From Pyrofollis japonicus (lineage in GTDB: Archaea > Thermoproteota > Thermoprotei_A > Sulfolobales > Pyrodictiaceae): DNA of 64,000 bases. Both the position numbers and the translations under genes were made by a program. The DNA is taken from positions 1,355,126-1,419,125 of the forward strand of contig NZ_AP028634.1 of the NCBI RefSeq assembly GCF_033097485.1, read 5' to 3'. This document shows, piece after piece, positions 1-64,000 of the stretch. Each line of letters opens with the position of its first letter. The stretch's first letter is position 1. Under the pieces are notes generated by a model that was given only the letters and a program-made list of their open reading frames with translations, did no database searches and was not told where the DNA came from.

Positions 1-1197
1 TTCGGCTATACGTTTCCTATCAGCATATCTTAGGTCTATTTTGCGCCCGTCACTTCTTATCACGTAGTTTGCGCCTGGCCACTTGTCCGGCCCATTTAGG
101 ACATATTTCCTCATTTCTTCGATATTCCAAGGTGTTACTGGAACACGAACCGTTAGCACCTTGGCTATTTCTACTGGAACTCCTACCTCGTTTATACTAA
201 TGTTTGGGTCAGGCGAAATCACCGTACGAGCTGAGTAGTCTACGCGCTTGCCGCTAAGGTTCCCGCGAAATCTGCCCTCTTTGCCCTTAAGTCGCTGCGC
301 TAAGCCTTTGAGAGGTCTACCGCCGCGATGTCTTGCGACAGGTATTCTTGGAAGCTCGTTGTCAATATATGTTGCAACATGGTACTGGAGAAGCGCCCAA
401 TGCTCATCTATGAGCGTTTGAGGCGCACCGGTGTCAAGAAGCTCTCGGAGCCTCTCGTTAGTCCTGACGATATCTGCAAGCTTGTGAGTTAGGTCATCCT
501 CGGCGTGGATACCTGTCTCGAGCACTATTGACGGACGCACATGTACAGGTGGCACAGGTAGAACCGTTAATACCATCCACTCGGGGCGTGCATTCTGAGG
601 GTCGAGCCCAAGTAAGCGCACATCATCATTAGGTATTCGCTCTAGCCTGGTTCTTACTTCTAGAGGTGTAAGCTGTATTCTGCCCTCAGGCCTATCTTCA
701 TAATATGTGTAGGGTTTCTCGAATACGATCTTGTATTGGCGCTCGCCGCAGTGTGGACACTCAGTCACTTTTGATGCTTTCTTCTTTACTACAGTTACAA
801 GCAGGCGAGCGAGGAGGGGCCAACGGTCTTCTAACCTATTCAACAATGTAAGGTATCTACGGAGCTCCTCTTCGGGTAGGAGAAGGCGTCCACAACGACG
901 ACAAGTAGCCCTTAGTGCGTCATAGATATGCTTCGCAAATCCTACATGTATTACGGGGCGTGCCAGCTCAATATGGCCGAAGTGCCCTGGGCATGTTTTT
1001 GCATCGTTTCCACAAGTCATACAGACTTGGCCTGGAGCAATAGCACCTAGGCGCGGATCCATTAGTCCTCCAGGCACTGGTCGCCCATCTTCGTCGTAGA
1101 GGTCACTTGTGACGATTGCTGTTACCGACATCTTTCTTATTTCGTCTGGAGATAGAATCCCGAACTTTATTTCCTTAATTATCTTTTCCTCAACCAT
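1..1197 (-). CDS. rpoA1: RNA polymerase subunit A' (RpoA1), N-terminal part, cut by window edge
   Basis: Largest-subunit N-terminal half of archaeal RNA polymerase (clamp and start of the active-site module). Translating the minus strand from the ATG at 1197 gives 399 open codons running off the window. Zinc ligands of the clamp are visible (C59, C62, C69, H72), then C99/C102 and a CPHCGE knuckle near residue 146. The block [16 protein letters not shown] near residue 335 is diagnostic for A'/Rpb1. The catalytic NADFDGD loop lies beyond the window. The start is supported by GAGGTGACG 8 nt upstream. It follows rpoB by 29 bp and is surely cotranscribed with rpoB and rpoH. Only the 3' part is missing, because the window ends. 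Confidence 0.97.
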
Positions 1198-1226
1198 GAG
1201 CGTCACCTCAACACGGCCAATGAGGA

Positions 1227-4200
1227 TTAGGGCTCCCATTCATGCTTGGGAGCCAGCCTTAATCGCGGCATTATACACATAGACATGAGTTCTTGTAGAA
1301 GGAGCTTGAAAGCATAGGGAACCACTACCGCTGATATCTTTCCGTTCTCACCGTGTATCGGGCACACATACTTTCTCTTATTCCTATCAAACCACGCTAT
1401 GTGACCACATAGTTCACAGACATACATAACATACTTGTCGCTGCTCTCGAGCATTCGTTCACGTAGTAACATTGCTGCTCCGTGTCCGACGAGACAGTCT
1501 CTCTCCATTTCGCCAAACCTGAGACCTCCTTCGCGGGCTCTGCCCTCAGTTGGCTGTCTCGTCAATATCTGTATGGGGCCGCGGGCTCTTGCATGCATCT
1601 TATCGGCAACCATGTGGTGCAGTTTCTGGTAATAGACTACACCTATGAATATGGGGTTTCTTAGCATCTCGCCGGTTCTGCCGTCGTACATTAGTTCTGT
1701 GCCGTCCGGCGCATATCCCGCCTTTAGCAACTCTATTTTTAGGTTATCTATAGGCTCTTTTGCAAAGGGTGTACCGTCAACGAATCTTGCATAAATTGCT
1801 GCATATTTTCCAGCTATGGTTTCAAATAGTTGGCCAAGCGTCATTCTCGAAGGGAATGCATGGGGGTTTATTATTAGATCGGGTGTTATGCCGTCCTCGG
1901 TGAACGGCATATCATACTGGGGTACGAGTAGTCCTATAACGCCTTTCTGTCCATGCCTTGACGCAAACTTGTCTCCTAGCTCGGGTATTCTTTGATCACG
2001 TACGCGTACTTTGACCAGCTTAAAGCCTTCAACATTTTCAGTCACAATTACTGTGTCAACTACTCCTTTCTCGCCATGCCTCATAGTTACTGAGGTATCT
2101 CTGCGCCTTACGGAGACTGTTCCGAATTCACGATATTCTTCCATGAAGCGTGGCGGGCTCGTCTTGCCTATCAACACTTCTCCGCCTTTAACCTCTACCT
2201 CGGGGCTTACAATACCGTCGGCGTCAAGTTTTCTATACATCTCGGGCGGCTTTGATCCCTCTACGCTTGGCTCCGGAACCTCTATCTTATCACTCAGTCC
2301 TCCCGAGTAGCGCCTTTCCTCAGTAGCATAGAGTCTGAAGAATGTTGATCTAGCAAGACCGCGTTCTATCGATGACTTGTTCATTATTATTGCGTCCTCG
2401 ATGTTATAACCAGTAAACGACATCACCGCTACAACCATGTTCTGTCCTGCAGGGCGTTCGTTAAACCCTATTACGTCAAGCATGCGTGTTTGGACAAGCG
2501 GCTTTTCAGGGTAGTGGAGTAAGTGTCCTCTTGTATCAACTCTTATCTGGTAGTTCGCCGCGTAGAGACCTAGAGCCTGCTTAGCCATTGCTGCTTGGTA
2601 CGTATTTCGCGGAGACTGATTGTGCTCAGCGTACGGAATCGTCGCAGCCGTTACACCGACTATTGCGGCAGGCCATATCTCCATGTGCGTGTGCTCTTTA
2701 GTTATATCTTGCGGATTTAGCGCTATATAGGTATTCTCTTCCTCCTCGGCATCTAGCATTTCCACTATGCCGTTACGCAACAAATCACTGAATTTCCATT
2801 CTCCGCGACGCAGTTTTTCGGCATGCTCCGGACTATATACTAGCTTGCCGTCTTCGACGACAAAGACGGGCCTTAGCAAGCGCCCTGGGTCAGTGTTTAT
2901 GTATACTTCGTTAATATGCTGGTTCTTGTAATGTGCCACATTAATGTATGGTGAAAGCTTTCCTTGACGGCGAAGTTTACGTAGCGTCGATACAAGCTCA
3001 TCGCCGTTAGGATGATAGCCTATGAGCCTACCGTTGAGGAAAACTTTACTCCAAGATAGCAATTCCGGTGGGTAGTAACCCGCCTTTCTTACCTCGTTAA
3101 ATATTTCTACAGCGTCTCGTACACCCATGCTATACAGTATTTTCTCTACTTCTGTCTCGTCTGCACCAGGCGACACATAAGCCATCAGCGCGAGGTTCTT
3201 CACGAGACCACAGTTTGGACCTTCAGGGGTCTCGAAGGGACAAATTCTTCCCCATTGTGTGCCATGTACGTCTCTTGCTTCAAAGTGCGGCTGGCTTCTG
3301 CTTAGCTGAGACACTACTCTGCGTAGATGGCTTAGCATTGAGAGCCAGTTAGTCCTATCAAGTAGCTGGCTTACACCTGTTCTCTGACCCGGCCAATTAC
3401 CTGTTGCAAGAGCTTCGCGTATCCTGTTAGTGACTATATCTGATCGTATGAGGATTCTTGCCGTTATCCGCCTGCCACGGGCTCTCAGCCTCTCAAGCTG
3501 CTGCCTAACATCATACGCCAATGTCCTCATTGCTATTCTGAAGACCATTGCTATTAGGTCGCCAGCCAACAATACACGTTTATTGGCATAATGGTCCTTG
3601 TCGTCCTCTGGCCTGCGCCCGAGAACATATTCCAGAAGCTTGGCTGCCATCTGCCCTAAGAAGAGAGCTTTGCGAAGCCTATCTTGAGGCGAGGTACCTA
3701 TGTGTGGTAGCAGTATAGTGTCAAGAACCCTCTCTGCTACGCGGATACGCTGCTCTCTAGGCTTGCCGATACCCTCGCGGAACCTGCTACCAACATAGTC
3801 TAACGCATCCTCTGTTGTACCGATCGCGCGTGCTTGTTCAAGCGACGGGATGAGCATCTGCTGTATCTGTGGATCGGGAGAAACAGCCAGCACAATGTCA
3901 CGGTCACTTTCAAGCCCAAGCGCACGCATTAGCACAACAAACGGTATCTTGCTAAGAGCCCTGCTCATTGACACGTGAAGTGTTCCATCCTTATGATAGT
4001 CCAGGATGAGCTGATACCTCACGCCAGCATGCGATGAGATAACCTTCGCTGTATAAAGAGCACTGGCTGTGCCCGCACGCGCCTTGCCAACAAGTATGCG
4101 GTTAAGTGCTTGGTCTTCTTGCATTACTATGACTCTTTCTGAGCCATTGATAATGAAGTATCCTCCTGGATCTTTCGGGTCCTCGCCAGCTTCTATCAGT

Positions 4201-4643
4201 CGTCGCTCGCACTCTTCGCGATCCCCACCTTCATAAAAGCATCGAGCAAGAGGATCAGCTTTTGAACGCAACATTATGGGTAGAAAACCGAGAATTACCT
4301 CCTCGGGTTCCTGCTCAACACCGTTCTCTACTACTACAACCTTCGCTTTTATTGGGGCAGCGTATGTTAGGTCGCGGATCCGGCACTCCATGGGAGTTAC
4401 TGGGTGCTCGCCACCATCGCTCTCGATAACCATGGGCTCGCCTAGCTCAACATCAACTATCTTTATCTCATAATAGCGTCGCGGTGTCGAGATTCTGCCG
4501 AATTCTTTCACTATTTGCTTTAACTCCTTCTCCACAAAGCGATTAAATGAATCTATGTGCTGTCTAACGAGACCATATTCGTCTATAAACGCCTTCATAA
4601 CAAGCCAGCGATCGTCAACCGTGGGAAACGTCTGAGTACTCAA
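1227..4643 (-). CDS. rpoB: RNA polymerase subunit B (RpoB), unsplit
   Basis: Second-largest catalytic subunit of RNA polymerase, 1138 residues, the full fused form; many euryarchaea split it into B'' and B'. Typical blocks are seen: the fork/rifampicin-like region with [19 protein letters not shown], the hybrid-binding block with [12 protein letters not shown], and a C-terminal zinc ribbon (CELCG...CPIHG) next to the conserved [15 protein letters not shown] stretch. The start is TTG at 4643, preceded by GAGGTGATA about 9 nt upstream; the next in-frame Met lies 15 residues on and has no such site. It lies 42 bp after rpoH and 29 bp before rpoA1 in the same operon. Confidence 0.98.
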
Positions 4644-4685
4644 GCCTGTATATCACCTCATAATCTACGAACAAGGTTTTAGCAA

Positions 4686-4934
4686 TTAGTATCCAACAAC
4701 ATAGCGATAAACAATTATCTCGCCAGCCGTAGGGCTCTTACGATATATGCGAACAATATCGCCTGGCTTGGCCCCGATCTCTCGCGCGACCGGATCCGTT
4801 ACGCGAAGCCAGGGTAACTGTTCAGGCCTAATATTCATCTCACGGAGTAACTGAATAGCCTCCTCTGGAGGAACAACCTCATGTCTCGGAACTAGCTCAT
4901 GCTCCAAAATATTGAACTTCTTTTGCTTAGCCAC
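4686..4934 (-). CDS. rpoH: RNA polymerase subunit H (RpoH, Rpb5 C-terminal homologue)
   Basis: Small assembly-domain subunit at the downstream DNA jaw of archaeal RNA polymerase, 82 residues, the family's usual size and equal to the C-terminal domain of eukaryotic Rpb5. Recognised by [13 protein letters not shown] near the N-terminus and [22 protein letters not shown] in the middle. The start is GTG at 4934 with a GGGGAG site about 7 nt upstream. It is first in the rpoH-rpoB-rpoA1 operon, the standard archaeal order. Confidence 0.96.
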
Positions 4935-4999
4935 TCTGCTCTCCCCTTACACAGACTCTGGCCGTGGTTCCTAGTAACTTAATATGCTTTAATTCAGCT

Positions 5000-5188
5000 C
5001 TAGCGTAATCTCTTTCTATTAACTTTTTTATTCATCCACGAATATCTCTTGAGACGCCTACTTCTACCATATCCGCATGCAGCACAATAGCCCTTTGCGA
5101 CGTTGAAAGAGTGGCGGCCGCAACGCGGGCAGCGTATGTGTGTATAGTTCTTGCTCATTTTGCCGAAAGATGGAGTACCCTTCGACAT
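5000..5188 (-). CDS. rpl37e: Ribosomal protein eL37 (L37e)
   Basis: Small zinc-binding protein of the 50S subunit, 62 residues. Begins [10 protein letters not shown], the family signature, followed by [10 protein letters not shown] and CAACGYG zinc knuckles and a basic tail. An upstream in-frame GTG at 5197 lies inside the ribosome binding site (AAGGTGAGGCGT), so the ATG at 5188 is the start. It follows the LSm gene by about 43 bp; LSm-L37e pairs are a conserved archaeal arrangement. Confidence 0.96.
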
Positions 5189-5231
5189 ACGCCTCACCTT
5201 TGTGTTATCCGTTATTCTCGGTTAGTAATGT

Positions 5232-5459
5232 CTAGGCTTGTGCAGGCGATATCAGTAGGACAGTGTCTCCCCGAATTACCAGGGTTCCAAGCTTCCTTGT
5301 TCTACCGTCCTCAAATATCTCCTCTGCATCTTCTAACACGATATTCAAATGCTGGTCATAGCTCTTGAGCTTTCCCCTTACCTCATTAGCTCCTTTAAGC
5401 TTGACGAGTACTATGTGGCCAATGCTTTCTGATAGAATCTTGTGCGTCGTTTCAGCCAT
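5232..5459 (-). CDS. LSm/Sm-like archaeal RNA-binding protein
   Basis: Archaeal Sm-like protein of 75 residues that forms a ring (usually heptameric) and binds U-rich RNA. The Sm1 motif is seen as [21 protein letters not shown] and the Sm2 motif as [14 protein letters not shown]. An in-frame Met six codons earlier (5477) would also work, but MAETTHKIL matches usual family starts and has GGGGAT upstream. The TATA box at 5497-5504 would place the transcript start a few bases before it. First gene of the LSm-L37e unit. Confidence 0.95.
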
Positions 5460-5496
5460 ACAGGTATCCCCGGCCACAACTGGGCTGTGCCTAGGG

Positions 5497-5504
5497 ATTT
5501 ATAG
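5497..5504 (-). promoter_or_regulatory. Putative TATA box for LSm-rpl37e
   Basis: On the minus strand the bases read CTATAAAT, about 38 bp before the LSm start codon, a spacing that gives a short leader if transcription starts about 25 bp downstream. The oppositely directed TATA box of the PUA gene lies 15 bp away, so the two promoters are back to back. Consensus match only. Confidence 0.55.
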
Positions 5505-5519
5505 GGCATTCTATCTTCG

Positions 5520-5527
5520 CTTAAATA
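5520..5527 (+). promoter_or_regulatory. Putative TATA box for the PUA-domain gene
   Basis: The bases CTTAAATA match the archaeal TATA consensus and lie about 50 bp before the likely GTG start at 5576. The predicted transcript start near 5548 leaves a leader holding a GAGGGA-like ribosome binding site. Confidence 0.5.
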
Positions 5528-5575
5528 GGGGCATGGCGGACAAACAACACATTGTTATGGAGCAGAGGGATAGGT

Positions 5576-6058
5576 GTGAGGCGCTGGATAGTATCTAAAA
5601 AAGATAAAAAGAAGCTAATAAAAGAAATTAATGAAAAATATGGAACTGAACTAATAGGGAAAGACGATAAAGTTGAAATTGTAGTTGAAAACGATGTCGA
5701 AATTTATGTTGTAAACAATATTCCTGCATTTATCAAAATAGAAGGATTAATTATTCCTCATCTTAGGTTTCTGCTTAAACAAGGATATGAATGGCTTCCT
5801 GCAGTAATAGTTGACGAAGGCGCAGTAATGCCTATATCACGTGGAGCTGATCTCATGCGCCCAGGAATCCGGAAGATATTACGACCTTTTAAAAAAGGGG
5901 ATATTGTCGTTATAGTGGAGCCTACAAGACTGCTTCCACTTGCAGTTCACCAAGCATTATATGATAGTAATGAAATAGAAAAAATGAGTAAGGGAAAAGT
6001 TACGCGAAGACTACATTGCTTGAAGGATAAATACTGGAAATTAGCTGACCAGATTTAA
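5576..6058 (+). CDS. PUA-domain RNA-binding protein (MCT-1/Tma20-like)
   Basis: About 160 residues: a short basic N-terminal domain and a C-terminal PUA domain (roughly residues 70-150; IVDEGAVMPISRGADLMRPGI, then KKGDIVVIVEP) as in the archaeal family related to eukaryotic MCT-1/Tma20, which acts in ribosome recycling and reinitiation. The role here is inferred from the family only. I chose GTG at 5576 (MRRWIVSKKDKKKL) because it has GAGGGA upstream and matches family starts; an in-frame TTG at 5552 would add eight unlikely residues. Divergent from LSm and convergent with aCPSF1, whose stop is 10 bp away. Confidence 0.85.
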   Translation: MRRWIVSKKDKKKLIKEINEKYGTELIGKDDKVEIVVENDVEIYVVNNIPAFIKIEGLIIPHLRFLLKQGYEWLPAVIVDEGAVMPISRGADLMRPGIRKILRPFKKGDIVVIVEPTRLLPLAVHQALYDSNEIEKMSKGKVTRRLHCLKDKYWKLADQI

Positions 6059-6068
6059 CCAATAATCT

Positions 6069-8015
6069 TCATACAATGCCTGTGAGGTATAGTGATTCCA
6101 GAATGCCAGGCGTAAATACTCTTACTTCTTGTCCAAGTCCTAGGTTTTGAGCCTTCCTCCTTATACTCTCTGCAAGACTATAGATTGCTTGTGGTTCACC
6201 ATGGTTTAGTATTATGTTCTTAGGCTTTGGCTTCATATTGGCTAGAAACGCTAATAGTTGACGCCTATCAGAGTGACCCGAGAAACCTTCAATGTATTTT
6301 ACCTCCATGTTTATCTTTATTAGCTCTAGTTTTCCGTTCTCGCCTATCATTGTTACCTCTCGCTCACCATCTAGTATTCGCCTGCCAAGCGTTCCCTTCG
6401 CCTGATAGCCGACAAATATCAGAGAGTTCTTAGGGTCGGAGGCAAGCAACCGTAGATATTCAACAGATGGGCCGCCATTTAACATACCGGATGTAGCTAT
6501 GATGACTGCTGGTTCATTTGACTTTGCAATGTCTTCTCTCATCTGTTTATTCTTTACCTTAACCATGTTTTCGTGGTAAAATGGGTTCTCGCCCTGAAGT
6601 ATCTTTGACCTTACCTTAGACGATAATAGCTCGGGGTACGATAAATGAATAGCTGTTACTTCAGGTATGCTTCCATCTATATAGACCTTTACATCTGGGA
6701 GCAATTTGCGATTGAATGCGTCAGTTAGTACGAGCAATATTTCTTGGGATCTACCCACGGCCATTGCTGGTATCAGTACCTTTCCTCCGCGCGCAATTGT
6801 CCTACTTATAGCACTAATTAGTTCGAGCTCTGCTAGATCCCTTCTTGGCTGGTCGCGGTCACCATACGTGCTCTCCATTATTAATGTCTCTACGCGAGGA
6901 AACTCACTATCAGCCTTGTCAAGTAGCCTCGTACGTCCAAATTTGAAATCACCAGTGTAGACTATGTTATGAAGACCCTCGCCTATATGAAGGTGTGCCA
7001 TAGCTGAACCTAGTATATGGCCTGCATTATAGAAGGTAAGCTTTATGTCGGGCGCAATGTCAGTTACTTCTCCATAGTCAAGAGTTATTGTATGAAGAAG
7101 CATTTTCTTCACTTCTAGCTGCGTATATGGCGGTTTTTGATTACTTCTATGAGCTATGTCGAGTAGATCAAGTAGTTGGAGTATCATTAAATCTCGCGTC
7201 GGTTTAGTCACGTAAACAGGGCCGCGATAACCATACTTGAAGAGATATGGGGCGAGACCTACATGGTCTAGGTGAGCATGGGTAATTACCACTGCATCCA
7301 GTTCGTCCAAACGCAGTTGCTCTATGTCAAGCCTTGGGTACATTCTGTAATCGTTAAAGCCTGGGTTTATTCCAACATCTAGGAGCACTCTACTCTCGCT
7401 TGTCTCTACAAGGATAGCGGATCGTCCTACTTCCATAAAGCCTCCGAGGGCAGTCACACGAACATATCTATTTTCAAAGATAACTCCTCTGTGTATGCGC
7501 TCTCCTGCTGCACGCAGAAAGTTTAGCCTATAGCTACTCTGCTCAAGTGTATAGTGGAGTATCTTGTTGACAGTATCTAGCTCCTTAGGGTCTACTGGCG
7601 GAAACCTTACAGCCGTTAGTCTCCAACCGGTTTCAGCTAGAACTTTATTATATATACTGCGTCCTTTACCATAGACTAGGCCAACTTTTTCTGCTTTGAC
7701 TATCACTTCGCCGAGAACATCGTCAAATTCTATTCCCTTTATTCCCGCTTCTGGCGGTACTAGTTGTTTTATTAATTCCTCGGTTTCCTTCTTACTCTTT
7801 CTAACCGAGGGATCAGTTCTAATTACTATTCGTTTCTTAAGCTTCTTCGCAATGTCCTTAGCTACTTCTGGATGCCTTGCTATTATATCAGGATTACGAA
7901 TGTATATAGCTATTTCAGGACCCTCAAACTCAATACGTGTAACATGAACGTTTCTAGGAGTCAGTTCTGCAAGAATCATTCCGATTATCTTCTTTAGCTC
8001 GTTCTTCTTATACAT
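6069..8015 (-). CDS. aCPSF1/FttA, KH-domain metallo-beta-lactamase ribonuclease
   Basis: Beta-CASP ribonuclease of the archaeal CPSF1 family, shown in other archaea (where it is called FttA) to cleave nascent RNA and terminate transcription. The 648 residues hold two N-terminal KH-like domains (about 1-145), the metallo-beta-lactamase core with HAHLDH at 246-251, and the beta-CASP/C-terminal part containing SGMLNGG and a GFSGHSDR metal motif. All zinc-site motifs seem intact, so it should be active. The start ATG at 8015 has AGGTGTAAGG just upstream. It lies alone, convergent with the PUA gene. Confidence 0.95.
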   Translation of the reverse strand: MYKKNELKKIIGMILAELTPRNVHVTRIEFEGPEIAIYIRNPDIIARHPEVAKDIAKKLKKRIVIRTDPSVRKSKKETEELIKQLVPPEAGIKGIEFDDVLGEVIVKAEKVGLVYGKGRSIYNKVLAETGWRLTAVRFPPVDPKELDTVNKILHYTLEQSSYRLNFLRAAGERIHRGVIFENRYVRVTALGGFMEVGRSAILVETSESRVLLDVGINPGFNDYRMYPRLDIEQLRLDELDAVVITHAHLDHVGLAPYLFKYGYRGPVYVTKPTRDLMILQLLDLLDIAHRSNQKPPYTQLEVKKMLLHTITLDYGEVTDIAPDIKLTFYNAGHILGSAMAHLHIGEGLHNIVYTGDFKFGRTRLLDKADSEFPRVETLIMESTYGDRDQPRRDLAELELISAISRTIARGGKVLIPAMAVGRSQEILLVLTDAFNRKLLPDVKVYIDGSIPEVTAIHLSYPELLSSKVRSKILQGENPFYHENMVKVKNKQMREDIAKSNEPAVIIATSGMLNGGPSVEYLRLLASDPKNSLIFVGYQAKGTLGRRILDGEREVTMIGENGKLELIKINMEVKYIEGFSGHSDRRQLLAFLANMKPKPKNIILNHGEPQAIYSLAESIRRKAQNLGLGQEVRVFTPGILESLYLTGIV

Positions 8016-8267
8016 GTCCTTACACCTTTAGAATTATCTCAAGCCTTGATTAACAGTGCATACATAATTGTCAACAGCGTTTCTCCGGCATTAATACAAC
8101 ATATACTATTAAGCTGTGGCTCTGAAGCTCTACCTCTTCCCATTCCCAAAAACAACTGGATTCTCACAAATCGTGTCATGTACGAAGGTGCACGATGATT
8201 CAATTAATGCTACTAGAAGCACCAGTATAAAGAGGGCTTGTGGACTCTATCCTAATAAAGCTATCCG

Positions 8268-8930
8268 TTACTTTGTATTGCTAAACAAGTCGCTAAGCTC
8301 AAAGCTATACTCTTTGTAGAAGTCTTTTCCTATAGCAACAACATTTACCCCGTTTCCGGTGAAGGTGTCCCTACGTATGGAAGATGCTACAGCACGTTTT
8401 GCTAGATCTATTGCCTCCTCGAGACTCATATCGTCTCTGTACTGGTCTTCTATAACGCCTATAGCCATAGGTGAGCCCGATCCTGTTACTACGTACTTCT
8501 CCTCGGTTACGCCACCGTACCAGTCAATGTTGTACAAACGTGGTTCTGTATCATAGCCTCCGAGCAGTAGCTGTACTATGTATGGGTAGAAACGGGCAGA
8601 ATGCAAGATTGTTGAAAGTAGCTGAGCTGCAGCATATATGCTCATGCGTTTCTTATTCAGCATCATATAGTGCTGGGCTTCAAGGGAAAGCCATTCAGCA
8701 AGCACTTGTGCGTCCGCGACAAGCCCAGCAGTTGTCATAGCCATATAGTTTGTTATCTTTATGATTTTCCTTGTACGCTTGTGCGCAACATAGTATCCTG
8801 CCGTAGCTCTTCTGTCGGCAGCCAGTATGACAAAGTCCCTAAAACGTAGACCAACTGTTGTAGTACCCGTCTTTAGAGCCTTCATACTGGCATCGCTTTG
8901 AGGCTGGCGATAGTTGAACGACATCAACAA
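8268..8930 (-). CDS. psmB: 20S proteasome beta subunit, catalytically intact
   Basis: N-terminal-nucleophile protease subunit of the 20S proteasome. The 220-residue precursor has a 22-residue propeptide ending ...LKTG, so processing would leave Thr23 as residue 1 (TTTVGLRF). In mature numbering the other catalytic residues are present: Asp17 (ILAADRR) and Lys33, plus the SGSGSP region (here TGSGSPMAIG). A second Met two codons in is an alternative start. This is the active partner of the nucleophile-less paralogue at 11190-11813. It has its own TATA box. Confidence 0.96.
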   Translation of the reverse strand: MLMSFNYRQPQSDASMKALKTGTTTVGLRFRDFVILAADRRATAGYYVAHKRTRKIIKITNYMAMTTAGLVADAQVLAEWLSLEAQHYMMLNKKRMSIYAAAQLLSTILHSARFYPYIVQLLLGGYDTEPRLYNIDWYGGVTEEKYVVTGSGSPMAIGVIEDQYRDDMSLEEAIDLAKRAVASSIRRDTFTGNGVNVVAIGKDFYKEYSFELSDLFSNTK

Positions 8931-8965
8931 TGCTCTTCGACCAATAACACACTATCCTTATCCAC

Positions 8966-8975
8966 GTTTATAAAT
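8966..8975 (-). promoter_or_regulatory. Putative TATA box for psmB
   Basis: The minus strand reads ATTTATAAAC about 36 bp before the psmB ATG. That spacing would give a transcript with a very short leader, as is common in crenarchaea. The 8931-9158 region between psmB and egsA otherwise holds nothing I recognise apart from the egsA TATA box. Confidence 0.55.
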
Positions 8976-9122
8976 ATGTATTGTTATACTTGCATCACCT
9001 TCAACAAGTTAGCAGCAATTGCCGCATTAAGATTTTAGGCACTAGAACGCATTAAGGCCAAGATGAGTAAACCATTATTAGCTGTGGACACGGCCTATTC
9101 CTTACGAGGCTTTTGTAGAAGC

Positions 9123-9131
9123 AATATAAAT
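9123..9131 (+). promoter_or_regulatory. Putative TATA box for egsA
   Basis: AATATAAAT lies about 28 bp before the egsA ATG and no clear ribosome binding site lies between, which suggests a leaderless or near-leaderless mRNA. Confidence 0.55.
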
Positions 9132-9158
9132 GTAATGTAACTGACCTAGAAGAGTAGC

Positions 9159-10223
9159 ATGCAGGGGAACTCAGCCGTGCTTCATTCCATAGTGCTGCCA
9201 AGCCATGTGGTCGTCGGGTCTGGCGCTATTAGCTCGCTACCAACAATTATAAAACAATTGAAAGAAAAACCAATACTAGCTATTATTTCAGGACCTAATG
9301 TTTGGAAAAAATATGGAACAATACTACTTAATGTCCTAGAACATGTAGCCGAATATACTGTATTTGAGGCAAAGGCCCCCACAGTCGAGTATGCCGAAAA
9401 GCTTGCAAATGAGGTCACTGATTACTCGCCTGACATTGTTATCGGGTTTGGTGGAGGAAAATCAATTGACCTGGCAAAATACTCTGCACTAAGAGCTGGA
9501 AAGCCGATTATAAGTGTCCCTACAAGCCCGTCCCATGACGGCATTGTATCACCCTTTGTATCCCTCAAGGGATTTGAACGCCCATACTCGGTTAAAGGTA
9601 AAACACCCTACGCAATTGTAGCAGATATAGACATTATAGCTGATGCACCCAAGAGGCTTATTCGCGCAGGAGCCGGAGATCTAATAGCCAAGCTCACGGC
9701 TGTCCGAGACTGGAAGCTTGCACATAAGCTCAAAGGTGAATATTATGGCGAATATTCCGCTAAGCTTGCACTTCTTTCCGCCCGACACGTAATCGAATAT
9801 GCAGGCGAAATAGGCAGAGGAACTAAAGAGGCCGTAAGGATACTTGTAGAGGGCCTCGTCAGTAGCGGCGTAGCTATGTGCATCGCCGGTTCAACAAGAC
9901 CTGCAAGCGGGTCCGAGCACTTGTTTAGCCACGCTCTCGATTTAATTGTTCCGGGAAAAGCTCTGCACGGAGAACAAGTTGCCCTAGGCACAATAATGAT
10001 GATGTATTTGCATGGAGGCAATTGGAGAAAGGTGAAAAAGACAGTTGAAAAGCTTGGAATCCCGACAAAAGCTCGAAGCCTCGGAATACCCGACGAAGCC
10101 GTCATAAAGGCACTCACTATTGCACACAAGATAAGGCCGGAAAGGTATACTATTCTAGGAGAAACTGGATTAACTTGGGAAGCTGCAGAGCGATTAGCTA
10201 GAGTCACCGGTATAATCGATTGA
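9159..10223 (+). CDS. egsA: sn-Glycerol-1-phosphate dehydrogenase
   Basis: Makes sn-glycerol-1-phosphate from dihydroxyacetone phosphate with NAD(P)H, setting the archaeal stereochemistry of membrane lipids. The 354 residues carry the nucleotide-binding GFGGGK (96-101), the SHDG substrate loop (125-128), and likely zinc ligands D174, one of H254/H258, and H270 (LHGEQVALG). All are as expected for the family. It stands alone with its own promoter. CDP-archaeol synthase and mevalonate-pathway genes elsewhere in the window belong to the same lipid route. Confidence 0.96.
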
Positions 10224-10266
10224 ACGCCTACTATCTTACTATCTTAACATCTTGTTTTCCCTGCAA

Positions 10267-11040
10267 TTAGGCAATATAAAAGTCGAGCATCCTTATCTTG
10301 CTATTCCTCACGGCGTCTACGCTTAAAGAACCTCTATCGAGGCCTCTTGCAATATATTTTGAAAATTTATCGGCATAGAATGTTGGGCAAGGCAACCGTG
10401 CTTTCATTCTCTTTAGTAGTTCGATGACCGTACTAAGGGCCTTCTGCTGAGAGATAAAAGCCCCTGGCCCAATATAAATCGGAGACTTACTTCCTCTAAA
10501 TGGAATAACACTATATGCGAGAACCATGTCCCGCCTATATTTGTCGAGTACTTCGCCAACAACACATGGAAAGTCTGTACATTCGTCCACGCTTCTTATC
10601 TTTCTATAAGTGCCATAGAGCTTCCTCTTCGCCACGCCAATCGACGGCTTACCTAGAGCCAAGCCAATATGCGTAGCTATGCCAGCGTGACGAGGATGCG
10701 CTATGCCATGACCATCAACGATTATTAGATCATACTTAGTTTCCCCCAGGCTAAGAAGCGCGGTATAAAGCAGTGCAGCCTCGCGAAAAGCCAAGAGGCC
10801 CGGTATGTATTCTAGTGATGGCTCACCTATAGCAACACTATAATCAATGGGCTTACATGTGTTAAAATCGACAAGGACAGCTACGCCTACACCCCCATAT
10901 TTCTTAGAATAAGCTGCATCAAGCCCTATTACTTTAGTAAAAGACCACTTGTCATATATGCCCAAAGTCTCTAAAGCCTTCGCTGATATAGCTTTTTGTA
11001 TTGAGACTAGTTTTTTCAAATCAATATTCTTTTTCCGCAT
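10267..11040 (-). CDS. nfi: Endonuclease V (deoxyinosine 3' endonuclease)
   Basis: Repairs deaminated adenine by cutting one base 3' of deoxyinosine. Its 257 residues contain the family motifs GLDAAY (metal Asp41), the strand-splitting wedge YIPG (78-81) with Glu87, and VDGHGIAHPR (Asp109). All metal ligands are kept. The N-terminal 30 residues are longer than in bacterial EndoV. It is convergent with egsA (stops 43 bp apart). High deamination rates at high temperature suit such a gene in a hyperthermophile. Confidence 0.93.
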   Translation of the reverse strand: MRKKNIDLKKLVSIQKAISAKALETLGIYDKWSFTKVIGLDAAYSKKYGGVGVAVLVDFNTCKPIDYSVAIGEPSLEYIPGLLAFREAALLYTALLSLGETKYDLIIVDGHGIAHPRHAGIATHIGLALGKPSIGVAKRKLYGTYRKIRSVDECTDFPCVVGEVLDKYRRDMVLAYSVIPFRGSKSPIYIGPGAFISQQKALSTVIELLKRMKARLPCPTFYADKFSKYIARGLDRGSLSVDAVRNSKIRMLDFYIA

Positions 11041-11189
11041 AAAGTAAACGCCTTCTATAACTCAGTAATGCAAGCACCCAATACGGCTCAGACTAATTAC
11101 TAATTAAATCAACATCAAGATTTAAATGGTAAATATTGTTGGTATTATTATAGAAGGTTAAGCTATCTTTAGCAAGTTACGAAGACTTA

Positions 11190-11813
11190 TTAGAAGAGTC
11201 TATGTGATTCTTCTTCGGCTATAATTCTTTCTTCATTAATACGGCGTATGGATAGAATGTCTATACCGTCTCCGGACAAAGCATCACGCTCAATAGCCGC
11301 ACGTATCGACTCCATCACTATCTTCTTTGCATCGTCAAACGACATGTCCGGCTTGAAACGTGCCTCTAAAACACCTATAGCTATTGGAGCACCAGATCCT
11401 ATTGCTGCAAAGTCGTCTTCTATTAGTGATCCAAGAGGATCCATTACATATAACCTAGTATTACCATCAACATCTATACCTCCTACCAACGTCTCCGAGA
11501 AAAATGGGAAGTATTTATTAGAATAGAGTATGGTAGCCAGAAGCTTTGCTGCAGCTCTAACACTCATTCGTTTGCCCACAACCAAGTTATAGTAGTCAAT
11601 GTTGGCTTTAAGAAGCTTAGTTAGTGCTTGTATATCGGCAAATAATCCGGCTAATGCTAGACCGAGATAGTCCGTTATTTTGTATACTTTTTTGCCCGCC
11701 TTGCTTGCAACAAAGCCTCCATAGCTTACGCGCCGCTCAGCAGCAAGTATTACATAGTCTTTGCCTCTTACTCCAAGTGCGGTTGCTCCAATGCCATACT
11801 CATGATAGCTCAT
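11190..11813 (-). CDS. psmB: 20S proteasome beta subunit lacking the catalytic threonine
   Basis: Second beta subunit, 207 residues, clearly homologous to the one at 8268-8930 through its whole length (VILAAERRVSYGG, IGSGAPIAIGVLEARF). Alignment of IGATALGVRGKDYVILAAERR with the active copy's TGTTTVGLRFRDFVILAADRR puts Ala (codon GCA) where the nucleophile Thr1 should be, Glu at position 17, and Lys at 33. It also has almost no propeptide (about nine residues). It should therefore be structural rather than proteolytic. Crenarchaea commonly have two beta genes, one of them non-processed. Its own TATA box lies upstream. Confidence 0.93.
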   Translation of the reverse strand: MSYHEYGIGATALGVRGKDYVILAAERRVSYGGFVASKAGKKVYKITDYLGLALAGLFADIQALTKLLKANIDYYNLVVGKRMSVRAAAKLLATILYSNKYFPFFSETLVGGIDVDGNTRLYVMDPLGSLIEDDFAAIGSGAPIAIGVLEARFKPDMSFDDAKKIVMESIRAAIERDALSGDGIDILSIRRINEERIIAEEESHRLF

Positions 11814-11848
11814 ACACTAGGCCCCGATGTTATCACATCCTCAACATA

Positions 11849-11857
11849 GTTTATATG
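11849..11857 (-). promoter_or_regulatory. Putative TATA box for the second proteasome beta gene
   Basis: The minus strand reads CATATAAAC about 36 bp before the ATG. Consensus match and spacing only. Confidence 0.5.
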
Positions 11858-12033
11858 TGATTCTGTGCCCCGGCAAAATATTACTCCATAAAATCACATT
11901 ACAACAAAGAAGCGAATAACCTACACAATGTCAGCCCTACGTGGATCATATACTTACAGCAGAGTCGCTCCCAATACATGTAACAATAGTTCATCATTAT
12001 TCTTACCAAAATTCTCTGTAGAGAACAGACAGG

Positions 12034-12558
12034 GTGCGAGACCTAATGAGGTTGCAGCGCTGCCCTTATTGTGGATCCGACAAGGTAATCATCGACTATG
12101 AACGAGGAATAATAGTTTGTAAGGAATGCGGAAGTGTTATTGAAGACACTTTATTTGATTACACACTAAGCTATAGTGACAAGAAATTTCGTAAAAAAAC
12201 AGTTACAAAAATAGAGAAAAGATATACAATATATGAAAGAGAACAAATCAATTTTTTATTTATTAATCTTAAATTATCAAGAAGAATAAGTAATATATTA
12301 AGAGAAAATGATCCAAAAATAATAGCCGAAGCACTAGATATAATAAAATATGACATTGAAATAATCAAAAATGAGTGCATAAATCAGCTTCTTCGGAAGC
12401 TTCAGGGAACCAATAAGCTAATAGCACTTGAAATGGCAAAACAACTTAGTGACGGTGAATACCCGTTATCATCATACTATGTTCGGGCATATAAAGTTAC
12501 AAAAAACACAGTCACACAAATTCTCAAAAAAGTTCGTAGATGCATTGAGCATAGGTAA
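12034..12558 (+). CDS. Short TFB-like protein: zinc ribbon plus C-terminal HTH
   Basis: 174 residues. An N-terminal zinc ribbon (C10, C13, C29, C32) with RGIIVCKECGSVIEDTL resembles the ribbon and start of the B-reader of transcription factor B. The two cyclin folds of a normal TFB (about 300 residues) are not recognisable; instead there is a lysine- and isoleucine-rich middle and a C-terminal helix-turn-helix-like end (about 128-170, VRAYKVTKNTVTQILKKVRR). Size and layout recall Sulfolobus TFB3, but I cannot show orthology. The gene is markedly AT-rich against its neighbours. GTG at 12034 or ATG at 12046 could start it. It lies 23 bp before the GTPase gene, so the two may be cotranscribed. 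Confidence 0.75.
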   Translation: MRDLMRLQRCPYCGSDKVIIDYERGIIVCKECGSVIEDTLFDYTLSYSDKKFRKKTVTKIEKRYTIYEREQINFLFINLKLSRRISNILRENDPKIIAEALDIIKYDIEIIKNECINQLLRKLQGTNKLIALEMAKQLSDGEYPLSSYYVRAYKVTKNTVTQILKKVRRCIEHR

Positions 12559-12581
12559 AGCACTTAATCATAGCTCTAGTA

Positions 12582-13775
12582 GTGCTTGAAACAAACAACA
12601 AAATTAAAAGAGCTTATAAACTGAATAACAGTAGAGTCCGTTATATAGTGGTTAATGGTATGCAAACCGAAAAAGCATCACCAGAATGGATACAGAGACA
12701 CAAAGAAGCTATTCGGCTAGTCGAGACCGTAAGAATGTTAAAGAATATATACATATACAGTTCCGATGAGCTTGTGAAAATAGTTGGCGAGCGGTATAGA
12801 AAGGTGAAGAAAAGGCGAAGAGGAATAGCAGGACGAAAAGAACTTGAGCTAAAAAGATTAGAAGTAGTATATAGTACTGTTTACTCAAGGTTGCATAGAA
12901 TAGCTAAGCTACCAATGAGCAACGAACTTAGTAGTTTCCATAAAGCATTAATAGAGTCCTTCCTAGGCGATAGTTATGATAAAGCCCTTATGAGGGTAAG
13001 GCGAGCGCTTAAACTCATAAAGGAGTTCTGGAATGAATATAAGCTATTGATACTATCAGCTCAGGATGCGAGAGAGGCGGCAAAGTATAGAAGGGAAGGT
13101 AGCGGCCGTATACTCTCTGTTGTTAGAAGGCTGAAGAGGGAGCTCGAGATACTAAAAAAAGCTCACCACGAACTACTCACAACCCATGTAATATCGGAAG
13201 GCTTGCCCGTAGTTATCGTAGCAGGTATACCAAGTTCAGGAAAGTCAACCCTTGTAAAACTCGTGTCAACGGCCGAACCCGAAATAGCTCCTTATCCCTT
13301 CACTACAAAAACTATTATAGTTGGCAAGGCGAAGTATAGAGACATAATGTTTTATATTGTTGATACGCCCGGTATACTCGAAAGACCTTCATACATGCAT
13401 AACGAGGTAGAGAAGAAAGCATATGCTGCCCTAAAAACCCTTCCGAATATCATAGTATACATATTCGATCCGTCGGAGGAACGCGTCCAAGACCTTGATG
13501 AACAAATCAAGCTCTTAAAGGATATATTTGAGAATGTTGTAAGCAAACGTTCAGCCGGGTTAATTCTTGTTCTGAATAAGATCGATTTAACTACTAATAT
13601 AAATACATTCATAGAAAAAATTAGAAATAGTATTCCTGAAATTTTTAGGTACGAAAAAACATGCTCTGAGAACATAATTCCTATTTCAGCTCTCCACGGA
13701 ACAGGAGTTGATGCTTTAAAAGAGGCCATATACGCGTGTCTACGAATAACCGCCCCATGGATTTTTGCAAAATAA
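12582..13775 (+). CDS. Nog1-like GTPase (OBG/Nog1 family)
   Basis: Predicted ribosome-biogenesis GTPase. After a helical basic N-terminal domain of about 205 residues (the Nog1-type layout) come G1 GIPSSGKS (215-222), G2 PFTTK (239-243), G3 DTPG (261-264), G4 NKID (332-335) and G5-like SALHG near 369. Eukaryotic Nog1 acts in 60S assembly; an archaeal role in 50S maturation is inference. GTG at 12582 is used; ATG at 12660 is an alternative and would remove 26 low-complexity residues. It ends 10 bp from the convergent rtcA. Confidence 0.88.
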   Translation: MLETNNKIKRAYKLNNSRVRYIVVNGMQTEKASPEWIQRHKEAIRLVETVRMLKNIYIYSSDELVKIVGERYRKVKKRRRGIAGRKELELKRLEVVYSTVYSRLHRIAKLPMSNELSSFHKALIESFLGDSYDKALMRVRRALKLIKEFWNEYKLLILSAQDAREAAKYRREGSGRILSVVRRLKRELEILKKAHHELLTTHVISEGLPVVIVAGIPSSGKSTLVKLVSTAEPEIAPYPFTTKTIIVGKAKYRDIMFYIVDTPGILERPSYMHNEVEKKAYAALKTLPNIIVYIFDPSEERVQDLDEQIKLLKDIFENVVSKRSAGLILVLNKIDLTTNINTFIEKIRNSIPEIFRYEKTCSENIIPISALHGTGVDALKEAIYACLRITAPWIFAK

Positions 13776-13785
13776 TTGTAAATAT

Positions 13786-14859
13786 TTATTTAGACAAGCA
13801 TATCCCTTCAACATTTAGGAGAAACGGCTTACCTATATTACCTCCTTCAATATATTTTATCTTTGCCTCCGGGACGAGCTTCTTAATAAGTTCAATGTTT
13901 GTCCATGCATGAAGAGTCAGCCTTGCTCCGCCTATTAATGAAGTACCACAAGCCAGTGCAGCATAGGGTAAAACCATGTCCGATGCATGCCTATCAAGCG
14001 CCTTACCAGTTAATAGGTCCTCGTAAAGCCTTTCAGCTGCCTCACTACCCACTTTTTCAGCAGGTTTTCCACGCGCTCCGAGAGAATCTCCGCCCAAAAT
14101 TGATCTTTCAGTATAAGCCCATAAGACTATTCCACTACCTGGGCCGAGATGTGGATCACGACTAGGTTCATACCATTCAATGCTTATCTTTATGGGTATA
14201 TCGCCGAGCTTGCTCCGCAGTAATTGTTCAGCACTACGAGCTTGTCTCTCCGCAACATGACGGGGAAGCTTTACTGCATGAGAAATTCCTTCAATCGCCT
14301 TAACTTCCCCCCTAAAGTCGAGCTTTGCTGAATTAAGGCGCCTAGGTGGATGAGCTACCTCAAAAACAACTATACCCCCACCTTTAGGATAATGCCCCCT
14401 ACGCTTAACATGCACGTTATAATTGTATCCAAACTTTTCAAGTATTCGGGAAAAGACAAACCTAATGTAATCTATTGGAGGGCTCCAAGGGACATCGGTG
14501 CCGCCGCGAATTTCGACACGTATTGGGGAAGGGGCAAAAGCTGCTATAGGCATAATGGCTTGTAGCACCAATGTAATACTTCCTGCAGTTCCTATATCAA
14601 ATCGAAAACTCCCCCCACGCAACCCGCCAGGACGGAATACTATCTCTGTTGATCCGAGTCGAAGCCCCTCAACCTTGGCATTAGACAGCTCTGCCACAGC
14701 ACGAACAGATACCATATGCTGTCGTTGTAGCCCAGGACGCGGCCTCTTAGCCCTAATGTTTACTATTTTAATTTCTTTTCCTAGAAGTGCTGCAAGAGCT
14801 AATGCTGTCCGAAGAATTTGGCCACCACCTTCACCCATGCTTCCATCGATTACAATCAT
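13786..14859 (-). CDS. rtcA: RNA 3'-terminal phosphate cyclase
   Basis: Converts RNA 3'-phosphates to 2',3'-cyclic phosphates using ATP through a covalent enzyme-AMP intermediate. Its 357 residues begin IDGSMGEGGGQILRTALALAALLG, the family hallmark, and keep the adenylylated histidine (H291 in DRHASDMVLPYAALA). It lies 12 bp after the NMN adenylyltransferase gene on the same strand, so the two probably share a transcript. RtcA in archaea may act with RNA repair or splicing products; Clp1 kinase in this window handles 5' ends. Confidence 0.95.
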   Translation of the reverse strand: MIVIDGSMGEGGGQILRTALALAALLGKEIKIVNIRAKRPRPGLQRQHMVSVRAVAELSNAKVEGLRLGSTEIVFRPGGLRGGSFRFDIGTAGSITLVLQAIMPIAAFAPSPIRVEIRGGTDVPWSPPIDYIRFVFSRILEKFGYNYNVHVKRRGHYPKGGGIVVFEVAHPPRRLNSAKLDFRGEVKAIEGISHAVKLPRHVAERQARSAEQLLRSKLGDIPIKISIEWYEPSRDPHLGPGSGIVLWAYTERSILGGDSLGARGKPAEKVGSEAAERLYEDLLTGKALDRHASDMVLPYAALACGTSLIGGARLTLHAWTNIELIKKLVPEAKIKYIEGGNIGKPFLLNVEGICLSK

Positions 14860-14871
14860 CCTTCCCGCCCC

Positions 14872-15390
14872 TTAATCCTTCATTGCTATCTGTTGTAAAC
14901 GCTCAACACCTTTAATATTATCAATATACTTCTCAACGCTACGCGGAACGAGTTGCCGCCACCTATCGTTGCCAGCAAGCATTAGCTCACGGACATGTGT
15001 AGCGCTATATTCCTCTCTGCTAAAGCTTGGTGGTTCTACTATTTTGTAGCCATACTCGCTGAACAACCGGGCAACAAGAGGGTTACGCGTAAATACGATT
15101 TGGAATCTAGGAGCAAATAGTTCAACGTATCTAGGCCAAACAAAGTTCATGGCTATATCGGGTACTGGTATTAAGTATACCTTGTCCGCCCTTATACCGG
15201 CATCTCGAAGAGCCAATCTAAGCATTTCAATACGTTCTCCTGCGGTAAACGGATTCTTAAGAGTGTGGCTTTCTTGAGCCGATCCGATAACGATGACTAA
15301 CTCATCAACATGTCTGAAGCACCATTTTATAACCTCTATGTGACCCAGATGAGGGGGTTGGAAACGACCAACAAAGAGGCCGCGCTTCAC
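14872..15390 (-). CDS. Nicotinamide-nucleotide adenylyltransferase (archaeal type)
   Basis: Makes NAD+ from NMN and ATP. About 172 residues from the GTG at 15390: MKRGLFVGRFQPPHLGHIEV carries the nucleotidyltransferase GRFQPxHxGH motif, followed by GSAQESHTLKNPFTAGER and the C-terminal SATHVRELM motif. An upstream ATG (15453) would add 21 residues unlike the family and would place the start inside the divergent methyltransferase gene, so I prefer the GTG, which gives the length of the methanogen enzyme. The divergent gene's ATG is then only 1 bp away. Confidence 0.92.
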   Translation of the reverse strand: MKRGLFVGRFQPPHLGHIEVIKWCFRHVDELVIVIGSAQESHTLKNPFTAGERIEMLRLALRDAGIRADKVYLIPVPDIAMNFVWPRYVELFAPRFQIVFTRNPLVARLFSEYGYKIVEPPSFSREEYSATHVRELMLAGNDRWRQLVPRSVEKYIDNIKGVERLQQIAMKD

Positions 15391-15391
15391 T

Positions 15392-16447
15392 ATGAGCGGC
15401 ACTAAGTGGCACCAAGGCTCAAATGCTGATGCTACTCTAAAAAATCTCTTCAAGAAAAGTGTGAATACTCTATACGAAGAGCTGTTATCGATAATAGAGA
15501 AACATAGTGGCCAAGCTACAAGGATAACTGAGAAATATCCATGGATACATGTACACCAAGCTGCACGTTATATAGAATTACTATCCGAAAGAGACTTTGA
15601 ATTGATAATGAGCACTAGGATAACTTATAAATCAATACGCATAAACACATTGATTACGACTAGAGAAGATCTTACCACGAGACTTATAAGGAAAGGAGTA
15701 CAACTTAGAAGCCATCCATTCATCAACTATGGGCTATTAATTGATTACTCTCCATACCCTGTCGGTGCTCTCCACGAGTACATTCTCGGATTATATACCT
15801 TGCAAGGCCCAGCATCAATGATGGCAGTGCCAGCCCTATCCCCAGAGAACTCGAAACACGTCCTTGACATGTGTGCAGGCGCTGGAATAAAGACGACACA
15901 AATTTCACAACATAATCCAAATGCAGCTATAATCGCTTTGGACATAAACCGTAGGAAATTGATTGCGCTAAAAAATAACGCTAGCCGATTACATGCGGAC
16001 AATATTATAGCCATCAATATGGATGCGCGTCAAGCCTCTAGACTAGGTACCTTTGACGCAATACTGTTAGACGCTCCGTGCAGCGGAGAAGGCCTTATTG
16101 TTTTTAGAGAAAAAGCAAAACCTCGTACTGCTGAAGACATTATTTCACGTGTCGAACTAGAACTTGAATTGCTAAATGAGGCGCTCAACGCAGCGCAAAA
16201 GAACTCTATAATAGTATATGCTACATGTAGTATGAGTTTCGAAGAAAACGAGTACGTAGTGGGAACATTGTTAGAAGCCCGGGGTGATTTCGAACTAGAA
16301 GATCCACCTATACGTGGCGGCGTGAACGGATTTACAAGGTATGGCAGCATACGTGTTGACAACTCGCTCTCCAAGTGTCGCAGATACTTTCCGCACTTGC
16401 ATGGTACTGAGGGTTTCACAATATGCAGGTTAAGAAAGACACGTTAA
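15392..16447 (+). CDS. NOL1/NOP2/Sun-family RNA m5C methyltransferase
   Basis: S-adenosylmethionine-dependent cytosine-C5 RNA methyltransferase. The 351 residues show the SAM motif DMCAGAGIKTTQ (159-170), the DAPCSGEG motif with Cys230 and the ATCSM motif with catalytic Cys279; both cysteines needed for the Sun/NSUN mechanism are present. Residues 1-145 form the N-terminal RNA-binding part. Whether it acts on tRNA or rRNA cannot be told. The ATG at 15392 abuts the divergent NMNAT start; a GTG at 15461 is a possible later start. The last 25 bases overlap the following Nip7-like gene. Confidence 0.92.
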   Translation: MSGTKWHQGSNADATLKNLFKKSVNTLYEELLSIIEKHSGQATRITEKYPWIHVHQAARYIELLSERDFELIMSTRITYKSIRINTLITTREDLTTRLIRKGVQLRSHPFINYGLLIDYSPYPVGALHEYILGLYTLQGPASMMAVPALSPENSKHVLDMCAGAGIKTTQISQHNPNAAIIALDINRRKLIALKNNASRLHADNIIAINMDARQASRLGTFDAILLDAPCSGEGLIVFREKAKPRTAEDIISRVELELELLNEALNAAQKNSIIVYATCSMSFEENEYVVGTLLEARGDFELEDPPIRGGVNGFTRYGSIRVDNSLSKCRRYFPHLHGTEGFTICRLRKTR

Positions 16448-17001
16448 GGGTCAATATACGTAGGTGTCCGCAACAAGTAGTGAATAGAACCATCAGATAT
16501 CTACTCACCTCATGTCTGGGCATAGTCCGGGGCAAGGCCGAAGAAGCACTCTCGAGAATAGTTGTTCTATGCAAGTACTCCGGATTAGGCGAAAATGTTG
16601 ATACTATAGACGTTTACATAGCGTCAAAGGCGCTTGAGGATGTCTTGCAAACTTTGAAGCATCCTGTAGAAATCATAACCGCAGGCATTCACTCATTCCG
16701 GATCAAGAAGAAAGTACTACCACTCCTTGGCTTTACATCAATAATTAGAAGATACGGCTTAACGCCTATGAAGGGCTATGCAATAGTAAACGAGAAAGGC
16801 GAGAAACTATTCCTTTACGGAAGAGACGTATTCAGCAACAATATAATAGAGCTAAGAGAGCCGGGGTGCCGCCAAGGCTACATCATAGTTCTTAACATGT
16901 ATAAAGAGCCGCTTGGCTGGGGCAAAGTAAGGAGAGACCATGATACTATTTATATTCAAAATGTAATTGATGCCGGTTGGTATCTTAGAAGCGGGGTGTA
17001 A
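16423..17001 (+). CDS. Nip7-like PUA-domain protein
   Basis: 192 residues with an N-terminal alpha/beta domain and a C-terminal PUA domain (about 115-185). LFLYGRDVFSNNIIEL and GYIIVLNMYKEPLGWGKV correspond to the FLYGNHV... and ...PLGFGVA blocks of eukaryotic Nip7, a 60S biogenesis factor. The start overlaps the end of the m5C methyltransferase in another frame, implying translational coupling between two RNA-modification or ribosome-assembly proteins. FKBP follows after 6 bp. The assignment rests on these motifs only. Confidence 0.78.
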   Translation: MQVKKDTLRVNIRRCPQQVVNRTIRYLLTSCLGIVRGKAEEALSRIVVLCKYSGLGENVDTIDVYIASKALEDVLQTLKHPVEIITAGIHSFRIKKKVLPLLGFTSIIRRYGLTPMKGYAIVNEKGEKLFLYGRDVFSNNIIELREPGCRQGYIIVLNMYKEPLGWGKVRRDHDTIYIQNVIDAGWYLRSGV

Positions 17002-17007
17002 CACACT

Positions 17008-17805
17008 ATGGCATTGAAAGATGGGGACTTTGTCCTAGTAGAGTATAGTTTACGAGTAAAAGAGACAGGAAAGCTAATAGATACTACAAGCGAAGAGGAG
17101 GCTAGGAAAGAAGGAATCTACGATCCAAGGGAAAGATACGGGCCACGCCTAGTAATCGTTGGCGAGGGACGACTATTACCAGGACTAGAAAAAGCGCTCA
17201 AAGAGCTAGACGAAGGAGCGGAAAAGACACTTGAAATACAACCAGAGGACGCTTTCGGAAAACGCGATCCCTCAAAGATAAAAATTCTGCCAAGAAACAC
17301 TTTCATTAAAAGCGGCGTAGTACCCGAGCCGGGCAAAATCGTCGAAATAAATGGCCAACTAGCTGTAATACGAAGCATTACAGGCGGAAGGGTAGTAGTA
17401 GACTTTAATCATCCCCTGGCTGGGCGAGTCATTGAGGCAAAAATAAAGGTTGTAAAGATTCTCAAAGCACCAGATGAGAAGCTTCTACATCTTTTACTCA
17501 GAAGACTACCGCCTACAATAAAGGACGAAGATATCAAGGTCGACTATAACCCAGACGAGAAAAAGGCACGTGTATACATGGATGAAAAAGCACTAGGCAT
17601 ACAAGACCTACAGGCAGCAAAGAGAATAGTAGTCCTGGAAGCCGCAAAATATCTCAAAGACGATATAAAAGAGATAGAATTCGTAGAAAAAGTTAGATTA
17701 GAAAGAGAGGAAAAGAAGGAAACAGAGGCTAAAGAGGAACAATCAGGGACCAAGGAACAAGAGGAAAAACAACAAACCGGAGAGAAGGCAGAGCAACAAG
17801 CCTAA
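17008..17805 (+). CDS. FKBP-type peptidyl-prolyl isomerase (SlyD-like, long archaeal form)
   Basis: Prolyl isomerase and chaperone of the cytosol. The FKBP domain is split by an insert-in-flap domain (about 85-135) as in SlyD: it starts GDFVLVEYSLRVKETGKLIDTT, has GEGRLLPGLEKAL and EDAFGKRDP, and closes with FNHPLAGRVIEAKIKV. A C-terminal extension (about 155-235) follows and then a highly charged Glu/Gln/Lys tail (236-265). The 265 residues match the long archaeal FKBP class (26-30 kDa). It lies 6 bp after the Nip7-like gene. Confidence 0.93.
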   Translation: MALKDGDFVLVEYSLRVKETGKLIDTTSEEEARKEGIYDPRERYGPRLVIVGEGRLLPGLEKALKELDEGAEKTLEIQPEDAFGKRDPSKIKILPRNTFIKSGVVPEPGKIVEINGQLAVIRSITGGRVVVDFNHPLAGRVIEAKIKVVKILKAPDEKLLHLLLRRLPPTIKDEDIKVDYNPDEKKARVYMDEKALGIQDLQAAKRIVVLEAAKYLKDDIKEIEFVEKVRLEREEKKETEAKEEQSGTKEQEEKQQTGEKAEQQA

Positions 17806-17896
17806 GTCTCAAATAGCATTTTCACATACAATACCTCTAATAACTGAACATAATTTTGCCATTGTTTTTCAAACACAGCACTAAGCCCGATTAAGA

Positions 17897-18550
17897 TTGG
17901 GCGCGTGGCAAAGAATGATTCCAAAAATACCTTATATTGTTGCAGGCGACCTCGCATATGGAGGAAAATTACATAACTTATTAGCAGGAAGCATTTTTGG
18001 CGGCAAAACTGTGTTACAAGGTTATTGCTTAGTAAATTGTAATAACGTTAAATTGCTTTCAAGAAATAATTGTATTGGTAGCATTGACGCAGAATTATAC
18101 TATATTGAGCCTGACATCATAACGCTTATAGACAAATATTTTAGCGGTCTAGCGACCGTAAAGAGAACTGTGACAATAGAGCACGATGACGTAGTTATTA
18201 ATGCAGAGGTACACGAAGCCCTCGACTACTGCGAGACTGTAAGAGATACGGGCAACTGGATACGTCTTCTCTTAGTACTACCCCCGCTACTCCCGCCACC
18301 TACATCACCTTTATCAACATATTTAGCCGAATTATTCAACTACAAGCCTTGCAACAATAAAACTGCTTATTGTAAAGCAATAGGAGCAACTTCTGAGGCA
18401 ATAGTCGCAGACATATATATCAATAAGATAGTTTTACGGGAATGGCTTAAAGCAAATAACCTGGCTCTCATCGAGGGAATAGCCTATTTTAAAATACACG
18501 GCATGAGAGAAATAGTCCTTCTAGTGCATGTACCTGTCAAACCATTCTAG
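17897..18550 (+). CDS. Protein of unknown function, possible GGCT/AIG2-like fold
   Basis: 217 residues. The first 110 resemble gamma-glutamylcyclotransferase-like (AIG2/GGCT) proteins in spacing: AGDLAYGGKLHNLL, then LQGYCLVN, GSIDAELYYIEPDIITLIDKY and a TVTIEHDDVVINAEVH strand. The catalytic Glu of true GGCTs is not obvious, so activity is doubtful. The second half (about 120-217) has no family I recognise. No signal peptide or clear membrane helix. It stands alone between FKBP and the tRNA-Glu gene. Start taken as ATG at 17897; ATG at 17915 is also possible. Confidence 0.6.
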   Translation: MGAWQRMIPKIPYIVAGDLAYGGKLHNLLAGSIFGGKTVLQGYCLVNCNNVKLLSRNNCIGSIDAELYYIEPDIITLIDKYFSGLATVKRTVTIEHDDVVINAEVHEALDYCETVRDTGNWIRLLLVLPPLLPPPTSPLSTYLAELFNYKPCNNKTAYCKAIGATSEAIVADIYINKIVLREWLKANNLALIEGIAYFKIHGMREIVLLVHVPVKPF

Positions 18551-18570
18551 TAGAAGAGGAGGGGAGTTGG

Positions 18571-18645
18571 TGCCGCGGCCGGGATTTGAACCCGGGTCAC
18601 GGGCTCGAGAGGCCCGCATACTTGGCCGGGCTATACTACCGCGGC
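18571..18645 (-). tRNA. tRNA-Glu (CTC)
   Basis: Complete cloverleaf on the minus strand: acceptor stem GCCGCGG/CCGCGGC, D arm, anticodon stem CGGGC/GCCCG with loop CTCTCGA (anticodon CTC), and T arm CCGGG-TTCAAAT-CCCGG. Discriminator A. CCA is not encoded, unlike four of the other five tRNAs here. No intron. Confidence 0.95.
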
Positions 18646-18674
18646 AACCGCGCAGCTTTCGCCGTGTAGAACGA

Positions 18675-19043
18675 TTATTCTTCAAGTGAAGTGGGGGTTA
18701 TATCTGTTATCATGGTGTTCTTTCGCTTATTATATATCGTGATTACATAATCTATTAGGAGGAGTAGAATCACTAGTTGGGATACGTCTATAAGTGCTGA
18801 TACTGTTTCCCTGCTCTTTGAGTAGAATACGTCTATGAATGGTTTAACGTGTATTTCGAGCTCATAGGTTTTTGCATATCTTATGACGTATAGTATGTGC
18901 AAAGCAGCCATGATTACGAGCGTTGCTTTTACTACTGTTTTTGGCGCATTGAATGCGTAGAGAACTAGCGCGAATATTAGTAGGAAAAGTTCTATTGACT
19001 CGATAAGTGTAAGGGTTGGGTCAAGTCCTACTGTTATGTTCAC
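18675..19043 (-). CDS. Small membrane protein of unknown function
   Basis: 122 residues with about three hydrophobic helices (roughly 15-33, 37-55 and 82-103) and a polar loop (56-80) between the second and third. No family recognised, no signal peptidase site seen. It lies downstream of nep1 on the same strand with a 44-bp gap, so it may be the second gene of that unit, although no functional link is evident. Confidence 0.65.
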   Translation of the reverse strand: MNITVGLDPTLTLIESIELFLLIFALVLYAFNAPKTVVKATLVIMAALHILYVIRYAKTYELEIHVKPFIDVFYSKSRETVSALIDVSQLVILLLLIDYVITIYNKRKNTMITDITPTSLEE

Positions 19044-19087
19044 GTTGCTTCACCTTTTCTTCGTAACTAATGTTCTTGCAGGATCTC

Positions 19088-19804
19088 TTAGCTTGCGCCT
19101 AACAAGTCTTCGAGATGGGCTAGGAGTCTAGATACGTGTAGCCATGGTTCGACTGCTGTTATAGGTGTGTATATATGGTCTACTATGCTGAGAACCGCGG
19201 AGCTGAATGTGTCATTGGTGAACCCTTTTACGAGTACTATTGAGCATTCTCGGGTTGCAACATCTCGTGCTATGTCGCGGAATTTTCGCTGTACACCGTT
19301 TTCATCAATGGCTACCACCTTGCAGTTATTCGCATTTTGAGCAATATTGTTAACCAGATTTCTAATGTTCATCGGTTTTACAAGCATGAGTGGATCTTCG
19401 GAACCAGGGGGTACTTGCCCCTCCGCAAAAAGCTGTTCTATTAATCCTATGAATCGATTGTAGTTTCTTGGAAGCCGTATATTGTTTTTTATAAATATGG
19501 CATAATCGTTTATTGTGTGGATGTATACATGGATAAGGTTTCTACGAGCTAGTGGACTCTCTAAGGCTTCGAGGAGTTCGATATGGACTATGTCTGGGCG
19601 GCCCCGTCGATGTGCTGATGGTAGTTTCTGCATAGCTTGATGATGCAGGCTTCTGTCAAGCAGTATTTCGCCTGGTCTCTTTCTTCGTTTTCGTGCAGAC
19701 TTATAGACTGCTGGATGGCCCCATAGCTCTCGAGGAACTAGCTCTAGGGCAGCCTCGGCTATGACTAAACTGATTGACGGGCTGCCTGTGGTCAACGTTT
19801 TCAC
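19088..19804 (-). CDS. Nep1/Emg1 rRNA pseudouridine N1-methyltransferase
   Basis: SPOUT-class methyltransferase that makes N1-methylpseudouridine in helix 35 of 16S rRNA and helps 30S assembly. Family motifs are LVIAEAALELVP at the N-terminus, PGEILLDRSLHH, RRGRPDIVHIELLEALESPL and the C-terminal VLVKGF(TN)D knot region. An open frame reaches back to 19873, but the GTG at 19804 (238 residues, GGGAG upstream) gives the usual N-terminus and avoids overlap with the divergent RNase P gene that starts at 19823. Confidence 0.92.
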   Translation of the reverse strand: MKTLTTGSPSISLVIAEAALELVPRELWGHPAVYKSARKRRKRPGEILLDRSLHHQAMQKLPSAHRRGRPDIVHIELLEALESPLARRNLIHVYIHTINDYAIFIKNNIRLPRNYNRFIGLIEQLFAEGQVPPGSEDPLMLVKPMNIRNLVNNIAQNANNCKVVAIDENGVQRKFRDIARDVATRECSIVLVKGFTNDTFSSAVLSIVDHIYTPITAVEPWLHVSRLLAHLEDLLGAS

Positions 19805-19822
19805 CGTCTCCCTGGTGAGAAT

Positions 19823-20227
19823 TTGGCTCAAAAGGATAAAATAAGAGAGCTTATAAAGGATATTGCCTACCAAGGTACTAAGATACTGTTCAAGGAGGCT
19901 GTTCGCCAGCTACGTGGGGGAAGAATTGAGCTAGCTAGACAGCTAGTTAGAGATGCCGACGAGCTTCGTAAGAGGGCTCGCCTCAAAAAGCCTCTTGTTT
20001 TACGTCGGCATGTTTGCAAAAACTGCGGCATCCCACTGGTACCAGGACTTACAGCAACCTATAGGCTTAGGAGAGAGGGCTCAATAACTAGGCTTATTGT
20101 TACTTGTCTCATCTGTGGCTATAAACACCGCTACGTACTAAGGAATAGGAGGGTAGAAGGTCGTGGTGAGCTTAAAGAAGCTGAAGGAGCAGGTACAGCA
20201 GCGACGAGCAGACGTCATCATAGGTAA
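19823..20227 (+). CDS. rnp4: RNase P protein component 4 (Rnp4/Rpp21)
   Basis: Protein subunit of the archaeal RNase P holoenzyme that matures tRNA 5' ends. Two N-terminal helices (residues 5-55) precede the zinc ribbon with C65, C68, C95 and C98, the exact family layout. The TTG start has GGTGAG upstream. Its 3' end overlaps the YhbY-like gene by 65 bp, an unusually long overlap, and the three genes rnp4, YhbY-like and rps19e form a tightly coupled operon. Confidence 0.93.
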   Translation: MAQKDKIRELIKDIAYQGTKILFKEAVRQLRGGRIELARQLVRDADELRKRARLKKPLVLRRHVCKNCGIPLVPGLTATYRLRREGSITRLIVTCLICGYKHRYVLRNRRVEGRGELKEAEGAGTAATSRRHHR

Positions 20228-20555
20228 GCGTGGGCTCAGCGATGCGGTCCTAAAAGAAATAGATAGACGTCTTCATGATAAGGAGGTTGTAAAGGTTAAG
20301 GCTTTAAAAAGCGCCATAAAGGTTACTGGGCTTGATAGACGCCAGTTAGCTGCAAAGGTAGCACAGCTACTGAATGCTGTGCTGCTTGACGTTAGAGGAA
20401 GGACTTTTGTGCTATATAGGCCGAAGACGGGCGTGAAAAACGAAGGTGAAAAAGAGCTGGCCGGTCAAAGATATAAAGCGCAGAGACGTGCAAGCCGAGA
20501 TAGCGGGGAGAAGGAAACATGGTTACGGCGCTCGAGGTCCCGGCAGACCTACTAA
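20163..20555 (+). CDS. YhbY/CRM-domain RNA-binding protein
   Basis: CRM-domain protein of the YhbY class, which binds pre-50S particles in bacteria. [38 protein letters not shown] is the conserved first half with the GKRGLS RNA-binding loop (GxxG type), followed by a [19 protein letters not shown] strand. Residues beyond about 100 are a basic, disordered-looking tail. The start is GTG at 20163 or 20166, with GGAGGG upstream. It overlaps rnp4 by 65 bp and rps19e by 37 bp in other frames. Confidence 0.9.
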
Positions 20556-20980
20556 TTAAGAGGGTTGCCGAGAAGCTAAAGTCAATGCCGCAGATACGCC
20601 CACCAGCTTGGGCTTTCTATGCAAAGACTGGAACTTTCAAAGAGCATCCACCAGAGGATCCAGAATGGTGGTACTATAGGGCTGCCTCGATACTCCGTAA
20701 GCTGTATAAGAGAGGCACACCTGTCGGAATAGAAAGGCTTCGCACAGCATACGGTGGCAGAATTAATAGAGGCTCTGCTCCAGAGCATTTCCGCAAAGGC
20801 TCCGGAGCCGTTATTCGGAAAATTCTCCAGCAACTAGAGAGGGCCGGACTAGTTGTCAGAATAAAAGGAAAAGGTCGCACACTTAGCCCAAGGGGAAGAA
20901 GTCTCTTAGACAATACCGCTTACGAGATTATGAAAGAGCTTGCAGAACAAAACCCAGTATTAAAGAAGTACCTAGCCTAA
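20519..20980 (+). CDS. rps19e: Ribosomal protein eS19 (S19e)
   Basis: 30S protein needed for 16S rRNA 3' maturation. The 153 residues match the family: [33 protein letters not shown], then [30 protein letters not shown] and the C-terminal [16 protein letters not shown] at 20519 lies inside the end of the YhbY-like gene. Together with Rnp4 and YhbY-like proteins this is an RNA-processing and ribosome unit. Confidence 0.97.
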
Positions 20981-21148
20981 ACGTGGTGCACAATTTCTCA
21001 CCGGATATCTTTTGCTTGAGAGACTTTTCAGATCCTTTTGAATAATGTGTCTCGCATGAATGTGGCATAGAAAGCTATACAGCTCCAACTCGCCATCACT
21101 ATTTAATAAGAGCAGAATACTTGTTCTAAGTCCCTCGGGTGAAAGACG

Positions 21149-21496
21149 GTGGCAGAATACTATGACGAGGAGCTTGAAGAAATTAAGCGCCGAAAACTAA
21201 TGGAGCTGCAACGCCGCCTTGCCCTCGAAGAAGAAATGAAGAGAAAGCAACAAGAAGAGGAAGCACGTAGAGAAGCACTATTACGCACAATACTTACTCC
21301 AGAGGCAAGAGAGCGCCTAGCAAATGTTAAGCTAGTACGTCCTGAAATAGCAAGGCTTGTTGAAGACAACATCATAGCTCTCGTACAATCTGGTCAAATT
21401 AAGCCTCCTGTAGACGAGGAGACTGTAAAGAAGCTTTTAGCACTCATATATGAGCGTACACACCGGGAGACACGTATAAGGATTAAAAGAAAGTAG
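21149..21496 (+). CDS. PDCD5/TFAR19-family DNA-binding protein
   Basis: Small helical protein of the PDCD5 family, 115 residues. Highly charged N-terminal helix (residues 5-48), then the conserved core [29 protein letters not shown] and [16 protein letters not shown]. Archaeal members bind DNA weakly; the real function is unsettled. The start is GTG at 21149, 11 nt after GGGTGA. Its promoter is probably the TATA-like CTATTTAATAAG around 21092. It leads the L39e-L31e-aIF6-LX-prefoldin series, a conserved crenarchaeal order. Confidence 0.94.
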
Positions 21497-21524
21497 CCCT
21501 CCCGCTAGCCTTCGGGTGACAGAT

Positions 21525-21680
21525 GTGGCGCACTTCAAGCCGTTAGGGAAGAAGCTTAGGCTTGCCAAAGCACTTAAACAAAACAGATCAGTACCATTAT
21601 GGGTAATAATTCGTACAATGAGAAAGTTTAGAGATCATCCTAAGAGGAGGCATTGGAGAAGAGTAAAACTAAAGGCCTAA
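21525..21680 (+). CDS. rpl39e: Ribosomal protein eL39 (L39e)
   Basis: Very small basic 50S protein lining the exit tunnel: 51 residues beginning [20 protein letters not shown] and ending WRRVKLKA, with the typical [24 protein letters not shown] middle section. The GTG start at 21525 is preceded by GGGTGA. It sits 28 bp after PDCD5 and 27 bp before L31e, the usual archaeal order. Confidence 0.96.
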
Positions 21681-21707
21681 ACCACCCGCCTCAAGAGGTG
21701 ACCTCAT

Positions 21708-22001
21708 ATGCCTAAGGAAAAGAAAGAGGCTATCTATACAATACCTGTATACAGAGTGTATTGGGGAAGACGCACTAACAGAGCTGCTAGGGCCATACGC
21801 TTCATACGCAAATTCATAGCGCGCCACTTCGGTGTAGATGAGAAAGACGTGGTGATCCACAACAACGTTAACGAATATATATGGTCAAGGAGTATAGAGA
21901 GGCCACCACGCCGTGTTACCGTAAAAGCAGTAAAGGATCCAGAAAGCGGCAAGGTAAAAGTAGTTCTCCTTAGGGAGGCTAAAGTAAAAGCAAAGGGCTA
22001 G
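21708..22001 (+). CDS. rpl31e: Ribosomal protein eL31 (L31e)
   Basis: 50S protein near the exit tunnel, 97 residues. Recognised by YTIPVYRVYWGRRTNRAARAIRFIRKF and HNNVNEYIWSRSIERPPRRVTVKA. ATG at 21708 follows AGAGGTGACCTC. Its stop codon lies inside an inverted repeat described separately. Confidence 0.96.
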   Translation: MPKEKKEAIYTIPVYRVYWGRRTNRAARAIRFIRKFIARHFGVDEKDVVIHNNVNEYIWSRSIERPPRRVTVKAVKDPESGKVKVVLLREAKVKAKG

Positions 22002-22023
22002 GATGAGCTAGTAGACATCCTAG
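21998..22023 (+). terminator. Perfect 8-bp inverted repeat over the L31e stop codon
   Basis: CTAGGATG (21998-22005) and CATCCTAG (22016-22023) are exact inverted repeats with a 10-nt loop. The left arm includes the UAG stop of rpl31e. It could shape the 3' end or processing of the L39e-L31e message ahead of aIF6, or be a protein site, since it is palindromic in DNA too. No U-run follows directly, so a simple intrinsic terminator is not shown. The remaining 180 bp up to aIF6 are AT-rich without a further feature. Confidence 0.4.
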
Positions 22024-22205
22024 TACCGTTTAGCTGCTTTTATCATTACTTAGGTTATCTTTTCAAAATTTTCAAGTAATGTATTACGAGGGATAAAATA
22101 GTCCTCATGCCTGAATACCCTGGCCTTTCATAATTTGTGAACGGCCAGAGAGCTATTATTTTAAGCCTTTATAATTGCTTTATCGTAGGGGAAGAGGTGT
22201 GCTCG

Positions 22206-22877
22206 TTGATAGAGTACCTCAGTATTCACGGTAACCCTAATATAGGTGTCTACGTATTTGTCAATAACCACGTTGCACTCGTTCCTCCAACAATCACACA
22301 GAAGGATAAGAAGATAATAGAAGACGTATTGGGCGTAGAGGCTCTTGAGACAAAGGTAGCAGACATGATAATAAACGGCGTAATGGTTGCCGGCAATGAT
22401 AAAGGAATACTCTTACCCAGAATAATTAGGCCAGAAGAATACGATTACCTTCGCGAACATATCGGAGACAAGGTGAGAATAGAGGTTCTAAACATTCGTC
22501 AAACAGCGCTAGGAAACCTCATAGCTGCTAATAATAGAGGCGCATTGGTATCTCCTAGCCTTGATGCGTCGGTACTAAAAAAGATACAAGAAGTTCTTGG
22601 AGTTGAAAAAATTATACAGAAACCGCTAGCCAATATGCCTACCGTCGGCTCAATGATAGTTGTTACTAACAAAGGCGGTGTAGTCCACCCCGGCGTGAGC
22701 GATGAGGAAATAAAAATGCTGAATGATTTATTCGGAGTAGAATTCGCTACGGCAACCGTGAACTTCGGACTCTACTTTGTCAAAGCAGGGCTAGTTGCAA
22801 ACGACAAAGGCGCAATCGTCGGAGACGAGACAACAGGTCCCGAACTCATGAGAATACAACAAGCTTTAAGACTTTAG
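22206..22877 (+). CDS. Translation initiation factor 6 (aIF6)
   Basis: Anti-association factor that binds the 50S subunit and blocks premature joining with 30S. About 223 residues of five-fold repeated beta-alpha pseudo-repeats (GNPNIGVYVFVNN, GNDKGILLPRII, ANNRGALVSPSL, TNKGGVVHPGVS, ANDKGAIVGDETTGPEL). The open frame extends to 22137, but family starts and a GAGGTG site point to the TTG at 22206 (LIEYLSIHGNPNIG). LX follows 47 bp later. Confidence 0.95.
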   Translation: MIEYLSIHGNPNIGVYVFVNNHVALVPPTITQKDKKIIEDVLGVEALETKVADMIINGVMVAGNDKGILLPRIIRPEEYDYLREHIGDKVRIEVLNIRQTALGNLIAANNRGALVSPSLDASVLKKIQEVLGVEKIIQKPLANMPTVGSMIVVTNKGGVVHPGVSDEEIKMLNDLFGVEFATATVNFGLYFVKAGLVANDKGAIVGDETTGPELMRIQQALRL

Positions 22878-22924
22878 AGAGTACCCGGGAAGCACCGGGA
22901 GGCAAGATAGCAGGGTGACGACAA

Positions 22925-23188
22925 ATGGGCGACGTTAAGATATACCTCGTTGAAGGAAAGATGCTAATAAGGCCATATAAAATGCCGGAGTGGTGGCCCT
23001 TCCGGAAATATGTTAGGGCTCTAAAACCAGAGCATGCTATTGAAAAGGTACTTTCAGAGCTAGGAAGCAATCATAAGATTAAGCGATTTCACATAAGAAT
23101 CGAAAAGGTTGTTGAAGTGCCTCCCGAAGAAGTAGAGGACCTACAGGTAGTAGAACTTTCAAAGCTAAAAGGGTGGGTAAAGCCTTGA
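22925..23188 (+). CDS. rplX: Ribosomal protein eL20/LX (L18a)
   Basis: Archaeal LX protein, 87 residues, homologous to eukaryotic L18a/eL20. VKIYLVEGKM..., KYVRALKPEHAIEKVLSELGSNHKIKRFHIRI and a VPPEEVEDLQVVEL end match the family. It overlaps the start of the prefoldin alpha gene by up to 16 bp, so translation is probably coupled. Confidence 0.93.
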   Translation: MGDVKIYLVEGKMLIRPYKMPEWWPFRKYVRALKPEHAIEKVLSELGSNHKIKRFHIRIEKVVEVPPEEVEDLQVVELSKLKGWVKP

Positions 23189-23622
23189 GCAAAGAGCAGG
23201 CAATAACGCTTGAAGAAGCAATAGCCCAGCTAACGCTTCTTGAGAACCAGATTAAACAGCTCCAAGAGCTTGTAGCTGATCTTTCTGCGAGAATAACGAG
23301 GCTTTCTACTGTAGAGGAAGCATTGCTAAACCTCGAAAAGGGGTCAGATGATGCCTTCATACCACTTGATGTTACTGGTACTGTATTCGTTAGAGGCACC
23401 ATAATGCCTATTGACAGAGTTCTGCTTCACGCAGGCCTAGATGTGTTCATCGAAGTTGGCCGTGACAAAGCCCTCGAGGTTATCCGGGAAGAAAAGTCTA
23501 GCACATCAAAGCTATTAGATGGCTATAACCGTGAATTAGCACAGCTTACACAATACTATGCTGCACTACGTTCTGCGGTAGAACAAGCACTACAGCAGGC
23601 TAGGCAGCAAGGACAGCAATAG
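23185..23622 (+). CDS. pfdA: Prefoldin alpha subunit
   Basis: Alpha subunit of the jellyfish-shaped prefoldin hexamer that passes nascent chains to the thermosome. N-terminal coiled coil (about 5-50), central beta hairpins with FIPLDVTGTVFVRGTI and VFIEVGRDKALEVI, and C-terminal coiled coil (about 95-140) ending in a Gln-rich tail. TTG at 23185 follows GGGTGGG; GTG at 23173 would add four residues. Placement after L39e-L31e-aIF6-LX and before FtsY is a conserved crenarchaeal order. Confidence 0.94.
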   Translation: MSKEQAITLEEAIAQLTLLENQIKQLQELVADLSARITRLSTVEEALLNLEKGSDDAFIPLDVTGTVFVRGTIMPIDRVLLHAGLDVFIEVGRDKALEVIREEKSSTSKLLDGYNRELAQLTQYYAALRSAVEQALQQARQQGQQ

Positions 23623-23789
23623 CTTCAGTAAACTACCTTATAATAAGCAACAGCGATATATATTACACACTTTCAGACTTCGTTTTGCTAAGGCCTAACT
23701 TTAAAGAGGGCAATTAAACAACGGTGACTCTACAACTTTGTTTTCATGTACATAAGCATGAAGATGGTGTCATAAGTGTTCAGCTTTTT

Positions 23790-23797
23790 CTTTAAAT
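23790..23797 (+). promoter_or_regulatory. Putative TATA box for ftsY, leaderless transcript
   Basis: CTTTAAAT lies 22-29 bp before the ftsY ATG at 23819. With the usual archaeal TATA-to-start spacing the mRNA would begin at or next to the start codon, and no ribosome binding site is present. Confidence 0.55.
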
Positions 23798-23818
23798 GAT
23801 GGAGCCAGGGCGGTCGCC

Positions 23819-24748
23819 ATGGTATTTAATAGGATTAAGAAAGCATTTAAGAAATTCGTTGATACGGTAAGCGAGACTGTAGCGACAAAAGAAGTAAAGG
23901 AGGAGGATATCGAGCCTATAATTGATGAACTCATAATAAGTCTTGTCGAGAGCGACGTGGCGCTAGAAGTTGCAGAAGAGATAGCAAATAAGCTCAAGAA
24001 GCGGCTTGTTGGCACAAGGGTGCCTAGGCTAAAGGATGTAAGGGAATATGTCATCTCTGCGCTAGCAGAGACTATAAAGGAGATAGTGTCACGCAACTAT
24101 AAACCAATCGACCTCATAGTTGAGGCTAAGACGAGGCAACCGAGTAATCCATTAAGGATACTATTCTTTGGAGTTAACGGAGTAGGCAAGACAACAACTA
24201 TTGCAAAATTCGCGTACATGTTCAAGAAGAATAGTATTACACCTGTCATAGCCGCAGCTGATACATATAGAGCAGGCGCGCAGGAACAGCTGCGCATGCA
24301 TGCAGAAAAGCTTAATGTACCTTTCATAGGGGGTCGCTACGGCGCTGACCCGGCTTCCGTCGTTTATGATGCAATAGAGTATGCTAGAGCCCGGGGATAC
24401 CGTGTAGTCCTAGCAGATACTGCTGGTAGAATGCATACCGATCGCGACTTAATGGAAGAGCTTAGAAAAATAACTAAAGTAGCTAAACCCGATTACAAGG
24501 TATTAGTCGTTGATGCCTTGACCGGAAATGACGCTGTTGACCAAGCCAGGTTCTTCGAGGAAGCCGTAGGCATAGATTTCGTAGTTCTAACAAAGGTTGA
24601 TGCAGATGTTAAAGGAGGTACTGCACTCACCATAGCAGCAACCATTGACAAACCCATACTCTATCTTGGAGTTGGGCAGAGATACGAGGACCTAGAGCCC
24701 TTTGATCCCGAAAGATACGTTAAGAAACTTCTTGAAGGAATTTCCTAG
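23819..24748 (+). CDS. ftsY: Signal recognition particle receptor FtsY
   Basis: SRP-receptor GTPase that docks ribosome-SRP complexes at the membrane. The 309 residues comprise a short N domain (about 1-100, without the long acidic A domain of bacteria) and a G domain with GVNGVGKTTTIAK (G1), AADTYRAGAQEQL, DTAGRMHTDRDLMEELRKI (G3), TKVDADVKGGTAL (G4) and the closing GVGQRYEDLEPFDPE. It leads a unit with SecE and Spt5. Confidence 0.96.
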   Translation: MVFNRIKKAFKKFVDTVSETVATKEVKEEDIEPIIDELIISLVESDVALEVAEEIANKLKKRLVGTRVPRLKDVREYVISALAETIKEIVSRNYKPIDLIVEAKTRQPSNPLRILFFGVNGVGKTTTIAKFAYMFKKNSITPVIAAADTYRAGAQEQLRMHAEKLNVPFIGGRYGADPASVVYDAIEYARARGYRVVLADTAGRMHTDRDLMEELRKITKVAKPDYKVLVVDALTGNDAVDQARFFEEAVGIDFVVLTKVDADVKGGTALTIAATIDKPILYLGVGQRYEDLEPFDPERYVKKLLEGIS

Positions 24749-24810
24749 GCCCGTTTTTGAGGCAAAACCTACATTTCCCCATACTGGTAGGAGAGCCTGG
24801 GGGCTAAGGT

Positions 24811-25014
24811 ATGGCGTCAACAGGAGAGGCCCCAGGTATAGCTGGAAAGATACGAATGACTCTTCACGAGTGGAGGCTCATACTTCAGAGGCTTAAGAAG
24901 CCAGACCGTGACGAATACATGCAGACAGCTAAGATAACTTGGCTAACTATACTTCTCATAGGCTCTGTCGCGTACATTATACAGTTAGTCGCTGTTAAGC
25001 TGCTTACTGGGTGA
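24811..25014 (+). CDS. secE: Preprotein translocase subunit SecE
   Basis: Gamma subunit of the SecYE translocon, 67 residues. An amphipathic N-terminal helix with LILQRLKKPDRDEYMQTAK precedes one membrane helix (about 44-64). Single-helix form typical of archaea. The stop overlaps or touches the start of spt5; secE-spt5(nusG)-rpl11 is a conserved order. Confidence 0.95.
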   Translation: MASTGEAPGIAGKIRMTLHEWRLILQRLKKPDRDEYMQTAKITWLTILLIGSVAYIIQLVAVKLLTG

Positions 25015-25538
25015 TGCTCCTCGTGAGCTTGGAGGAAACAAGTGAAAAAAGCGAAGAAACTAAAGAAAAGAAGGCGCCCATGCATGAGCCTAGGCTCTTT
25101 GCTGTACGTACTGTAGCAGGGCGCGAGCTAGATGTCGCTCTCCTAATTGAGCAGAGGGCGCGCGACGAAAACATACCCATATACGCGGTGATAGTCCCCC
25201 CTAGGATAAAGGGCTATGTAATAGTTGAGACACCTGCTGCTTTTCACGCGTCTAACGCGATTCAAGGCATAAGATACGCTAAAGGCGTTGTACCAGGTGT
25301 TCTGCGCTATGAGGATGTTGAGCGTTTGCTGAAACCTGAGGCTGTTGTAGAGACGCTTAAGCCTGGCGACATCGTAGAAATTATTTCAGGGCCTTTCCGC
25401 GGAATGAAGGCACAGGTTGTACGTGTTGTGCCTGGCAAGAATGAGGTAGTTTTAAATGTGCTAGAGATTGAGTATCCACTCCAAATCACGGTGCCCGGTG
25501 ACTCGGTGCGTCCAGCAAAGGAGCGAGGTGCGCAGTAA
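25011..25538 (+). CDS. spt5: Transcription elongation factor Spt5 (archaeal NusG)
   Basis: Processivity factor that clamps RNA polymerase, partner of Spt4. NGN domain (about 28-110, FAVRTVAGRELDVALLIEQRA, YVIVETP) and KOW domain (about 115-165, KPGDIVEIISGPFRGMKAQVVRV). A charged Glu/Lys tract of about 20 residues precedes the NGN domain. The start is ambiguous: GTG at 25011 overlaps the secE stop, with ATG 25014 and GTG 25023 as alternatives. The TAA stop is directly followed by the rpl11 ATG. Confidence 0.95.
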   Translation: MMLLVSLEETSEKSEETKEKKAPMHEPRLFAVRTVAGRELDVALLIEQRARDENIPIYAVIVPPRIKGYVIVETPAAFHASNAIQGIRYAKGVVPGVLRYEDVERLLKPEAVVETLKPGDIVEIISGPFRGMKAQVVRVVPGKNEVVLNVLEIEYPLQITVPGDSVRPAKERGAQ

Positions 25539-26039
25539 ATGGGAATAAGGGTGTATACTGTCAAGGTCAAGGGTGGACAGGTAAGCGAAGACGCATTATC
25601 CACCCTTAAGAAGAGTGGGGTTGATTTATCGAAGCTCCGAGAGGAGCTGAATGCACTTACACAGAAGTATAAGGGCTTCGAGGTTACCGTAAAGATACTG
25701 GTAGATGAGGATACGAAAGAATACGATATAGAGATAAAGCCACCAACTACGACTGAGCTTCTACTTCATGCTGTTGGCGCCAAGGAGCCCTCTGGCGATC
25801 CCATGCACCAGAAGATAGGTGACCTTCCCTTCGAAAAGATAGTTGAAATAGCGATCTTGAAGAAGCCGTCGCTTACAGCTAAGACGCTGAAGGCTGCTGT
25901 AAAAACTATACTGGGCTCGGCTAGGAGCATAGGGATAACTGTTGACGGCAAGGATCCGAAGCAAGTAACCCAAGAGGTTGAAAGCGGCGTTTATGACGCC
26001 GTTCTCGCAAAGTATGAGGAAGAGTGGGAGAAGGCTTAG
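25539..26039 (+). CDS. rpl11: Ribosomal protein uL11
   Basis: Stalk-base 50S protein that binds the GTPase-associated rRNA region. 166 residues with proline-rich [22 protein letters not shown] and the C-terminal rRNA-binding domain [23 protein letters not shown]. It starts on the base after the spt5 stop. First of the L11-L1-L10 series. Confidence 0.96.
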
Positions 26040-26077
26040 ACCCCCCTTCTCTACCTCGTTAGGCGGGGTGCACGCTT

Positions 26078-26746
26078 GTGTCATTTGTGCCGCGCGACTT
26101 AATGGAGAAAGCTGTACGGGAAGCAATAGAGGGAAGCCCTCCTAGAAACTTCAAACAATCAGTTGACCTCATAGTAGTCTTAAAGGACATTGACCTCAAG
26201 AATCCGCAGATGAGGTTTAGGGAGGTAGTATTCCTGCCTAAGCCGCCAAGCAAGAAGGCTACTGTCTGTGTCGCGGCTGATGGCGATATGGCTGTCAAGG
26301 CTAAAGAGGTAGCCGATAGGGTGATAACCAGAGAGGAGTTGCAGGGTCTTGTAGGTAACCGTAAGGCTGCAAAGAAGATTGCAGAGTTCTGCGACTGGGT
26401 ACTCGTCAGAACAGATCTAATGCCGCTAGTCGGTAGAACTCTAGCACCTGCCCTTGGTCCCCGTGGAAAGATCCCAATACCGGTGCCCCCCAACGCCAAC
26501 ATTGTTGACTTTGTCAATAGGTATCGACACGCCGTTATACTAAGGACTAAGGACCAGCCACAGGTTGCTTGCCGCGTTGGAACAGAAGACATGGACCCCA
26601 AGGACATTGTTGAGAATATATACAAGGTTCTATCAACGATTGAGCACAAACTGCCAAATCCGCGCCAAAATATTGCAAGGATAATTGTCAAGACCACGAT
26701 GGGTCCACCTGTAGAAGTACCATTCTACCTTGCCCGTATCGAGTAA
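26078..26746 (+). CDS. rpl1: Ribosomal protein uL1
   Basis: L1-stalk protein, 222 residues; in several archaea it also represses its own operon. Typical VDLIVVLKDIDLKNPQMRFREVVFLPKPP, LGPRGKIPIPVPPNAN and the C-terminal NIARIIVKTTMGPPVEVP. The start is GTG at 26078. A conspicuous CCCCCCTTCT...GGCGGGGTGCACG leader of 38 bp separates it from L11; I could not fit a convincing copy of the L1 rRNA binding site. Confidence 0.96.
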   Translation: MSFVPRDLMEKAVREAIEGSPPRNFKQSVDLIVVLKDIDLKNPQMRFREVVFLPKPPSKKATVCVAADGDMAVKAKEVADRVITREELQGLVGNRKAAKKIAEFCDWVLVRTDLMPLVGRTLAPALGPRGKIPIPVPPNANIVDFVNRYRHAVILRTKDQPQVACRVGTEDMDPKDIVENIYKVLSTIEHKLPNPRQNIARIIVKTTMGPPVEVPFYLARIE

Positions 26747-26761
26747 TGAGGTGTTACGAGA

Positions 26762-27799
26762 ATGGCATATGTAACCACACGCGCCAAGAAGATACCTGAG
26801 TGGAAGATAAAAGAAGTTGAAGAGCTAACTGAGCTTGCAAAGACGCATAAGGTACTGCTCATAGTTGACCTCATGAAGACGCCGACAGCACAGCTGCAAA
26901 GAATTAGGCGCAAAATCGAGCGCAAGCTCGGCGACGCAGTGGTAATGAGGGTTGCCAAGAACACACTCATGAAGATTGCCTTAGAAAGAGCTGGCATTGA
27001 TACAAAGAAGCTTGAAGAATACTTGACCGGAGTCAACATGTTCATATTTACCAATATGAATCCCTTCGAGGTAGCAATGACGATAGATAGAGTATATGCA
27101 ACTGCCCCGGCAAAACCAGGCGACGTTGCGCCAACAGAGATAGTACTTCCAGCCGGGAACACAGGGTTCAAGCCTGGCCCAATAATGAGCGTCTTTGGCA
27201 AACTCAAGGTACCTATAAGAGTACAGGGAGGAACCATCTGGATAGCAAAAGACACTAAGGTCGCCAAGCCGGGTGACACAATAAGCCCGGAGCTCGCATC
27301 GCTTCTACAAAAGCTGGGAATAGAGCCAATAATTGTTAAGCTCAAAATAAAAGCTGCTTATGATTCTGGCGTCGTTATTCCTGGTGATCAGCTCATACTT
27401 GACCTAGAAGCTTATAGGAACGATGTAATGAGGGCACACCTCAACGCACTATGGCTAGGTGTTGAGATAGCCTACCCAGAGCCACAGGTACTCGAGATAG
27501 CTATACCCCTAGCAGTGAGGAGAGCACTAGCAGTAGCGGCAGAGGCAGGCTACATAACGCCCGACAACGCAGAGTACGTGCTACGCTTAGCCGTGTCAAG
27601 AGCCCTAGCAGTAGTAGCAGCTCTAGGAGACACTGCAAAAGAGCTAGGAATAGAAGTACAAGTAGCTGCGCCCGCGGCTCCAGCAAAACCTGCAGAAGAG
27701 AAGAAGGAAGAGGAGGAAGAAAAGAAAGAGGAGGAAAAGAAGGAAGAAGTAAGCGAGGAACAGCTAGCAGCAGGACTAGAGAGCCTCTTCGGCTTCTAG
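26762..27799 (+). CDS. rpl10: Ribosomal protein uL10 (P0)
   Basis: Stalk protein that anchors L12 dimers, 345 residues. rRNA-binding part (1-110), the archaeal/eukaryal insert domain (about 110-190), L12-binding helices (about 205-310) and an acidic Glu/Lys tail ending GLESLFGF, the elongation-factor-binding tail shared with L12. ATG at 26762 follows GAGGTG. L12 normally follows directly, but is absent here: alaS is the next gene. Confidence 0.97.
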   Translation: MAYVTTRAKKIPEWKIKEVEELTELAKTHKVLLIVDLMKTPTAQLQRIRRKIERKLGDAVVMRVAKNTLMKIALERAGIDTKKLEEYLTGVNMFIFTNMNPFEVAMTIDRVYATAPAKPGDVAPTEIVLPAGNTGFKPGPIMSVFGKLKVPIRVQGGTIWIAKDTKVAKPGDTISPELASLLQKLGIEPIIVKLKIKAAYDSGVVIPGDQLILDLEAYRNDVMRAHLNALWLGVEIAYPEPQVLEIAIPLAVRRALAVAAEAGYITPDNAEYVLRLAVSRALAVVAALGDTAKELGIEVQVAAPAAPAKPAEEKKEEEEEKKEEEKKEEVSEEQLAAGLESLFGF

Positions 27800-27986
27800 A
27801 CCTATTAATGAAACAAACTATCCTTTTATTGCCCTAACCCCTCATCTCTTTATGTAAAATTAACCCTTTGATTAGACAACGTAGTAAAATGGTAAATTAA
27901 TATCCAGGTCCTTTGACTGCTCGTGCAGGTTCGTCATAGTTAAGCACTATAGGGGATTCTGTACCGGGAATACGAGGGGTTAGGTT

Positions 27987-30743
27987 TTGGTGTCCTCGCC
28001 AGAAGAATACGCGCTAGAGTTCTTTCGAAGAGAGGGGTTCATTAGAAAGAAGTGCAAGGTTGGAGGAGAATACTTCTGGACGCTTAATCCTGAACAAGAG
28101 CATTGCAACGATGCGCCATGCGTTGACTACTATTTCTGGGAAGTGCCGCGTAAAGTGCCTCCTCTCAGCGTTAGCGAGGCACGAAGAAAGTTCATTGAAT
28201 TCTTCAACCGTAACGGGCATGAAGTTGTTGCTCCAAGGCCGGTTGTTGCTCGCTGGAGGGAAGACCTGTACTTAACAATAGCTAGCATAGTTGTATTCCA
28301 GCCGCACGTTACTAGTGGAATAGTGCCACCACCAGCCAACCCTCTCGTAATAGTTCAACCGAGTATCCGCCTAGAGGACATAGATAATGTAGGTATCACG
28401 CTGGGTAGACATCTCACATCCTTCGAAATGGGAGGCCATCACGCCTTTAACTATCCTGATAAGAAAGTGTATTGGAAAGAGGAGACGGTGCAACTCGCGT
28501 TCGAGTTCTTCACCAAAGAATTGGGTATTGACCCTACCGCAATAACGTTTAAGGAGTCCTGGTGGGAAGGAGGGGGCAACGCTGGTCCATCGTTCGAGGT
28601 AACAGTTGGTGGACTCGAACTAGCAACACTAGTTTTCATGCAGTACCGAATAACCGATAAGGGATACGAGCCTATCCCCCTACGTATCGTTGATACAGGT
28701 TACGGCATCGAGCGAATAGCCTGGTTCACGCAAAAAACTCCAACAGCGTTTCACGCAATATATGGACACCTAGTTGACGACTTTCGCAAGAGGCTTGGAC
28801 TAGATAAAGTAGATGAAACCATTCTTTGGAAGGCTCTTCGAGCAGCAGGACGACTAGACCCAGAGGATCCAGAGTCTTTGAAAAGATTCTACGAACGCGT
28901 TAGCAGAGAGACGGGAATCAGCGCAGACGAGATTAAGAACACCCTAGCAAGAGAAGCGGGACTTTATGCACTCCTGGACCACACGAAAACACTCGCACTA
29001 ATGCTTGGTGACGGTATCGTTCCAAGTAATAGCGGTGAGGGATACCTTGCAAGACTAGTACTCAGACGCGCAATAAGAGTTATGAGGCGCCTTGGCTCTG
29101 AAGCGTCGTTAGCAGAGCTGGTCAGGCTCCAGATAGATTTCTGGGGGCACGATTATTATCCTAAGTTGCTCGAGAACTCCGATTATATACTGACTGTTAC
29201 TGATTTAGAGGAAAAACGATATCTTAGGAGCCTAGAAAAAGGCTTTAAGGAAGCAGAAAAGCTGATCAGGAAGAAGAAGAGCCTCAGCATAGATGACTTG
29301 ATAACGCTTTACGATTCTCACGGGATTCCGCCAGACATGGTTGCTGAGGCTGCTGAGAAGCTTGGCGCCAAGATAGAGGTTCCGCACAACTTCTATGCAC
29401 TTGTCGCGCACCGCCATGGAGCTAGCGGTGTGCTGCAGAAACCTAGAGAAGAAGCAAGCCTACCAAGCGACATAGTTGAGTGGGCCAGCAAGTTTCCCGA
29501 AACCCGTAGACTGTTCCACGAAGACCCCTACATGAGGGAGTTCGAAGCCAACATCTTGGGCGCTAAGGGCGTATACCTCGTGCTCGACGCGACGGCTTTC
29601 TATCCAACAGGTGGAGGCCAGCTCCACGATACCGGGTACCTAGAGGTCTGTGGCGAGAAGATAAGAGTCAAAAGAGTAGAGAAGGTGGGCAACGTAATAG
29701 TCCACATACTTGAGAAAGAAGCACCGAGCTGTACTAGGGCTAGAGGCGTTATTGACTGGGAGCGCAGATATAGGCTCATGAGGCACCATACCGGGGTACA
29801 CGTGCTCCTAGGAGCTGCTAGGCGTGTACTCGGTAAACACGTGTGGCAGGCAGGTGCAGAGAAGACGCCAGAGAAAGCTAGGCTCGACATAACGCACTAC
29901 GAGATGCCGACGCCGGACCAGATTCGCCGTATAGAGGAATTGGCGAATAAGGCAATACTTGAGAGAATACCTGTAGAAGCGAAAATAATGGATCGCAACA
30001 AAGCCGAGGAACTATACGGGTTCCAGATATATCAGGGAGGAGTGCCACTCTCACCACAGATAAGAATACTACGCATAGGCGACTGGGATGTAGAGGCGTG
30101 CTTTGGCACACACGTCTCAAACACCGCAGAAATAGGCTCAATAAAGATAGTCAACGTTGATAAGCTCCAAGACGGCGTAATAAGGTTCGAGATAGTTGCA
30201 GGCACCGAGGTAGCTAGCTACGCCAGAAAACTTGAGGAAACACTCGATAAAATTGCTGCGACCGTTGGAGGAAGTAGACTAGACGCTGAGACTAGGGTGA
30301 AGAAGCTAGTAAAAGACCTTAATGAGGCCCGGAGGCAGCTGGGAGAGATACGTAAATACTTTGTCAAAATGCTCGTTGAGAAAGCCAAGCAGGAAAAGAA
30401 GGAAGTAAACGGTATAAGAATATACATAATGCACGCTGATACTCCTCTTCAAGGAATAGTGCAGGAAGTTTCACGCAAGCTTAGCGAAGAAGACCCGAGC
30501 TCTATAACAATAGCTGCAGAGAAACGCGGCAACGATCTAGTAATAGAGCTTGGCGCAGGAAAGGAAGCAGCAAAGAGGATAAACTTGCGCGAAGTAGCAA
30601 AAGAACTACAAAAGCTAGGAGTAAAAGGTGGAGGAAAACCACACCACGTAAACCTATTCGTCCGAGGAGGAGCAGGAAAATCCGATGAAGTACTGAGGAC
30701 CATAGAGGAGGCGGTGGCAAAGAAGCTTGAAACTAAGCCCTAA
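27987..30743 (+). CDS. alaS: Alanyl-tRNA synthetase
   Basis: Class II synthetase charging tRNA-Ala, 918 residues. The archaeal-type N-terminal extension (about 1-60) holds a Cys/His set, then the catalytic core with the FEMGGHHAFNY and GYGIER region, the editing domain with HHTGVHV (about 599-605) and the zinc CFGTHVSNTAEIG (about 704-716), and the C-Ala domain ending in KGGGKPHHVNLFVRGG. GTG start at 27987. The editing metal ligands are intact. The DUF434 gene overlaps its last 17 bp. Confidence 0.97.
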   Translation: MVSSPEEYALEFFRREGFIRKKCKVGGEYFWTLNPEQEHCNDAPCVDYYFWEVPRKVPPLSVSEARRKFIEFFNRNGHEVVAPRPVVARWREDLYLTIASIVVFQPHVTSGIVPPPANPLVIVQPSIRLEDIDNVGITLGRHLTSFEMGGHHAFNYPDKKVYWKEETVQLAFEFFTKELGIDPTAITFKESWWEGGGNAGPSFEVTVGGLELATLVFMQYRITDKGYEPIPLRIVDTGYGIERIAWFTQKTPTAFHAIYGHLVDDFRKRLGLDKVDETILWKALRAAGRLDPEDPESLKRFYERVSRETGISADEIKNTLAREAGLYALLDHTKTLALMLGDGIVPSNSGEGYLARLVLRRAIRVMRRLGSEASLAELVRLQIDFWGHDYYPKLLENSDYILTVTDLEEKRYLRSLEKGFKEAEKLIRKKKSLSIDDLITLYDSHGIPPDMVAEAAEKLGAKIEVPHNFYALVAHRHGASGVLQKPREEASLPSDIVEWASKFPETRRLFHEDPYMREFEANILGAKGVYLVLDATAFYPTGGGQLHDTGYLEVCGEKIRVKRVEKVGNVIVHILEKEAPSCTRARGVIDWERRYRLMRHHTGVHVLLGAARRVLGKHVWQAGAEKTPEKARLDITHYEMPTPDQIRRIEELANKAILERIPVEAKIMDRNKAEELYGFQIYQGGVPLSPQIRILRIGDWDVEACFGTHVSNTAEIGSIKIVNVDKLQDGVIRFEIVAGTEVASYARKLEETLDKIAATVGGSRLDAETRVKKLVKDLNEARRQLGEIRKYFVKMLVEKAKQEKKEVNGIRIYIMHADTPLQGIVQEVSRKLSEEDPSSITIAAEKRGNDLVIELGAGKEAAKRINLREVAKELQKLGVKGGGKPHHVNLFVRGGAGKSDEVLRTIEEAVAKKLETKP

Positions 30744-31431
30744 GATCTTTTACGACACGTATTTTCTCCTAGCCAGAGGCTACCCGAGACAACCAGCCCT
30801 AGAACTCATCCGCTCAAAGCACGGATTGTCCCAGCCCCAAGTAGCCCTGCTTTCTCGCTGCATCCACCCACCCACTGTAAACAAGGAAATAGCTTCAAAG
30901 AAACTAGGCCCAAGCAATATCCGAGACAACTGCCTCGTAGTAGATGGTTTCAACCAGCTAACCACTATATACGCCGCACTAAAAGGAGAGGAACTCTACC
31001 TGTGCACAGACACAATGCTAAGGGATGCTCTACTAGCGGGTCCGCGGCACGTAATAGAGCACGTTGACGAACTCGCCCCTATACTCAGGGATGCGCTCTC
31101 CCTTCTCTCACCTAGCGAAGTAATAGTCGTACTTGACAGCCAGCCGAGCCACAGCGGCGAAACAGCCGCAAGACTAAGAAGATACAATATAAACACAATT
31201 GTATCAAGAAACGCTGACAACGAGGTCATAAACCTATCGATTCGGAAAAAATGCATAGCAGCCACAAGCGACATAGCTATAACGAGGAAAGCGCCACGCA
31301 TCTTCGACCTAGCCCGTTTCACTATAGAAGAAATTCTCCAAAAACGGCTTGGAAAGAAATCCAGAATAAACAATATACCACTTCTACTTAGAAACGAGCA
31401 CAATACGTGGTGCCGCCACATAGTAATATAG
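30727..31431 (+). CDS. DUF434-family protein
   Basis: 234 residues of an archaeal family of unknown function. Family features I recognise: FLLARGYPRQPALELIRSKHGLSQPQVALLSR at the N-terminus and VDGFNQLTTIYAALKGEELYLCTDTMLRDA, where the strand-Asp and later acidic residues (VVLDSQPS, ADNEV, TSDIAI) give a PIN-like pattern that might bind metal. A nuclease role is only a guess. The TTG start at 30727 lies inside alaS, so the two are translationally coupled. Confidence 0.8.
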   Translation: MKLSPKIFYDTYFLLARGYPRQPALELIRSKHGLSQPQVALLSRCIHPPTVNKEIASKKLGPSNIRDNCLVVDGFNQLTTIYAALKGEELYLCTDTMLRDALLAGPRHVIEHVDELAPILRDALSLLSPSEVIVVLDSQPSHSGETAARLRRYNINTIVSRNADNEVINLSIRKKCIAATSDIAITRKAPRIFDLARFTIEEILQKRLGKKSRINNIPLLLRNEHNTWCRHIVI

Positions 31432-31529
31432 GCTATTAGTTACTTAGTCTGCAAGAAACCGAAAATAGTAAAGCAAATATATACAATATTTATGCTAACA
31501 TAGAGCTGGTATATCGTATTGGGGGTACT

Positions 31530-32237
31530 GTGAGGTCAACGCTTTTCCTAGTAACGCTATTAATATTGCTAGGTGCCACATTGTTATACAGTCGGTACAT
31601 GAGCTATAATAATGTGGACAATACAAACACATTAATAATACATACTATTAGTTCAACTAAGTTAACTAGATGCAATAATATAATCATAATAGACTTAAAT
31701 GAAACAAAAATCCATTATAATCTAAGCACTGTTTTTATTAATTCACAAATAACTAAAATTACCATATTAAAACAAATAGATAATATCACCAACGTAAAAC
31801 ATCAAAGCACACTAGTAATAAACGTAGATAGCCTATCAAATTTACTATATGAAAAGGAGTACCTAGGTAAAATAATAGGTTTAGGTAAAGAGGTTCTGAA
31901 TGATAGTTGCCCCATAGCGTTTTATTCCTATTCCGGCTTCGCGCCAAGTAATATAACACCATACATTAAAATGCTCTTAGATAATGACTCAATAGTTCTC
32001 AAGAATGTTCTTGAAGCTATTAACGCTAAATCCTATGAAAAAACAATTAGGGGCAATGGTACTAAAACATATATCTTTCAAGATAAAATATACGTGTTAA
32101 TTATCCGGGTTACTGGCAAGCATAATTCTGTTCCAATAATTTATGTTGCGGACGCTGACCCCAGAGCAAAAATTTCTATTCACAATATTCAATCACATTT
32201 AATTATAGGTCTTCAAGAGGTACTGAATGAACAATAA
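31530..32237 (+). CDS. Membrane-anchored or exported protein of unknown function, many N-glycosylation sequons
   Basis: 235 residues. An N-terminal hydrophobic helix (about 4-20) would anchor or export it; the rest is hydrophilic and carries seven N-x-S/T sequons (such as NET, NLS, NIT, NDS and NGT), which fits an exposed, glycosylated cell-surface protein. No family recognised. Only two cysteines are present. The gene is clearly AT-richer than its neighbours and stands alone between DUF434 and tRNA-Arg, which could mean fast evolution or transfer. GTG start. Confidence 0.65.
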   Translation: MRSTLFLVTLLILLGATLLYSRYMSYNNVDNTNTLIIHTISSTKLTRCNNIIIIDLNETKIHYNLSTVFINSQITKITILKQIDNITNVKHQSTLVINVDSLSNLLYEKEYLGKIIGLGKEVLNDSCPIAFYSYSGFAPSNITPYIKMLLDNDSIVLKNVLEAINAKSYEKTIRGNGTKTYIFQDKIYVLIIRVTGKHNSVPIIYVADADPRAKISIHNIQSHLIIGLQEVLNEQ

Positions 32238-32374
32238 GCTCAGCTCCTAAAAGACATAGATCTCGCAATTGATGTTCCTATAAGAATAAGCTTGGAGTTA
32301 AAACTATTTAACAACTCGAACATAAACCGGCTCTGCTTTTAGTTCACTACATTAAATCTTACTAGAATAGTATT

Positions 32375-32407
32375 CTGGGGCTAAGGGGTAAAAAGAAAAT
32401 ACCCCAG
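32375..32407 (+). other. Alternative hairpin upstream of tRNA-Arg
   Basis: GGGGTA (32385-32390) pairs with TACCCC (32400-32405) around an A-rich 9-nt loop. CTGGGG (32375-32380) can pair instead with CCCCAG (32402-32407). The two left arms compete for one right arm. It lies in the 209-bp gap between the surface-protein gene and tRNA-Arg; it may be a 3'-end structure. No function shown. Confidence 0.3.
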
Positions 32408-32446
32408 TACATCTTAGACAATCAGAAAATCGGGGCTCAGAGAGGC

Positions 32447-32524
32447 GGGCCCGTAGCCTAGCCAGGATAGGGCGCCGGCCTTCTAAGCCGGTAGTCCGGG
32501 GTTCAAATCCCCGCGGGCCCGCCA
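32447..32524 (+). tRNA. tRNA-Arg (TCT), CCA encoded
   Basis: Acceptor GGGCCCG/CGGGCCC, anticodon stem CCGGC/GCCGG with loop CTTCTAA (anticodon TCT), T arm CGGGG-TTCAAAT-CCCCG, discriminator G and genomic CCA at 32522-32524. No intron. Confidence 0.95.
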
Positions 32525-32788
32525 TCTCCTATTATTCGATGATTATCGTTAACTAGCCCTGCTGGCACTCTTTTTATTAGCTAAGTATTTTGTTAACTAT
32601 GTTACACTATGGGTAGTTGAGCAATTAGCTTTTATAATCAGTGGCCACGGCGCTGATATAATACTATTTAAACTTACCTTCGAACTTTCAATAGGAAAAT
32701 ACTAATTGCTTTGCAAAAGCAAAAGTAATTATGGTTTTTCGTAAATTGCGTACGCATAAAGACGGTTTCTAGGCAAGGGTGGAAATAC

Positions 32789-33424
32789 GTGACTCAAAGA
32801 ACTATTATACAGGAAGTTAAAGAGTGGCTTGAAAACGGCTCCATTGATGCAGAGAGCCTAGCTGAAGTCCCTTGGGTTGCAGAAGTTTCTGAAGACGGTT
32901 CACAACTGGTCGCAGTAAACCCTGTATTTCCCGTAAGGCTCGTAGTAATATACATGCCAGAAGCCTCTATCATTAGGCTAGCAGTTAATACCCATATAAA
33001 GACCGTTGATCTGCCAATTGAGGCTAAAACATCGCTATATAGGAAGGTATTAAACATGTCAAGGATGCCACTGGCAAAAGCTTTCCTGTTCGGAGACGAC
33101 GATGAAATAATTGTAGGCGCTGATCTAAGCACTAAAACCCTTAGCGAGCCAGAATTCAATGACGCCCTAGCACTAATGCTTGCGCTACTCAATTACCTGT
33201 ATAGTAGCGTAGGTATACCAGAAGAGTTCAAACAAGAAGAATTGATAAATATGATATGGTTAGTAAAGAAATGGTTCGAAAAAGGTTGGAGTCGAGAAAA
33301 ACTCGAAAAACTATTGCAAAAAGCCGGGCTAAAGCCCGACGAGGCAAAAGAATTCATTAACCAGGTACTAGAGGCTCAAAGGAAAAGCACAGTAAGCGAA
33401 GAGGAGCCACTCACACACATATAA
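32789..33424 (+). CDS. Conserved-looking protein, possible YbjN/type III chaperone-like fold
   Basis: 211 residues, no signal peptide. The first 140 alternate strands and helices (VVIYMPEASIIRLAVNT..., SLYRKVLNMSRMPLAKAFLFGDDDEIIVGADLST, FNDALALMLALLNYLY) in the pattern of YbjN/secretion-chaperone-like domains. Residues 150-195 form two helices like a small helical binding domain (MIWLVKKWFEKGWSREKLEKLLQKAGLKPDEAKEF). The fold is a guess. Preceded by 264 bp after tRNA-Arg with no gene seen. Confidence 0.6.
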   Translation: MTQRTIIQEVKEWLENGSIDAESLAEVPWVAEVSEDGSQLVAVNPVFPVRLVVIYMPEASIIRLAVNTHIKTVDLPIEAKTSLYRKVLNMSRMPLAKAFLFGDDDEIIVGADLSTKTLSEPEFNDALALMLALLNYLYSSVGIPEEFKQEELINMIWLVKKWFEKGWSREKLEKLLQKAGLKPDEAKEFINQVLEAQRKSTVSEEEPLTHI

Positions 33425-33636
33425 GGACTTTATCCTACCATTATCCTAGAATCTTTTGATAACAAAGAGGGATAAATATTTTAATTTATTAGTATAATGG
33501 TATTACAATTGTGCCTAATCCTTCATTCTTCTCTTCTCTGAGAGGCTACTCAGTAAGCGACTTCGCCGACAGCTGATCTCTTAATACGCAAGACGAAGTA
33601 CAAGGGAAAGAATTGTAGGGGCCCGGGGGTTTGTGG

Positions 33637-33758
33637 TGCCGCCGCCGGGATTCGAACCCGGGACGACCGGATCCCCCAGGGCCCCCGGCTAGACCGATTC
33701 CGGTGGACCGGGGCGCCCGTATGAGTCCGGCGCTCTGACCGGGCTGAGCTACGGCGGC
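33637..33758 (-). tRNA. tRNA-Met (CAT), with intron after position 37
   Basis: Minus strand. Acceptor GCCGCCG/CGGCGGC, D arm TAGCTCAGCCCGGTCAGAGC, anticodon stem CCGGA/TCCGG, T arm CCGGG-TTCGAAT-CCCGG. The anticodon CAT is at 33721-33723. About 47 nt (33673-33719) must be removed between positions 37 and 38 to close the anticodon loop, the canonical archaeal intron site; the intron is GC-rich and self-complementary (CCGGT/ACCGG core). CAT could also be tRNA-Ile2 with a modified wobble base; the body looks like elongator Met. CCA not encoded. Confidence 0.92.
33673..33719 (-). other. tRNA intron (bulge-helix-bulge type)
   Basis: 47-nt insertion in the anticodon loop of the tRNA-Met gene, with limits uncertain by a base. 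Its GC-rich arms can pair to form the central helix cut by the splicing endonuclease. Confidence 0.75.
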
Positions 33759-33845
33759 ATTGCTCGGGGCAGGTATGCCCCGAGATAGTCTAGGCTTGTA
33801 TTATGCATGGGGGTTATCATTCTTTCGTCCGTGTAGCAATCTATC

Positions 33846-34037
33846 CTACTTTGATCTTCTTAGCAGTGAACCCAGAATCGACTTGTCTATGCCGGGGAAA
33901 AGCGTGCTAATAAATGCCTTTTGGGTCTCTTCGTCTACCAGGTCTGCCAAGCGTTGGGCAACCTTCTTTGCCGCACTGATTTCAATAACACTCTGCTGCC
34001 TTGCATGCATTCGCCTGGTTCTTGAGTAACCGTACAA
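33846..34037 (-). CDS. Small basic protein of unknown function
   Basis: 63 residues, or 54 from the second Met at 34010. Composition is plausible for a real protein: a basic start, then helices with SAAKKVAQRLADLVDEETQKAF. No family recognised. The overlapping plus-strand frame is Cys/Leu/Ser-rich and looks like a shadow. It lies between two tRNA genes; the 185 bp between it and tRNA-Gln show no other gene. Confidence 0.4.
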   Translation of the reverse strand: MYGYSRTRRMHARQQSVIEISAAKKVAQRLADLVDEETQKAFISTLFPGIDKSILGSLLRRSK

Positions 34038-34222
34038 GGCGGCCAGACCAAGTTCTAAACTGATTCACACATACTTGTTATCTTGCATAAAGCACAGACC
34101 TCCTCACAACATAGCCTGATAGTAATATCGTTTATACCACAGTATTCCGAGAACTAAGCTAAGCCTAAATACCCCTAGATAGTAACAACATACCCTATAG
34201 TCTTGGAGGAAACGGGGAGGGT

Positions 34223-34298
34223 AGCCGGGTCGTCTAGCGGCCAAGGATGCGGGGCTCTGGCCCCCGTGACCGGGGTTCGAATCCCCGCCCGGCTACCA
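34223..34298 (+). tRNA. tRNA-Gln (CTG), CCA encoded
   Basis: Acceptor AGCCGGG/CCCGGCT, anticodon stem CGGGG/CCCCG with loop CTCTGGC (anticodon CTG), T arm CGGGG-TTCGAAT-CCCCG, discriminator A, CCA at 34296-34298. Its 3' end overlaps the stop codon of the convergent GDPD gene. Confidence 0.95.
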
Positions 34299-35063
34299 TC
34301 GCTCAGCCCTATCGCTACCCTCCTCTCCTCTCAGCTTCTCAATTACTTGCCTAGCACGCCTAGGATACTCTGTGATTATTATGTCGGCTCCTAGGCTAAC
34401 AACTCTAGCGATTTCCTGCTCGTCATTAACAGTCCACACTGCTAATATAAGTCCTTCTTCATGAAGTCTGTTTGAAAGTGCTTGGTCAACGTAATCCGAG
34501 CTAATAGATACGCCTTGGGCACGGCTTCTCTTAACGTCAGTGATAGGGTCTACAGGGTAGTGATCCATGCTTAGCAGCGTCGTGATACCCTTAGAGGCAA
34601 ATTTGGAGGCAAGGACATGGATCCTTGTTGAGATATATACTTTTTCAAAGACCTTTGCAGCATCTATTATTTCATCCATACAGCTCGGCGTGTAGTCTAC
34701 GCCTTTAAGGTCAATCATGGCTATTCTAGTCAGCTTAGCTGCTTTCTTAGTGAAATCGCAAAAATTCTCTGAGGGCGTAAAATGAATATTTGATAATATA
34801 TTTCCTATTTTTTCCCGTAATAGTCTAGGCTCTCTGCGTGGAACTAGATGACCTACACGGACACCGCTAGGAGTACAATATATATCTATTTCAACACCGT
34901 CTGCTTCTTCGGACAAGTAGCGCCTAATCCACTTCACTGTATTAGCCTTATGGCCTAAGATAAGTACCATGCCTTGTCTCCTTTCATCAACGCGCTTGAT
35001 ACTCGTATCTATGGCGTTTAAAAGTAAGGGGCTAAATACGCTTAGAAAATAGCCTGCCCTCAC
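34293..35063 (-). CDS. Glycerophosphodiester phosphodiesterase
   Basis: Predicted to hydrolyse glycerophosphodiesters to an alcohol and glycerol phosphate. The TIM-barrel family is recognised by LGHKANTVKWIRR (first-strand His), DGVEIDIYCTPSGVRVGHL (metal Glu and Asp, catalytic His) and the closing strands LAVWTVNDEQEIARVVSLGADIIITEYP. 256 residues; the first 30 may be extra, and the core could start at the Met of MVLILGHK. The last codons overlap tRNA-Gln on the other strand. Divergent from sir2, with starts only 34 bp apart. Confidence 0.88.
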   Translation of the reverse strand: MRAGYFLSVFSPLLLNAIDTSIKRVDERRQGMVLILGHKANTVKWIRRYLSEEADGVEIDIYCTPSGVRVGHLVPRREPRLLREKIGNILSNIHFTPSENFCDFTKKAAKLTRIAMIDLKGVDYTPSCMDEIIDAAKVFEKVYISTRIHVLASKFASKGITTLLSMDHYPVDPITDVKRSRAQGVSISSDYVDQALSNRLHEEGLILAVWTVNDEQEIARVVSLGADIIITEYPRRARQVIEKLRGEEGSDRAERW

Positions 35064-35097
35064 ACCGTGTTAATTAAGAATTGGGAGGCGTAATAGT

Positions 35098-35859
35098 ATG
35101 GACTTAGACTTGGAAGGGCTTGCCGCGCGTGCTGCAGAAGCAATACTCAGAGCCCAGGGAAAGACTGTTGCCTTCACAGGCGCAGGGATTTCAGCAGAGA
35201 GCGGTATACCGACATTTCGCGGCAAGGATGGGCTTTGGAGGCGCTTTAGGGCAGAAGACCTAGCGACCCCAGAGGCGTTTGAGAGAAACCCGAAGCTTGT
35301 CTGGGAGTGGTATAGGTGGAGAATGGAGATAGTGTTCCGTGCAAAGCCGAACCCAGCACACCTTGCGCTTGCTGAGCTAGAGAGAATGGGACTACTACTG
35401 TGCACAATTACTCAGAATGTTGACGGCCTACACCAGGCAGCTGGGCAGAAATGTGTGGTCGAGCTCCACGGTAACATTCGGCGGGCACGGTGCACCCGAT
35501 GCGGGTACCGCGTAGAGTTCAAAGAACCGCCAAAAGAAGTGCCGCCCAAGTGCCCGCGCTGTGGCGGCCTCCTAAGACCCGACGTCGTATGGTTCGGCGA
35601 ACCATTGCCAGAAGAGGCCTGGCAAAAGGCGGTTCAACTAGCGCTAAGCGCGAAAACACTAATAGTAATAGGGACTAGCGGCATAGTCTATCCGGCCGCC
35701 ATGATTCCACAGCTCGCTAAACAAAACAATGCAACAATAATAGAGATCAACGTGCAAGACACGCCTATAACCGAAATAGCAGATATAGCGATAAGAGCAC
35801 CCGCATCAAAAGCAATGCAAGCAATATTAACAGAAGTAAAGAAACAACTAACACAGTGA
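35098..35859 (+). CDS. Sir2-family NAD-dependent protein deacylase
   Basis: Deacylates lysines using NAD+; in Sulfolobus the homologue acts on Alba. 253 residues with FTGAGISAESGIPTFRG (28-42), QNVD (106-109), catalytic His124 (VELHGNI) and zinc ligands C132, C135, C152, C155, then PDVVWFGE. All catalytic features are intact. The substrate here is unknown. Class: short archaeal/bacterial sirtuin. Confidence 0.95.
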   Translation: MDLDLEGLAARAAEAILRAQGKTVAFTGAGISAESGIPTFRGKDGLWRRFRAEDLATPEAFERNPKLVWEWYRWRMEIVFRAKPNPAHLALAELERMGLLLCTITQNVDGLHQAAGQKCVVELHGNIRRARCTRCGYRVEFKEPPKEVPPKCPRCGGLLRPDVVWFGEPLPEEAWQKAVQLALSAKTLIVIGTSGIVYPAAMIPQLAKQNNATIIEINVQDTPITEIADIAIRAPASKAMQAILTEVKKQLTQ

Positions 35860-35987
35860 TCAAAGGCGTTCAAAACATGCCTAAAACCAATGAACTAAAC
35901 ACAGCAAAAACGTAAAGAAAATTCTTAAAGCCGACACCGGATATCTCTACCCAACAATATGGAGGCCGAACTACTCCGACCAATGGT

Positions 35988-36064
35988 GGGGCCGTCGTCT
36001 AGCTTGGCAGGATGCGGGGCTTGGGCCCCCGTGGTCCGGGGTTCAAATCCCCGCGGCCCCACCA
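35988..36064 (+). tRNA. tRNA-Pro (TGG), CCA encoded
   Basis: Acceptor GGGGCCG/CGGCCCC, anticodon stem CGGGG/CCCCG with loop CTTGGGC (anticodon TGG), T arm CGGGG-TTCAAAT-CCCCG, discriminator A, CCA at 36062-36064. No intron. The following 225 bp to the MFS gene contain nothing recognised. Confidence 0.95.
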
Positions 36065-36289
36065 ACTCCTACTAGTAACATCCTTGCCTATATCCGCTTA
36101 AGGAATTATTATAGTAATATCTTGGAGGCTTTCTACGACAATTACAGCTTGCTTGACTACCTTCTTTGAAAGCTTATACATAGATATAAAAGTTAAGATG
36201 CTCTTGTTTCTGGGGAAGGCAAAAGCTGCTTAGGGAAACTCGTGATATGCAAGAGAAGAATATGGAGGCGAATAGGCTCGACCTATTGA

Positions 36290-37465
36290 CTACTGCATCT
36301 CCTTGAGCTTAGACCCATATTCAATAAGCACTAGTGAAGACGCCAAGAAGAACATTAGGCTTGCCAAGTATGGTAAGGTAGGTCTTATTGATGCAAGGAG
36401 CCCAGCCAGTGCTGGTGATGCTAAGGCTATTAGTCTCCTATAGCTTGATAGAGCTGACAGTATGCTGCTTGCCTTCTCTTTTGGTATTTTGCTAAAGATC
36501 CATGATCTGTAGAAGGGGAATGCAAGTATGTCGCCGAACCTAGCAATGAGATAAGCCGCAACGACCAATATGAACGGTGGGTTCATGTACATTATTAGAG
36601 CCCATAGGGATATCAGTATGTACCCTAACGCTATGGCCTTAAACCTATGCTTGCTGCCTATTTTCTCGGAAATGTATGTTGCTGCTATGGCCCCCACAGA
36701 GATTGCCGCCTCAACGACCATGGCTTCAAAGAGCGTCAAGCCGAGAACGTTGACTACGTAGTTGAGTAATACAATCTCTGGCGCCATGGACCATGCAAGT
36801 GTGGTTAGCGCTTCTAATACCAGGATGAGCCTAAACTCATTGTCTACTTTGAACTCGAATTTCTCAGCGCTAATTCTTTCCTCAACGTTTAGCCGAGGCA
36901 GGAACCTTAGTAGGTAGAATACGGTGAGAATTGATACTAGGCCAAATACCACGAATCCTACCCTATAGTGATATGGTGTATTAAGTACATGGCCGAATAT
37001 GTATCCCAGCACCAAGAATCCTATCAGCTGGCTTATCTCGGGCAATCTGATATGCCATGCAAAGATCTCCTCTATTTTGTTTTCAGGATAGAGTATTCTT
37101 TCCGTAGCCTGATAGAGCGGGTAGAATATACCCGCTATATCCCCTATGAGTAATCCCAGGAAGAGCATTAAGGGCGCTATAGGACCGTATGCTAGCCCAT
37201 AGAGTATATATGATACTCCTTCAAGAGCATCTATGAGTACAAGGCCATGCCTGATCGCGATCTTATCAAATATTTTTCCAACAATATACGTAGCAGGGAT
37301 AGATAGTACATGCACAAGGGTAAATATTGCGCCAATTTCTAGAACACTATAACCCGTCATAAACATGTACATAGGCAGCATATACCATGTTATCAACAGC
37401 GGTGATATAATGGTATGGTACAATATGTAGCGGCGGGCATCAACGGGAATCTCACGCCATCTCAT
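36290..37465 (-). CDS. Major facilitator superfamily transporter
   Basis: 391 residues with eleven or twelve hydrophobic helices throughout. The loop between helices 2 and 3 carries the MFS-like GKIFDKIAIRHGLVLIDALEG, and the second half repeats it around YISEKIGSKHRFKAIALGYIL. Substrate unknown. It lies alone between tRNA-Pro and the GlpA-like gene; with GDPD and GlpA nearby a glycerol-phosphate-type or lipid-derived substrate could be imagined, but this is only context. Confidence 0.88.
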   Translation of the reverse strand: MRWREIPVDARRYILYHTIISPLLITWYMLPMYMFMTGYSVLEIGAIFTLVHVLSIPATYIVGKIFDKIAIRHGLVLIDALEGVSYILYGLAYGPIAPLMLFLGLLIGDIAGIFYPLYQATERILYPENKIEEIFAWHIRLPEISQLIGFLVLGYIFGHVLNTPYHYRVGFVVFGLVSILTVFYLLRFLPRLNVEERISAEKFEFKVDNEFRLILVLEALTTLAWSMAPEIVLLNYVVNVLGLTLFEAMVVEAAISVGAIAATYISEKIGSKHRFKAIALGYILISLWALIMYMNPPFILVVAAYLIARFGDILAFPFYRSWIFSKIPKEKASSILSALSSYRRLIALASPALAGLLASIRPTLPYLASLMFFLASSLVLIEYGSKLKEMQ

Positions 37466-37879
37466 ACCGTTCGCCTATCAACACGGCAGATGCTGCTTGT
37501 CGTTCACACGATAAAGGCCTCGGCGTTTAAATCGTTATATGTGAGTGCTTATCAAGATAAATATAGCAATATATAGATGAAGGCAAGTTGCAATAAATGT
37601 GGCTAGCCATAAAGGAATTAGCACACGTATTTTAGCTATCTATATTCAGCTCGTTTGCTATATTGCACAGAATGTGGCAAAACGATCCCGGATAACGCCC
37701 TACGAGTCCAAGGCGAGAATGCCCAATCATGTGGCTTTGCAAAAACGGTTTCGCAAAGATAGGGTCGAAATATAAGCCGTATCTATCTATATGTGGTTAA
37801 ACGTTTTCTATGCTTACTGTTTCGGCATTTGTATTAAAAAATGGTGGTGTTTCTTTCTCAAATTACCGGCTGATTTAGG
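37466..37879. other. 413-bp gap with possible zinc-ribbon gene relic
   Basis: No intact gene. One plus-strand frame reads ATG at 37577 giving MKASCNKCG then a stop, two more stops, then from 37622 an open run with YCTECGKTIPDNALRVQGE and a later Cys, closing with TAG. Two CxxCG knuckles in one frame suggest a decayed zinc-ribbon gene or chance. TATA-like runs (AATATAAG near 37771, TATTAAAAAA near 37832) probably serve the GlpA-like gene. Confidence 0.35.
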
Positions 37880-39199
37880 TTGGCTCGGTCTTTCGATGTT
37901 ATCGTTATAGGCGCTGGCGTCAATGGTGTTTGGTCTGCCCTTGACCTTGCTCTTCGCGGGCTCCGCGTGGCCGTTATTGATAAGGGTTCCTTGGCCAGCG
38001 AGACCAGCGGCAAGTTCCATGGGCTTCTTCACAGCGGTGCTAGGTACGTGGTAAGAGATCCCGCCGCTGCTGTGGAGAGTTGGCACGAGAACCAGGTCTT
38101 GTCCCGTATTGCTTCACACGCTATTGAGGATACAGGAGGCTATTTTGTCGCTGTTACTAAGAGTGACGAGGAATACTATGACGAGTTCACCAAGGGGCTA
38201 AGAAAAGCGGGGATTCCTTACCATGATGTAGACGTCTCCGAGGCTCTGAAAGAGGAGCCTGAGCTTTCGAAAGAGATTAGGCGCGTTGTCGAGGTTCCAG
38301 ATAAGGTTGTTTATGCAAGGGATCTTATGGCCAGTGTTGCACTTGCTGCGTATCGTGAAGGAGCGCTTTTACTCGAGTACATGGAGGCCGTGGAGATAAA
38401 AGAGGATGGGGACGAACTCCGCGTGAGGGTTCACGACAAGCTGAAAGACAGTACTCTAGAGTTTAGGGCTAGGGCTGTCGTTAATGCTGCAGGACCCTGG
38501 GCAGGGGAGGTTGCTCGACGTGCAGGCGTCGAGGACGTTGATGTGCTTCTCACCGCTGGCACAATTATAGTTTATAACCAGAGGCTTACGAGGCGTGTTA
38601 TAAATCGCATGAGGCCTCCTTCTGATGGAGATATTCTCGTGCCTTATGGATCTGTCTCCCTCATGGGCACGACGGCGTTTATTGTTGAGAACCCAGACGA
38701 GCTACAGGTTAGTGAAGAAGATGTAGAGTTCCTTGTAAAAGAGGGCTCCGTGATGGTGCCAAGGCTTGCAAGGCTCCCCGTGAAGCGGGCATATGTAAGT
38801 ATTCGTCCCCTTATCAGAGTCGCTTCAAGAGAGGGCTCCGGAAACGTCGGTAGAGAAGCGACTAGGTCGTTTAGGATAGTAGCGCATGAAAGGCCGAAAG
38901 GCTTCTTCACCATAATTGGTGGAAAATTCGTTACCGGGAGACTTGTAGGTGAGAAGACCGGCAATATAGTGGCTGAATACTTGGGCACCTCTAAGAAATC
39001 GTCAACCAATAATATAAGGCTTCTCGAAACCGGTGATCCGTATGAAGAGCTCAGAGTATTGACTGGCGCTAATGAACTAGTGGTTAAGAACATTATGTCA
39101 TTAAAGAACGGCATGGATGAAGAACGAGGAAGGATGGCCGCATACATGTTCATACAAGGCTTCATCGCTGCCGAAAGCAGAAAAGCAATAGGTGCTTAG
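37880..39199 (+). CDS. FAD-dependent glycerol-3-phosphate dehydrogenase-like protein (GlpA type)
   Basis: DAO-family flavoprotein, 439 residues: FAD-binding VIVIGAGVNGVWSALDLALRGLRVAVIDKG (about 6-35), ETSGKFHGLLHSGARYV, and a second dinucleotide region with ARAVVNAAGPWAGEVA. The family oxidises sn-glycerol-3-phosphate to DHAP; other DAO substrates are possible. The C-terminal bfd-like Fe-S domain of bacterial GlpA is absent, and no GlpB or GlpC neighbours exist. TTG start with TAGG upstream. Its stop region overlaps the CoxG-like gene by 1 bp, so the two are coupled. Confidence 0.85.
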   Translation: MARSFDVIVIGAGVNGVWSALDLALRGLRVAVIDKGSLASETSGKFHGLLHSGARYVVRDPAAAVESWHENQVLSRIASHAIEDTGGYFVAVTKSDEEYYDEFTKGLRKAGIPYHDVDVSEALKEEPELSKEIRRVVEVPDKVVYARDLMASVALAAYREGALLLEYMEAVEIKEDGDELRVRVHDKLKDSTLEFRARAVVNAAGPWAGEVARRAGVEDVDVLLTAGTIIVYNQRLTRRVINRMRPPSDGDILVPYGSVSLMGTTAFIVENPDELQVSEEDVEFLVKEGSVMVPRLARLPVKRAYVSIRPLIRVASREGSGNVGREATRSFRIVAHERPKGFFTIIGGKFVTGRLVGEKTGNIVAEYLGTSKKSSTNNIRLLETGDPYEELRVLTGANELVVKNIMSLKNGMDEERGRMAAYMFIQGFIAAESRKAIGA

Positions 39200-39675
39200 T
39201 GATGAATAAGCATGAAACCGTGTTACATGGGGAGTTCACGGTAAATAGGGACAACGAATACGTAATTGCTTTTCTTACCTCGCCTAAGAAGATTGCTCCG
39301 TGCTTACCCGATCTAATAGAGTGGAAACAACACAATGACACCAAGTTTCAAGCAGTGTTTCGGGTCGATATAGGTGGCGTTGTAGAATACATATCGAGAT
39401 TGCGCAGCAAGACAGTAATAGAGATCAAGAAGAAGCAAGCAAATGAAATAATCTACGAATTTAGGGGAGAAATAGCTCGAGCACCGTTCTCTGGCACAAT
39501 AAGGCTAGATGTTATACCGCTCGGAAACAATCGATCAAAGATAAGGTGGCAGGCAAGTATCAATCTCGGGAAAGCACTAAGGCTTCTAAATAAATTCATT
39601 GACACTGAGAAAACGATCCAAAGAATTGTAAACAAAGTTGTTGATTCAATAGTTAGATGCATTGAGGAACAATAA
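39199..39675 (+). CDS. CoxG-like SRPBCC-domain protein
   Basis: 158 residues matching the START-like fold of CoxG: FTVNRDNEYVIAFLTSPKKIAPCLPDLIEW, KTVIEIKKKQANEIIYEF, FSGTIRLDVIP and a C-terminal helix. CoxG helps carbon monoxide dehydrogenase reach the membrane in bacteria, but no cox genes are here. Overlap with the GlpA-like gene suggests it aids that flavoprotein, perhaps in membrane or quinone docking. Inference only. Confidence 0.72.
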   Translation: MMNKHETVLHGEFTVNRDNEYVIAFLTSPKKIAPCLPDLIEWKQHNDTKFQAVFRVDIGGVVEYISRLRSKTVIEIKKKQANEIIYEFRGEIARAPFSGTIRLDVIPLGNNRSKIRWQASINLGKALRLLNKFIDTEKTIQRIVNKVVDSIVRCIEEQ

Positions 39676-39763
39676 ATAGGCAATGGCAACAGATTAAGAA
39701 TTATCATAAACATAGATTCATGGATTCCGTTTGCTAGTCGATTGGTTAAAGCACAACCGTTAA

Positions 39764-40342
39764 TTAGCTATTAAAAGGCTTGGCTACAAGCTTGATGTCA
39801 TAGTCATGTTTTTGCTGTACATTATCTAGCTTAATCCATAGTATAAGCTTGTAGCTTGGGTCATCAACCGCACTGGGTAATTCGTGGTAATTAGGAAACG
39901 GAAGCATATCAATAACAAAATGTCCCCATACTCCACTATTGCCAACACTCCTAAAGGGACCATAAGAATATGCTTTTGAAGCCACGCCAGTACTTATGCT
40001 CGTTATTTTGATTGGTATGTTCCCCTCATTTGAAACAACTAGGCCGATCCATAGGGTGTTCTCGTTCCCTTTCAGCGATTCTACGTGTAGATGTACAGCC
40101 AAAGGATCATCACTATCAATAAGTAATGATGCTTCGCATTTGTCACATACGATTTTTGAAGAGGTTATTCTTGGATCAATTTTCCCGATGTTGATTACAC
40201 CTTCTATTCTTAATTGCTGGCTCCATAAGGCATATGCCGCCGAGACTAGTACTATAGTGGTTGCTAGCATCATTGGGAGAAGAATGCTTGTGTGATGCGT
40301 ATACACTTTCGTTTCTACCCTGGTATGTACAATGTTCTGCAA
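39764..40342 (-). CDS. Exported protein resembling TasA/SipW-dependent family
   Basis: 192 residues. A long N-terminal region with a hydrophobic helix (about 21-41) ends in YALWSQQLRIEGVINIGKID, the same pattern (small residues, then W/F-S, L, I-x-G, TG-x-I/V-D) seen just after the signal in TasA/CalY-type surface-fibre subunits. The remainder is a beta-rich domain with two Cys (VCDKCE). Function unknown: a filament, cannula or surface-layer component is possible. Isolated gene, convergent with CoxG-like. Confidence 0.7.
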   Translation of the reverse strand: MQNIVHTRVETKVYTHHTSILLPMMLATTIVLVSAAYALWSQQLRIEGVINIGKIDPRITSSKIVCDKCEASLLIDSDDPLAVHLHVESLKGNENTLWIGLVVSNEGNIPIKITSISTGVASKAYSYGPFRSVGNSGVWGHFVIDMLPFPNYHELPSAVDDPSYKLILWIKLDNVQQKHDYDIKLVAKPFNS

Positions 40343-40483
40343 GATAGTTAACAGTAGTGTATGAACAATATATACTCCGGGTATACTGGTGCCACACGTC
40401 TTAGCAGCCCTACTGGAATTGATTATGGGCTAACAGACATACGTGTTAAAGAACCTATATAAGGGATTTTATGAAGTGTGTGA

Positions 40484-41353
40484 GTGAGGGTCTGCGAAGC
40501 ATTGTTACCAGCACCACTAGTGGCATTTCTGCTGGTTGTACTATTCTCGACGATAATTGTTAGAATAGGCGCTAAGGCTTTCGAGAAAACCGGTTTAAGC
40601 AAGGATGTTGCAATATTCCAGGCAACTTCAGCATTTACCGGCGTCGGATTCACGACATCCGAAGCAGAGTATATTACAAATCATCCCGTAAGAAGACGGA
40701 TAGCATTATGGCTCATGAAGCTTGGCAGTGCAGGACTAACATCAGCTGTCGCATCACTAGTCTTAACATTCGTCGGCAACACGTCTAGCCAAATGCTTAT
40801 CAACGGTATAGCAGTCCTAGGAGGCATTGGCCTAATATACTTGTTTTCGCGATCAAACCTTATGGATAAGGCCCTCGGCAAGTTTATTGAGTGGGCTAGC
40901 ACAAGGTGGGCAAACCTCAAGATAATTGACTACGAGCACGTATTAGGTTTGAGCAAGGGCTACACAATATCCATTATACGTGTCAAACCGGGCTCGTGGC
41001 TTGACGGAAAGTCGCTCCGCGAAGCAAAGCTTCGCGACGAAGGAGTAGTAGTTCTGGGAGTCTATAGGCAGACACCCCAAGGCGAGATTTTTATCGGCGC
41101 ACCCCGGCCGGATTTCAAGATCCGAGGCGGCGATAGGCTGGTATGCTATGGCCCCGAAGACGTGCTGGAAGGTCTGCCGGAGCGAATCAAGGGCCCACGC
41201 GGTGACCTTGAGCACGCCATAGCTGTCGCAAGACAGAAGATAAAGGAGGCGGTTGAGGAGGAGGAGATAAAGGAGGCAGAAATAGCGGGGCCTGCAACCG
41301 AGGCTCCAAGCGCAGTTGCCATTAGAGACAAGAACGCTGAGCTAACAGCGTAG
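40484..41353 (+). CDS. Membrane protein with TrkH-like pore loop and RCK_C (TrkA-C) domain
   Basis: 289 residues. Three or four hydrophobic segments (about 8-30, 80-100, 104-122) surround FQATSAFTGVGFTTSEAEY (46-64), which resembles the selectivity-filter loop of TrkH/KtrB potassium transporters. A TrkA-C/RCK_C domain follows (about 155-235; GYTISIIRVKPGSWLDGKSLREAKLRDEGVVVLGV, GGDRLVCYGPED). Only one filter-like loop is present, where TrkH has four. It may form an oligomeric channel or be regulatory. The C-terminal 50 residues are charged. GTG start. Confidence 0.72.
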   Translation: MRVCEALLPAPLVAFLLVVLFSTIIVRIGAKAFEKTGLSKDVAIFQATSAFTGVGFTTSEAEYITNHPVRRRIALWLMKLGSAGLTSAVASLVLTFVGNTSSQMLINGIAVLGGIGLIYLFSRSNLMDKALGKFIEWASTRWANLKIIDYEHVLGLSKGYTISIIRVKPGSWLDGKSLREAKLRDEGVVVLGVYRQTPQGEIFIGAPRPDFKIRGGDRLVCYGPEDVLEGLPERIKGPRGDLEHAIAVARQKIKEAVEEEEIKEAEIAGPATEAPSAVAIRDKNAELTA

Positions 41354-41480
41354 CAGCCTCGTAATACTTCTTCGGGATGCGTGTTTTTCGAGGACTTATA
41401 AGACCACGGTCTATCGCGATACTTATCCGCTGCAACACGCCTATTCCTACACGGACTAAGTTAATCCATTACGCCGAGGC

Positions 41481-43448
41481 TTGATTATTGTGTCCTCGCA
41501 CAAAGAGGTTCTAGCTCCTCCTAAGACGCGCGTAATAATGCTGGGCAACGTTGCAATAGCACGAGGCTTCCTTGAGGCCGGGCTGCAATTCGCGGCAGCT
41601 TATCCAGGAACACCTAGCACGGAGATAGTTGAAGCGCTATCTACTGCATCAAGAGTCCTAGGAGGAAAACCGTATGTTGAATGGAGCACGAACGAGAAGG
41701 TTGCAGTTGAGGCAGCCCTCGGCGCAGCCATAGCAGGTGTAAGAGCCGTTGCAACGATGAAACATGTTGGACTCAATGTCGCTGCTGACCCGTTCTTTAG
41801 CAGTGCTTATCTCGGAGTAAGTGGCGCCCTCGTTATAGTAACTGCTGACGATCCCTGGATGTGGAGCAGCCAGAACGAGCAAGACAATAGATGGTACGGG
41901 CTTCACGCATATGTACCCGTCATTGAGCCTACAGGTGCGCAGGACGCTAAGGAGGCTGCCCGGCTAGCGTTAAGCTATAGCGAGAAGTATAAGCGCCCAT
42001 TCATACTTAGGACTACAACACGTATTGCCCATACCCGTGTACCAGTTGATACAGGGGAGATACCTCTTGAAAAACTTGAACCACAAGGCGAGTTCATAAA
42101 GGATCCCTCCAAGTGGACCCTTGTACCACAATATGCTCGAAGAAAACGACTCGAACTACTTGATTTCTGGGACAAAGTGTCAGAAGAACTGGCCGACTTT
42201 CCGCTAAATAGTGTCGAGGGCTCAGGCGATATCGCAGTAGTGGGGGTAGGAATAGGTTACCGCTATGCAAAGGAAGCTATATCAATGCTAGGCGCACAGG
42301 ATAAGATCACACTGTTTAAGGTTTCGACAAGTGTTCCGCTCCCGCGGGCTCTTGCAGAAAAGATCTCGAGCTATGATACAATACTTGTCATTGAGGAGGG
42401 CGACCCTGTAGTAGAGATGCAGCTAAAAACTGTTCTCCAAGAGCTTGGCTCGAGAGCCAGAGTGTATGGAAAGCACGGCAAACCTCTCTTACCGCGATAC
42501 GGCGAACTCGGCCTAGAGAAGGTAGTATCAGCGCTCTCAACTGTACTGGGCATAGAGCCGCCTACCTGGGCGAAAGAGCCGCCCAAACCTAGTGGTCAAA
42601 AACTGCCTCCTAGGCCGCCAGTACTCTGTCCTGGTTGCCCCTATAGAGGATTCTTCTACGCGCTCCGGCGTGCAGTGAATAAGCTGCGTCTCAAACCAGT
42701 CTATAGCGGCGATATAGGCTGCTATAGCCTAGGTGTGAACCCGCCATTCTATGTTCAAGACACGATAATAGAAATGGGAGGCAGCATAGGTGCTGGGAAC
42801 GGGTTCTCACACGTACTGCGCGGTGATAGAGACATAGTTATAGCCATAATAGGAGATTCGACGTTCTTCCATAGCGGTGTCCCACCACTCATAAACGCAG
42901 TTTATAACAAGGCTCCTCTCTTGGTTATAGTGCTCGATAACCACACTACAGCTATGACAGGTCACCAACCGCACCCAGGAACAGGTGTTCTCGCAATAGG
43001 GGAACAAGTAGAGCCTATGAGTATTGAAAGCGTGGCACGAGGAGTAGGTGTTGAAAAAGTACTGGTAGCGGATCCTTTTGACGTAAAAGATTCGGAGACA
43101 AAGCTCGTAGAAGCACTACGCTATGTAAAAGAGAACAAGAAACCAGCAGTCCTTGTAGCCAAGGGTGCATGCATACTGGTAGCTTTGCGCACCGCCGCAA
43201 AGAACGGAATACGCCCTGTACCATACCGTGTCAACCTAGAGAAGTGTACTGGATGCGGAATCTGCTACACAGCCTTCAACTGCCCAGCAATCTATCGCCG
43301 TCCCGACGGCAAGGCCGAGATAGACCCTGCACTCTGCACTGGATGCGGCGTGTGCGCTGAGATCTGCCCATTCAAAGCATTCGAGCCAGTAGAAGAACCT
43401 AACCCAGAATGGTTCAAGATAATGAGAACAGCCAGACCAGTTTATTAA
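41481..43448 (+). CDS. iorA: Indolepyruvate:ferredoxin oxidoreductase alpha subunit
   Basis: Thiamine-pyrophosphate enzyme that oxidises aryl pyruvates from amino acid degradation to acyl-CoA with reduction of ferredoxin. 655 residues: pyrimidine-binding domain with YPGTPSTEI, TPP-binding domain with CPGCPYRGFFYAL and GDIGCYSLGVNPP...EMGGSIGAGNG and GDSTFFHSG, and two C-terminal 4Fe-4S motifs (C586-C601 region CTGCGICYTAFNCP, and CTGCGVCAEICP near 618). TTG start. Paired with iorB 29 bp downstream. Confidence 0.95.
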   Translation: MIIVSSHKEVLAPPKTRVIMLGNVAIARGFLEAGLQFAAAYPGTPSTEIVEALSTASRVLGGKPYVEWSTNEKVAVEAALGAAIAGVRAVATMKHVGLNVAADPFFSSAYLGVSGALVIVTADDPWMWSSQNEQDNRWYGLHAYVPVIEPTGAQDAKEAARLALSYSEKYKRPFILRTTTRIAHTRVPVDTGEIPLEKLEPQGEFIKDPSKWTLVPQYARRKRLELLDFWDKVSEELADFPLNSVEGSGDIAVVGVGIGYRYAKEAISMLGAQDKITLFKVSTSVPLPRALAEKISSYDTILVIEEGDPVVEMQLKTVLQELGSRARVYGKHGKPLLPRYGELGLEKVVSALSTVLGIEPPTWAKEPPKPSGQKLPPRPPVLCPGCPYRGFFYALRRAVNKLRLKPVYSGDIGCYSLGVNPPFYVQDTIIEMGGSIGAGNGFSHVLRGDRDIVIAIIGDSTFFHSGVPPLINAVYNKAPLLVIVLDNHTTAMTGHQPHPGTGVLAIGEQVEPMSIESVARGVGVEKVLVADPFDVKDSETKLVEALRYVKENKKPAVLVAKGACILVALRTAAKNGIRPVPYRVNLEKCTGCGICYTAFNCPAIYRRPDGKAEIDPALCTGCGVCAEICPFKAFEPVEEPNPEWFKIMRTARPVY

Positions 43449-43477
43449 CATAAACTAGCTCAAAGGGGTGAGACGAT

Positions 43478-44065
43478 ATGTCTTCAAATACACTAAACCT
43501 GGTCATAACGGGTGTTGGGGGCCAAGGCCAAATAACACTTGCAAGAGTAATTGCAGAAGCTGCACTGCTCAGAGGTGTTAATGCTATAGTTGCAGAGACG
43601 CATGGATTAAGCCAGAGAGGAGGAACTGTAATAGTTCATGTAAGGCTCGGTGAAGTAGAAGCACCACTTATACCTCCCGGTACTGCTGACGCAATACTAG
43701 CTATGGAGCTTATAGAGGCTGCGCGTTATGCGTACTATCTTAGAAAGGGCTCAATAGCTGTCGTGAATGACTACCTTGTTCCACCACCATTACCCAAAAT
43801 AGAGGTGCCAAGCCGGGATGAGCTACTAGGTATTGTTAGAAGTTATTCAGATAGAGTTGTACTAGTGCCAGCAACTCATGAAGCGCTCCGTATAGGTGAC
43901 TCAAGAGTGGCTAATATGATATTGCTCGGGGCGGCTATAAAGTCAAACATCTTTAAAGACTTCATAGATTTCTCTAGCGCCGAAGAAGCTATTAAGAGAG
44001 TGCTTGGAAGGGCTGCTAAGCCGAACATAGAGGCCTTGCACCGGGGAGCCGATCTAGCTAAGTAG
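43478..44065 (+). CDS. iorB: Indolepyruvate:ferredoxin oxidoreductase beta subunit
   Basis: Gamma-type 2-oxoacid oxidoreductase subunit, 195 residues: VITGVGGQGQITLARVIAEAA at the N-terminus, ETHGLSQRGGTVIVHVR and ADAILAMELIEAARY. Standard length and motifs. ATG at 43478 has AAGGGGTGAG upstream. Forms the IorAB complex for peptide fermentation, fitting an amino-acid-using hyperthermophile. Confidence 0.95.
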   Translation: MSSNTLNLVITGVGGQGQITLARVIAEAALLRGVNAIVAETHGLSQRGGTVIVHVRLGEVEAPLIPPGTADAILAMELIEAARYAYYLRKGSIAVVNDYLVPPPLPKIEVPSRDELLGIVRSYSDRVVLVPATHEALRIGDSRVANMILLGAAIKSNIFKDFIDFSSAEEAIKRVLGRAAKPNIEALHRGADLAK

Positions 44066-44270
44066 CTTTTTCGTAATGATTTGGCTACGTTTTTCGTCCT
44101 CTATTTACTCTTTGCTCCTCTTTCCGGAAGTTGTAAACGACTTTATTGAGTACAGAAGCTTATTGATTTGAGAAACACTATTCTTCCTTATCCTTCTAGC
44201 ACAGATTCCGGAGCATTAATGCATGGAACATTATGGTGGCAGATTGTACTGATAAGGGGAGGAGTTTGCG

Positions 44271-45737
44271 ATGGCGCGTTCTCATACAATAATCAAGGTA
44301 CGTGTTCGCGGAATCTATGCTACGGCTTTAACAAAAATACTCATGGATGAAGGGTTTCAAATTGTCCAGCCTTCTCGCATAATTGCAGATAGGTTTAAGC
44401 TGCCTGACTTAAAACTCCCTGCAGATGTTACAGTAAAGTCAAGCGAGAGAGACCTTAATGAAATAGTTGTTGTCGGCTATGAGGGTAGCGCTGATAGAGT
44501 CCTCTCAGGGCTTCAACGTCACTTACGATACGCGTTCTATTGGGTTTCACCTCTAGCGCTTCACAGCACAGTTAAGGCAACTGTCGCGAAACGGCTTGGA
44601 GATAGATGTATTGCCAGGGTTGGCGATATAGAGGCAGAAATAGCTCTAGATAATTGTACTGAAGGCACCGAGATAATTGCATCCGTCGTGCGCCCAGGTG
44701 TTAAACCTTTAGAGATGCCCCGGCTCGTTCCCGGCGCAAGAGTAATCGGTGACTACGCAATAGTTTTCGAGAGCAAAGAACCCCGAGTGACCATAAGCGA
44801 GCATGTACGGAGCGCGGCAAAAAGAGCTGAATTAGCAGCCATAGCTACCATTGCTACTTCTCGCGGGCTAAGTGTTCATTGGAGAAGCAGCAGTCAGCAC
44901 GCAGATAGAACTACTCTCGAGAACCACCTTAAGGAGCTAATGGATGAGCTTCAGAAAGTAAAGAAAGAGGCCAGCGAAGGAGCAGCCGGCAGGAAGTATA
45001 GTACTGGCGAACTAGTTGCTGTGGTGCGGCTCAGTCTTCCAGACAAGATATACCTGGATCGCATACGGGATACAATTGTGCCAACAATCCGCCTCCATCA
45101 CTCAGTTAAGAGTAATCTACCAAGCCTATCCACCATTATTGATTATGCAGAGAAGCTCAAAGGCCTTAACGTTGATGAAACAAAGCTCCTAGAAGCACTC
45201 CTCGATATGATCATTGAGCACATCACCTCACTGAGAAGAATCAAGATTCTTCACGTCAAGCCAAGCGGCGAGATAATAGAGCTAGGTCAAGGCCGTCTTA
45301 GGAGCATCTATAAACAAGGAACAACGCTTTCAATCGTTGTTGAAAGAGAGGTTCGAGGTCGCGGCGTATACGACGGTATAGAGGTTGAAAAAGAGCCGGG
45401 CGACATAATTGTCACTGAGATAATAACTGATAACTGGTATATAAAACACACCTATTACTCTCGTAATGGAGAAATCAAAGGTTATTATGTAAACATTAAT
45501 ACGCCACCAGAAGTTTATGAAGAAGGCATAATATACCATGACCTTGAAGCGGACATAGTGAAAAAGCCTAATGGTGAAACAAGGATTATAGATACGGACA
45601 AACTCGAAGAAATATTCAGAAAAGGAATAATAACTTCTACACTTTACGAAAAAACACTAAGCATAATAAACGAAATTATGGGAAATAAAGCTTCTCCAAG
45701 GACTCAAACAAATAAAAACGCAAACACGCAGACATAA
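44271..45737 (+). CDS. Probable ribonuclease FAU-1 (RNase E/G-like with DUF402)
   Basis: 488 residues of the archaeal FAU-1 family: an RNase E/G-like S1-containing N-terminal region (IIKVRVRGIYATALTKILMDEGFQIVQPSRIIADRF) and a C-terminal DUF402 domain (about 340-470, GTTLSIVVEREVRGRGVYDG, ...GYYVNINTPPEVYEEGIIYHDLEADI). The Pyrococcus relative binds and cleaves AU-rich RNA and acts in 5S rRNA processing. The tail after 470 is Asn/Thr-rich. ATG at 44271 follows GGGGAGGAG. No partner genes adjacent. Confidence 0.9.
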   Translation: MARSHTIIKVRVRGIYATALTKILMDEGFQIVQPSRIIADRFKLPDLKLPADVTVKSSERDLNEIVVVGYEGSADRVLSGLQRHLRYAFYWVSPLALHSTVKATVAKRLGDRCIARVGDIEAEIALDNCTEGTEIIASVVRPGVKPLEMPRLVPGARVIGDYAIVFESKEPRVTISEHVRSAAKRAELAAIATIATSRGLSVHWRSSSQHADRTTLENHLKELMDELQKVKKEASEGAAGRKYSTGELVAVVRLSLPDKIYLDRIRDTIVPTIRLHHSVKSNLPSLSTIIDYAEKLKGLNVDETKLLEALLDMIIEHITSLRRIKILHVKPSGEIIELGQGRLRSIYKQGTTLSIVVEREVRGRGVYDGIEVEKEPGDIIVTEIITDNWYIKHTYYSRNGEIKGYYVNINTPPEVYEEGIIYHDLEADIVKKPNGETRIIDTDKLEEIFRKGIITSTLYEKTLSIINEIMGNKASPRTQTNKNANTQT

Positions 45738-45752
45738 TCCACCCACTTGGGC

Positions 45753-45840
45753 GCGGGGGTGCCCGAGCCAGGTCAAAGGGGGCGGGCTCAGGACCCGCTG
45801 GCGTAGGCCTGCGTGGGTTCAAATCCCACCCCCCGCACCA
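45753..45840 (+). tRNA. tRNA-Leu (CAG), CCA encoded
   Basis: Class II tRNA with a long variable arm. Acceptor GCGGGGG/CCCCCGC, anticodon stem GCGGG/CCCGC with loop CTCAGGA (anticodon CAG), variable arm TGGCGTAGGCCTGC region, T arm GTGGG-TTCAAAT-CCCAC, discriminator A and CCA at 45838-45840. Confidence 0.95.
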
Positions 45841-45996
45841 TGTAACATAATCCTCGAGAATGTCCGCAATTTGCTGCCCAGGCTCCTAGCTACTACTCGC
45901 AAGAGCCTTATCCATACGAACTTGCACAAGGCTTACATTCATCTCTATCAGCATAGATTGGATGTTTAAGCTCCATTATACTGTTTCGCTAACTTG

Positions 45997-46212
45997 TCAG
46001 CCCCCTCCCAGGCTGAGCGGAATCTCGACTATCTTTCCCGATACGAGTTCTAGGCTGCAATGGCGGCAAGCTACTGAAGCCCTAGCATACCTAGATACTG
46101 GTACTATTCTTACCTTACTCTTACGAAGCACACCTAGAATGAACTCAACTATATCGTTTGCTTCACCTAAACAATACTTCTCTATAAATACACAGCACGT
46201 TTCAGACATCAT
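45997..46212 (-). CDS. Small Cys-containing protein of unknown function
   Basis: 71 residues with four clustered or paired Cys (CCVFIEKYC at the start and ACRHC near 50) and a plausible alternation of helix and strand. No family recognised; it could bind metal. The overlapping plus-strand frame is compositionally odd and taken as a shadow. Between tRNA-Leu and an RHH gene. No ribosome binding site seen, so it may be leaderless. Confidence 0.5.
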   Translation of the reverse strand: MMSETCCVFIEKYCLGEANDIVEFILGVLRKSKVRIVPVSRYARASVACRHCSLELVSGKIVEIPLSLGGG

Positions 46213-46390
46213 TGTTTAGACAAATGATATTTGTTATAGTTGGTTCATATAGTAATGTCCTATATAGATGTGTGCTTCGCAGAAGGCATAGTATTACTTA
46301 CGCTCTGCTCTCTCACCCACTGTAACTCGCATCCATAACTCCTTCTATACATTGTTCATGAAAAGTAACACCTAATTAGGGGAATCAGCC

Positions 46391-46594
46391 GTGCAGAGAA
46401 TAGTCACATTTAAGATTGATGACAGTCTATTAAAAGCTCTCGACATGTATGCCAAGAGGAAGGGATTATCTCGGAGCGAGGTTATAAGGGCTGCAATTGA
46501 GTCTCTCTTAAGGAAAGAGGGCATAAAGGTTCCAAAGCACCAAGATAACGTAAAAATAGATCCGCGTGTCCAAGTAATTGAGATAGTGGTTTAG
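46391..46594 (+). CDS. Ribbon-helix-helix (CopG-like) DNA-binding protein
   Basis: 67 residues with an RHH domain at 1-47: the strand RIVTFKIDDSLLKALD, helix YAKRKG, then LSRSEVIRAAIESLLRKEG. A short tail (48-67) follows. It binds DNA as a dimer in the family. No toxin partner lies next to it, so it is more likely a stand-alone regulator than an antitoxin. GTG start. Confidence 0.82.
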   Translation: MQRIVTFKIDDSLLKALDMYAKRKGLSRSEVIRAAIESLLRKEGIKVPKHQDNVKIDPRVQVIEIVV

Positions 46595-46625
46595 AATGAC
46601 TTGCTTAGCTCATGCATTACCTGTT

Positions 46626-46898
46626 TTAGTCCTTGACCGTCTCAAGTAGCGTGATAACGTTCCATATTATTGTCCTTGCATAAATGGGCATGTTTGGATC
46701 CTGGCTTATTTCGTCAAGAATACTTATAGCGTTAGCTGCGCGTACCGCTGGGCTTAGACTCGTGTCCTTTAGCTGTTTTATTGCCTCAGTTGCTGCCCGC
46801 CTTATATTTCGAGGAACTGCAGTATCATTTATTATTCTCATAAGCATTACTATTGCCTGTCTTATTTTTGCCTCGTTGTCGTACACGGGGGCTGCCAA
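46626..46898 (-). CDS. UPF0147 family protein
   Basis: 90-residue all-helical archaeal protein of unknown function: [32 protein letters not shown] and [25 protein letters not shown] are the family core. Divergent from the UPF0148 gene, 110 bp apart. Confidence 0.92.
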
Positions 46899-47008
46899 GA
46901 CTGCCCACCCCTTGCACTATTCTAGCTCCACCGCCGGTTCCCTTAATTCAGGAATCTAGTTTATACGTAGCGCTCACTAGCCTAGACCTGGCACTCGGGG
47001 TAAGCAAA

Positions 47009-47407
47009 ATGAGCGAAACCAGGTACTCGAGAAACCAAGATGTTGTAAAGAAAATGGCTGATCTACTGCGTGCTGGTGCCACTATGCTTTCAGAACGTTG
47101 CCCTATATGCGGTCTACCGTTGTTTAGGCTAAAAAGCGGCGAAGTCATATGCCCTATTCATGGCCGCGTATACATTGTTAGAACCGAGAGCGAGGTAACT
47201 AGGGTAACAGTTCAAGGCGTCCTAGAGAATCTCGAAAAGATAGCTGCAGAGGAAATAGCCCGTCTCATGGAGAAGCGGTCGGAAGACCTTGACACTTTGC
47301 GCGAGTGGCTTGACGTGTTAGAGAGAACTGAGAGAATACTGTCAATAATGCGTGGCAAAGAACAAGAAAAACCCAGGAAGGATGAAGAAAGCGGCAAGAC
47401 AAAGTAA
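47009..47407 (+). CDS. UPF0148 / Sjogren autoantigen p27-like zinc-ribbon protein
   Basis: 132 residues. MADLLRAGATMLSERCPICGLPLFRLKSGEVICPIHGR gives a zinc ribbon with C-x2-C and C-x2-H, the archaeal SSSCA1/p27 relative, then a helical C-terminal half with a charged tail. The open frame runs back to 46853, but the Met at 47009 matches family length, and the longer frame would overlap UPF0147. Confidence 0.9.
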   Translation: MSETRYSRNQDVVKKMADLLRAGATMLSERCPICGLPLFRLKSGEVICPIHGRVYIVRTESEVTRVTVQGVLENLEKIAAEEIARLMEKRSEDLDTLREWLDVLERTERILSIMRGKEQEKPRKDEESGKTK

Positions 47408-47431
47408 GCAACTCAGGTACTATAGAAATAG

Positions 47432-47851
47432 CTAGGACTTGCATGTTATCAGCAAAAATGCTTCTGGAGGCTCTACTCGCAGCTCCCCCATACACTCATC
47501 GCTTACCTTCTCGAAATATTTCTCTGGAAACCCGCTTGCGAGAGGAATTGACGACATAACGCAGCCAGCCACGATCATAGGCTCAATGCTTGAGACAACT
47601 ATTGCTGCAGGCGCTAGACCTTTTTTCTTCAACCCATATATTATATAAGGTGCAACGGTGCTTCCTCTCGTTCCTTTGGTAATAAGTATTCTGTTCGCAA
47701 CGGATCTACCATCTAGTAGTAAGCCCTTATCCTTATCGACCTCACCGTAAAAAGATATGCGCTTATTTACAACGAGCAACGGGGCTCTTGCTGCTCCTCT
47801 AACATGCCCTTTAAGCCTCAGGATAATTTTCTCAGACACCTCTAACACCAT
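47432..47851 (-). CDS. Phosphomevalonate dehydratase small subunit (aconitase X swivel domain, DUF126)
   Basis: Small subunit of mevalonate-5-phosphate dehydratase, which forms trans-anhydromevalonate 5-phosphate in the archaeal mevalonate pathway. About 139 residues: KGHVRGAARAPLLVVNKRISFYGEVDKDKG, LITKGTRGSTVAPYIIYGL, then AGCVMSSIPLASGFPE. I use the ATG at 47851, 2 bp past the large-subunit stop, with AATAAGG upstream; an upstream Met at 47884 would overlap. The assignment draws on the neighbouring large subunit and UbiD-type decarboxylase. Confidence 0.9.
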   Translation of the reverse strand: MVLEVSEKIILRLKGHVRGAARAPLLVVNKRISFYGEVDKDKGLLLDGRSVANRILITKGTRGSTVAPYIIYGLKKKGLAPAAIVVSSIEPMIVAGCVMSSIPLASGFPEKYFEKVSDECMGELRVEPPEAFLLITCKS

Positions 47852-47853
47852 CC

Positions 47854-49053
47854 TTATTCTGCAAATCTTTTTACAAAATCCCATAGAGACGTAATTGCAA
47901 CCCTAACTCCATGGCGCTTTGGAGCATAAAACGCTGTTTTCAACGAATCTGTGGCTATTACATCGACTTTGCCACGGAGCCTCGCGACAACAATACATGT
48001 TCCTGGGAGAATGTAGATATTTTTCCTTTGTAGCAGCCGGGCTAATTCACGTATCTTTTCATCTCCTGACGCATAGCCGGGAATAGATATCCATACTTCT
48101 CGTCGTAGACGCTCTATATTCTTCGAGCTAAGATAGTCAAAGAGCTTGTATACTATGCTTGGTTCATGGTGTGGACACCCGGTGAAGAATATCTCAGCTT
48201 CTTCTATGCTTGCGCTCTCGATATCCTCTTTTACGTATTTAAGCTCTTTTTGATCAACATGCGCTTTTTCAACCCCTATGGGCGGGCCTTCATCCTCAGG
48301 GGATACGTTTCTCACGATGCACATAGCTATATTTCCGCTAGCGGCTGCAGCCGCGCACATTGATATGGCTTCGCGCTTACCGAGTTTCTTATTTAAGTCC
48401 ACATATGGTATCGTATCACTGAAATTCTGGCCAATATAGTATCCGAGAAGGCCTGCGGAAGGCTCCTCACCGACATCTGCATTTACTTTAACATGGATTG
48501 TTGGTTTGCGGTTTTCATCTATATGGAGGCCCCAATAATAGGTTCTACCAACTATTGCGGCTGCTAGGGCTAATGGACCACCCTCCCTATTAGTGCGCGC
48601 ACCATACAGACTGTTTGCAACAGCTATGGCGCTTGATTCACCCCATGCAAGGTGTTCTCCGAGCCTTGGTTGACGCATATGATAAGGTATACATGTAACG
48701 CTCGGCACAAACCCCATGGAATTCAACAACCTTATTATCTCCATTTGCTTCCTAGCGAAATCTCTATCAACATTAAGCCTCGGGGGCGGATCAACATTAA
48801 GACTAATCCCAACAGGATTATAAGTTGAATAAACAGATACCTGGGCGCCTGCAATGAAAAGTGACTTAATGAACTCTAGGCCTGCATCACCTATGTTGTC
48901 GTACGAAATCCCGCTTGCATGTGCATGATTTATCTCTATTAATCGCTCTGCCCCTAGAGCTTCTCCGACGCGTACTACAAGCTCCATTGCGATCCTTCTA
49001 CCTTCGCCGTAATCACCTTGGAGAATCTTCTCCTCTTCGCGAGTTAGATACAT
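47854..49053 (-). CDS. Phosphomevalonate dehydratase large subunit (aconitase X, DUF521)
   Basis: Catalytic Fe-S subunit, 399 residues: MYLTREEEKILQGDYGEG at the start, HASGISYDNIGDAGLEF, RQPRLGEHLAWGESSAIAVANSLYGARTNREGGP and TGCPHHEPS hold the aconitase X motifs and Cys ligand candidates. Aconitase X proteins also include cis-3-hydroxyproline dehydratases, but the next gene is a UbiD-like decarboxylase and the organism is archaeal, so the mevalonate assignment is strong. Cotranscribed with the small subunit and, 24 bp upstream, with the decarboxylase. Confidence 0.92.
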   Translation of the reverse strand: MYLTREEEKILQGDYGEGRRIAMELVVRVGEALGAERLIEINHAHASGISYDNIGDAGLEFIKSLFIAGAQVSVYSTYNPVGISLNVDPPPRLNVDRDFARKQMEIIRLLNSMGFVPSVTCIPYHMRQPRLGEHLAWGESSAIAVANSLYGARTNREGGPLALAAAIVGRTYYWGLHIDENRKPTIHVKVNADVGEEPSAGLLGYYIGQNFSDTIPYVDLNKKLGKREAISMCAAAAASGNIAMCIVRNVSPEDEGPPIGVEKAHVDQKELKYVKEDIESASIEEAEIFFTGCPHHEPSIVYKLFDYLSSKNIERLRREVWISIPGYASGDEKIRELARLLQRKNIYILPGTCIVVARLRGKVDVIATDSLKTAFYAPKRHGVRVAITSLWDFVKRFAE

Positions 49054-49077
49054 GCATAGCCCACCGTTTAGGAATTA

Positions 49078-50388
49078 TTATGGCGGCCGCGGCCTACGGT
49101 ACAAGTACTTCTTATCTAGAGGAGCTGTTGCATCAATTATCATCTTGGCTGTGAGCCCCTCTTTTGCACTCGGGTCAAGGGTTGAGCCTCGTGCATTCTT
49201 TATAATAACGATGTCTTTATCGGCTTGAACACGCGTGGCTATGGCCCATTCTACTTCAAGCAGATTGTCGGGATCCACGTCCTCGTCAACAACAATTACG
49301 TGCTTCACGCTAGGATGGGCTGCGAGTGCTGCAAATGCAGCTGTTTTTCCATCGCCATCATGTATTTTCTCTATTGAGACGACTGCATGGAGCCACATAC
49401 CTCCACCAGGGGTTAGACGTACCTTGTTCACCCTTGGTACAGCCCTTGCCACCGCATCGTATATTGAAGCTTCCCGCGGAAACCCCATAAGTAACATGTG
49501 CTCGATACCGCCAGGAATGATTACATGTATATATGGCTCGTATCGTTTATTAACATAGACAGCCTGCGGCTTAATCACGGGCTCCTCCCTAACACCGTCA
49601 TACAGCTGAAGCAGGTCAACAAACGGACCTTCCTTTTTACGCTCAGGACCAATGATGGCTTCAACAACCATTGACGCACCACATGGAACCGGGATACCAT
49701 AAATCGGCGTCCGGCATGTCATTAGACAACCTCCTAGAAGAGAAGAAGCTATCTCAAATTCAAATACTCCGAAAGGAGGACTCGTGGCAGCGGCTAGAAG
49801 GACGAGGGGATGAACGCCAATAACTATTGCTATAGGTAGCGAGCCTCCACTTTTCTTCATCAATGTATATAGGTGACGAGGCACTATCCTTGCCGCAGCA
49901 TAATCCTCGCGTTTGTTAACCATTATCCTGTGTATGGATGCGTTACATATGCCCTCTTTGCATGCTATAAAAATCGAAGAGGTTATGTAGTCTCCTCCAT
50001 CATCTCTGTAGAATCTTAGCGCTGGCAGCACATCTACACCTATATTGCTCCCCTTCTCTACAAAATAGTCCTTGAAACTACCCTCTACTAACTTACCATG
50101 CTCATTCAGTGCTTTTGAGAATTTGGCATAAGCTTCGCGATCGTTACTCACGCCAAGAGCATTGTAGAGGGCCTCTCTACTAGCCACGAGGTTTGATATA
50201 AAGCGCTCCTCTCTACCCTTAACCTTAAAAATTACTATATCCTTTAGCCCCTCTAGCGTCTGAACAATTCCAGAAGGTTCTATTTCTTCATGGAGTATTT
50301 TTATCTTTGTCTTATCAAGTTTTCCGAGATACTCCTCTATAGATCCATTAGAGCATTTATCTATGGCTAGATCATTCATATCACACAC
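49078..50388 (-). CDS. Anhydromevalonate phosphate decarboxylase (UbiD family)
   Basis: Prenylated-FMN-dependent decarboxylase that turns trans-anhydromevalonate 5-phosphate into isopentenyl phosphate. 436 residues of the UbiD fold: FIACKEGICNASIHRIMV, ARHLYTLMKK-type loop (PRHLYTLMKKSG), IVIGVHPLVLLAAATSPPFGVFEFEIASSL and VVDEDVDPDN...WAIATRVQADKD. UbiD homologues have many substrates; genomic linkage with phosphomevalonate dehydratase points to this one. It overlaps Clp1 by 13 bp. The UbiX prenyltransferase it needs is not in the window. Confidence 0.92.
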   Translation of the reverse strand: MCDMNDLAIDKCSNGSIEEYLGKLDKTKIKILHEEIEPSGIVQTLEGLKDIVIFKVKGREERFISNLVASREALYNALGVSNDREAYAKFSKALNEHGKLVEGSFKDYFVEKGSNIGVDVLPALRFYRDDGGDYITSSIFIACKEGICNASIHRIMVNKREDYAAARIVPRHLYTLMKKSGGSLPIAIVIGVHPLVLLAAATSPPFGVFEFEIASSLLGGCLMTCRTPIYGIPVPCGASMVVEAIIGPERKKEGPFVDLLQLYDGVREEPVIKPQAVYVNKRYEPYIHVIIPGGIEHMLLMGFPREASIYDAVARAVPRVNKVRLTPGGGMWLHAVVSIEKIHDGDGKTAAFAALAAHPSVKHVIVVDEDVDPDNLLEVEWAIATRVQADKDIVIIKNARGSTLDPSAKEGLTAKMIIDATAPLDKKYLYRRPRPP

Positions 50389-51659
50389 CTTACTGGTCTT
50401 CCTGCTTCTTCATAGTTTTCGGCTAACCTGATGCTTCCTAGGACTATTCCCCTTATCTCGCCTGTATAAGGTGTTAGTACTGTTATCACGCTATTTTCAA
50501 AATCAATATCTTTTAAAATGCCTATGGCTTTCTCCTCGCCATTCTTATCTATGAGGGCCAGCAACGCGTTTCTTGCAATGTTTAGGTCTAAAACGTATAC
50601 TTGTTTCCCATACATCTCTGCAAGCCTACTAATCATTTGGGGCTGGGGCTGGCCATCTGTCACGACATATAACGTGTCTATGGTCTCGCTAGCAGCAACC
50701 ACTCTTATCTTAAGCACCTCAGATATTTTAGCGAGATCATTAACATCGACACGTCTACCACTGAAGAAGCAACTTCCAAAGATGGAGATTTTTCCTATAA
50801 ACAATTTACGCTCATAGAGAGGCTCAAGGTAACGCTGATAAGACATACTTCTAAGTACACGGCGATCTTCACGACTGCGCTCTCTACGTACACGCGGACT
50901 CTTCATGAACACGGGCTTACATTTTAGCCCGCTAAGCATAGTAGACACAGTATCGAAGAGTGCATTATCACCAACTACTATAACCCCATCAGCATTAATG
51001 AACCTAATAATTTCCATCTTATACTCAATCGAGTTAATACCTTGTATCCACCCATCCGTATCAACTATTATTACATCTGCTCCTTCCTTCCTCAGCCGTT
51101 CAGCGAGACTAACCACTGCAGCAACTATTCGCCTCTCATTTCGCTGCGGAGTTATTGATCCTATAAACCTCATGTACTCGGCTCTCAGACTTCGAAGCCA
51201 TAGTATAGGGGACGTTACAAAGGAGGCCGAGACAGTTACAGGCGGCCCTATATCAGCTTGGCCAACATCAGCATCAATTACTGCAACCCGGTAGCCCCTT
51301 AAGAGCGCTCGATTTGCCACTAGCGCAGCAATACTAGTCTTACCAGCATCCGTAGGACCTATAACAACTATGCTTGTGCAGTCGTTTCTCAGCAAATTGT
51401 CAGCTATCGAGACCCATTCATCTATAACCTCTTCGTCTGGCAATGGATTTTCAATTGATCCTCCTTGCATTAAGTTTAGCTCCACAGTAGCCTCTGTTAA
51501 TGCCTTAAGTGCGTAGCTCCTGTACTCATCTATATGGAACTCATCTCCGGCATTGAATATAGCACCAAGCACAAGAACTTGTCCACGTATTACACGTGCT
51601 GTTAAAGGGCCGTTAAGCCGTACAATTTGGCCGGGTTGGAGTATTAGCTTGGTAATCAT
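50376..51659 (-). CDS. Clp1-like polynucleotide 5'-hydroxyl kinase
   Basis: Archaeal Clp1/Grc3-type RNA 5'-kinase, 427 residues. N-terminal beta domain (about 1-85) then the P-loop GPTDAGKTS (101-109), VIDADVGQADIGPP (lid/nucleobase region), a Walker B-like VIIVDTDGW and a C-terminal domain with YTGEIRGIVLGSIRL. The Pyrococcus homologue phosphorylates both RNA and DNA ends. First but one in the minus-strand operon leading to the mevalonate genes; a link between the two is not obvious. Confidence 0.92.
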   Translation of the reverse strand: MITKLILQPGQIVRLNGPLTARVIRGQVLVLGAIFNAGDEFHIDEYRSYALKALTEATVELNLMQGGSIENPLPDEEVIDEWVSIADNLLRNDCTSIVVIGPTDAGKTSIAALVANRALLRGYRVAVIDADVGQADIGPPVTVSASFVTSPILWLRSLRAEYMRFIGSITPQRNERRIVAAVVSLAERLRKEGADVIIVDTDGWIQGINSIEYKMEIIRFINADGVIVVGDNALFDTVSTMLSGLKCKPVFMKSPRVRRERSREDRRVLRSMSYQRYLEPLYERKLFIGKISIFGSCFFSGRRVDVNDLAKISEVLKIRVVAASETIDTLYVVTDGQPQPQMISRLAEMYGKQVYVLDLNIARNALLALIDKNGEEKAIGILKDIDFENSVITVLTPYTGEIRGIVLGSIRLAENYEEAGRPVRCVI

Positions 51660-51692
51660 TTCTTCAGCCCCCTTATCACGTTAGCCCTATCG

Positions 51693-52322
51693 TCAATGAT
51701 TACCCCGTAGCCTTGATCTTAGAGCAACAGCAACCGCCGCTCTTAGGTCCGTTTTGCGAAGTAATTCTGTACCCTTTAACCCAATAAGTATTGCCTTGTT
51801 AGACTTCCGCTCATCAACAAGTACTGCTTTAATACCACATTCTTTTAGGCGTTCGTATAGCTCGATTGCCTTATCATACACGGCAGGAGTTGATCCTATT
51901 CCTACATAGACGTTGTACCCTTTTATGCTACAAACTTGTAAAGCAAATTTTTCTAAGCACTCACTACAGATCCCATAATCAATTACGGTACCGTGGGCTA
52001 GCACTACATATGCGAGAGAGTTTGAGCCAAGATCAATACCTATGACTGTTTCTGATGAGGGTCCTTTTAAGGCTTGTAGTACCTCTATTAGTGCCTTTAG
52101 CTTATTTGATGTTTCAATAAAGAGTATTTCACAGTGCGATGAAACAGTCTCCTTTAAGAGATCATCATCTGTTATTACAATGGTGTTTTCATCGCACAAG
52201 CCGTCTAGTCGGCGCGGTTTCTTTATTTCTAGACCTAGAGCATTAGCTAGCCTTAGGAATTTATGGGCTAACTCGCTATCACGTAACCAGGCAACTACTT
52301 GACGCTGCCTTGTCAGCCGCAA
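51693..52322 (-). CDS. Undescribed protein with RuvC/YqgF-like RNase H fold
   Basis: 209 residues, with no family name I can assign. The first 85 residues form an unknown alpha/beta domain. From about 92 there is an RNase H-like core: VIGIDLGSNSLAYVVLAHGTVIDYG (Asp97), a strand AVLVDERKSN (D170/E171) and TDLRAAVAVALRS (Asp192), which parallel the acidic strand-1, strand-4 and helix-C positions of RuvC/YqgF nucleases. It may thus bind or cut nucleic acid. ATG at 52322; 33 bp upstream of Clp1 in the same operon and 36 bp from a divergent RecA-like gene. Confidence 0.72.
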   Translation of the reverse strand: MRLTRQRQVVAWLRDSELAHKFLRLANALGLEIKKPRRLDGLCDENTIVITDDDLLKETVSSHCEILFIETSNKLKALIEVLQALKGPSSETVIGIDLGSNSLAYVVLAHGTVIDYGICSECLEKFALQVCSIKGYNVYVGIGSTPAVYDKAIELYERLKECGIKAVLVDERKSNKAILIGLKGTELLRKTDLRAAVAVALRSRLRGNH

Positions 52323-52358
52323 ACCCGTATACCTTTAGTCACCCACAGGGGAGGATAT

Positions 52359-52952
52359 GTGGCTCTCTGCAAAAAATTAATGAAGCTCGTCAAGTGGCCG
52401 GGCTTATTAACGATATATGGTGCTCCAGGCTCCGGTAAAACAAACATAGTGCTTACATTTCTTAAACAGTTTTGTAAATCAAAATGTATGTACGCATCAA
52501 CGAATACTGCGCTAATTCCTCAAAGACTTTATGAAATCGGGTTCAAAGACCGCATGGTTGATATAATTACCCTTCATGACTACATAGATTTAATTAGACT
52601 TGTATTGCTAAAAGACATACATGTAAACGATATTATTGCAATAGACCCTATTAACACATTTGCACGTGAAGGTGGGCCTGGCTACAATGCAGTTGCGTTC
52701 TCTCTTGCCGTGCTGAGATACTTGTCCGATAGACTAGGTTTACCTATTATTGTGACAGCGGAAGTGCATCTCGCTAAGGATTCTGGCGATATCAGGCCCG
52801 TTGCTGAAAAACCTATTATGCTCTGGAGCCATAACGTGGCTCGCCTGGAAAAAATAAAGTCTGGCATATATCGCTTCACTTTGGAGAAACCCTTGAAGGC
52901 TACGTCATATTTCGAGATCGTGCCAAGGGGTATAAGATGGCTACAGTGCTGA
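52359..52952 (+). CDS. RecA-superfamily ATPase (RadB/KaiC-like paralogue)
   Basis: 197 residues from the GTG at 52359, which has GGGGAGG just upstream; the frame reaches back to 52299 but would overlap the divergent gene's start. Walker A GAPGSGKTN (about 36-44) and Walker B IIAIDPINTF; PIIVTAEVHLAKDSGDIRPVA is the sensor-like strand of the RecA/KaiC core. It lacks the N-terminal and DNA-binding parts of RadA, as do the RadB and aRadC paralogues, so a recombination-accessory role is likely but unproven. It overlaps carS by 16 bp. Confidence 0.82.
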   Translation: MALCKKLMKLVKWPGLLTIYGAPGSGKTNIVLTFLKQFCKSKCMYASTNTALIPQRLYEIGFKDRMVDIITLHDYIDLIRLVLLKDIHVNDIIAIDPINTFAREGGPGYNAVAFSLAVLRYLSDRLGLPIIVTAEVHLAKDSGDIRPVAEKPIMLWSHNVARLEKIKSGIYRFTLEKPLKATSYFEIVPRGIRWLQC

Positions 52953-53443
52953 GCACTTTGGAGTCAATCCTTGTTCTTATTCCAGCTCTAGCTGCTAACG
53001 GCTCACCGGTTCTACTTAAGTCAAAGGGCACACCAATAGATGCCAACATGAGGTTTTATGATAGAAGACCCCTTCTTGGGCCAGGGAAGACTTGGGAGGG
53101 GCTGCTTATCGGACTTATATACGGCTCCATAGTTGCGTTCTTGTTCTCAGCAGTGACTTGCAACATCTTGATACTATTCGGAGGTATACTATCCTCACTC
53201 GGAGCTCTACTCGGAGATATACTGGGGGCATTCATTAAGCGCAGGCTCGGATTAGAAAGAGGGGCTCCCGCTCCAGTCCTTGACCAGCTTGATTTTTATT
53301 CAGGAGCTCTCCTAATGCTGTATGCAAGAGGCTTAATAGTAAATCCTTTGATAATTGTCTCTCTGGCACCTATAGTACTGATACTCCACAGACTAACAAA
53401 TATCGCCGCACATAAGCTCCGATTAAAACCGGTACCTTGGTAA
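52937..53443 (+). CDS. carS: CDP-archaeol synthase
   Basis: Membrane cytidylyltransferase that makes CDP-archaeol from CTP and unsaturated archaetidic acid, the activated precursor of polar lipids. 168 residues with about five membrane helices. Diagnostic LGPGKTWEG (48-55), GDILGAFIKRRLGLERGAPAP (93-113) and LDQLDF (115-120). It overlaps the RecA-like gene, so it is cotranscribed with it. Completes the set of lipid genes seen in this window (egsA, mevalonate steps). Confidence 0.94.
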   Translation: MATVLSTLESILVLIPALAANGSPVLLKSKGTPIDANMRFYDRRPLLGPGKTWEGLLIGLIYGSIVAFLFSAVTCNILILFGGILSSLGALLGDILGAFIKRRLGLERGAPAPVLDQLDFYSGALLMLYARGLIVNPLIIVSLAPIVLILHRLTNIAAHKLRLKPVPW

Positions 53444-53511
53444 CAATTCAGCTCCCAACAAAAATACAGAAAACTATTAGTCAAGAAAACGCGACAAACA
53501 CGGATACAATG

Positions 53512-53691
53512 TCATTTAGCTTCTTTACCCATGGATAAAAGCTTCATCTTATACCGGTACGCAACATACTTATCTTCGGGAGAGAATCGAGGAGGATGCG
53601 GCACCACTAAGGGGCCGCCACATACGGGGCACTTATCTCTGCGCAGCGTGTATCTGCCGCACACACTACATTTCCTCATAAGCCACTGCAC
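53512..53691 (-). CDS. nop10: H/ACA RNP protein Nop10
   Basis: Subunit of the archaeal H/ACA pseudouridylation RNP, 59 residues: MQWLMRKCSVCGRYTLRRDKCPVCGG zinc ribbon (C-x2-C twice) then PHPPRFSPEDKYVAYR. The ATG at 53700 overlaps the GAGGTGATG ribosome binding site, so the GTG at 53691 is chosen. Follows aIF2-alpha by about 39 bp, the conserved order. Confidence 0.94.
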   Translation of the reverse strand: MQWLMRKCSVCGRYTLRRDKCPVCGGPLVVPHPPRFSPEDKYVAYRYKMKLLSMGKEAK

Positions 53692-53730
53692 GATCATCAC
53701 CTCTCATTGATTATTGAAACTATCGGATTT

Positions 53731-54534
53731 TTACCTGCGTTCGCGGCTAAATGCAAATTCAACTCCGAGAGTTTTTGCCTCTGCTTTTGCTTTCTCTAAC
53801 GCATCTTCAAGCGCTTTTTCTATTGTCTTGTAATCATATGCCTCTAGTTCGAGTTTATACCTCGGCGCACCTATCGTATATAGCCTAGCACTTATATCCT
53901 TTGAATATTTTAGAAGATTGTCTTTAAGTGCCAACAAGACTTTTTTAACTCTCTCAACACCATCGCCTGCCCGCGAGGTCGCAGTTATTATACCTTCTAC
54001 TTTCACTCTCTTGACATGCACATGTCGCTTCACTTCCTCGAGAATTGGGTTTATCCATTCATCCGGTATGTTTGCGGCCTTCAGTGCTTCGGGACCGCGG
54101 ATGACTGCCTCCTCGAAAGCAGTCATGAGGTCTCCGTAGGCTTCCTCTAGTTTTCTGCCCACAATTTCATAGGCTTCTTCAAGTGTTCTACCCATTTTTT
54201 GAGCAATTATCTCTAATATTTTTAGGGCTTTTTGTTCACGCTTCCACTGCGCCATCTTTCGTTTTCTTTCACTATCTGTTACTCTCTTGAGGGAAACATC
54301 AACTGTTTTCCTTTTCCGATGAACTCTTATTACTTTCACAACCACTTTTTGGCCCGGCTTAACAACATCATGTATGCTTCTAACCCACCGAGAAGCTACC
54401 TCGCTCCAAGGAAGGTATGCCTCGATGCCACCATACTCGTCAAGGGTTAAATAGGCGCCGTAATCGTATACTTCTTTTACTGTTGCTACAACTAGCTCGC
54501 CTACATCAGGTAACTCTTTCTTCTTTATCACCAT
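53731..54534 (-). CDS. Translation initiation factor aIF2 alpha subunit
   Basis: Alpha subunit of the heterotrimeric aIF2 that brings initiator tRNA to the 30S. 267 residues: S1 domain (about 12-85, VVATVKEVYDYGAYLTLDEYGGIEAYLPWSEVASRWV), helical middle (90-170) and C-terminal alpha/beta domain ending in VEFAFSRERR. AAGGTGATAAATC precedes the ATG. In the operon aIF2-alpha-nop10 downstream of L44e-S27e. Confidence 0.96.
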   Translation of the reverse strand: MVIKKKELPDVGELVVATVKEVYDYGAYLTLDEYGGIEAYLPWSEVASRWVRSIHDVVKPGQKVVVKVIRVHRKRKTVDVSLKRVTDSERKRKMAQWKREQKALKILEIIAQKMGRTLEEAYEIVGRKLEEAYGDLMTAFEEAVIRGPEALKAANIPDEWINPILEEVKRHVHVKRVKVEGIITATSRAGDGVERVKKVLLALKDNLLKYSKDISARLYTIGAPRYKLELEAYDYKTIEKALEDALEKAKAEAKTLGVEFAFSRERR

Positions 54535-54723
54535 GATTTATCACCTTCCTTTTCCCGTATCGTTAACGACTTATGAGCGAAGGTTAAAATAATGATGTGA
54601 GAAGCATGCAGCAATATGTTGCTTTTTCGCAACTACTCTAATACTGAGCCACAGTAGTATTTCACTTGTACCAATTCTATATCACTATGCTACTGCTGTG
54701 ATACAAATATGATGCTCTAAAAA

Positions 54724-54924
54724 TTATCCAAGAACACGCACTACTTGGCCAAGTATCTTTGCCTTTCCACCGGTTGGTTCTACTAGTTGGGCCCCGCACA
54801 CTAGACAGCGCACTGGGAAGGTCGCATGACTAAATACTACTTGTTCATTGCCACATACAGGGCATCGGACTAAGAGGAACCTACTTCTGGGCTGAGGTAC
54901 TAGAATCTTTAGACGTTTCACCAT
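54724..54924 (-). CDS. rps27e: Ribosomal protein eS27 (S27e)
   Basis: 30S zinc protein of 66 residues: [39 protein letters not shown] with C-x2-C pairs. Follows rpl44e by 7 bp. The next 190 bp to aIF2-alpha hold no gene; a weak C/D-like sequence there is noted under rejected items. Confidence 0.96.
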
Positions 54925-54931
54925 GTAGGTC

Positions 54932-55216
54932 TCACCTCACTTCGACGAGCTCTACCTTCTTAAGCCTAATACCTCTACGATGGAGTATATATCCACATTT
55001 TTGACACTTGAGCTTGAGTACAACCTTTTTGGTTACCTTAGCAAAGCGTTTTTGCTCTGGCTTTCTTTTGCTACCATAACCTTCCTGCTTTCTCCTATAT
55101 CTACGCTCACCTTCTGCTAAGCTGCGACGCTTCCCATGTTTATATATCATAACAGTATGTGGCGTATGTGTACGGCAACGCGGACAGTAAGTCACTATTA
55201 CCTTTGGTACCTTCAC
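54932..55216 (-). CDS. rpl44e: Ribosomal protein eL42 (L44e)
   Basis: 50S E-site protein, 94 residues: [25 protein letters not shown]..., then [30 protein letters not shown]. Both zinc pairs are present. A TATA-like AAATTTAAG at 55271-55279 on the minus strand could give the L44e-S27e pair its own promoter inside the larger cluster. Confidence 0.96.
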
Positions 55217-55281
55217 TGCCTTCTCCCCCGGCTTGCTCTGTAGTACCCTCTTCTGCTCTCCGCGCTTAGCCCAACTTAAAT

Positions 55282-55758
55282 TTAGAGCCCTTTAGCCTCT
55301 ATGAACTTCTCTAACCCGGTATAAAGCGGCTCAGCAAACCCACCAAGTATGAGATGGACAGCCTTTTCTTTTTCAACACAAGCAATAGAGCCAGCCCGTC
55401 TCCGAATACCTCTTAGCGATGCATCCATGGTAAAGCGTATGAATAAACACTTATCTGAAGAGACTATCATCCCCATAAGATATTTTGAGACAATTTCCGA
55501 CTCTTGACGACCAAGCCCGGTTGCAGAATAAATGGCCTCTGACAAGAGCCTCAGTGCCTCTAGAACCATTTCTGCATATTTGCCCAGGATGCCGACATGA
55601 CCATAAGTATTCTTGTCCAGCAATGTCCTAGAAAATACTTGTCTAAACTCTTGAAAACCTGGCTCGATCTCCTTTAGACCCTTACCGTCTCTCATCATGG
55701 CGTTTATAGATTCAAGTACTATTTGAAGCCCAGTACTATTTATTGACAATCGAACCAC
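55282..55758 (-). CDS. Protein at the GINS position, candidate divergent Gins15/51
   Basis: 158 residues. No clear motif, but the gene sits between priS and rpl44e, exactly where crenarchaea (for instance Sulfolobus) keep Gins15, a subunit of the CMG-like helicase complex. Size fits (about 160-175). The helical first 110 residues match an A domain; the short beta-rich C-terminal stretch ([38 protein letters not shown]) could be a reduced B domain. Assignment by context only. Confidence 0.6.
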
Positions 55759-55778
55759 ACCTCTTCAAATGGCTCCTA

Positions 55779-56906
55779 TTAGACAAGTAGTGCTAGGCCC
55801 TTACTCAAAAAGTATAAAGCAAGTGGAGCATCTAGGCGTGGTCTATCGTTTTTTCTAAAGCGTATACGGTTTCCGAGAATCCTTATCTGGGGGATATCTG
55901 CAAGTATCCTTACTCTTATCGGCTCTTCGTTAATGAATGGAGATAGTCTTGGCGTCATCCTGAATTTTTCAAGCTCTTCCTCGCTTAATGGTTTAACAGG
56001 CAATAGACTCTTACCGTGAAGGCTGAGAGGAGCACGAATAAGTCTTGATACATCTATTGAGACTTGCTCATCTATTTCCACCGATATATATTGTCGTGCC
56101 TCATGCTCTAGTTCCTCAAAAACCTCATCGTATTTTGACAAGTCTTTTTGTAACAATATTTTATTCGCGATACTCTTTAACTTTCTTTGGTGTGCAAGCC
56201 TATACATGATGCGCGCTATTCTACCCCTTATCCCAGCTTCGTTAAAAGATGGCAATATTGGCATAGGTTTGGATCGCGTGCTAAGCTTTGTCCAAGGCAT
56301 TAACGTCTTCTCATCAATATCCACGGCCTTTATATAGTTCACTATTTCTCTTCTAACATCACTAGAGCTGCGAGCAAGATCATGACTATCGTCTAGATAA
56401 GCAGTTACGTGGAATCCTCTATTACCAGAAAATTCTACTGATATACTATTCTTGTCTATTCCTAGCTCATAGACGAGTATGTCTTTTAGTATTATTGCCC
56501 TAAAAGCTGCTTTTTCAATACACTCGTCATCTACTAATTTAACTTTTTCATCATCAATGTTAATTTCAACAACTTTTTCTTTGCACTCCGGTAAATGGTC
56601 TGCATCTATATCGAATACTAGATCAGAGGAACGCCATCCTTTCTGATCCATAGATGGTGCTTCAGGCTCATTATATCTTGCAGAAGAGAAGTAGAAATGA
56701 CGAGGGGCCTTCTCTATGAGGAATTTCCTAATCTCTTCAATACTATGGAAAGACATGTGCCGTATGTAGCTCTTGCCGTGCCATGTTTGTGCGGCGAATT
56801 CTCTCAGCATAAAATCCTTTGGTATTATTGGCATAATTTTTCTGTAATATGTCCGGGTTATGTTTTCAAGAAAGCGTCTTGTTTTGACAAAGACGTCTTC
56901 AGGCAT
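55779..56906 (-). CDS. priS: DNA primase small (catalytic) subunit PriS
   Basis: AEP-family primase that makes replication primers with PriL. 375 residues: catalytic D99 and D101 in LVFDIDADH, FSGNRGFHV (158-166) for nucleotide binding, and Cys108/Cys128 near the zinc-knuckle site. Start ATG at 56906. The gene lies 60 bp after PCNA and 20 bp before the candidate GINS gene, in the replication-translation cluster. Confidence 0.95.
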   Translation of the reverse strand: MPEDVFVKTRRFLENITRTYYRKIMPIIPKDFMLREFAAQTWHGKSYIRHMSFHSIEEIRKFLIEKAPRHFYFSSARYNEPEAPSMDQKGWRSSDLVFDIDADHLPECKEKVVEINIDDEKVKLVDDECIEKAAFRAIILKDILVYELGIDKNSISVEFSGNRGFHVTAYLDDSHDLARSSSDVRREIVNYIKAVDIDEKTLMPWTKLSTRSKPMPILPSFNEAGIRGRIARIMYRLAHQRKLKSIANKILLQKDLSKYDEVFEELEHEARQYISVEIDEQVSIDVSRLIRAPLSLHGKSLLPVKPLSEEELEKFRMTPRLSPFINEEPIRVRILADIPQIRILGNRIRFRKNDRPRLDAPLALYFLSKGLALLV

Positions 56907-56966
56907 CTTGGTAGCCCTTATAAGGCATTAAGGTGATATTGTTATATTATGCTATAAAAATTAAGC

Positions 56967-57719
56967 TTACTCTACGCGTGGAGCGATAAGGAAACTGAAT
57001 TTTGCTCCCTGAGGTATTTCGTGCTCTATTAGTGCTGGCATCTCGCTACTGAATCTTATTGTTATAGTATCGGCTACACGGGCTGCTCCCGATAAGTCAC
57101 TGAAATATTCTAGGGTATACATTGAGGCTTGTGTATCCTCAACGGTCATCTCCAATATGCTTCCACTCTCCATAGTGTATATAATCTCTGCTTCAGCTAA
57201 CTCGCTCGATGACTGTACCCTAAACTCGTTATCTGAAGCCACAAACTTTATGACATCGCCTACAAGTTCAACGTCCTTTATAGTATCTCTATAGACGTCG
57301 CTCATAACCTTAACATTAGCCTTAAATTCTAGCTCTGGTTCAGGTATTTCTTCGGTAGTTATGTCAAGAAGGGGGAGTGTAAATTCTCTATATCCTTTGC
57401 CAACGAATGCAAACGATATTGTGTTAGTATCGGCACGTATTTCGAGCTTATCTTCTTTACGTGCCCTTCGTAGAACCTTAGCAACGTCCTCGAGATTCAC
57501 TCCGAGCTGATACTCTTTATCAACCTCATATACTTCAAAGGATTCACGAGGAAAACTCATATCAAGTAATATTACATGCGAAGGATCCATAGCCCTAAAC
57601 CTAAAACCTTTTTCTGGGTCAACAACGAAGACGCCTTCCTCTATAACCTTCGATATTGCTGATACAAGGTAGCGCCACACTCTTGCGTCAAAGAAGACTA
57701 GCCTCAAACTGCTCCCCAA
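56967..57719 (-). CDS. pcn: Proliferating cell nuclear antigen (sliding clamp)
   Basis: Sliding clamp subunit, 250 residues: AISKVIEEGVFVVDPEKGFRFRAMDPSHVILLDMSFP, the interdomain region around residues 115-130, and the C-terminal FSSEMPALIEHEIPQGAKFSFLIAPRVE. Crenarchaea often have three PCNA genes forming a heterotrimer; only this one is in the window. A TATA-like CTTTTATGC lies about 40 bp upstream. Confidence 0.96.
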   Translation of the reverse strand: MGSSLRLVFFDARVWRYLVSAISKVIEEGVFVVDPEKGFRFRAMDPSHVILLDMSFPRESFEVYEVDKEYQLGVNLEDVAKVLRRARKEDKLEIRADTNTISFAFVGKGYREFTLPLLDITTEEIPEPELEFKANVKVMSDVYRDTIKDVELVGDVIKFVASDNEFRVQSSSELAEAEIIYTMESGSILEMTVEDTQASMYTLEYFSDLSGAARVADTITIRFSSEMPALIEHEIPQGAKFSFLIAPRVE

Positions 57720-57792
57720 GTCTAGTATGGCTCTATTAGTTGGCTAGAAAAGGTCTATGCATAAAAGACAATAAAACTATATTCTAACAAGT

Positions 57793-58020
57793 CTATTTAC
57801 TGCTCTTATAGCATTCCTCCATAAGCAATCTAGATTCGCTTAAGCCAGCCTGTATAAGTCTATACATTCGCTCAATATAGGGTCTAGACGATACGTGGAT
57901 CGGCGTACGAAAGTACGCTTCTTCAACGTCTTCAAAGAGCTTTTTAAATAGCCTATGGAAGTACTCTACTTCGAAACAAAAGTCTCTATCGCTAATCATA
58001 CTCTCTCCACACATAGCCAC
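57793..58020 (-). CDS. Small helical protein of unknown function between TFS and PCNA
   Basis: 75 residues, or 68 from the Met at 57999 (then overlapping TFS by only 8 bp). Mostly helical with acidic and aromatic residues (FHRLFKKLFEDVEEAYFRTPIHV). No family recognised. The overlap with the TFS gene points to cotranscription, so it may aid transcription or replication, but nothing more can be said. Confidence 0.62.
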   Translation of the reverse strand: MAMCGESMISDRDFCFEVEYFHRLFKKLFEDVEEAYFRTPIHVSSRPYIERMYRLIQAGLSESRLLMEECYKSSK

Positions 58021-58336
58021 ATCTTACACATTTGAAGAACCTCGTAGGCGGCTCATCAGCTCTACGTGTTTGTACAACCCAGTAGTAAGCCTCATGATAT
58101 CCGCAGCGCGGGCACGTAACCCTTGTCTTCGGCATTGCTTCCCAGTTAATATCCTTAGGTATGACGACGAGCCTTTCTTTCTCACTATGTTCTATCTTCT
58201 GCTTAAGTACTAGGGATGAACCTCCTCCAGATGAGTCAACTTCCTCGGTATAGCCGCAGCTTGGACAAACCCACATGCGTTTCCCATTCACCGTTTTCAA
58301 GACCATTAGTGAGCCACACCGTGGACAGAATCTCAA
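57992..58336 (-). CDS. Transcript cleavage factor TFS
   Basis: TFIIS-like factor that rescues backtracked RNA polymerase. 114 residues with N-terminal ribbon C4, C7, C24, C27 and C-terminal ribbon C75, C78, C103, C106. The catalytic acidic hairpin is intact (D94-E95 in RRADEPPTRFFKC). An acidic Gly/Ser linker joins the two. Single TFS copy in this window. Confidence 0.95.
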   Translation of the reverse strand: MRFCPRCGSLMVLKTVNGKRMWVCPSCGYTEEVDSSGGGSSLVLKQKIEHSEKERLVVIPKDINWEAMPKTRVTCPRCGYHEAYYWVVQTRRADEPPTRFFKCVRCGYVWREYD

Positions 58337-58447
58337 GGCTTTGCACCTCTAGTACTCTTTTTGGCTTTCACTGCTAGATTACAAGTGTAGCCAGTAAACA
58401 TAATCGGATAAACTCCTCCTCTTATCGTTTACTCTAAGCTGTTTAAA

Positions 58448-58786
58448 CTATAAGCTATCCTTATAATTCTTTAATTTATCAGTGAGAGTACAGATCGATT
58501 CGAGAAAAACACTAATGCATTCTTTACATTTTGAAAAATAAGCATCAATTTCTACCGGCGTGAGGCATGTACGGGAAGCAAGGCGCGGAGGCCATATTAG
58601 GCGGATCTCTTTGAAAACACTTTGCCTAGATATTTCTGAAATAACCTCGTCCTCGCTACCTCCTATAAGGATATATTCTACGCGAAAAGGACCTCTAAAA
58701 ACTAATGCAACAACGTTATCATTGCGCTGTAAAGACTCACAGTTATGAATGAATAGGAGTCTAGCTTCTCTCTTCGCACTTAACAT
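58448..58786 (-). CDS. Protein of unknown function overlapping rpoL
   Basis: 112 residues, alpha/beta in pattern (ARLLFIHNCESLQRNDNVVALVFRGPFRVEYILIG, then helices). No family recognised. Several Cys but no clear metal motif. Its start overlaps the rpoL end by 26 bp, so it is in the RpoL operon. Start ATG at 58786. Confidence 0.62.
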   Translation of the reverse strand: MLSAKREARLLFIHNCESLQRNDNVVALVFRGPFRVEYILIGGSEDEVISEISRQSVFKEIRLIWPPRLASRTCLTPVEIDAYFSKCKECISVFLESICTLTDKLKNYKDSL

Positions 58787-59096
58787 TATTTGCTAAAACC
58801 TCTTCAAGTCTCTGCCTAAACTCATTAACATCCTTTATAATATCGCTAAGGACTTCTTCTAAAACGTCAAGAGGGTCGCGTGAACCGTCGGTTGTAAGCA
58901 CTATAACAGGATTACCTATTAGCGGATGAGAGATTATGTAGGAGGAATAGACTACGCCTTTCTTATGTATCGCATACTTAGCTATTAGATTCGCTATTGT
59001 ATGGTCCTCACCAGCAAGCTCAACTTCTATCGAGTCCTTTTCCTTCTTTAATATACGAATACTTGTTGAATCCGTAAATGCCTCTACACTGCTCAT
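58761..59096 (-). CDS. rpoL: RNA polymerase subunit L (Rpb11 homologue)
   Basis: Assembly subunit partnering RpoD, 111 residues: IEVELAGEDHTIANLIAKYAIHKKGVVYSSYIISHPLIGNPVIVLTTD is the Rpb11/AC19 signature, followed by the long C-terminal helix. Cotranscribed with DUF2067 and Csl4 upstream. Confidence 0.95.
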   Translation of the reverse strand: MSSVEAFTDSTSIRILKKEKDSIEVELAGEDHTIANLIAKYAIHKKGVVYSSYIISHPLIGNPVIVLTTDGSRDPLDVLEEVLSDIIKDVNEFRQRLEEVLANNVKCEERS

Positions 59097-59112
59097 TTCC
59101 TACACGCCCCGC

Positions 59113-59751
59113 TTATTCGAAACCCAGCTCTGCCCCCTTAAGCATCACTGCTACTTTGCGTAGTGCCCTACGCCATTCTTCTCTCAAAACTATGCCCTCA
59201 TCGCTCTCCTCCAGGACTCTAGTAGAAATACCATATTCTATTACCTTCTCTGGATCTACATCAAGCCCCGCAGCAATTGCAGCAACCATTCTTTTAGCAG
59301 CTGTGCCTTTAACGCGAAACCTTATTTCATCAATTATCTCTGCGATCCTCCGTGCAAGTTCTACGACGACACTAGGTGGCGCATTGGTATATAGCACTTG
59401 TTTATCGTCGCTAAGTCTGGCATCATATCCTTTAAGCTTTAAGGCGTAGACTAGTGACTCTGGAGGAAATGTTCTGCCAGCCTCCTTTACTATAGACTCT
59501 ATAAGTGCTTCCTTCTCGGTCTCAAGCCTATAGAGTTCCCAAAGATCTTGTAGGGCGTTTCTAACCCTGTTCCATGAATCCTTTATCTCAGCCTCTGTTC
59601 CGACTATCTCTATATATGCACGTCCTCCTCGTATGCTAATTTCTGCGTAGGGTGCACGTATACTGCTGGCAATCTTATCATAAATCTTTTCGATGGAAAG
59701 CTTCGGCGGTACTGATATGACGTAAAGCTTCCTTTTAATAACCTTCCTCAT
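59113..59751 (-). CDS. DUF2067 family protein
   Basis: 212 residues of an uncharacterised crenarchaeal family, recognised by its place between Csl4 and RpoL and by EISIRGGRAYIEIVGTEAEIKDSWNRVRNAL and TFPPESLVYALKLKGYDARLS. The first 65 residues look like a small KH- or ferredoxin-like module and the rest is helical. Linked to exosome and RNA polymerase genes, so RNA metabolism is the likely theme. It begins 10 bp after csl4. Confidence 0.8.
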   Translation of the reverse strand: MRKVIKRKLYVISVPPKLSIEKIYDKIASSIRAPYAEISIRGGRAYIEIVGTEAEIKDSWNRVRNALQDLWELYRLETEKEALIESIVKEAGRTFPPESLVYALKLKGYDARLSDDKQVLYTNAPPSVVVELARRIAEIIDEIRFRVKGTAAKRMVAAIAAGLDVDPEKVIEYGISTRVLEESDEGIVLREEWRRALRKVAVMLKGAELGFE

Positions 59752-59761
59752 TTCCTCAGCA

Positions 59762-60361
59762 TTACCTCTTTCTCTTTTCTTCCAATACGTAGTGTATAGC
59801 TATTCTACGTTTCTCCTTATTTCCGCACCGCTTACATACAAGATAAGGACTTCCCGGAACCTTGTAAAGAGGGGCACCGCAAACAGAGCAATAGGCTAAT
59901 ATTACGCCGTCTTGGGGCCGCTTTATTGAGAGCACATAGGGAGAGCTTGGGGAAGTTACAGTTGCTCGTATGAAGTCACCTGGCTTGACGAATTCGTATA
60001 TACTTCTCTGTGACGGATTATCGCTAACTTGTGACACGTGTAGGACGCCAGTAAAGAATCCATTAAAGGGAATCATACGTTCATCAGCGAATATCTTTAC
60101 TAGTGCGAGTTCTTCCCGCGGTACCCCCGTTATGACGCCATAGACTACTCCACCTTTCTTTGGAAGTCTAGGCTTTTTTCCTAGTGGTCTTACGCTTATC
60201 TTTCTAGACACGAAGTCTACTTCAACAACACCGAACTGCGCTGCCCTAATATATCCATTGTCGACATATACTCCTTCGCCTGGAATGAATTCCTCTATTG
60301 TGCAGAGTATGTCTCCAGGGTATACTTTCCTGCCAACGATATCTGCCAGCATGCTGCTCAT
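59762..60361 (-). CDS. csl4: Exosome subunit Csl4
   Basis: RNA-binding cap subunit of the archaeal exosome, 199 residues: N-terminal domain (GRKVYPGDILCTIEEFIPGEGVYVDNGYI), S1 domain (about 70-145) and C-terminal zinc ribbon (CSVCGAPL...CKRCGN). The start may be the second Met (MLADIVGRK), three codons later. It lies 5 bp after the METTL5-like gene. Confidence 0.95.
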   Translation of the reverse strand: MSSMLADIVGRKVYPGDILCTIEEFIPGEGVYVDNGYIRAAQFGVVEVDFVSRKISVRPLGKKPRLPKKGGVVYGVITGVPREELALVKIFADERMIPFNGFFTGVLHVSQVSDNPSQRSIYEFVKPGDFIRATVTSPSSPYVLSIKRPQDGVILAYCSVCGAPLYKVPGSPYLVCKRCGNKEKRRIAIHYVLEEKRKR

Positions 60362-60366
60362 CCTAA

Positions 60367-61005
60367 TTACACCCGCTTAAACATCAATAATGCAGACTCA
60401 ACATAATATACACGCCGTACATGCCCTTCATACATAGCAGGGATTGGGAACCTAAAATAGTCTTTAGCTACAAGCTTGTAGCCATACCTCTCCATGAATT
60501 GCTGAATGTACTTAGCATTTCTTTCCCCGCCATGATGTATAGATATTATTGTAATTGGGTTTAGCCCCATAGCGTTCTTCAAGAAAAGAGTGTCTGCCCT
60601 CCTCTTAACAATCCCGAAAGGTGGATTCTGAAGGACACAGATTCCTTTGTACCTTGGTTTACGCAAGGGTAGGGCATTTACATCGGCTTGCACGAAGTCT
60701 ACAACGAGGTACTCATATAGAGAAGATGCCCTCGCATCCTGAAGTGCATCATAATCTATCTCAATGCCGATACCATATAGCCCGAGCATTGCAGACGCAT
60801 AAATGATCATTCCAGTGCCTGTACCGAGGTCAACTACAATATCACATCCTACTCTATTAGCCCATAAAGCCATTTCTACTGCTATCTCGGGGGGCGTTCT
60901 ATATTGCTCCAAATGCTTCTTTGGCCTGGAAAAACGGGGCACATTCTTCTCAAGAACTATAACTATATCGGATAGCTTCAAACGATCACCTAAACTCGCT
61001 ACCAC
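60367..61005 (-). CDS. METTL5-like adenine-N6 RNA methyltransferase
   Basis: 212-residue SAM methyltransferase. LEQYRTPPEIAVEMALWA precedes motif I DLGTGTGMIIYASAMLGLYGIGIEID, and NPPFG marks an N6-adenine-type active site, as in METTL5, which methylates 18S rRNA. rRNA modification is therefore likely here. It overlaps dph2 by 7 bp and precedes csl4 by 5 bp, an order seen in other crenarchaea. Confidence 0.88.
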   Translation of the reverse strand: MVASLGDRLKLSDIVIVLEKNVPRFSRPKKHLEQYRTPPEIAVEMALWANRVGCDIVVDLGTGTGMIIYASAMLGLYGIGIEIDYDALQDARASSLYEYLVVDFVQADVNALPLRKPRYKGICVLQNPPFGIVKRRADTLFLKNAMGLNPITIISIHHGGERNAKYIQQFMERYGYKLVAKDYFRFPIPAMYEGHVRRVYYVESALLMFKRV

Positions 61006-62117
61006 GGAAACGTGTAGCGCTCTGATCCAATTCTGTTACTTAGCCATAAACGCGCCTCGGCTGGCGTGAGGACTGGTTTCCAGTAATCCCCTAGATCTTC
61101 TATAGCCAAGCGCGGACATGAGGTCACGACAAAGGCGTCATAGTCGTCTGGACTAAGGTTATCAAGGTATTCTTTCGTGACGTATCGCGCATATATTCTT
61201 CTTACATAGATGCCTCTCTTCTTCGCCAACGACTCGATGAAATTAGCTATCCACGGCCGATATTGTCCTGGGAGGAGGCCAGCGATTACCCCGACTCTTT
61301 GAGCATTCCGCAGCATATTGAATAGCCAATATCTTTTAGCAAGAATGCCTTGAATTTTTCCTCCTATGTCTTCAATGCTGTTTGAATAAGGATCTGCCCG
61401 GAGAACCCTGCCCTCTCCTCCAAGTGCTAATCCGAGGCCAAGAGCGTGAAAATAGCCGCCTGCGACAACAACATAGGCGTCTACAAGGTTTTCAAGCCTT
61501 ACTAGTCTGTAATAGTAGCAGCCGAGAACCGGCTCCACGGCCCGGACAGAGTACCCACTCCTTGAAAGCTCGAGAGCAAGCTGCTTTGCAAGAGACTCGT
61601 GCTGGACAGAGTATCCTACCGCTATCCTCGAATTGGTTCCTAGTAACTCCTTTATCAGGGAGGCCAGCTTTGATGGATCTCCGCCTATGTATTCGCCTGG
61701 AACAAAGTGAACGAGCTTGTTAAGATAGTTTTTCGCAGAGTAGCTACAATTGTTGCCAATACATATAGGATATGCATATGGGCCGTGGCCGAGGTGCACT
61801 ATGAGCACATCATTGCCGATATATTTTACATCATCAATACTAATAGAGCACGAACCAAATACTGGCTCAAGCTTTAAGCCGATTTCCACTCTAATATCAT
61901 TGCTTAGTAGGCACTTTTCAAGAAAATCTGCCAGCCTTCGGGCAAGCCGAACGAAGCCTTGAGGAGCCTCAATATACACATGTTTTAATCGCGGATTAGC
62001 GCGCTTTATTCTTTCAACGACACCATCGAGGTCAAATAGATAAGAGTCAACTATGAACTTGCAGCCAGTGGTACCCAAGGCTAAGCACGCTTTATAACTA
62101 CAAGGTACAAGAACCAT
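60999..62117 (-). CDS. dph2: Diphthamide synthesis radical enzyme Dph2
   Basis: Transfers the 3-amino-3-carboxypropyl group of SAM to the histidine of elongation factor 2. 372 residues. The three cysteines that bind the 4Fe-4S cluster are visible: C90 (FGSC), C200 (VLGC) and C334 (VVTSCPRLA). The Asp-Pro usually before the first Cys is replaced by EPVFGSC. ATG at 62117; the first 25 residues have extra Cys and may be an extension. Confidence 0.93.
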   Translation of the reverse strand: MVLVPCSYKACLALGTTGCKFIVDSYLFDLDGVVERIKRANPRLKHVYIEAPQGFVRLARRLADFLEKCLLSNDIRVEIGLKLEPVFGSCSISIDDVKYIGNDVLIVHLGHGPYAYPICIGNNCSYSAKNYLNKLVHFVPGEYIGGDPSKLASLIKELLGTNSRIAVGYSVQHESLAKQLALELSRSGYSVRAVEPVLGCYYYRLVRLENLVDAYVVVAGGYFHALGLGLALGGEGRVLRADPYSNSIEDIGGKIQGILAKRYWLFNMLRNAQRVGVIAGLLPGQYRPWIANFIESLAKKRGIYVRRIYARYVTKEYLDNLSPDDYDAFVVTSCPRLAIEDLGDYWKPVLTPAEARLWLSNRIGSERYTFPW

Positions 62118-62179
62118 ACATGACTAACTATAAGCTTGCTCAAAAACATACCAATATTGAATATGGGTCAGAGAAAGAG

Positions 62180-62728
62180 TTACTGGCTCGCAGATTTCTG
62201 GAGCTCAGGCTTTAGCGGTATAATCCTTATTCTACTCGGCAGAGGTAGCTTGGACGCTCCTCTGCGTAATGCTTCTTTAGCGTGGTCTAGGTGTTCCTTG
62301 CGCACTCTTACCTCTAGGACTGCTTGGCCTGGATAGACACGGGCCGCTGTTCCAACAGGTTTACCGAATGCTTGCCTCATACCCTCTTGCAGACGGTCTG
62401 CACCAGCAAACGCCATCATTTTATGCTCGCGTAGAACGTGGTGCGGATATACACGTACACGGAACAAGTAGTTCGTGTCGCCAATAGTTGTTGAGAGATA
62501 CTTGTGAACCATTACACGCGCTGCCTCAAGGGCGTTATGCCTTATCTGCCCTCTCTCCATCACGTATAGTTCTAACACATAATCATAATCACCGTGAGGG
62601 TTACCCATAGTGAACTTCTGGATCTTGGGCGGCGGTACACCATGGATATACTCCTGCCTTGTATAGGCTGGGCCGGAGAACGCCTTGGCCCTTCTCTTAG
62701 TAAAGCATCGTGCAGGCTTCTGTGGCAT
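62180..62728 (-). CDS. rpl10e: Ribosomal protein uL16 (archaeal L10e)
   Basis: 50S protein near the A site, 182 residues: [61 protein letters not shown] and a C-terminal LPSRIRII. Full length. The 60-bp gap to dph2 is ordinary. Confidence 0.96.
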
Positions 62729-62809
62729 AACCCAGCGCCCTCCTTAGGTAATTCCCTGCTCTAGGCTCCTATTAGTGTACCGAGGTAATAAAGATAGTTG
62801 AGAAGGATG

Positions 62810-63880
62810 CTATTGCTGCGGCGAGGCAACAATTATGTGAGGATGAAGATTACCGTGAGAAACAATTCTGTCCTCTACTATACGCCATCTATTCTTTGAC
62901 ACAACTTCTTTTACTACAATGTGCTCCGTTGTTATCAATGCTATGCTTTTTCTAACAACACTTACTGCCTCTTGGAGGAAGTCACGATAAACTCTCCTCA
63001 CCTCATGCGGGCTCCCTAACCTTATACCATAAGGAGGGTTTGAAACAACAACATCAGCCTCATCTATATAGCTACTCAGCTTCCTTGCGTCTCCCACAAT
63101 GAAGCGTATGCGCTGATACACTTGCGCAGCCTTTGCATTGAGTTTTGCGCCTCTTATGTGACGCGGATTCTTATCCATACATATTATCTCCGAGTCTTCA
63201 AAGAGATACGCAGCTTCTATAGCAACAGTTCCACCACCACACATAGGGTCAAGTATTACATCTCCGTCTCTTGCCCCTGACAACACTAACATGGCATAGG
63301 CAAGTGTTGGCTTGAGCGCCGCTGGATGATCATATATTCTATAACCACGCCGATGCCATGAAAGGTCGCCTCCAAGTTCAATAGAGACTAGGACATCCTC
63401 ATTTATCACATCAACAGCCACTATTATTGATGGGTAGTCAAGGTCTACTGGGGGTCTTTCAGAGAAGGCCTTACTAACAAGCTCTATAACAGCGTCCCCA
63501 GCTACGCGTGCTATATCAAGCGAAGTGTACTCGTGTAACCCGCTTCGTTCAGCCCTTATAGCGAAGGACGTTAATGGGGTTATGTATTTAGTTAGATCGG
63601 GATGCGTAACTACTTTTTTCAGCCCGTTCAAGCATTGTTGCTCAGCGCATACCTTTCCCCTGGAAACAAGAATTCTTGCACGATGGATTGAGCGAAGAGT
63701 TTCGATAAGTTCAATGCTGTCTCTAGGAACCGTCGCAACAACTCTTCCAAGTCCCTTACGAATATCTATGATTCTTGCCCCAAGTTTTGCAGATATTTCA
63801 TCAGCAGCTATATCTTCTATGCCCGGATTTGTTGTAAAGATTACCTCAACCATACTCATTTCCTTCACCGCACCTTTCAA
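62810..63880 (-). CDS. THUMP-domain tRNA guanine-N2 methyltransferase (Trm14/TrmG10-like)
   Basis: THUMP domain (about 10-165: FTTNPGIEDIAADEISAKLGARI) followed by a Rossmann methyltransferase with DPMCGGGTVAIEAA and the NPPYG motif, the pattern of N2-guanine tRNA methyltransferases at position 6 (Trm14) or 10. The site cannot be fixed from the sequence. 356 residues from 63880, but the Met codons at 63859 or 63853 are more usual starts. The last 120 bp of the window upstream hold nothing recognised. Confidence 0.88.
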   Translation of the reverse strand: MKGAVKEMSMVEVIFTTNPGIEDIAADEISAKLGARIIDIRKGLGRVVATVPRDSIELIETLRSIHRARILVSRGKVCAEQQCLNGLKKVVTHPDLTKYITPLTSFAIRAERSGLHEYTSLDIARVAGDAVIELVSKAFSERPPVDLDYPSIIVAVDVINEDVLVSIELGGDLSWHRRGYRIYDHPAALKPTLAYAMLVLSGARDGDVILDPMCGGGTVAIEAAYLFEDSEIICMDKNPRHIRGAKLNAKAAQVYQRIRFIVGDARKLSSYIDEADVVVSNPPYGIRLGSPHEVRRVYRDFLQEAVSVVRKSIALITTEHIVVKEVVSKNRWRIVEDRIVSHGNLHPHIIVASPQQ

Positions 63881-64000
63881 CGAGACGTCTTATGCGCTTA
63901 AATAAATAGTAAAGCATCGACGCTTCTCCGATGGTTAGCTGAGATTTCCACAACAGGTGTTTTACTGCTGCCAACACGTGAGGTTGACGCTCCTTATCAA

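Follow-up and report, generated by a model that had tools for sequence, protein, structure and literature searches.

Does the genome of Pyrofollis japonicus encode a Gins15 (Gins51) subunit of the archaeal GINS complex, and if so, is its gene the one that lies between the genes for the small primase subunit and ribosomal protein L44e? The window, that is the whole stretch of 64,000 nucleotides analysed here, comes from a genome assembled as a single contig of 2,005,174 bases with a completeness estimate of 99%. On the basis of gene order, protein size and a helical first part, the initial annotation had proposed that a divergent GINS subunit of the Gins15 type is hidden at this position by low similarity. 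The genes concerned, in the order of the locus, are the following.

57992..58336, minus strand: TFS (transcription factor S), upstream of PCNA, assigned by family model
56967..57719, minus strand: PCNA, assigned by Pfam/NCBIfam family models
55779..56906, minus strand: PriS, DNA primase small subunit, assigned by Pfam/NCBIfam family models
55282..55758, minus strand: candidate gene, 158 aa, GTG start, very probably Gins15 (Gins51) in a diverged Pyrodictiaceae form
54932..55216, minus strand: L44e, ribosomal protein, assigned by family model
54724..54924, minus strand: S27e, ribosomal protein, assigned by family model
53731..54534, minus strand: aIF2-alpha, assigned by family model
53512..53700, minus strand: Nop10, assigned by family model

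Family models thus identify every neighbour, and the order PCNA, PriS, candidate gene, L44e, S27e, aIF2-alpha, Nop10 is as initially read, with TFS preceding it, 20 bases between PriS and the candidate gene, and 65 bases between the latter and L44e. This is the crenarchaeal arrangement given in a 2008 study of 27 archaea, which describes a cluster of PCNA, PriS and Gins15 adjoining L44e, S27e, aIF2-alpha and Nop10, and judges the neighbourhood useful for spotting Gins homologues missed by PSI-BLAST (PMC2643942). Position alone is insufficient for an assignment, because the gene matching NF053564, the NCBIfam model of Gins15, does not lie beside L44e in several families of the order.

Two other frames of the same region deserve mention in their own right. 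The 75-aa frame at 57793-58020 (minus strand), between TFS and PCNA, is without a family match in Pfam/NCBIfam (weak Tim44 only), and has relatives in 17 loci (tblastn, E up to 1), 16 of them below 1e-3; judged by these relatives, it is a small conserved gene of an unnamed family. Relatives of a 112-aa frame at 58448-58786 (minus strand), which lies between TFS and an Rpb11-like gene and has zero Pfam/NCBIfam matches up to E 1, occur in L165, L167 and six loci of Pyrodictiaceae type, the latter at 22-40% identity.

The initial annotation had recognised no motif, and the 158-aa protein has zero matches in Pfam and NCBIfam up to E 1, where no Gins15 or GINS model detects it, and zero among PDB sequences up to E 10. 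Such silence of the curated models, together with the finding that the gene before L44e is not Gins15 in some families, would suit an unrelated, lineage-specific protein that came to occupy the Gins15 slot by chance. NF053564 has a cut-off of 130 bits, which is passed in only 4 of the 58 genomes of the order, and therefore defines the model rather than the family. Searched singly against NCBIfam up to E 10, the 14 Pyrodictiaceae proteins of our alignment A1 gave one weak Gins15 match (E 0.044).

The candidate is a real conserved gene. A search with the single protein over the 58 genomes gave matches at E below 1e-3 in 12 (its own and 11 others), all of them Pyrodictiaceae, at 24-36% identity. 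In every family genome where L44e was found (17 of 17), the interval between PriS and L44e holds a protein of 139-162 aa; G010, G018 and G019, also Pyrodictiaceae, stand outside this count, as the L44e match is absent there. The contig of G002 carries only the end of PriS, and G015 has about 300 bases between PriS and the slot protein. Fifteen of the 17 slot proteins are of the diverged type (A7); the two from genus g4 belong to the Pyrolobus type, and that of L036 reads the same as that of L166 (Pyrolobus sp.). The slot protein of G008 (L016, 978-1394) is short, at 139 aa, and seems to be without part of the B-domain strands, with both of the cysteines discussed below kept.

Evidence independent of position comes from profiles. 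Alignment A2 comprises nine slot proteins: one of the Pyrolobus type (L036) and eight that belong to other families of the order. Of 30 loci considered, 16 are from other families; in eight of these, PriS and L44e enclose a protein of suitable size, which entered A2, and L015, L024, L031, L034, L038, L040, L041 and L043 were excluded because L44e is preceded by a different gene or none was seen. NF053564 matches eight of the nine members, one over the cut-off (1e-50), six at 3e-16 to 1e-4 and one weakly (0.013), and does not match L042. The A2 profile reaches SsoGINS51 in the PDB (9moj) at 1.2e-19. Run over all six frames of the P. japonicus genome up to E 10, it has a sole match, the candidate gene, at E 0.0058 over profile positions 89-148, and the part matched is the C-terminal domain of the protein.

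In the reverse search, the 15 diverged Pyrodictiaceae proteins were made into a profile and run over the 58 genomes; 21 of the 38 genomes of other families gave matches up to E 10. Fifteen of these 21 hit Gins15, in 14 genomes where NF053564 matches and in G045 at the gene in the PriS-L44e slot, and the six off target all have E above 0.003. All five other-family matches below 1e-3 lie on a Gins15 gene detected by NF053564: G024 (1.4e-8), G034 (2.7e-7), G039 (1.9e-6), G020 (7e-5) and G040 (3.3e-4). Among these, G039 alone passes the NF053564 cut-off, the others being at 8e-9 to 5e-10 and G034 at 1.7e-8. Inside the family, one off-target match occurred in G018 (E 3.6e-4), in a 437-aa frame. Since a genome search that ignores position returns the candidate gene alone, and the reverse search reaches Gins15 in other families, we consider chance occupation of the slot by an unrelated protein highly improbable.

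Slot proteins of the f8 family also escape NF053564 or match it only at E 0.006. These proteins, L110 523-969 (G026), L114 965-1372 (G036), L118 519-950 (G055) and L042 914-1384 (G045), are further candidates for hidden Gins15.

The domains of the 158-aa protein, to which the following comparisons refer, are given below.

55468..55737, minus strand: A domain, residues 8-97, helical in the predicted models; no sequence-profile support
within 55468..55737, minus strand: A-domain helices H10-24, H28-46, H49-52, H55-80 and H84-94 of the first model
55318..55461, minus strand: B domain, residues 100-147, from profile comparison and predicted model
minus strand: B-domain strands 104-109, 113-115, 118-120 and 125-129, helix 130-138 and strand 142-144 of the first model

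When A1 was compared with A2 (hhalign), an E of 5.2e-9 and a probability of 95.9 were obtained over 65 columns in or just before the B domain, and 2.6e-8 once the Pyrolobus-type row was taken out of A2. As controls, reversed A2 gave 0.077 and the best of 100 column shuffles 0.23; against S27e and aIF2-alpha, A1 gave 0.41 and 0.16. With the B domain alone (15 against 25 sequences) the E is 2.9e-10, compared with 0.1 for the best of 50 shuffles, and by this measure the B domain is homologous to Gins15 B domains. For the A domain alone (15 against 25) the E of 0.032, at a probability of 1.6, is not significant though below 50 shuffles (best 0.26), and the comparison with the two Pyrolobus-type A domains was negative (E 0.12). 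The profile-profile check envisaged by the initial annotation hence came out in favour of Gins15 for the B domain and gave no signal for the A domain: sequence homology could be demonstrated for the former only, and assignment of the latter draws on fold, size and order. A PDB search with the profile of the 14 Pyrodictiaceae proteins gave unrelated matches only (best E 0.31); because this profile reached no solved structure, the sequence bridge to one runs only through the A2 profile of the other families.

Structure prediction provides a second line of evidence. The input to the first model was restricted to the window protein and eight Pyrodictiaceae relatives, which keeps the test independent; it has a mean pLDDT of 85.6 and a pTM of 0.80, and consists of helices followed by the strands of a B domain. 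A second model, built with 31 relatives that include other families, has a pLDDT of 90.0 and the same elements; its source, A4, holds 33 rows from 80 named loci, with PriS directly upstream in nearly all, and L174 and L180 were removed beforehand because their frames look wrong or very odd. Both models have the A-B domain order anticipated for Gins15 and not the B-A order of Gins23, and the five helices predicted in residues 8-97 bear out the helical first part. GINS B domains are described as five strands and one helix (PMC2861644), a description that fits the second part of the model.

In a Foldseek search of the PDB with the first model, 9moj_A, from the Saccharolobus GINS tetramer and the same GINS51 chain that the A2 profile matches, ranked top (E 2.9e-4, probability 1.00, nearly full length), and ranks 2-9 are CMG or GINS entries throughout, each at E 0.04-0.15. 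VIA-align placed 9moj_A at Z 8.7 over 98 residues with an rmsd of 11.1, the next row being at 6.4. This Z is barely above 8, the value below which (for helical bundles, below about 13) a match may reflect only a common arrangement. With the second model 9moj_A was again top (Foldseek E 5.0e-4; VIA-align Z 8.8, 89 residues, rmsd 7.7), with GINS or replisome entries holding fewer of the leading places (ranks 1-4 and 7). A fold unlike GINS, which would have spoken against the initial proposal, was therefore not what the models gave: the predicted fold is GINS-like, with 9moj_A as its best PDB match. The poor whole-chain superposition (rmsd 7.7-11.1) arises because the two domains are placed differently, and we do not read it as structural identity of the whole protein. 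Taken alone, the B domain gives a good superposition, for example on 6xtx_A (Z 5.7, 1.7 A over 46 residues). The A-domain helices also match unrelated bundles (TetR regulators, Z up to 6.4), and the small B fold also matches the N-terminal domain of ribosomal protein L9 (2hbb, Z 4.9) and ribosome entries (6eri_AH, Z 5.2).

This unequal resemblance of the two domains leads us to ask whether only the B domain derives from Gins15, the A domain being a replaced or remodelled helical domain, so that RecJ/Cdc45 would still be docked through B and the core joined in another way. The gap between E 0.032 for A and 2.9e-10 for B points in that direction, as do the 0.12 against Pyrolobus-type A domains, the VIA alignments that start only at residue 44 or 55 of 9moj_A, and the fact that NF053564 still detects the Pyrolobus type, which belongs to Pyrodictiaceae as well (6e-12 in G012, 0.005 in G007). 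However, length and helical content are similar, the Foldseek match to 9moj_A is nearly full length at a probability of 1.00, and GINS51 is poorly conserved in general, with a reported 21.7% identity over the whole protein between the Sso and Tk sequences (PMC12035558). We regard a B-only ancestry as unlikely, and a strongly diverged Gins15 as the better account.

A clear Gins15 elsewhere in the genome would have argued against the candidate, and none was found. NF053564 gave nothing over the whole genome up to E 10, the A2 profile gave no second Gins15-like gene, and the 158-aa protein found, besides itself, one chance-level stretch with stops (E 0.18). PF05916, the helical model of GINS, matches one gene of the genome, at 382637-383218 (locus L205), which is not the candidate gene. 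That gene has the B-A order by our reading of its sequence, lies directly before MCM and is transcribed divergently from the gene for the RFC small subunit, and we assign it to Gins23 because of this order and its position beside MCM and the RFC small subunit; a second RFC-like gene adjoins it. As an observation on other genomes, G011, G014 and G016 of genus g2 (G016 is 69% complete) are without a PF05916 match at E below 1e-3, and their Gins23 may have diverged too. The search for RecJ/Cdc45 yielded four DHH-family genes in the P. japonicus genome. One of them, L209 823-1860 (genome match 1108355-1108684), codes for 345 aa, matches DHH weakly (E 2.4e-5) and may supply the RecJ/Cdc45 that partners GINS.

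The B fold on its own could also be taken for that of a second Gins23-type subunit, or of a stand-alone PriS C-terminal domain fused to helices, given that the PriS C-terminus and GINS B domains are described as having a common fold (PMC2861644) and that the primase 1zt2_A is among the structural matches (Z 5.5). Against this stand the A-B order, the separate Gins23 and the profile comparison, in which Gins15 reached 5e-9 and neither 29 Gins23 proteins (E 0.54) nor 29 PriS C-termini (E 0.076) gave a significant result. We give this reading hardly any weight. All in all, profiles run both ways over genomes, the profile-profile E of 5.2e-9 and the fold match to 9moj_A agree with the original proposal of a divergent GINS, and we conclude with high confidence that the candidate gene encodes the Gins15 (Gins51) subunit.

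One feature of the diverged proteins is a pair of cysteines in the B domain, at the following positions.

55447..55449, minus strand: Cys104, invariant in the 15 diverged relatives, at the start of the first B strand
55378..55380, minus strand: Cys127, likewise present in all 15 diverged relatives, within B strand 125-129, likely disulphide partner of Cys104

Both residues occur in 15 of 15 diverged Pyrodictiaceae proteins, being the sole cysteines in 12, and along with Tyr61 they form the only invariant columns. The pair is found in none of 25 other Gins15 or slot proteins, two of them of the Pyrolobus type and the rest from 23 of the 38 genomes of other families; among these, the proteins of G026, G036 and G055 align poorly. 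In the first model Cys104 is in the first B strand and Cys127 in the fourth, two strands that share one sheet in related domains (PMC2861644). Crenarchaea are reported to be disulphide-rich (PMC3177088), and Cys104-Cys127 is probably a heat-stabilising disulphide. No report of this protein or of the cysteine pair was found in the literature at title and abstract level, and arCOG supplements may list the protein.

From what is known of the family, two copies of Gins15 would join two of Gins23, encoded by the gene beside MCM, in a GINS tetramer, as reported for Saccharolobus with two GINS51 and two GINS23 (PMC12035558). The helical A domain would build the core of the tetramer, and the small B domain would extend the first domain of the RecJ/Cdc45 homologue by further strands. 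By the same reasoning GINS would hold primase, RecJ/Cdc45 and the MCM helicase together at the fork, and its role would be essential; for the Sulfolobus complex, interactions with MCM and with both subunits of primase are reported (PMC2643942). Nothing in our analysis suggests a role other than this ordinary one. The sequence is strongly diverged in the Pyrodictiaceae read, other than those of the Pyrolobus type, and what is new is confined to the diverged A domain and the lineage-specific cysteine pair; the family and the job are known. It is doubtful that the A domain of one Pyrodictiaceae branch was exchanged, or rebuilt until homology was lost, with the B domain kept and locked by the disulphide and the GINS core formed through an interface unlike those of the GINS complexes solved to date.

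A diverged Gins15 explains the apparent gap in a Pyrodictiaceae genome that has Gins23 and MCM and is without a Gins15 detectable by the curated model. It supports the view that GINS is general in archaea and that absences can be divergence. A 2014 survey, in which homology searches for GINS failed in several groups, suspects that the homologues there are unknown or diverged (PMC3984812); the gene described here adds another well-supported case of diverged GINS. Our profile is ready for annotating the Pyrodictiaceae family, and the cysteine pair offers a testable candidate for a stabilising disulphide in a replication-fork protein.

One close known form is the Pyrolobus-type Gins15 of genus g4 (L036/L166, L104), which has the family, slot and size in common with the candidate protein. 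It matches NF053564 below the cut-off (5.8e-12 and 0.005), but is without the Cys104/Cys127 pair and (in G007 and G012) does not match the profile of the diverged relatives. The B domain also superposes on 3anw_A (Z 5.6, 2.1 A over 46 residues) and 5ghr_D (Z 5.8, 2.5 A over 48), in both of which the A domain is unmatched; we take 3anw_A, 5ghr and 5ghs to be Gins51 of Thermococcus kodakarensis, with the B domain in 5ghr and 5ghs. The PriS C-terminal domain resembles the candidate in its B fold (1zt2_A; PMC2861644), but not significantly at the profile level (E 0.076). In the f11 genomes, which are the four over the NF053564 cut-off, Gins15 lies between PriS and L44e in three of four, as it would here, although the three f11 proteins read are without the cysteine pair. 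SsoGINS51 of Saccharolobus solfataricus (9moj) differs in that NF053564 represents it and misses the candidate protein, with identity in the structural alignments at 11-16%; yet it has the same size of about 150 aa and the same succession of a helical A and then a B domain, and it is the best structural match of all.
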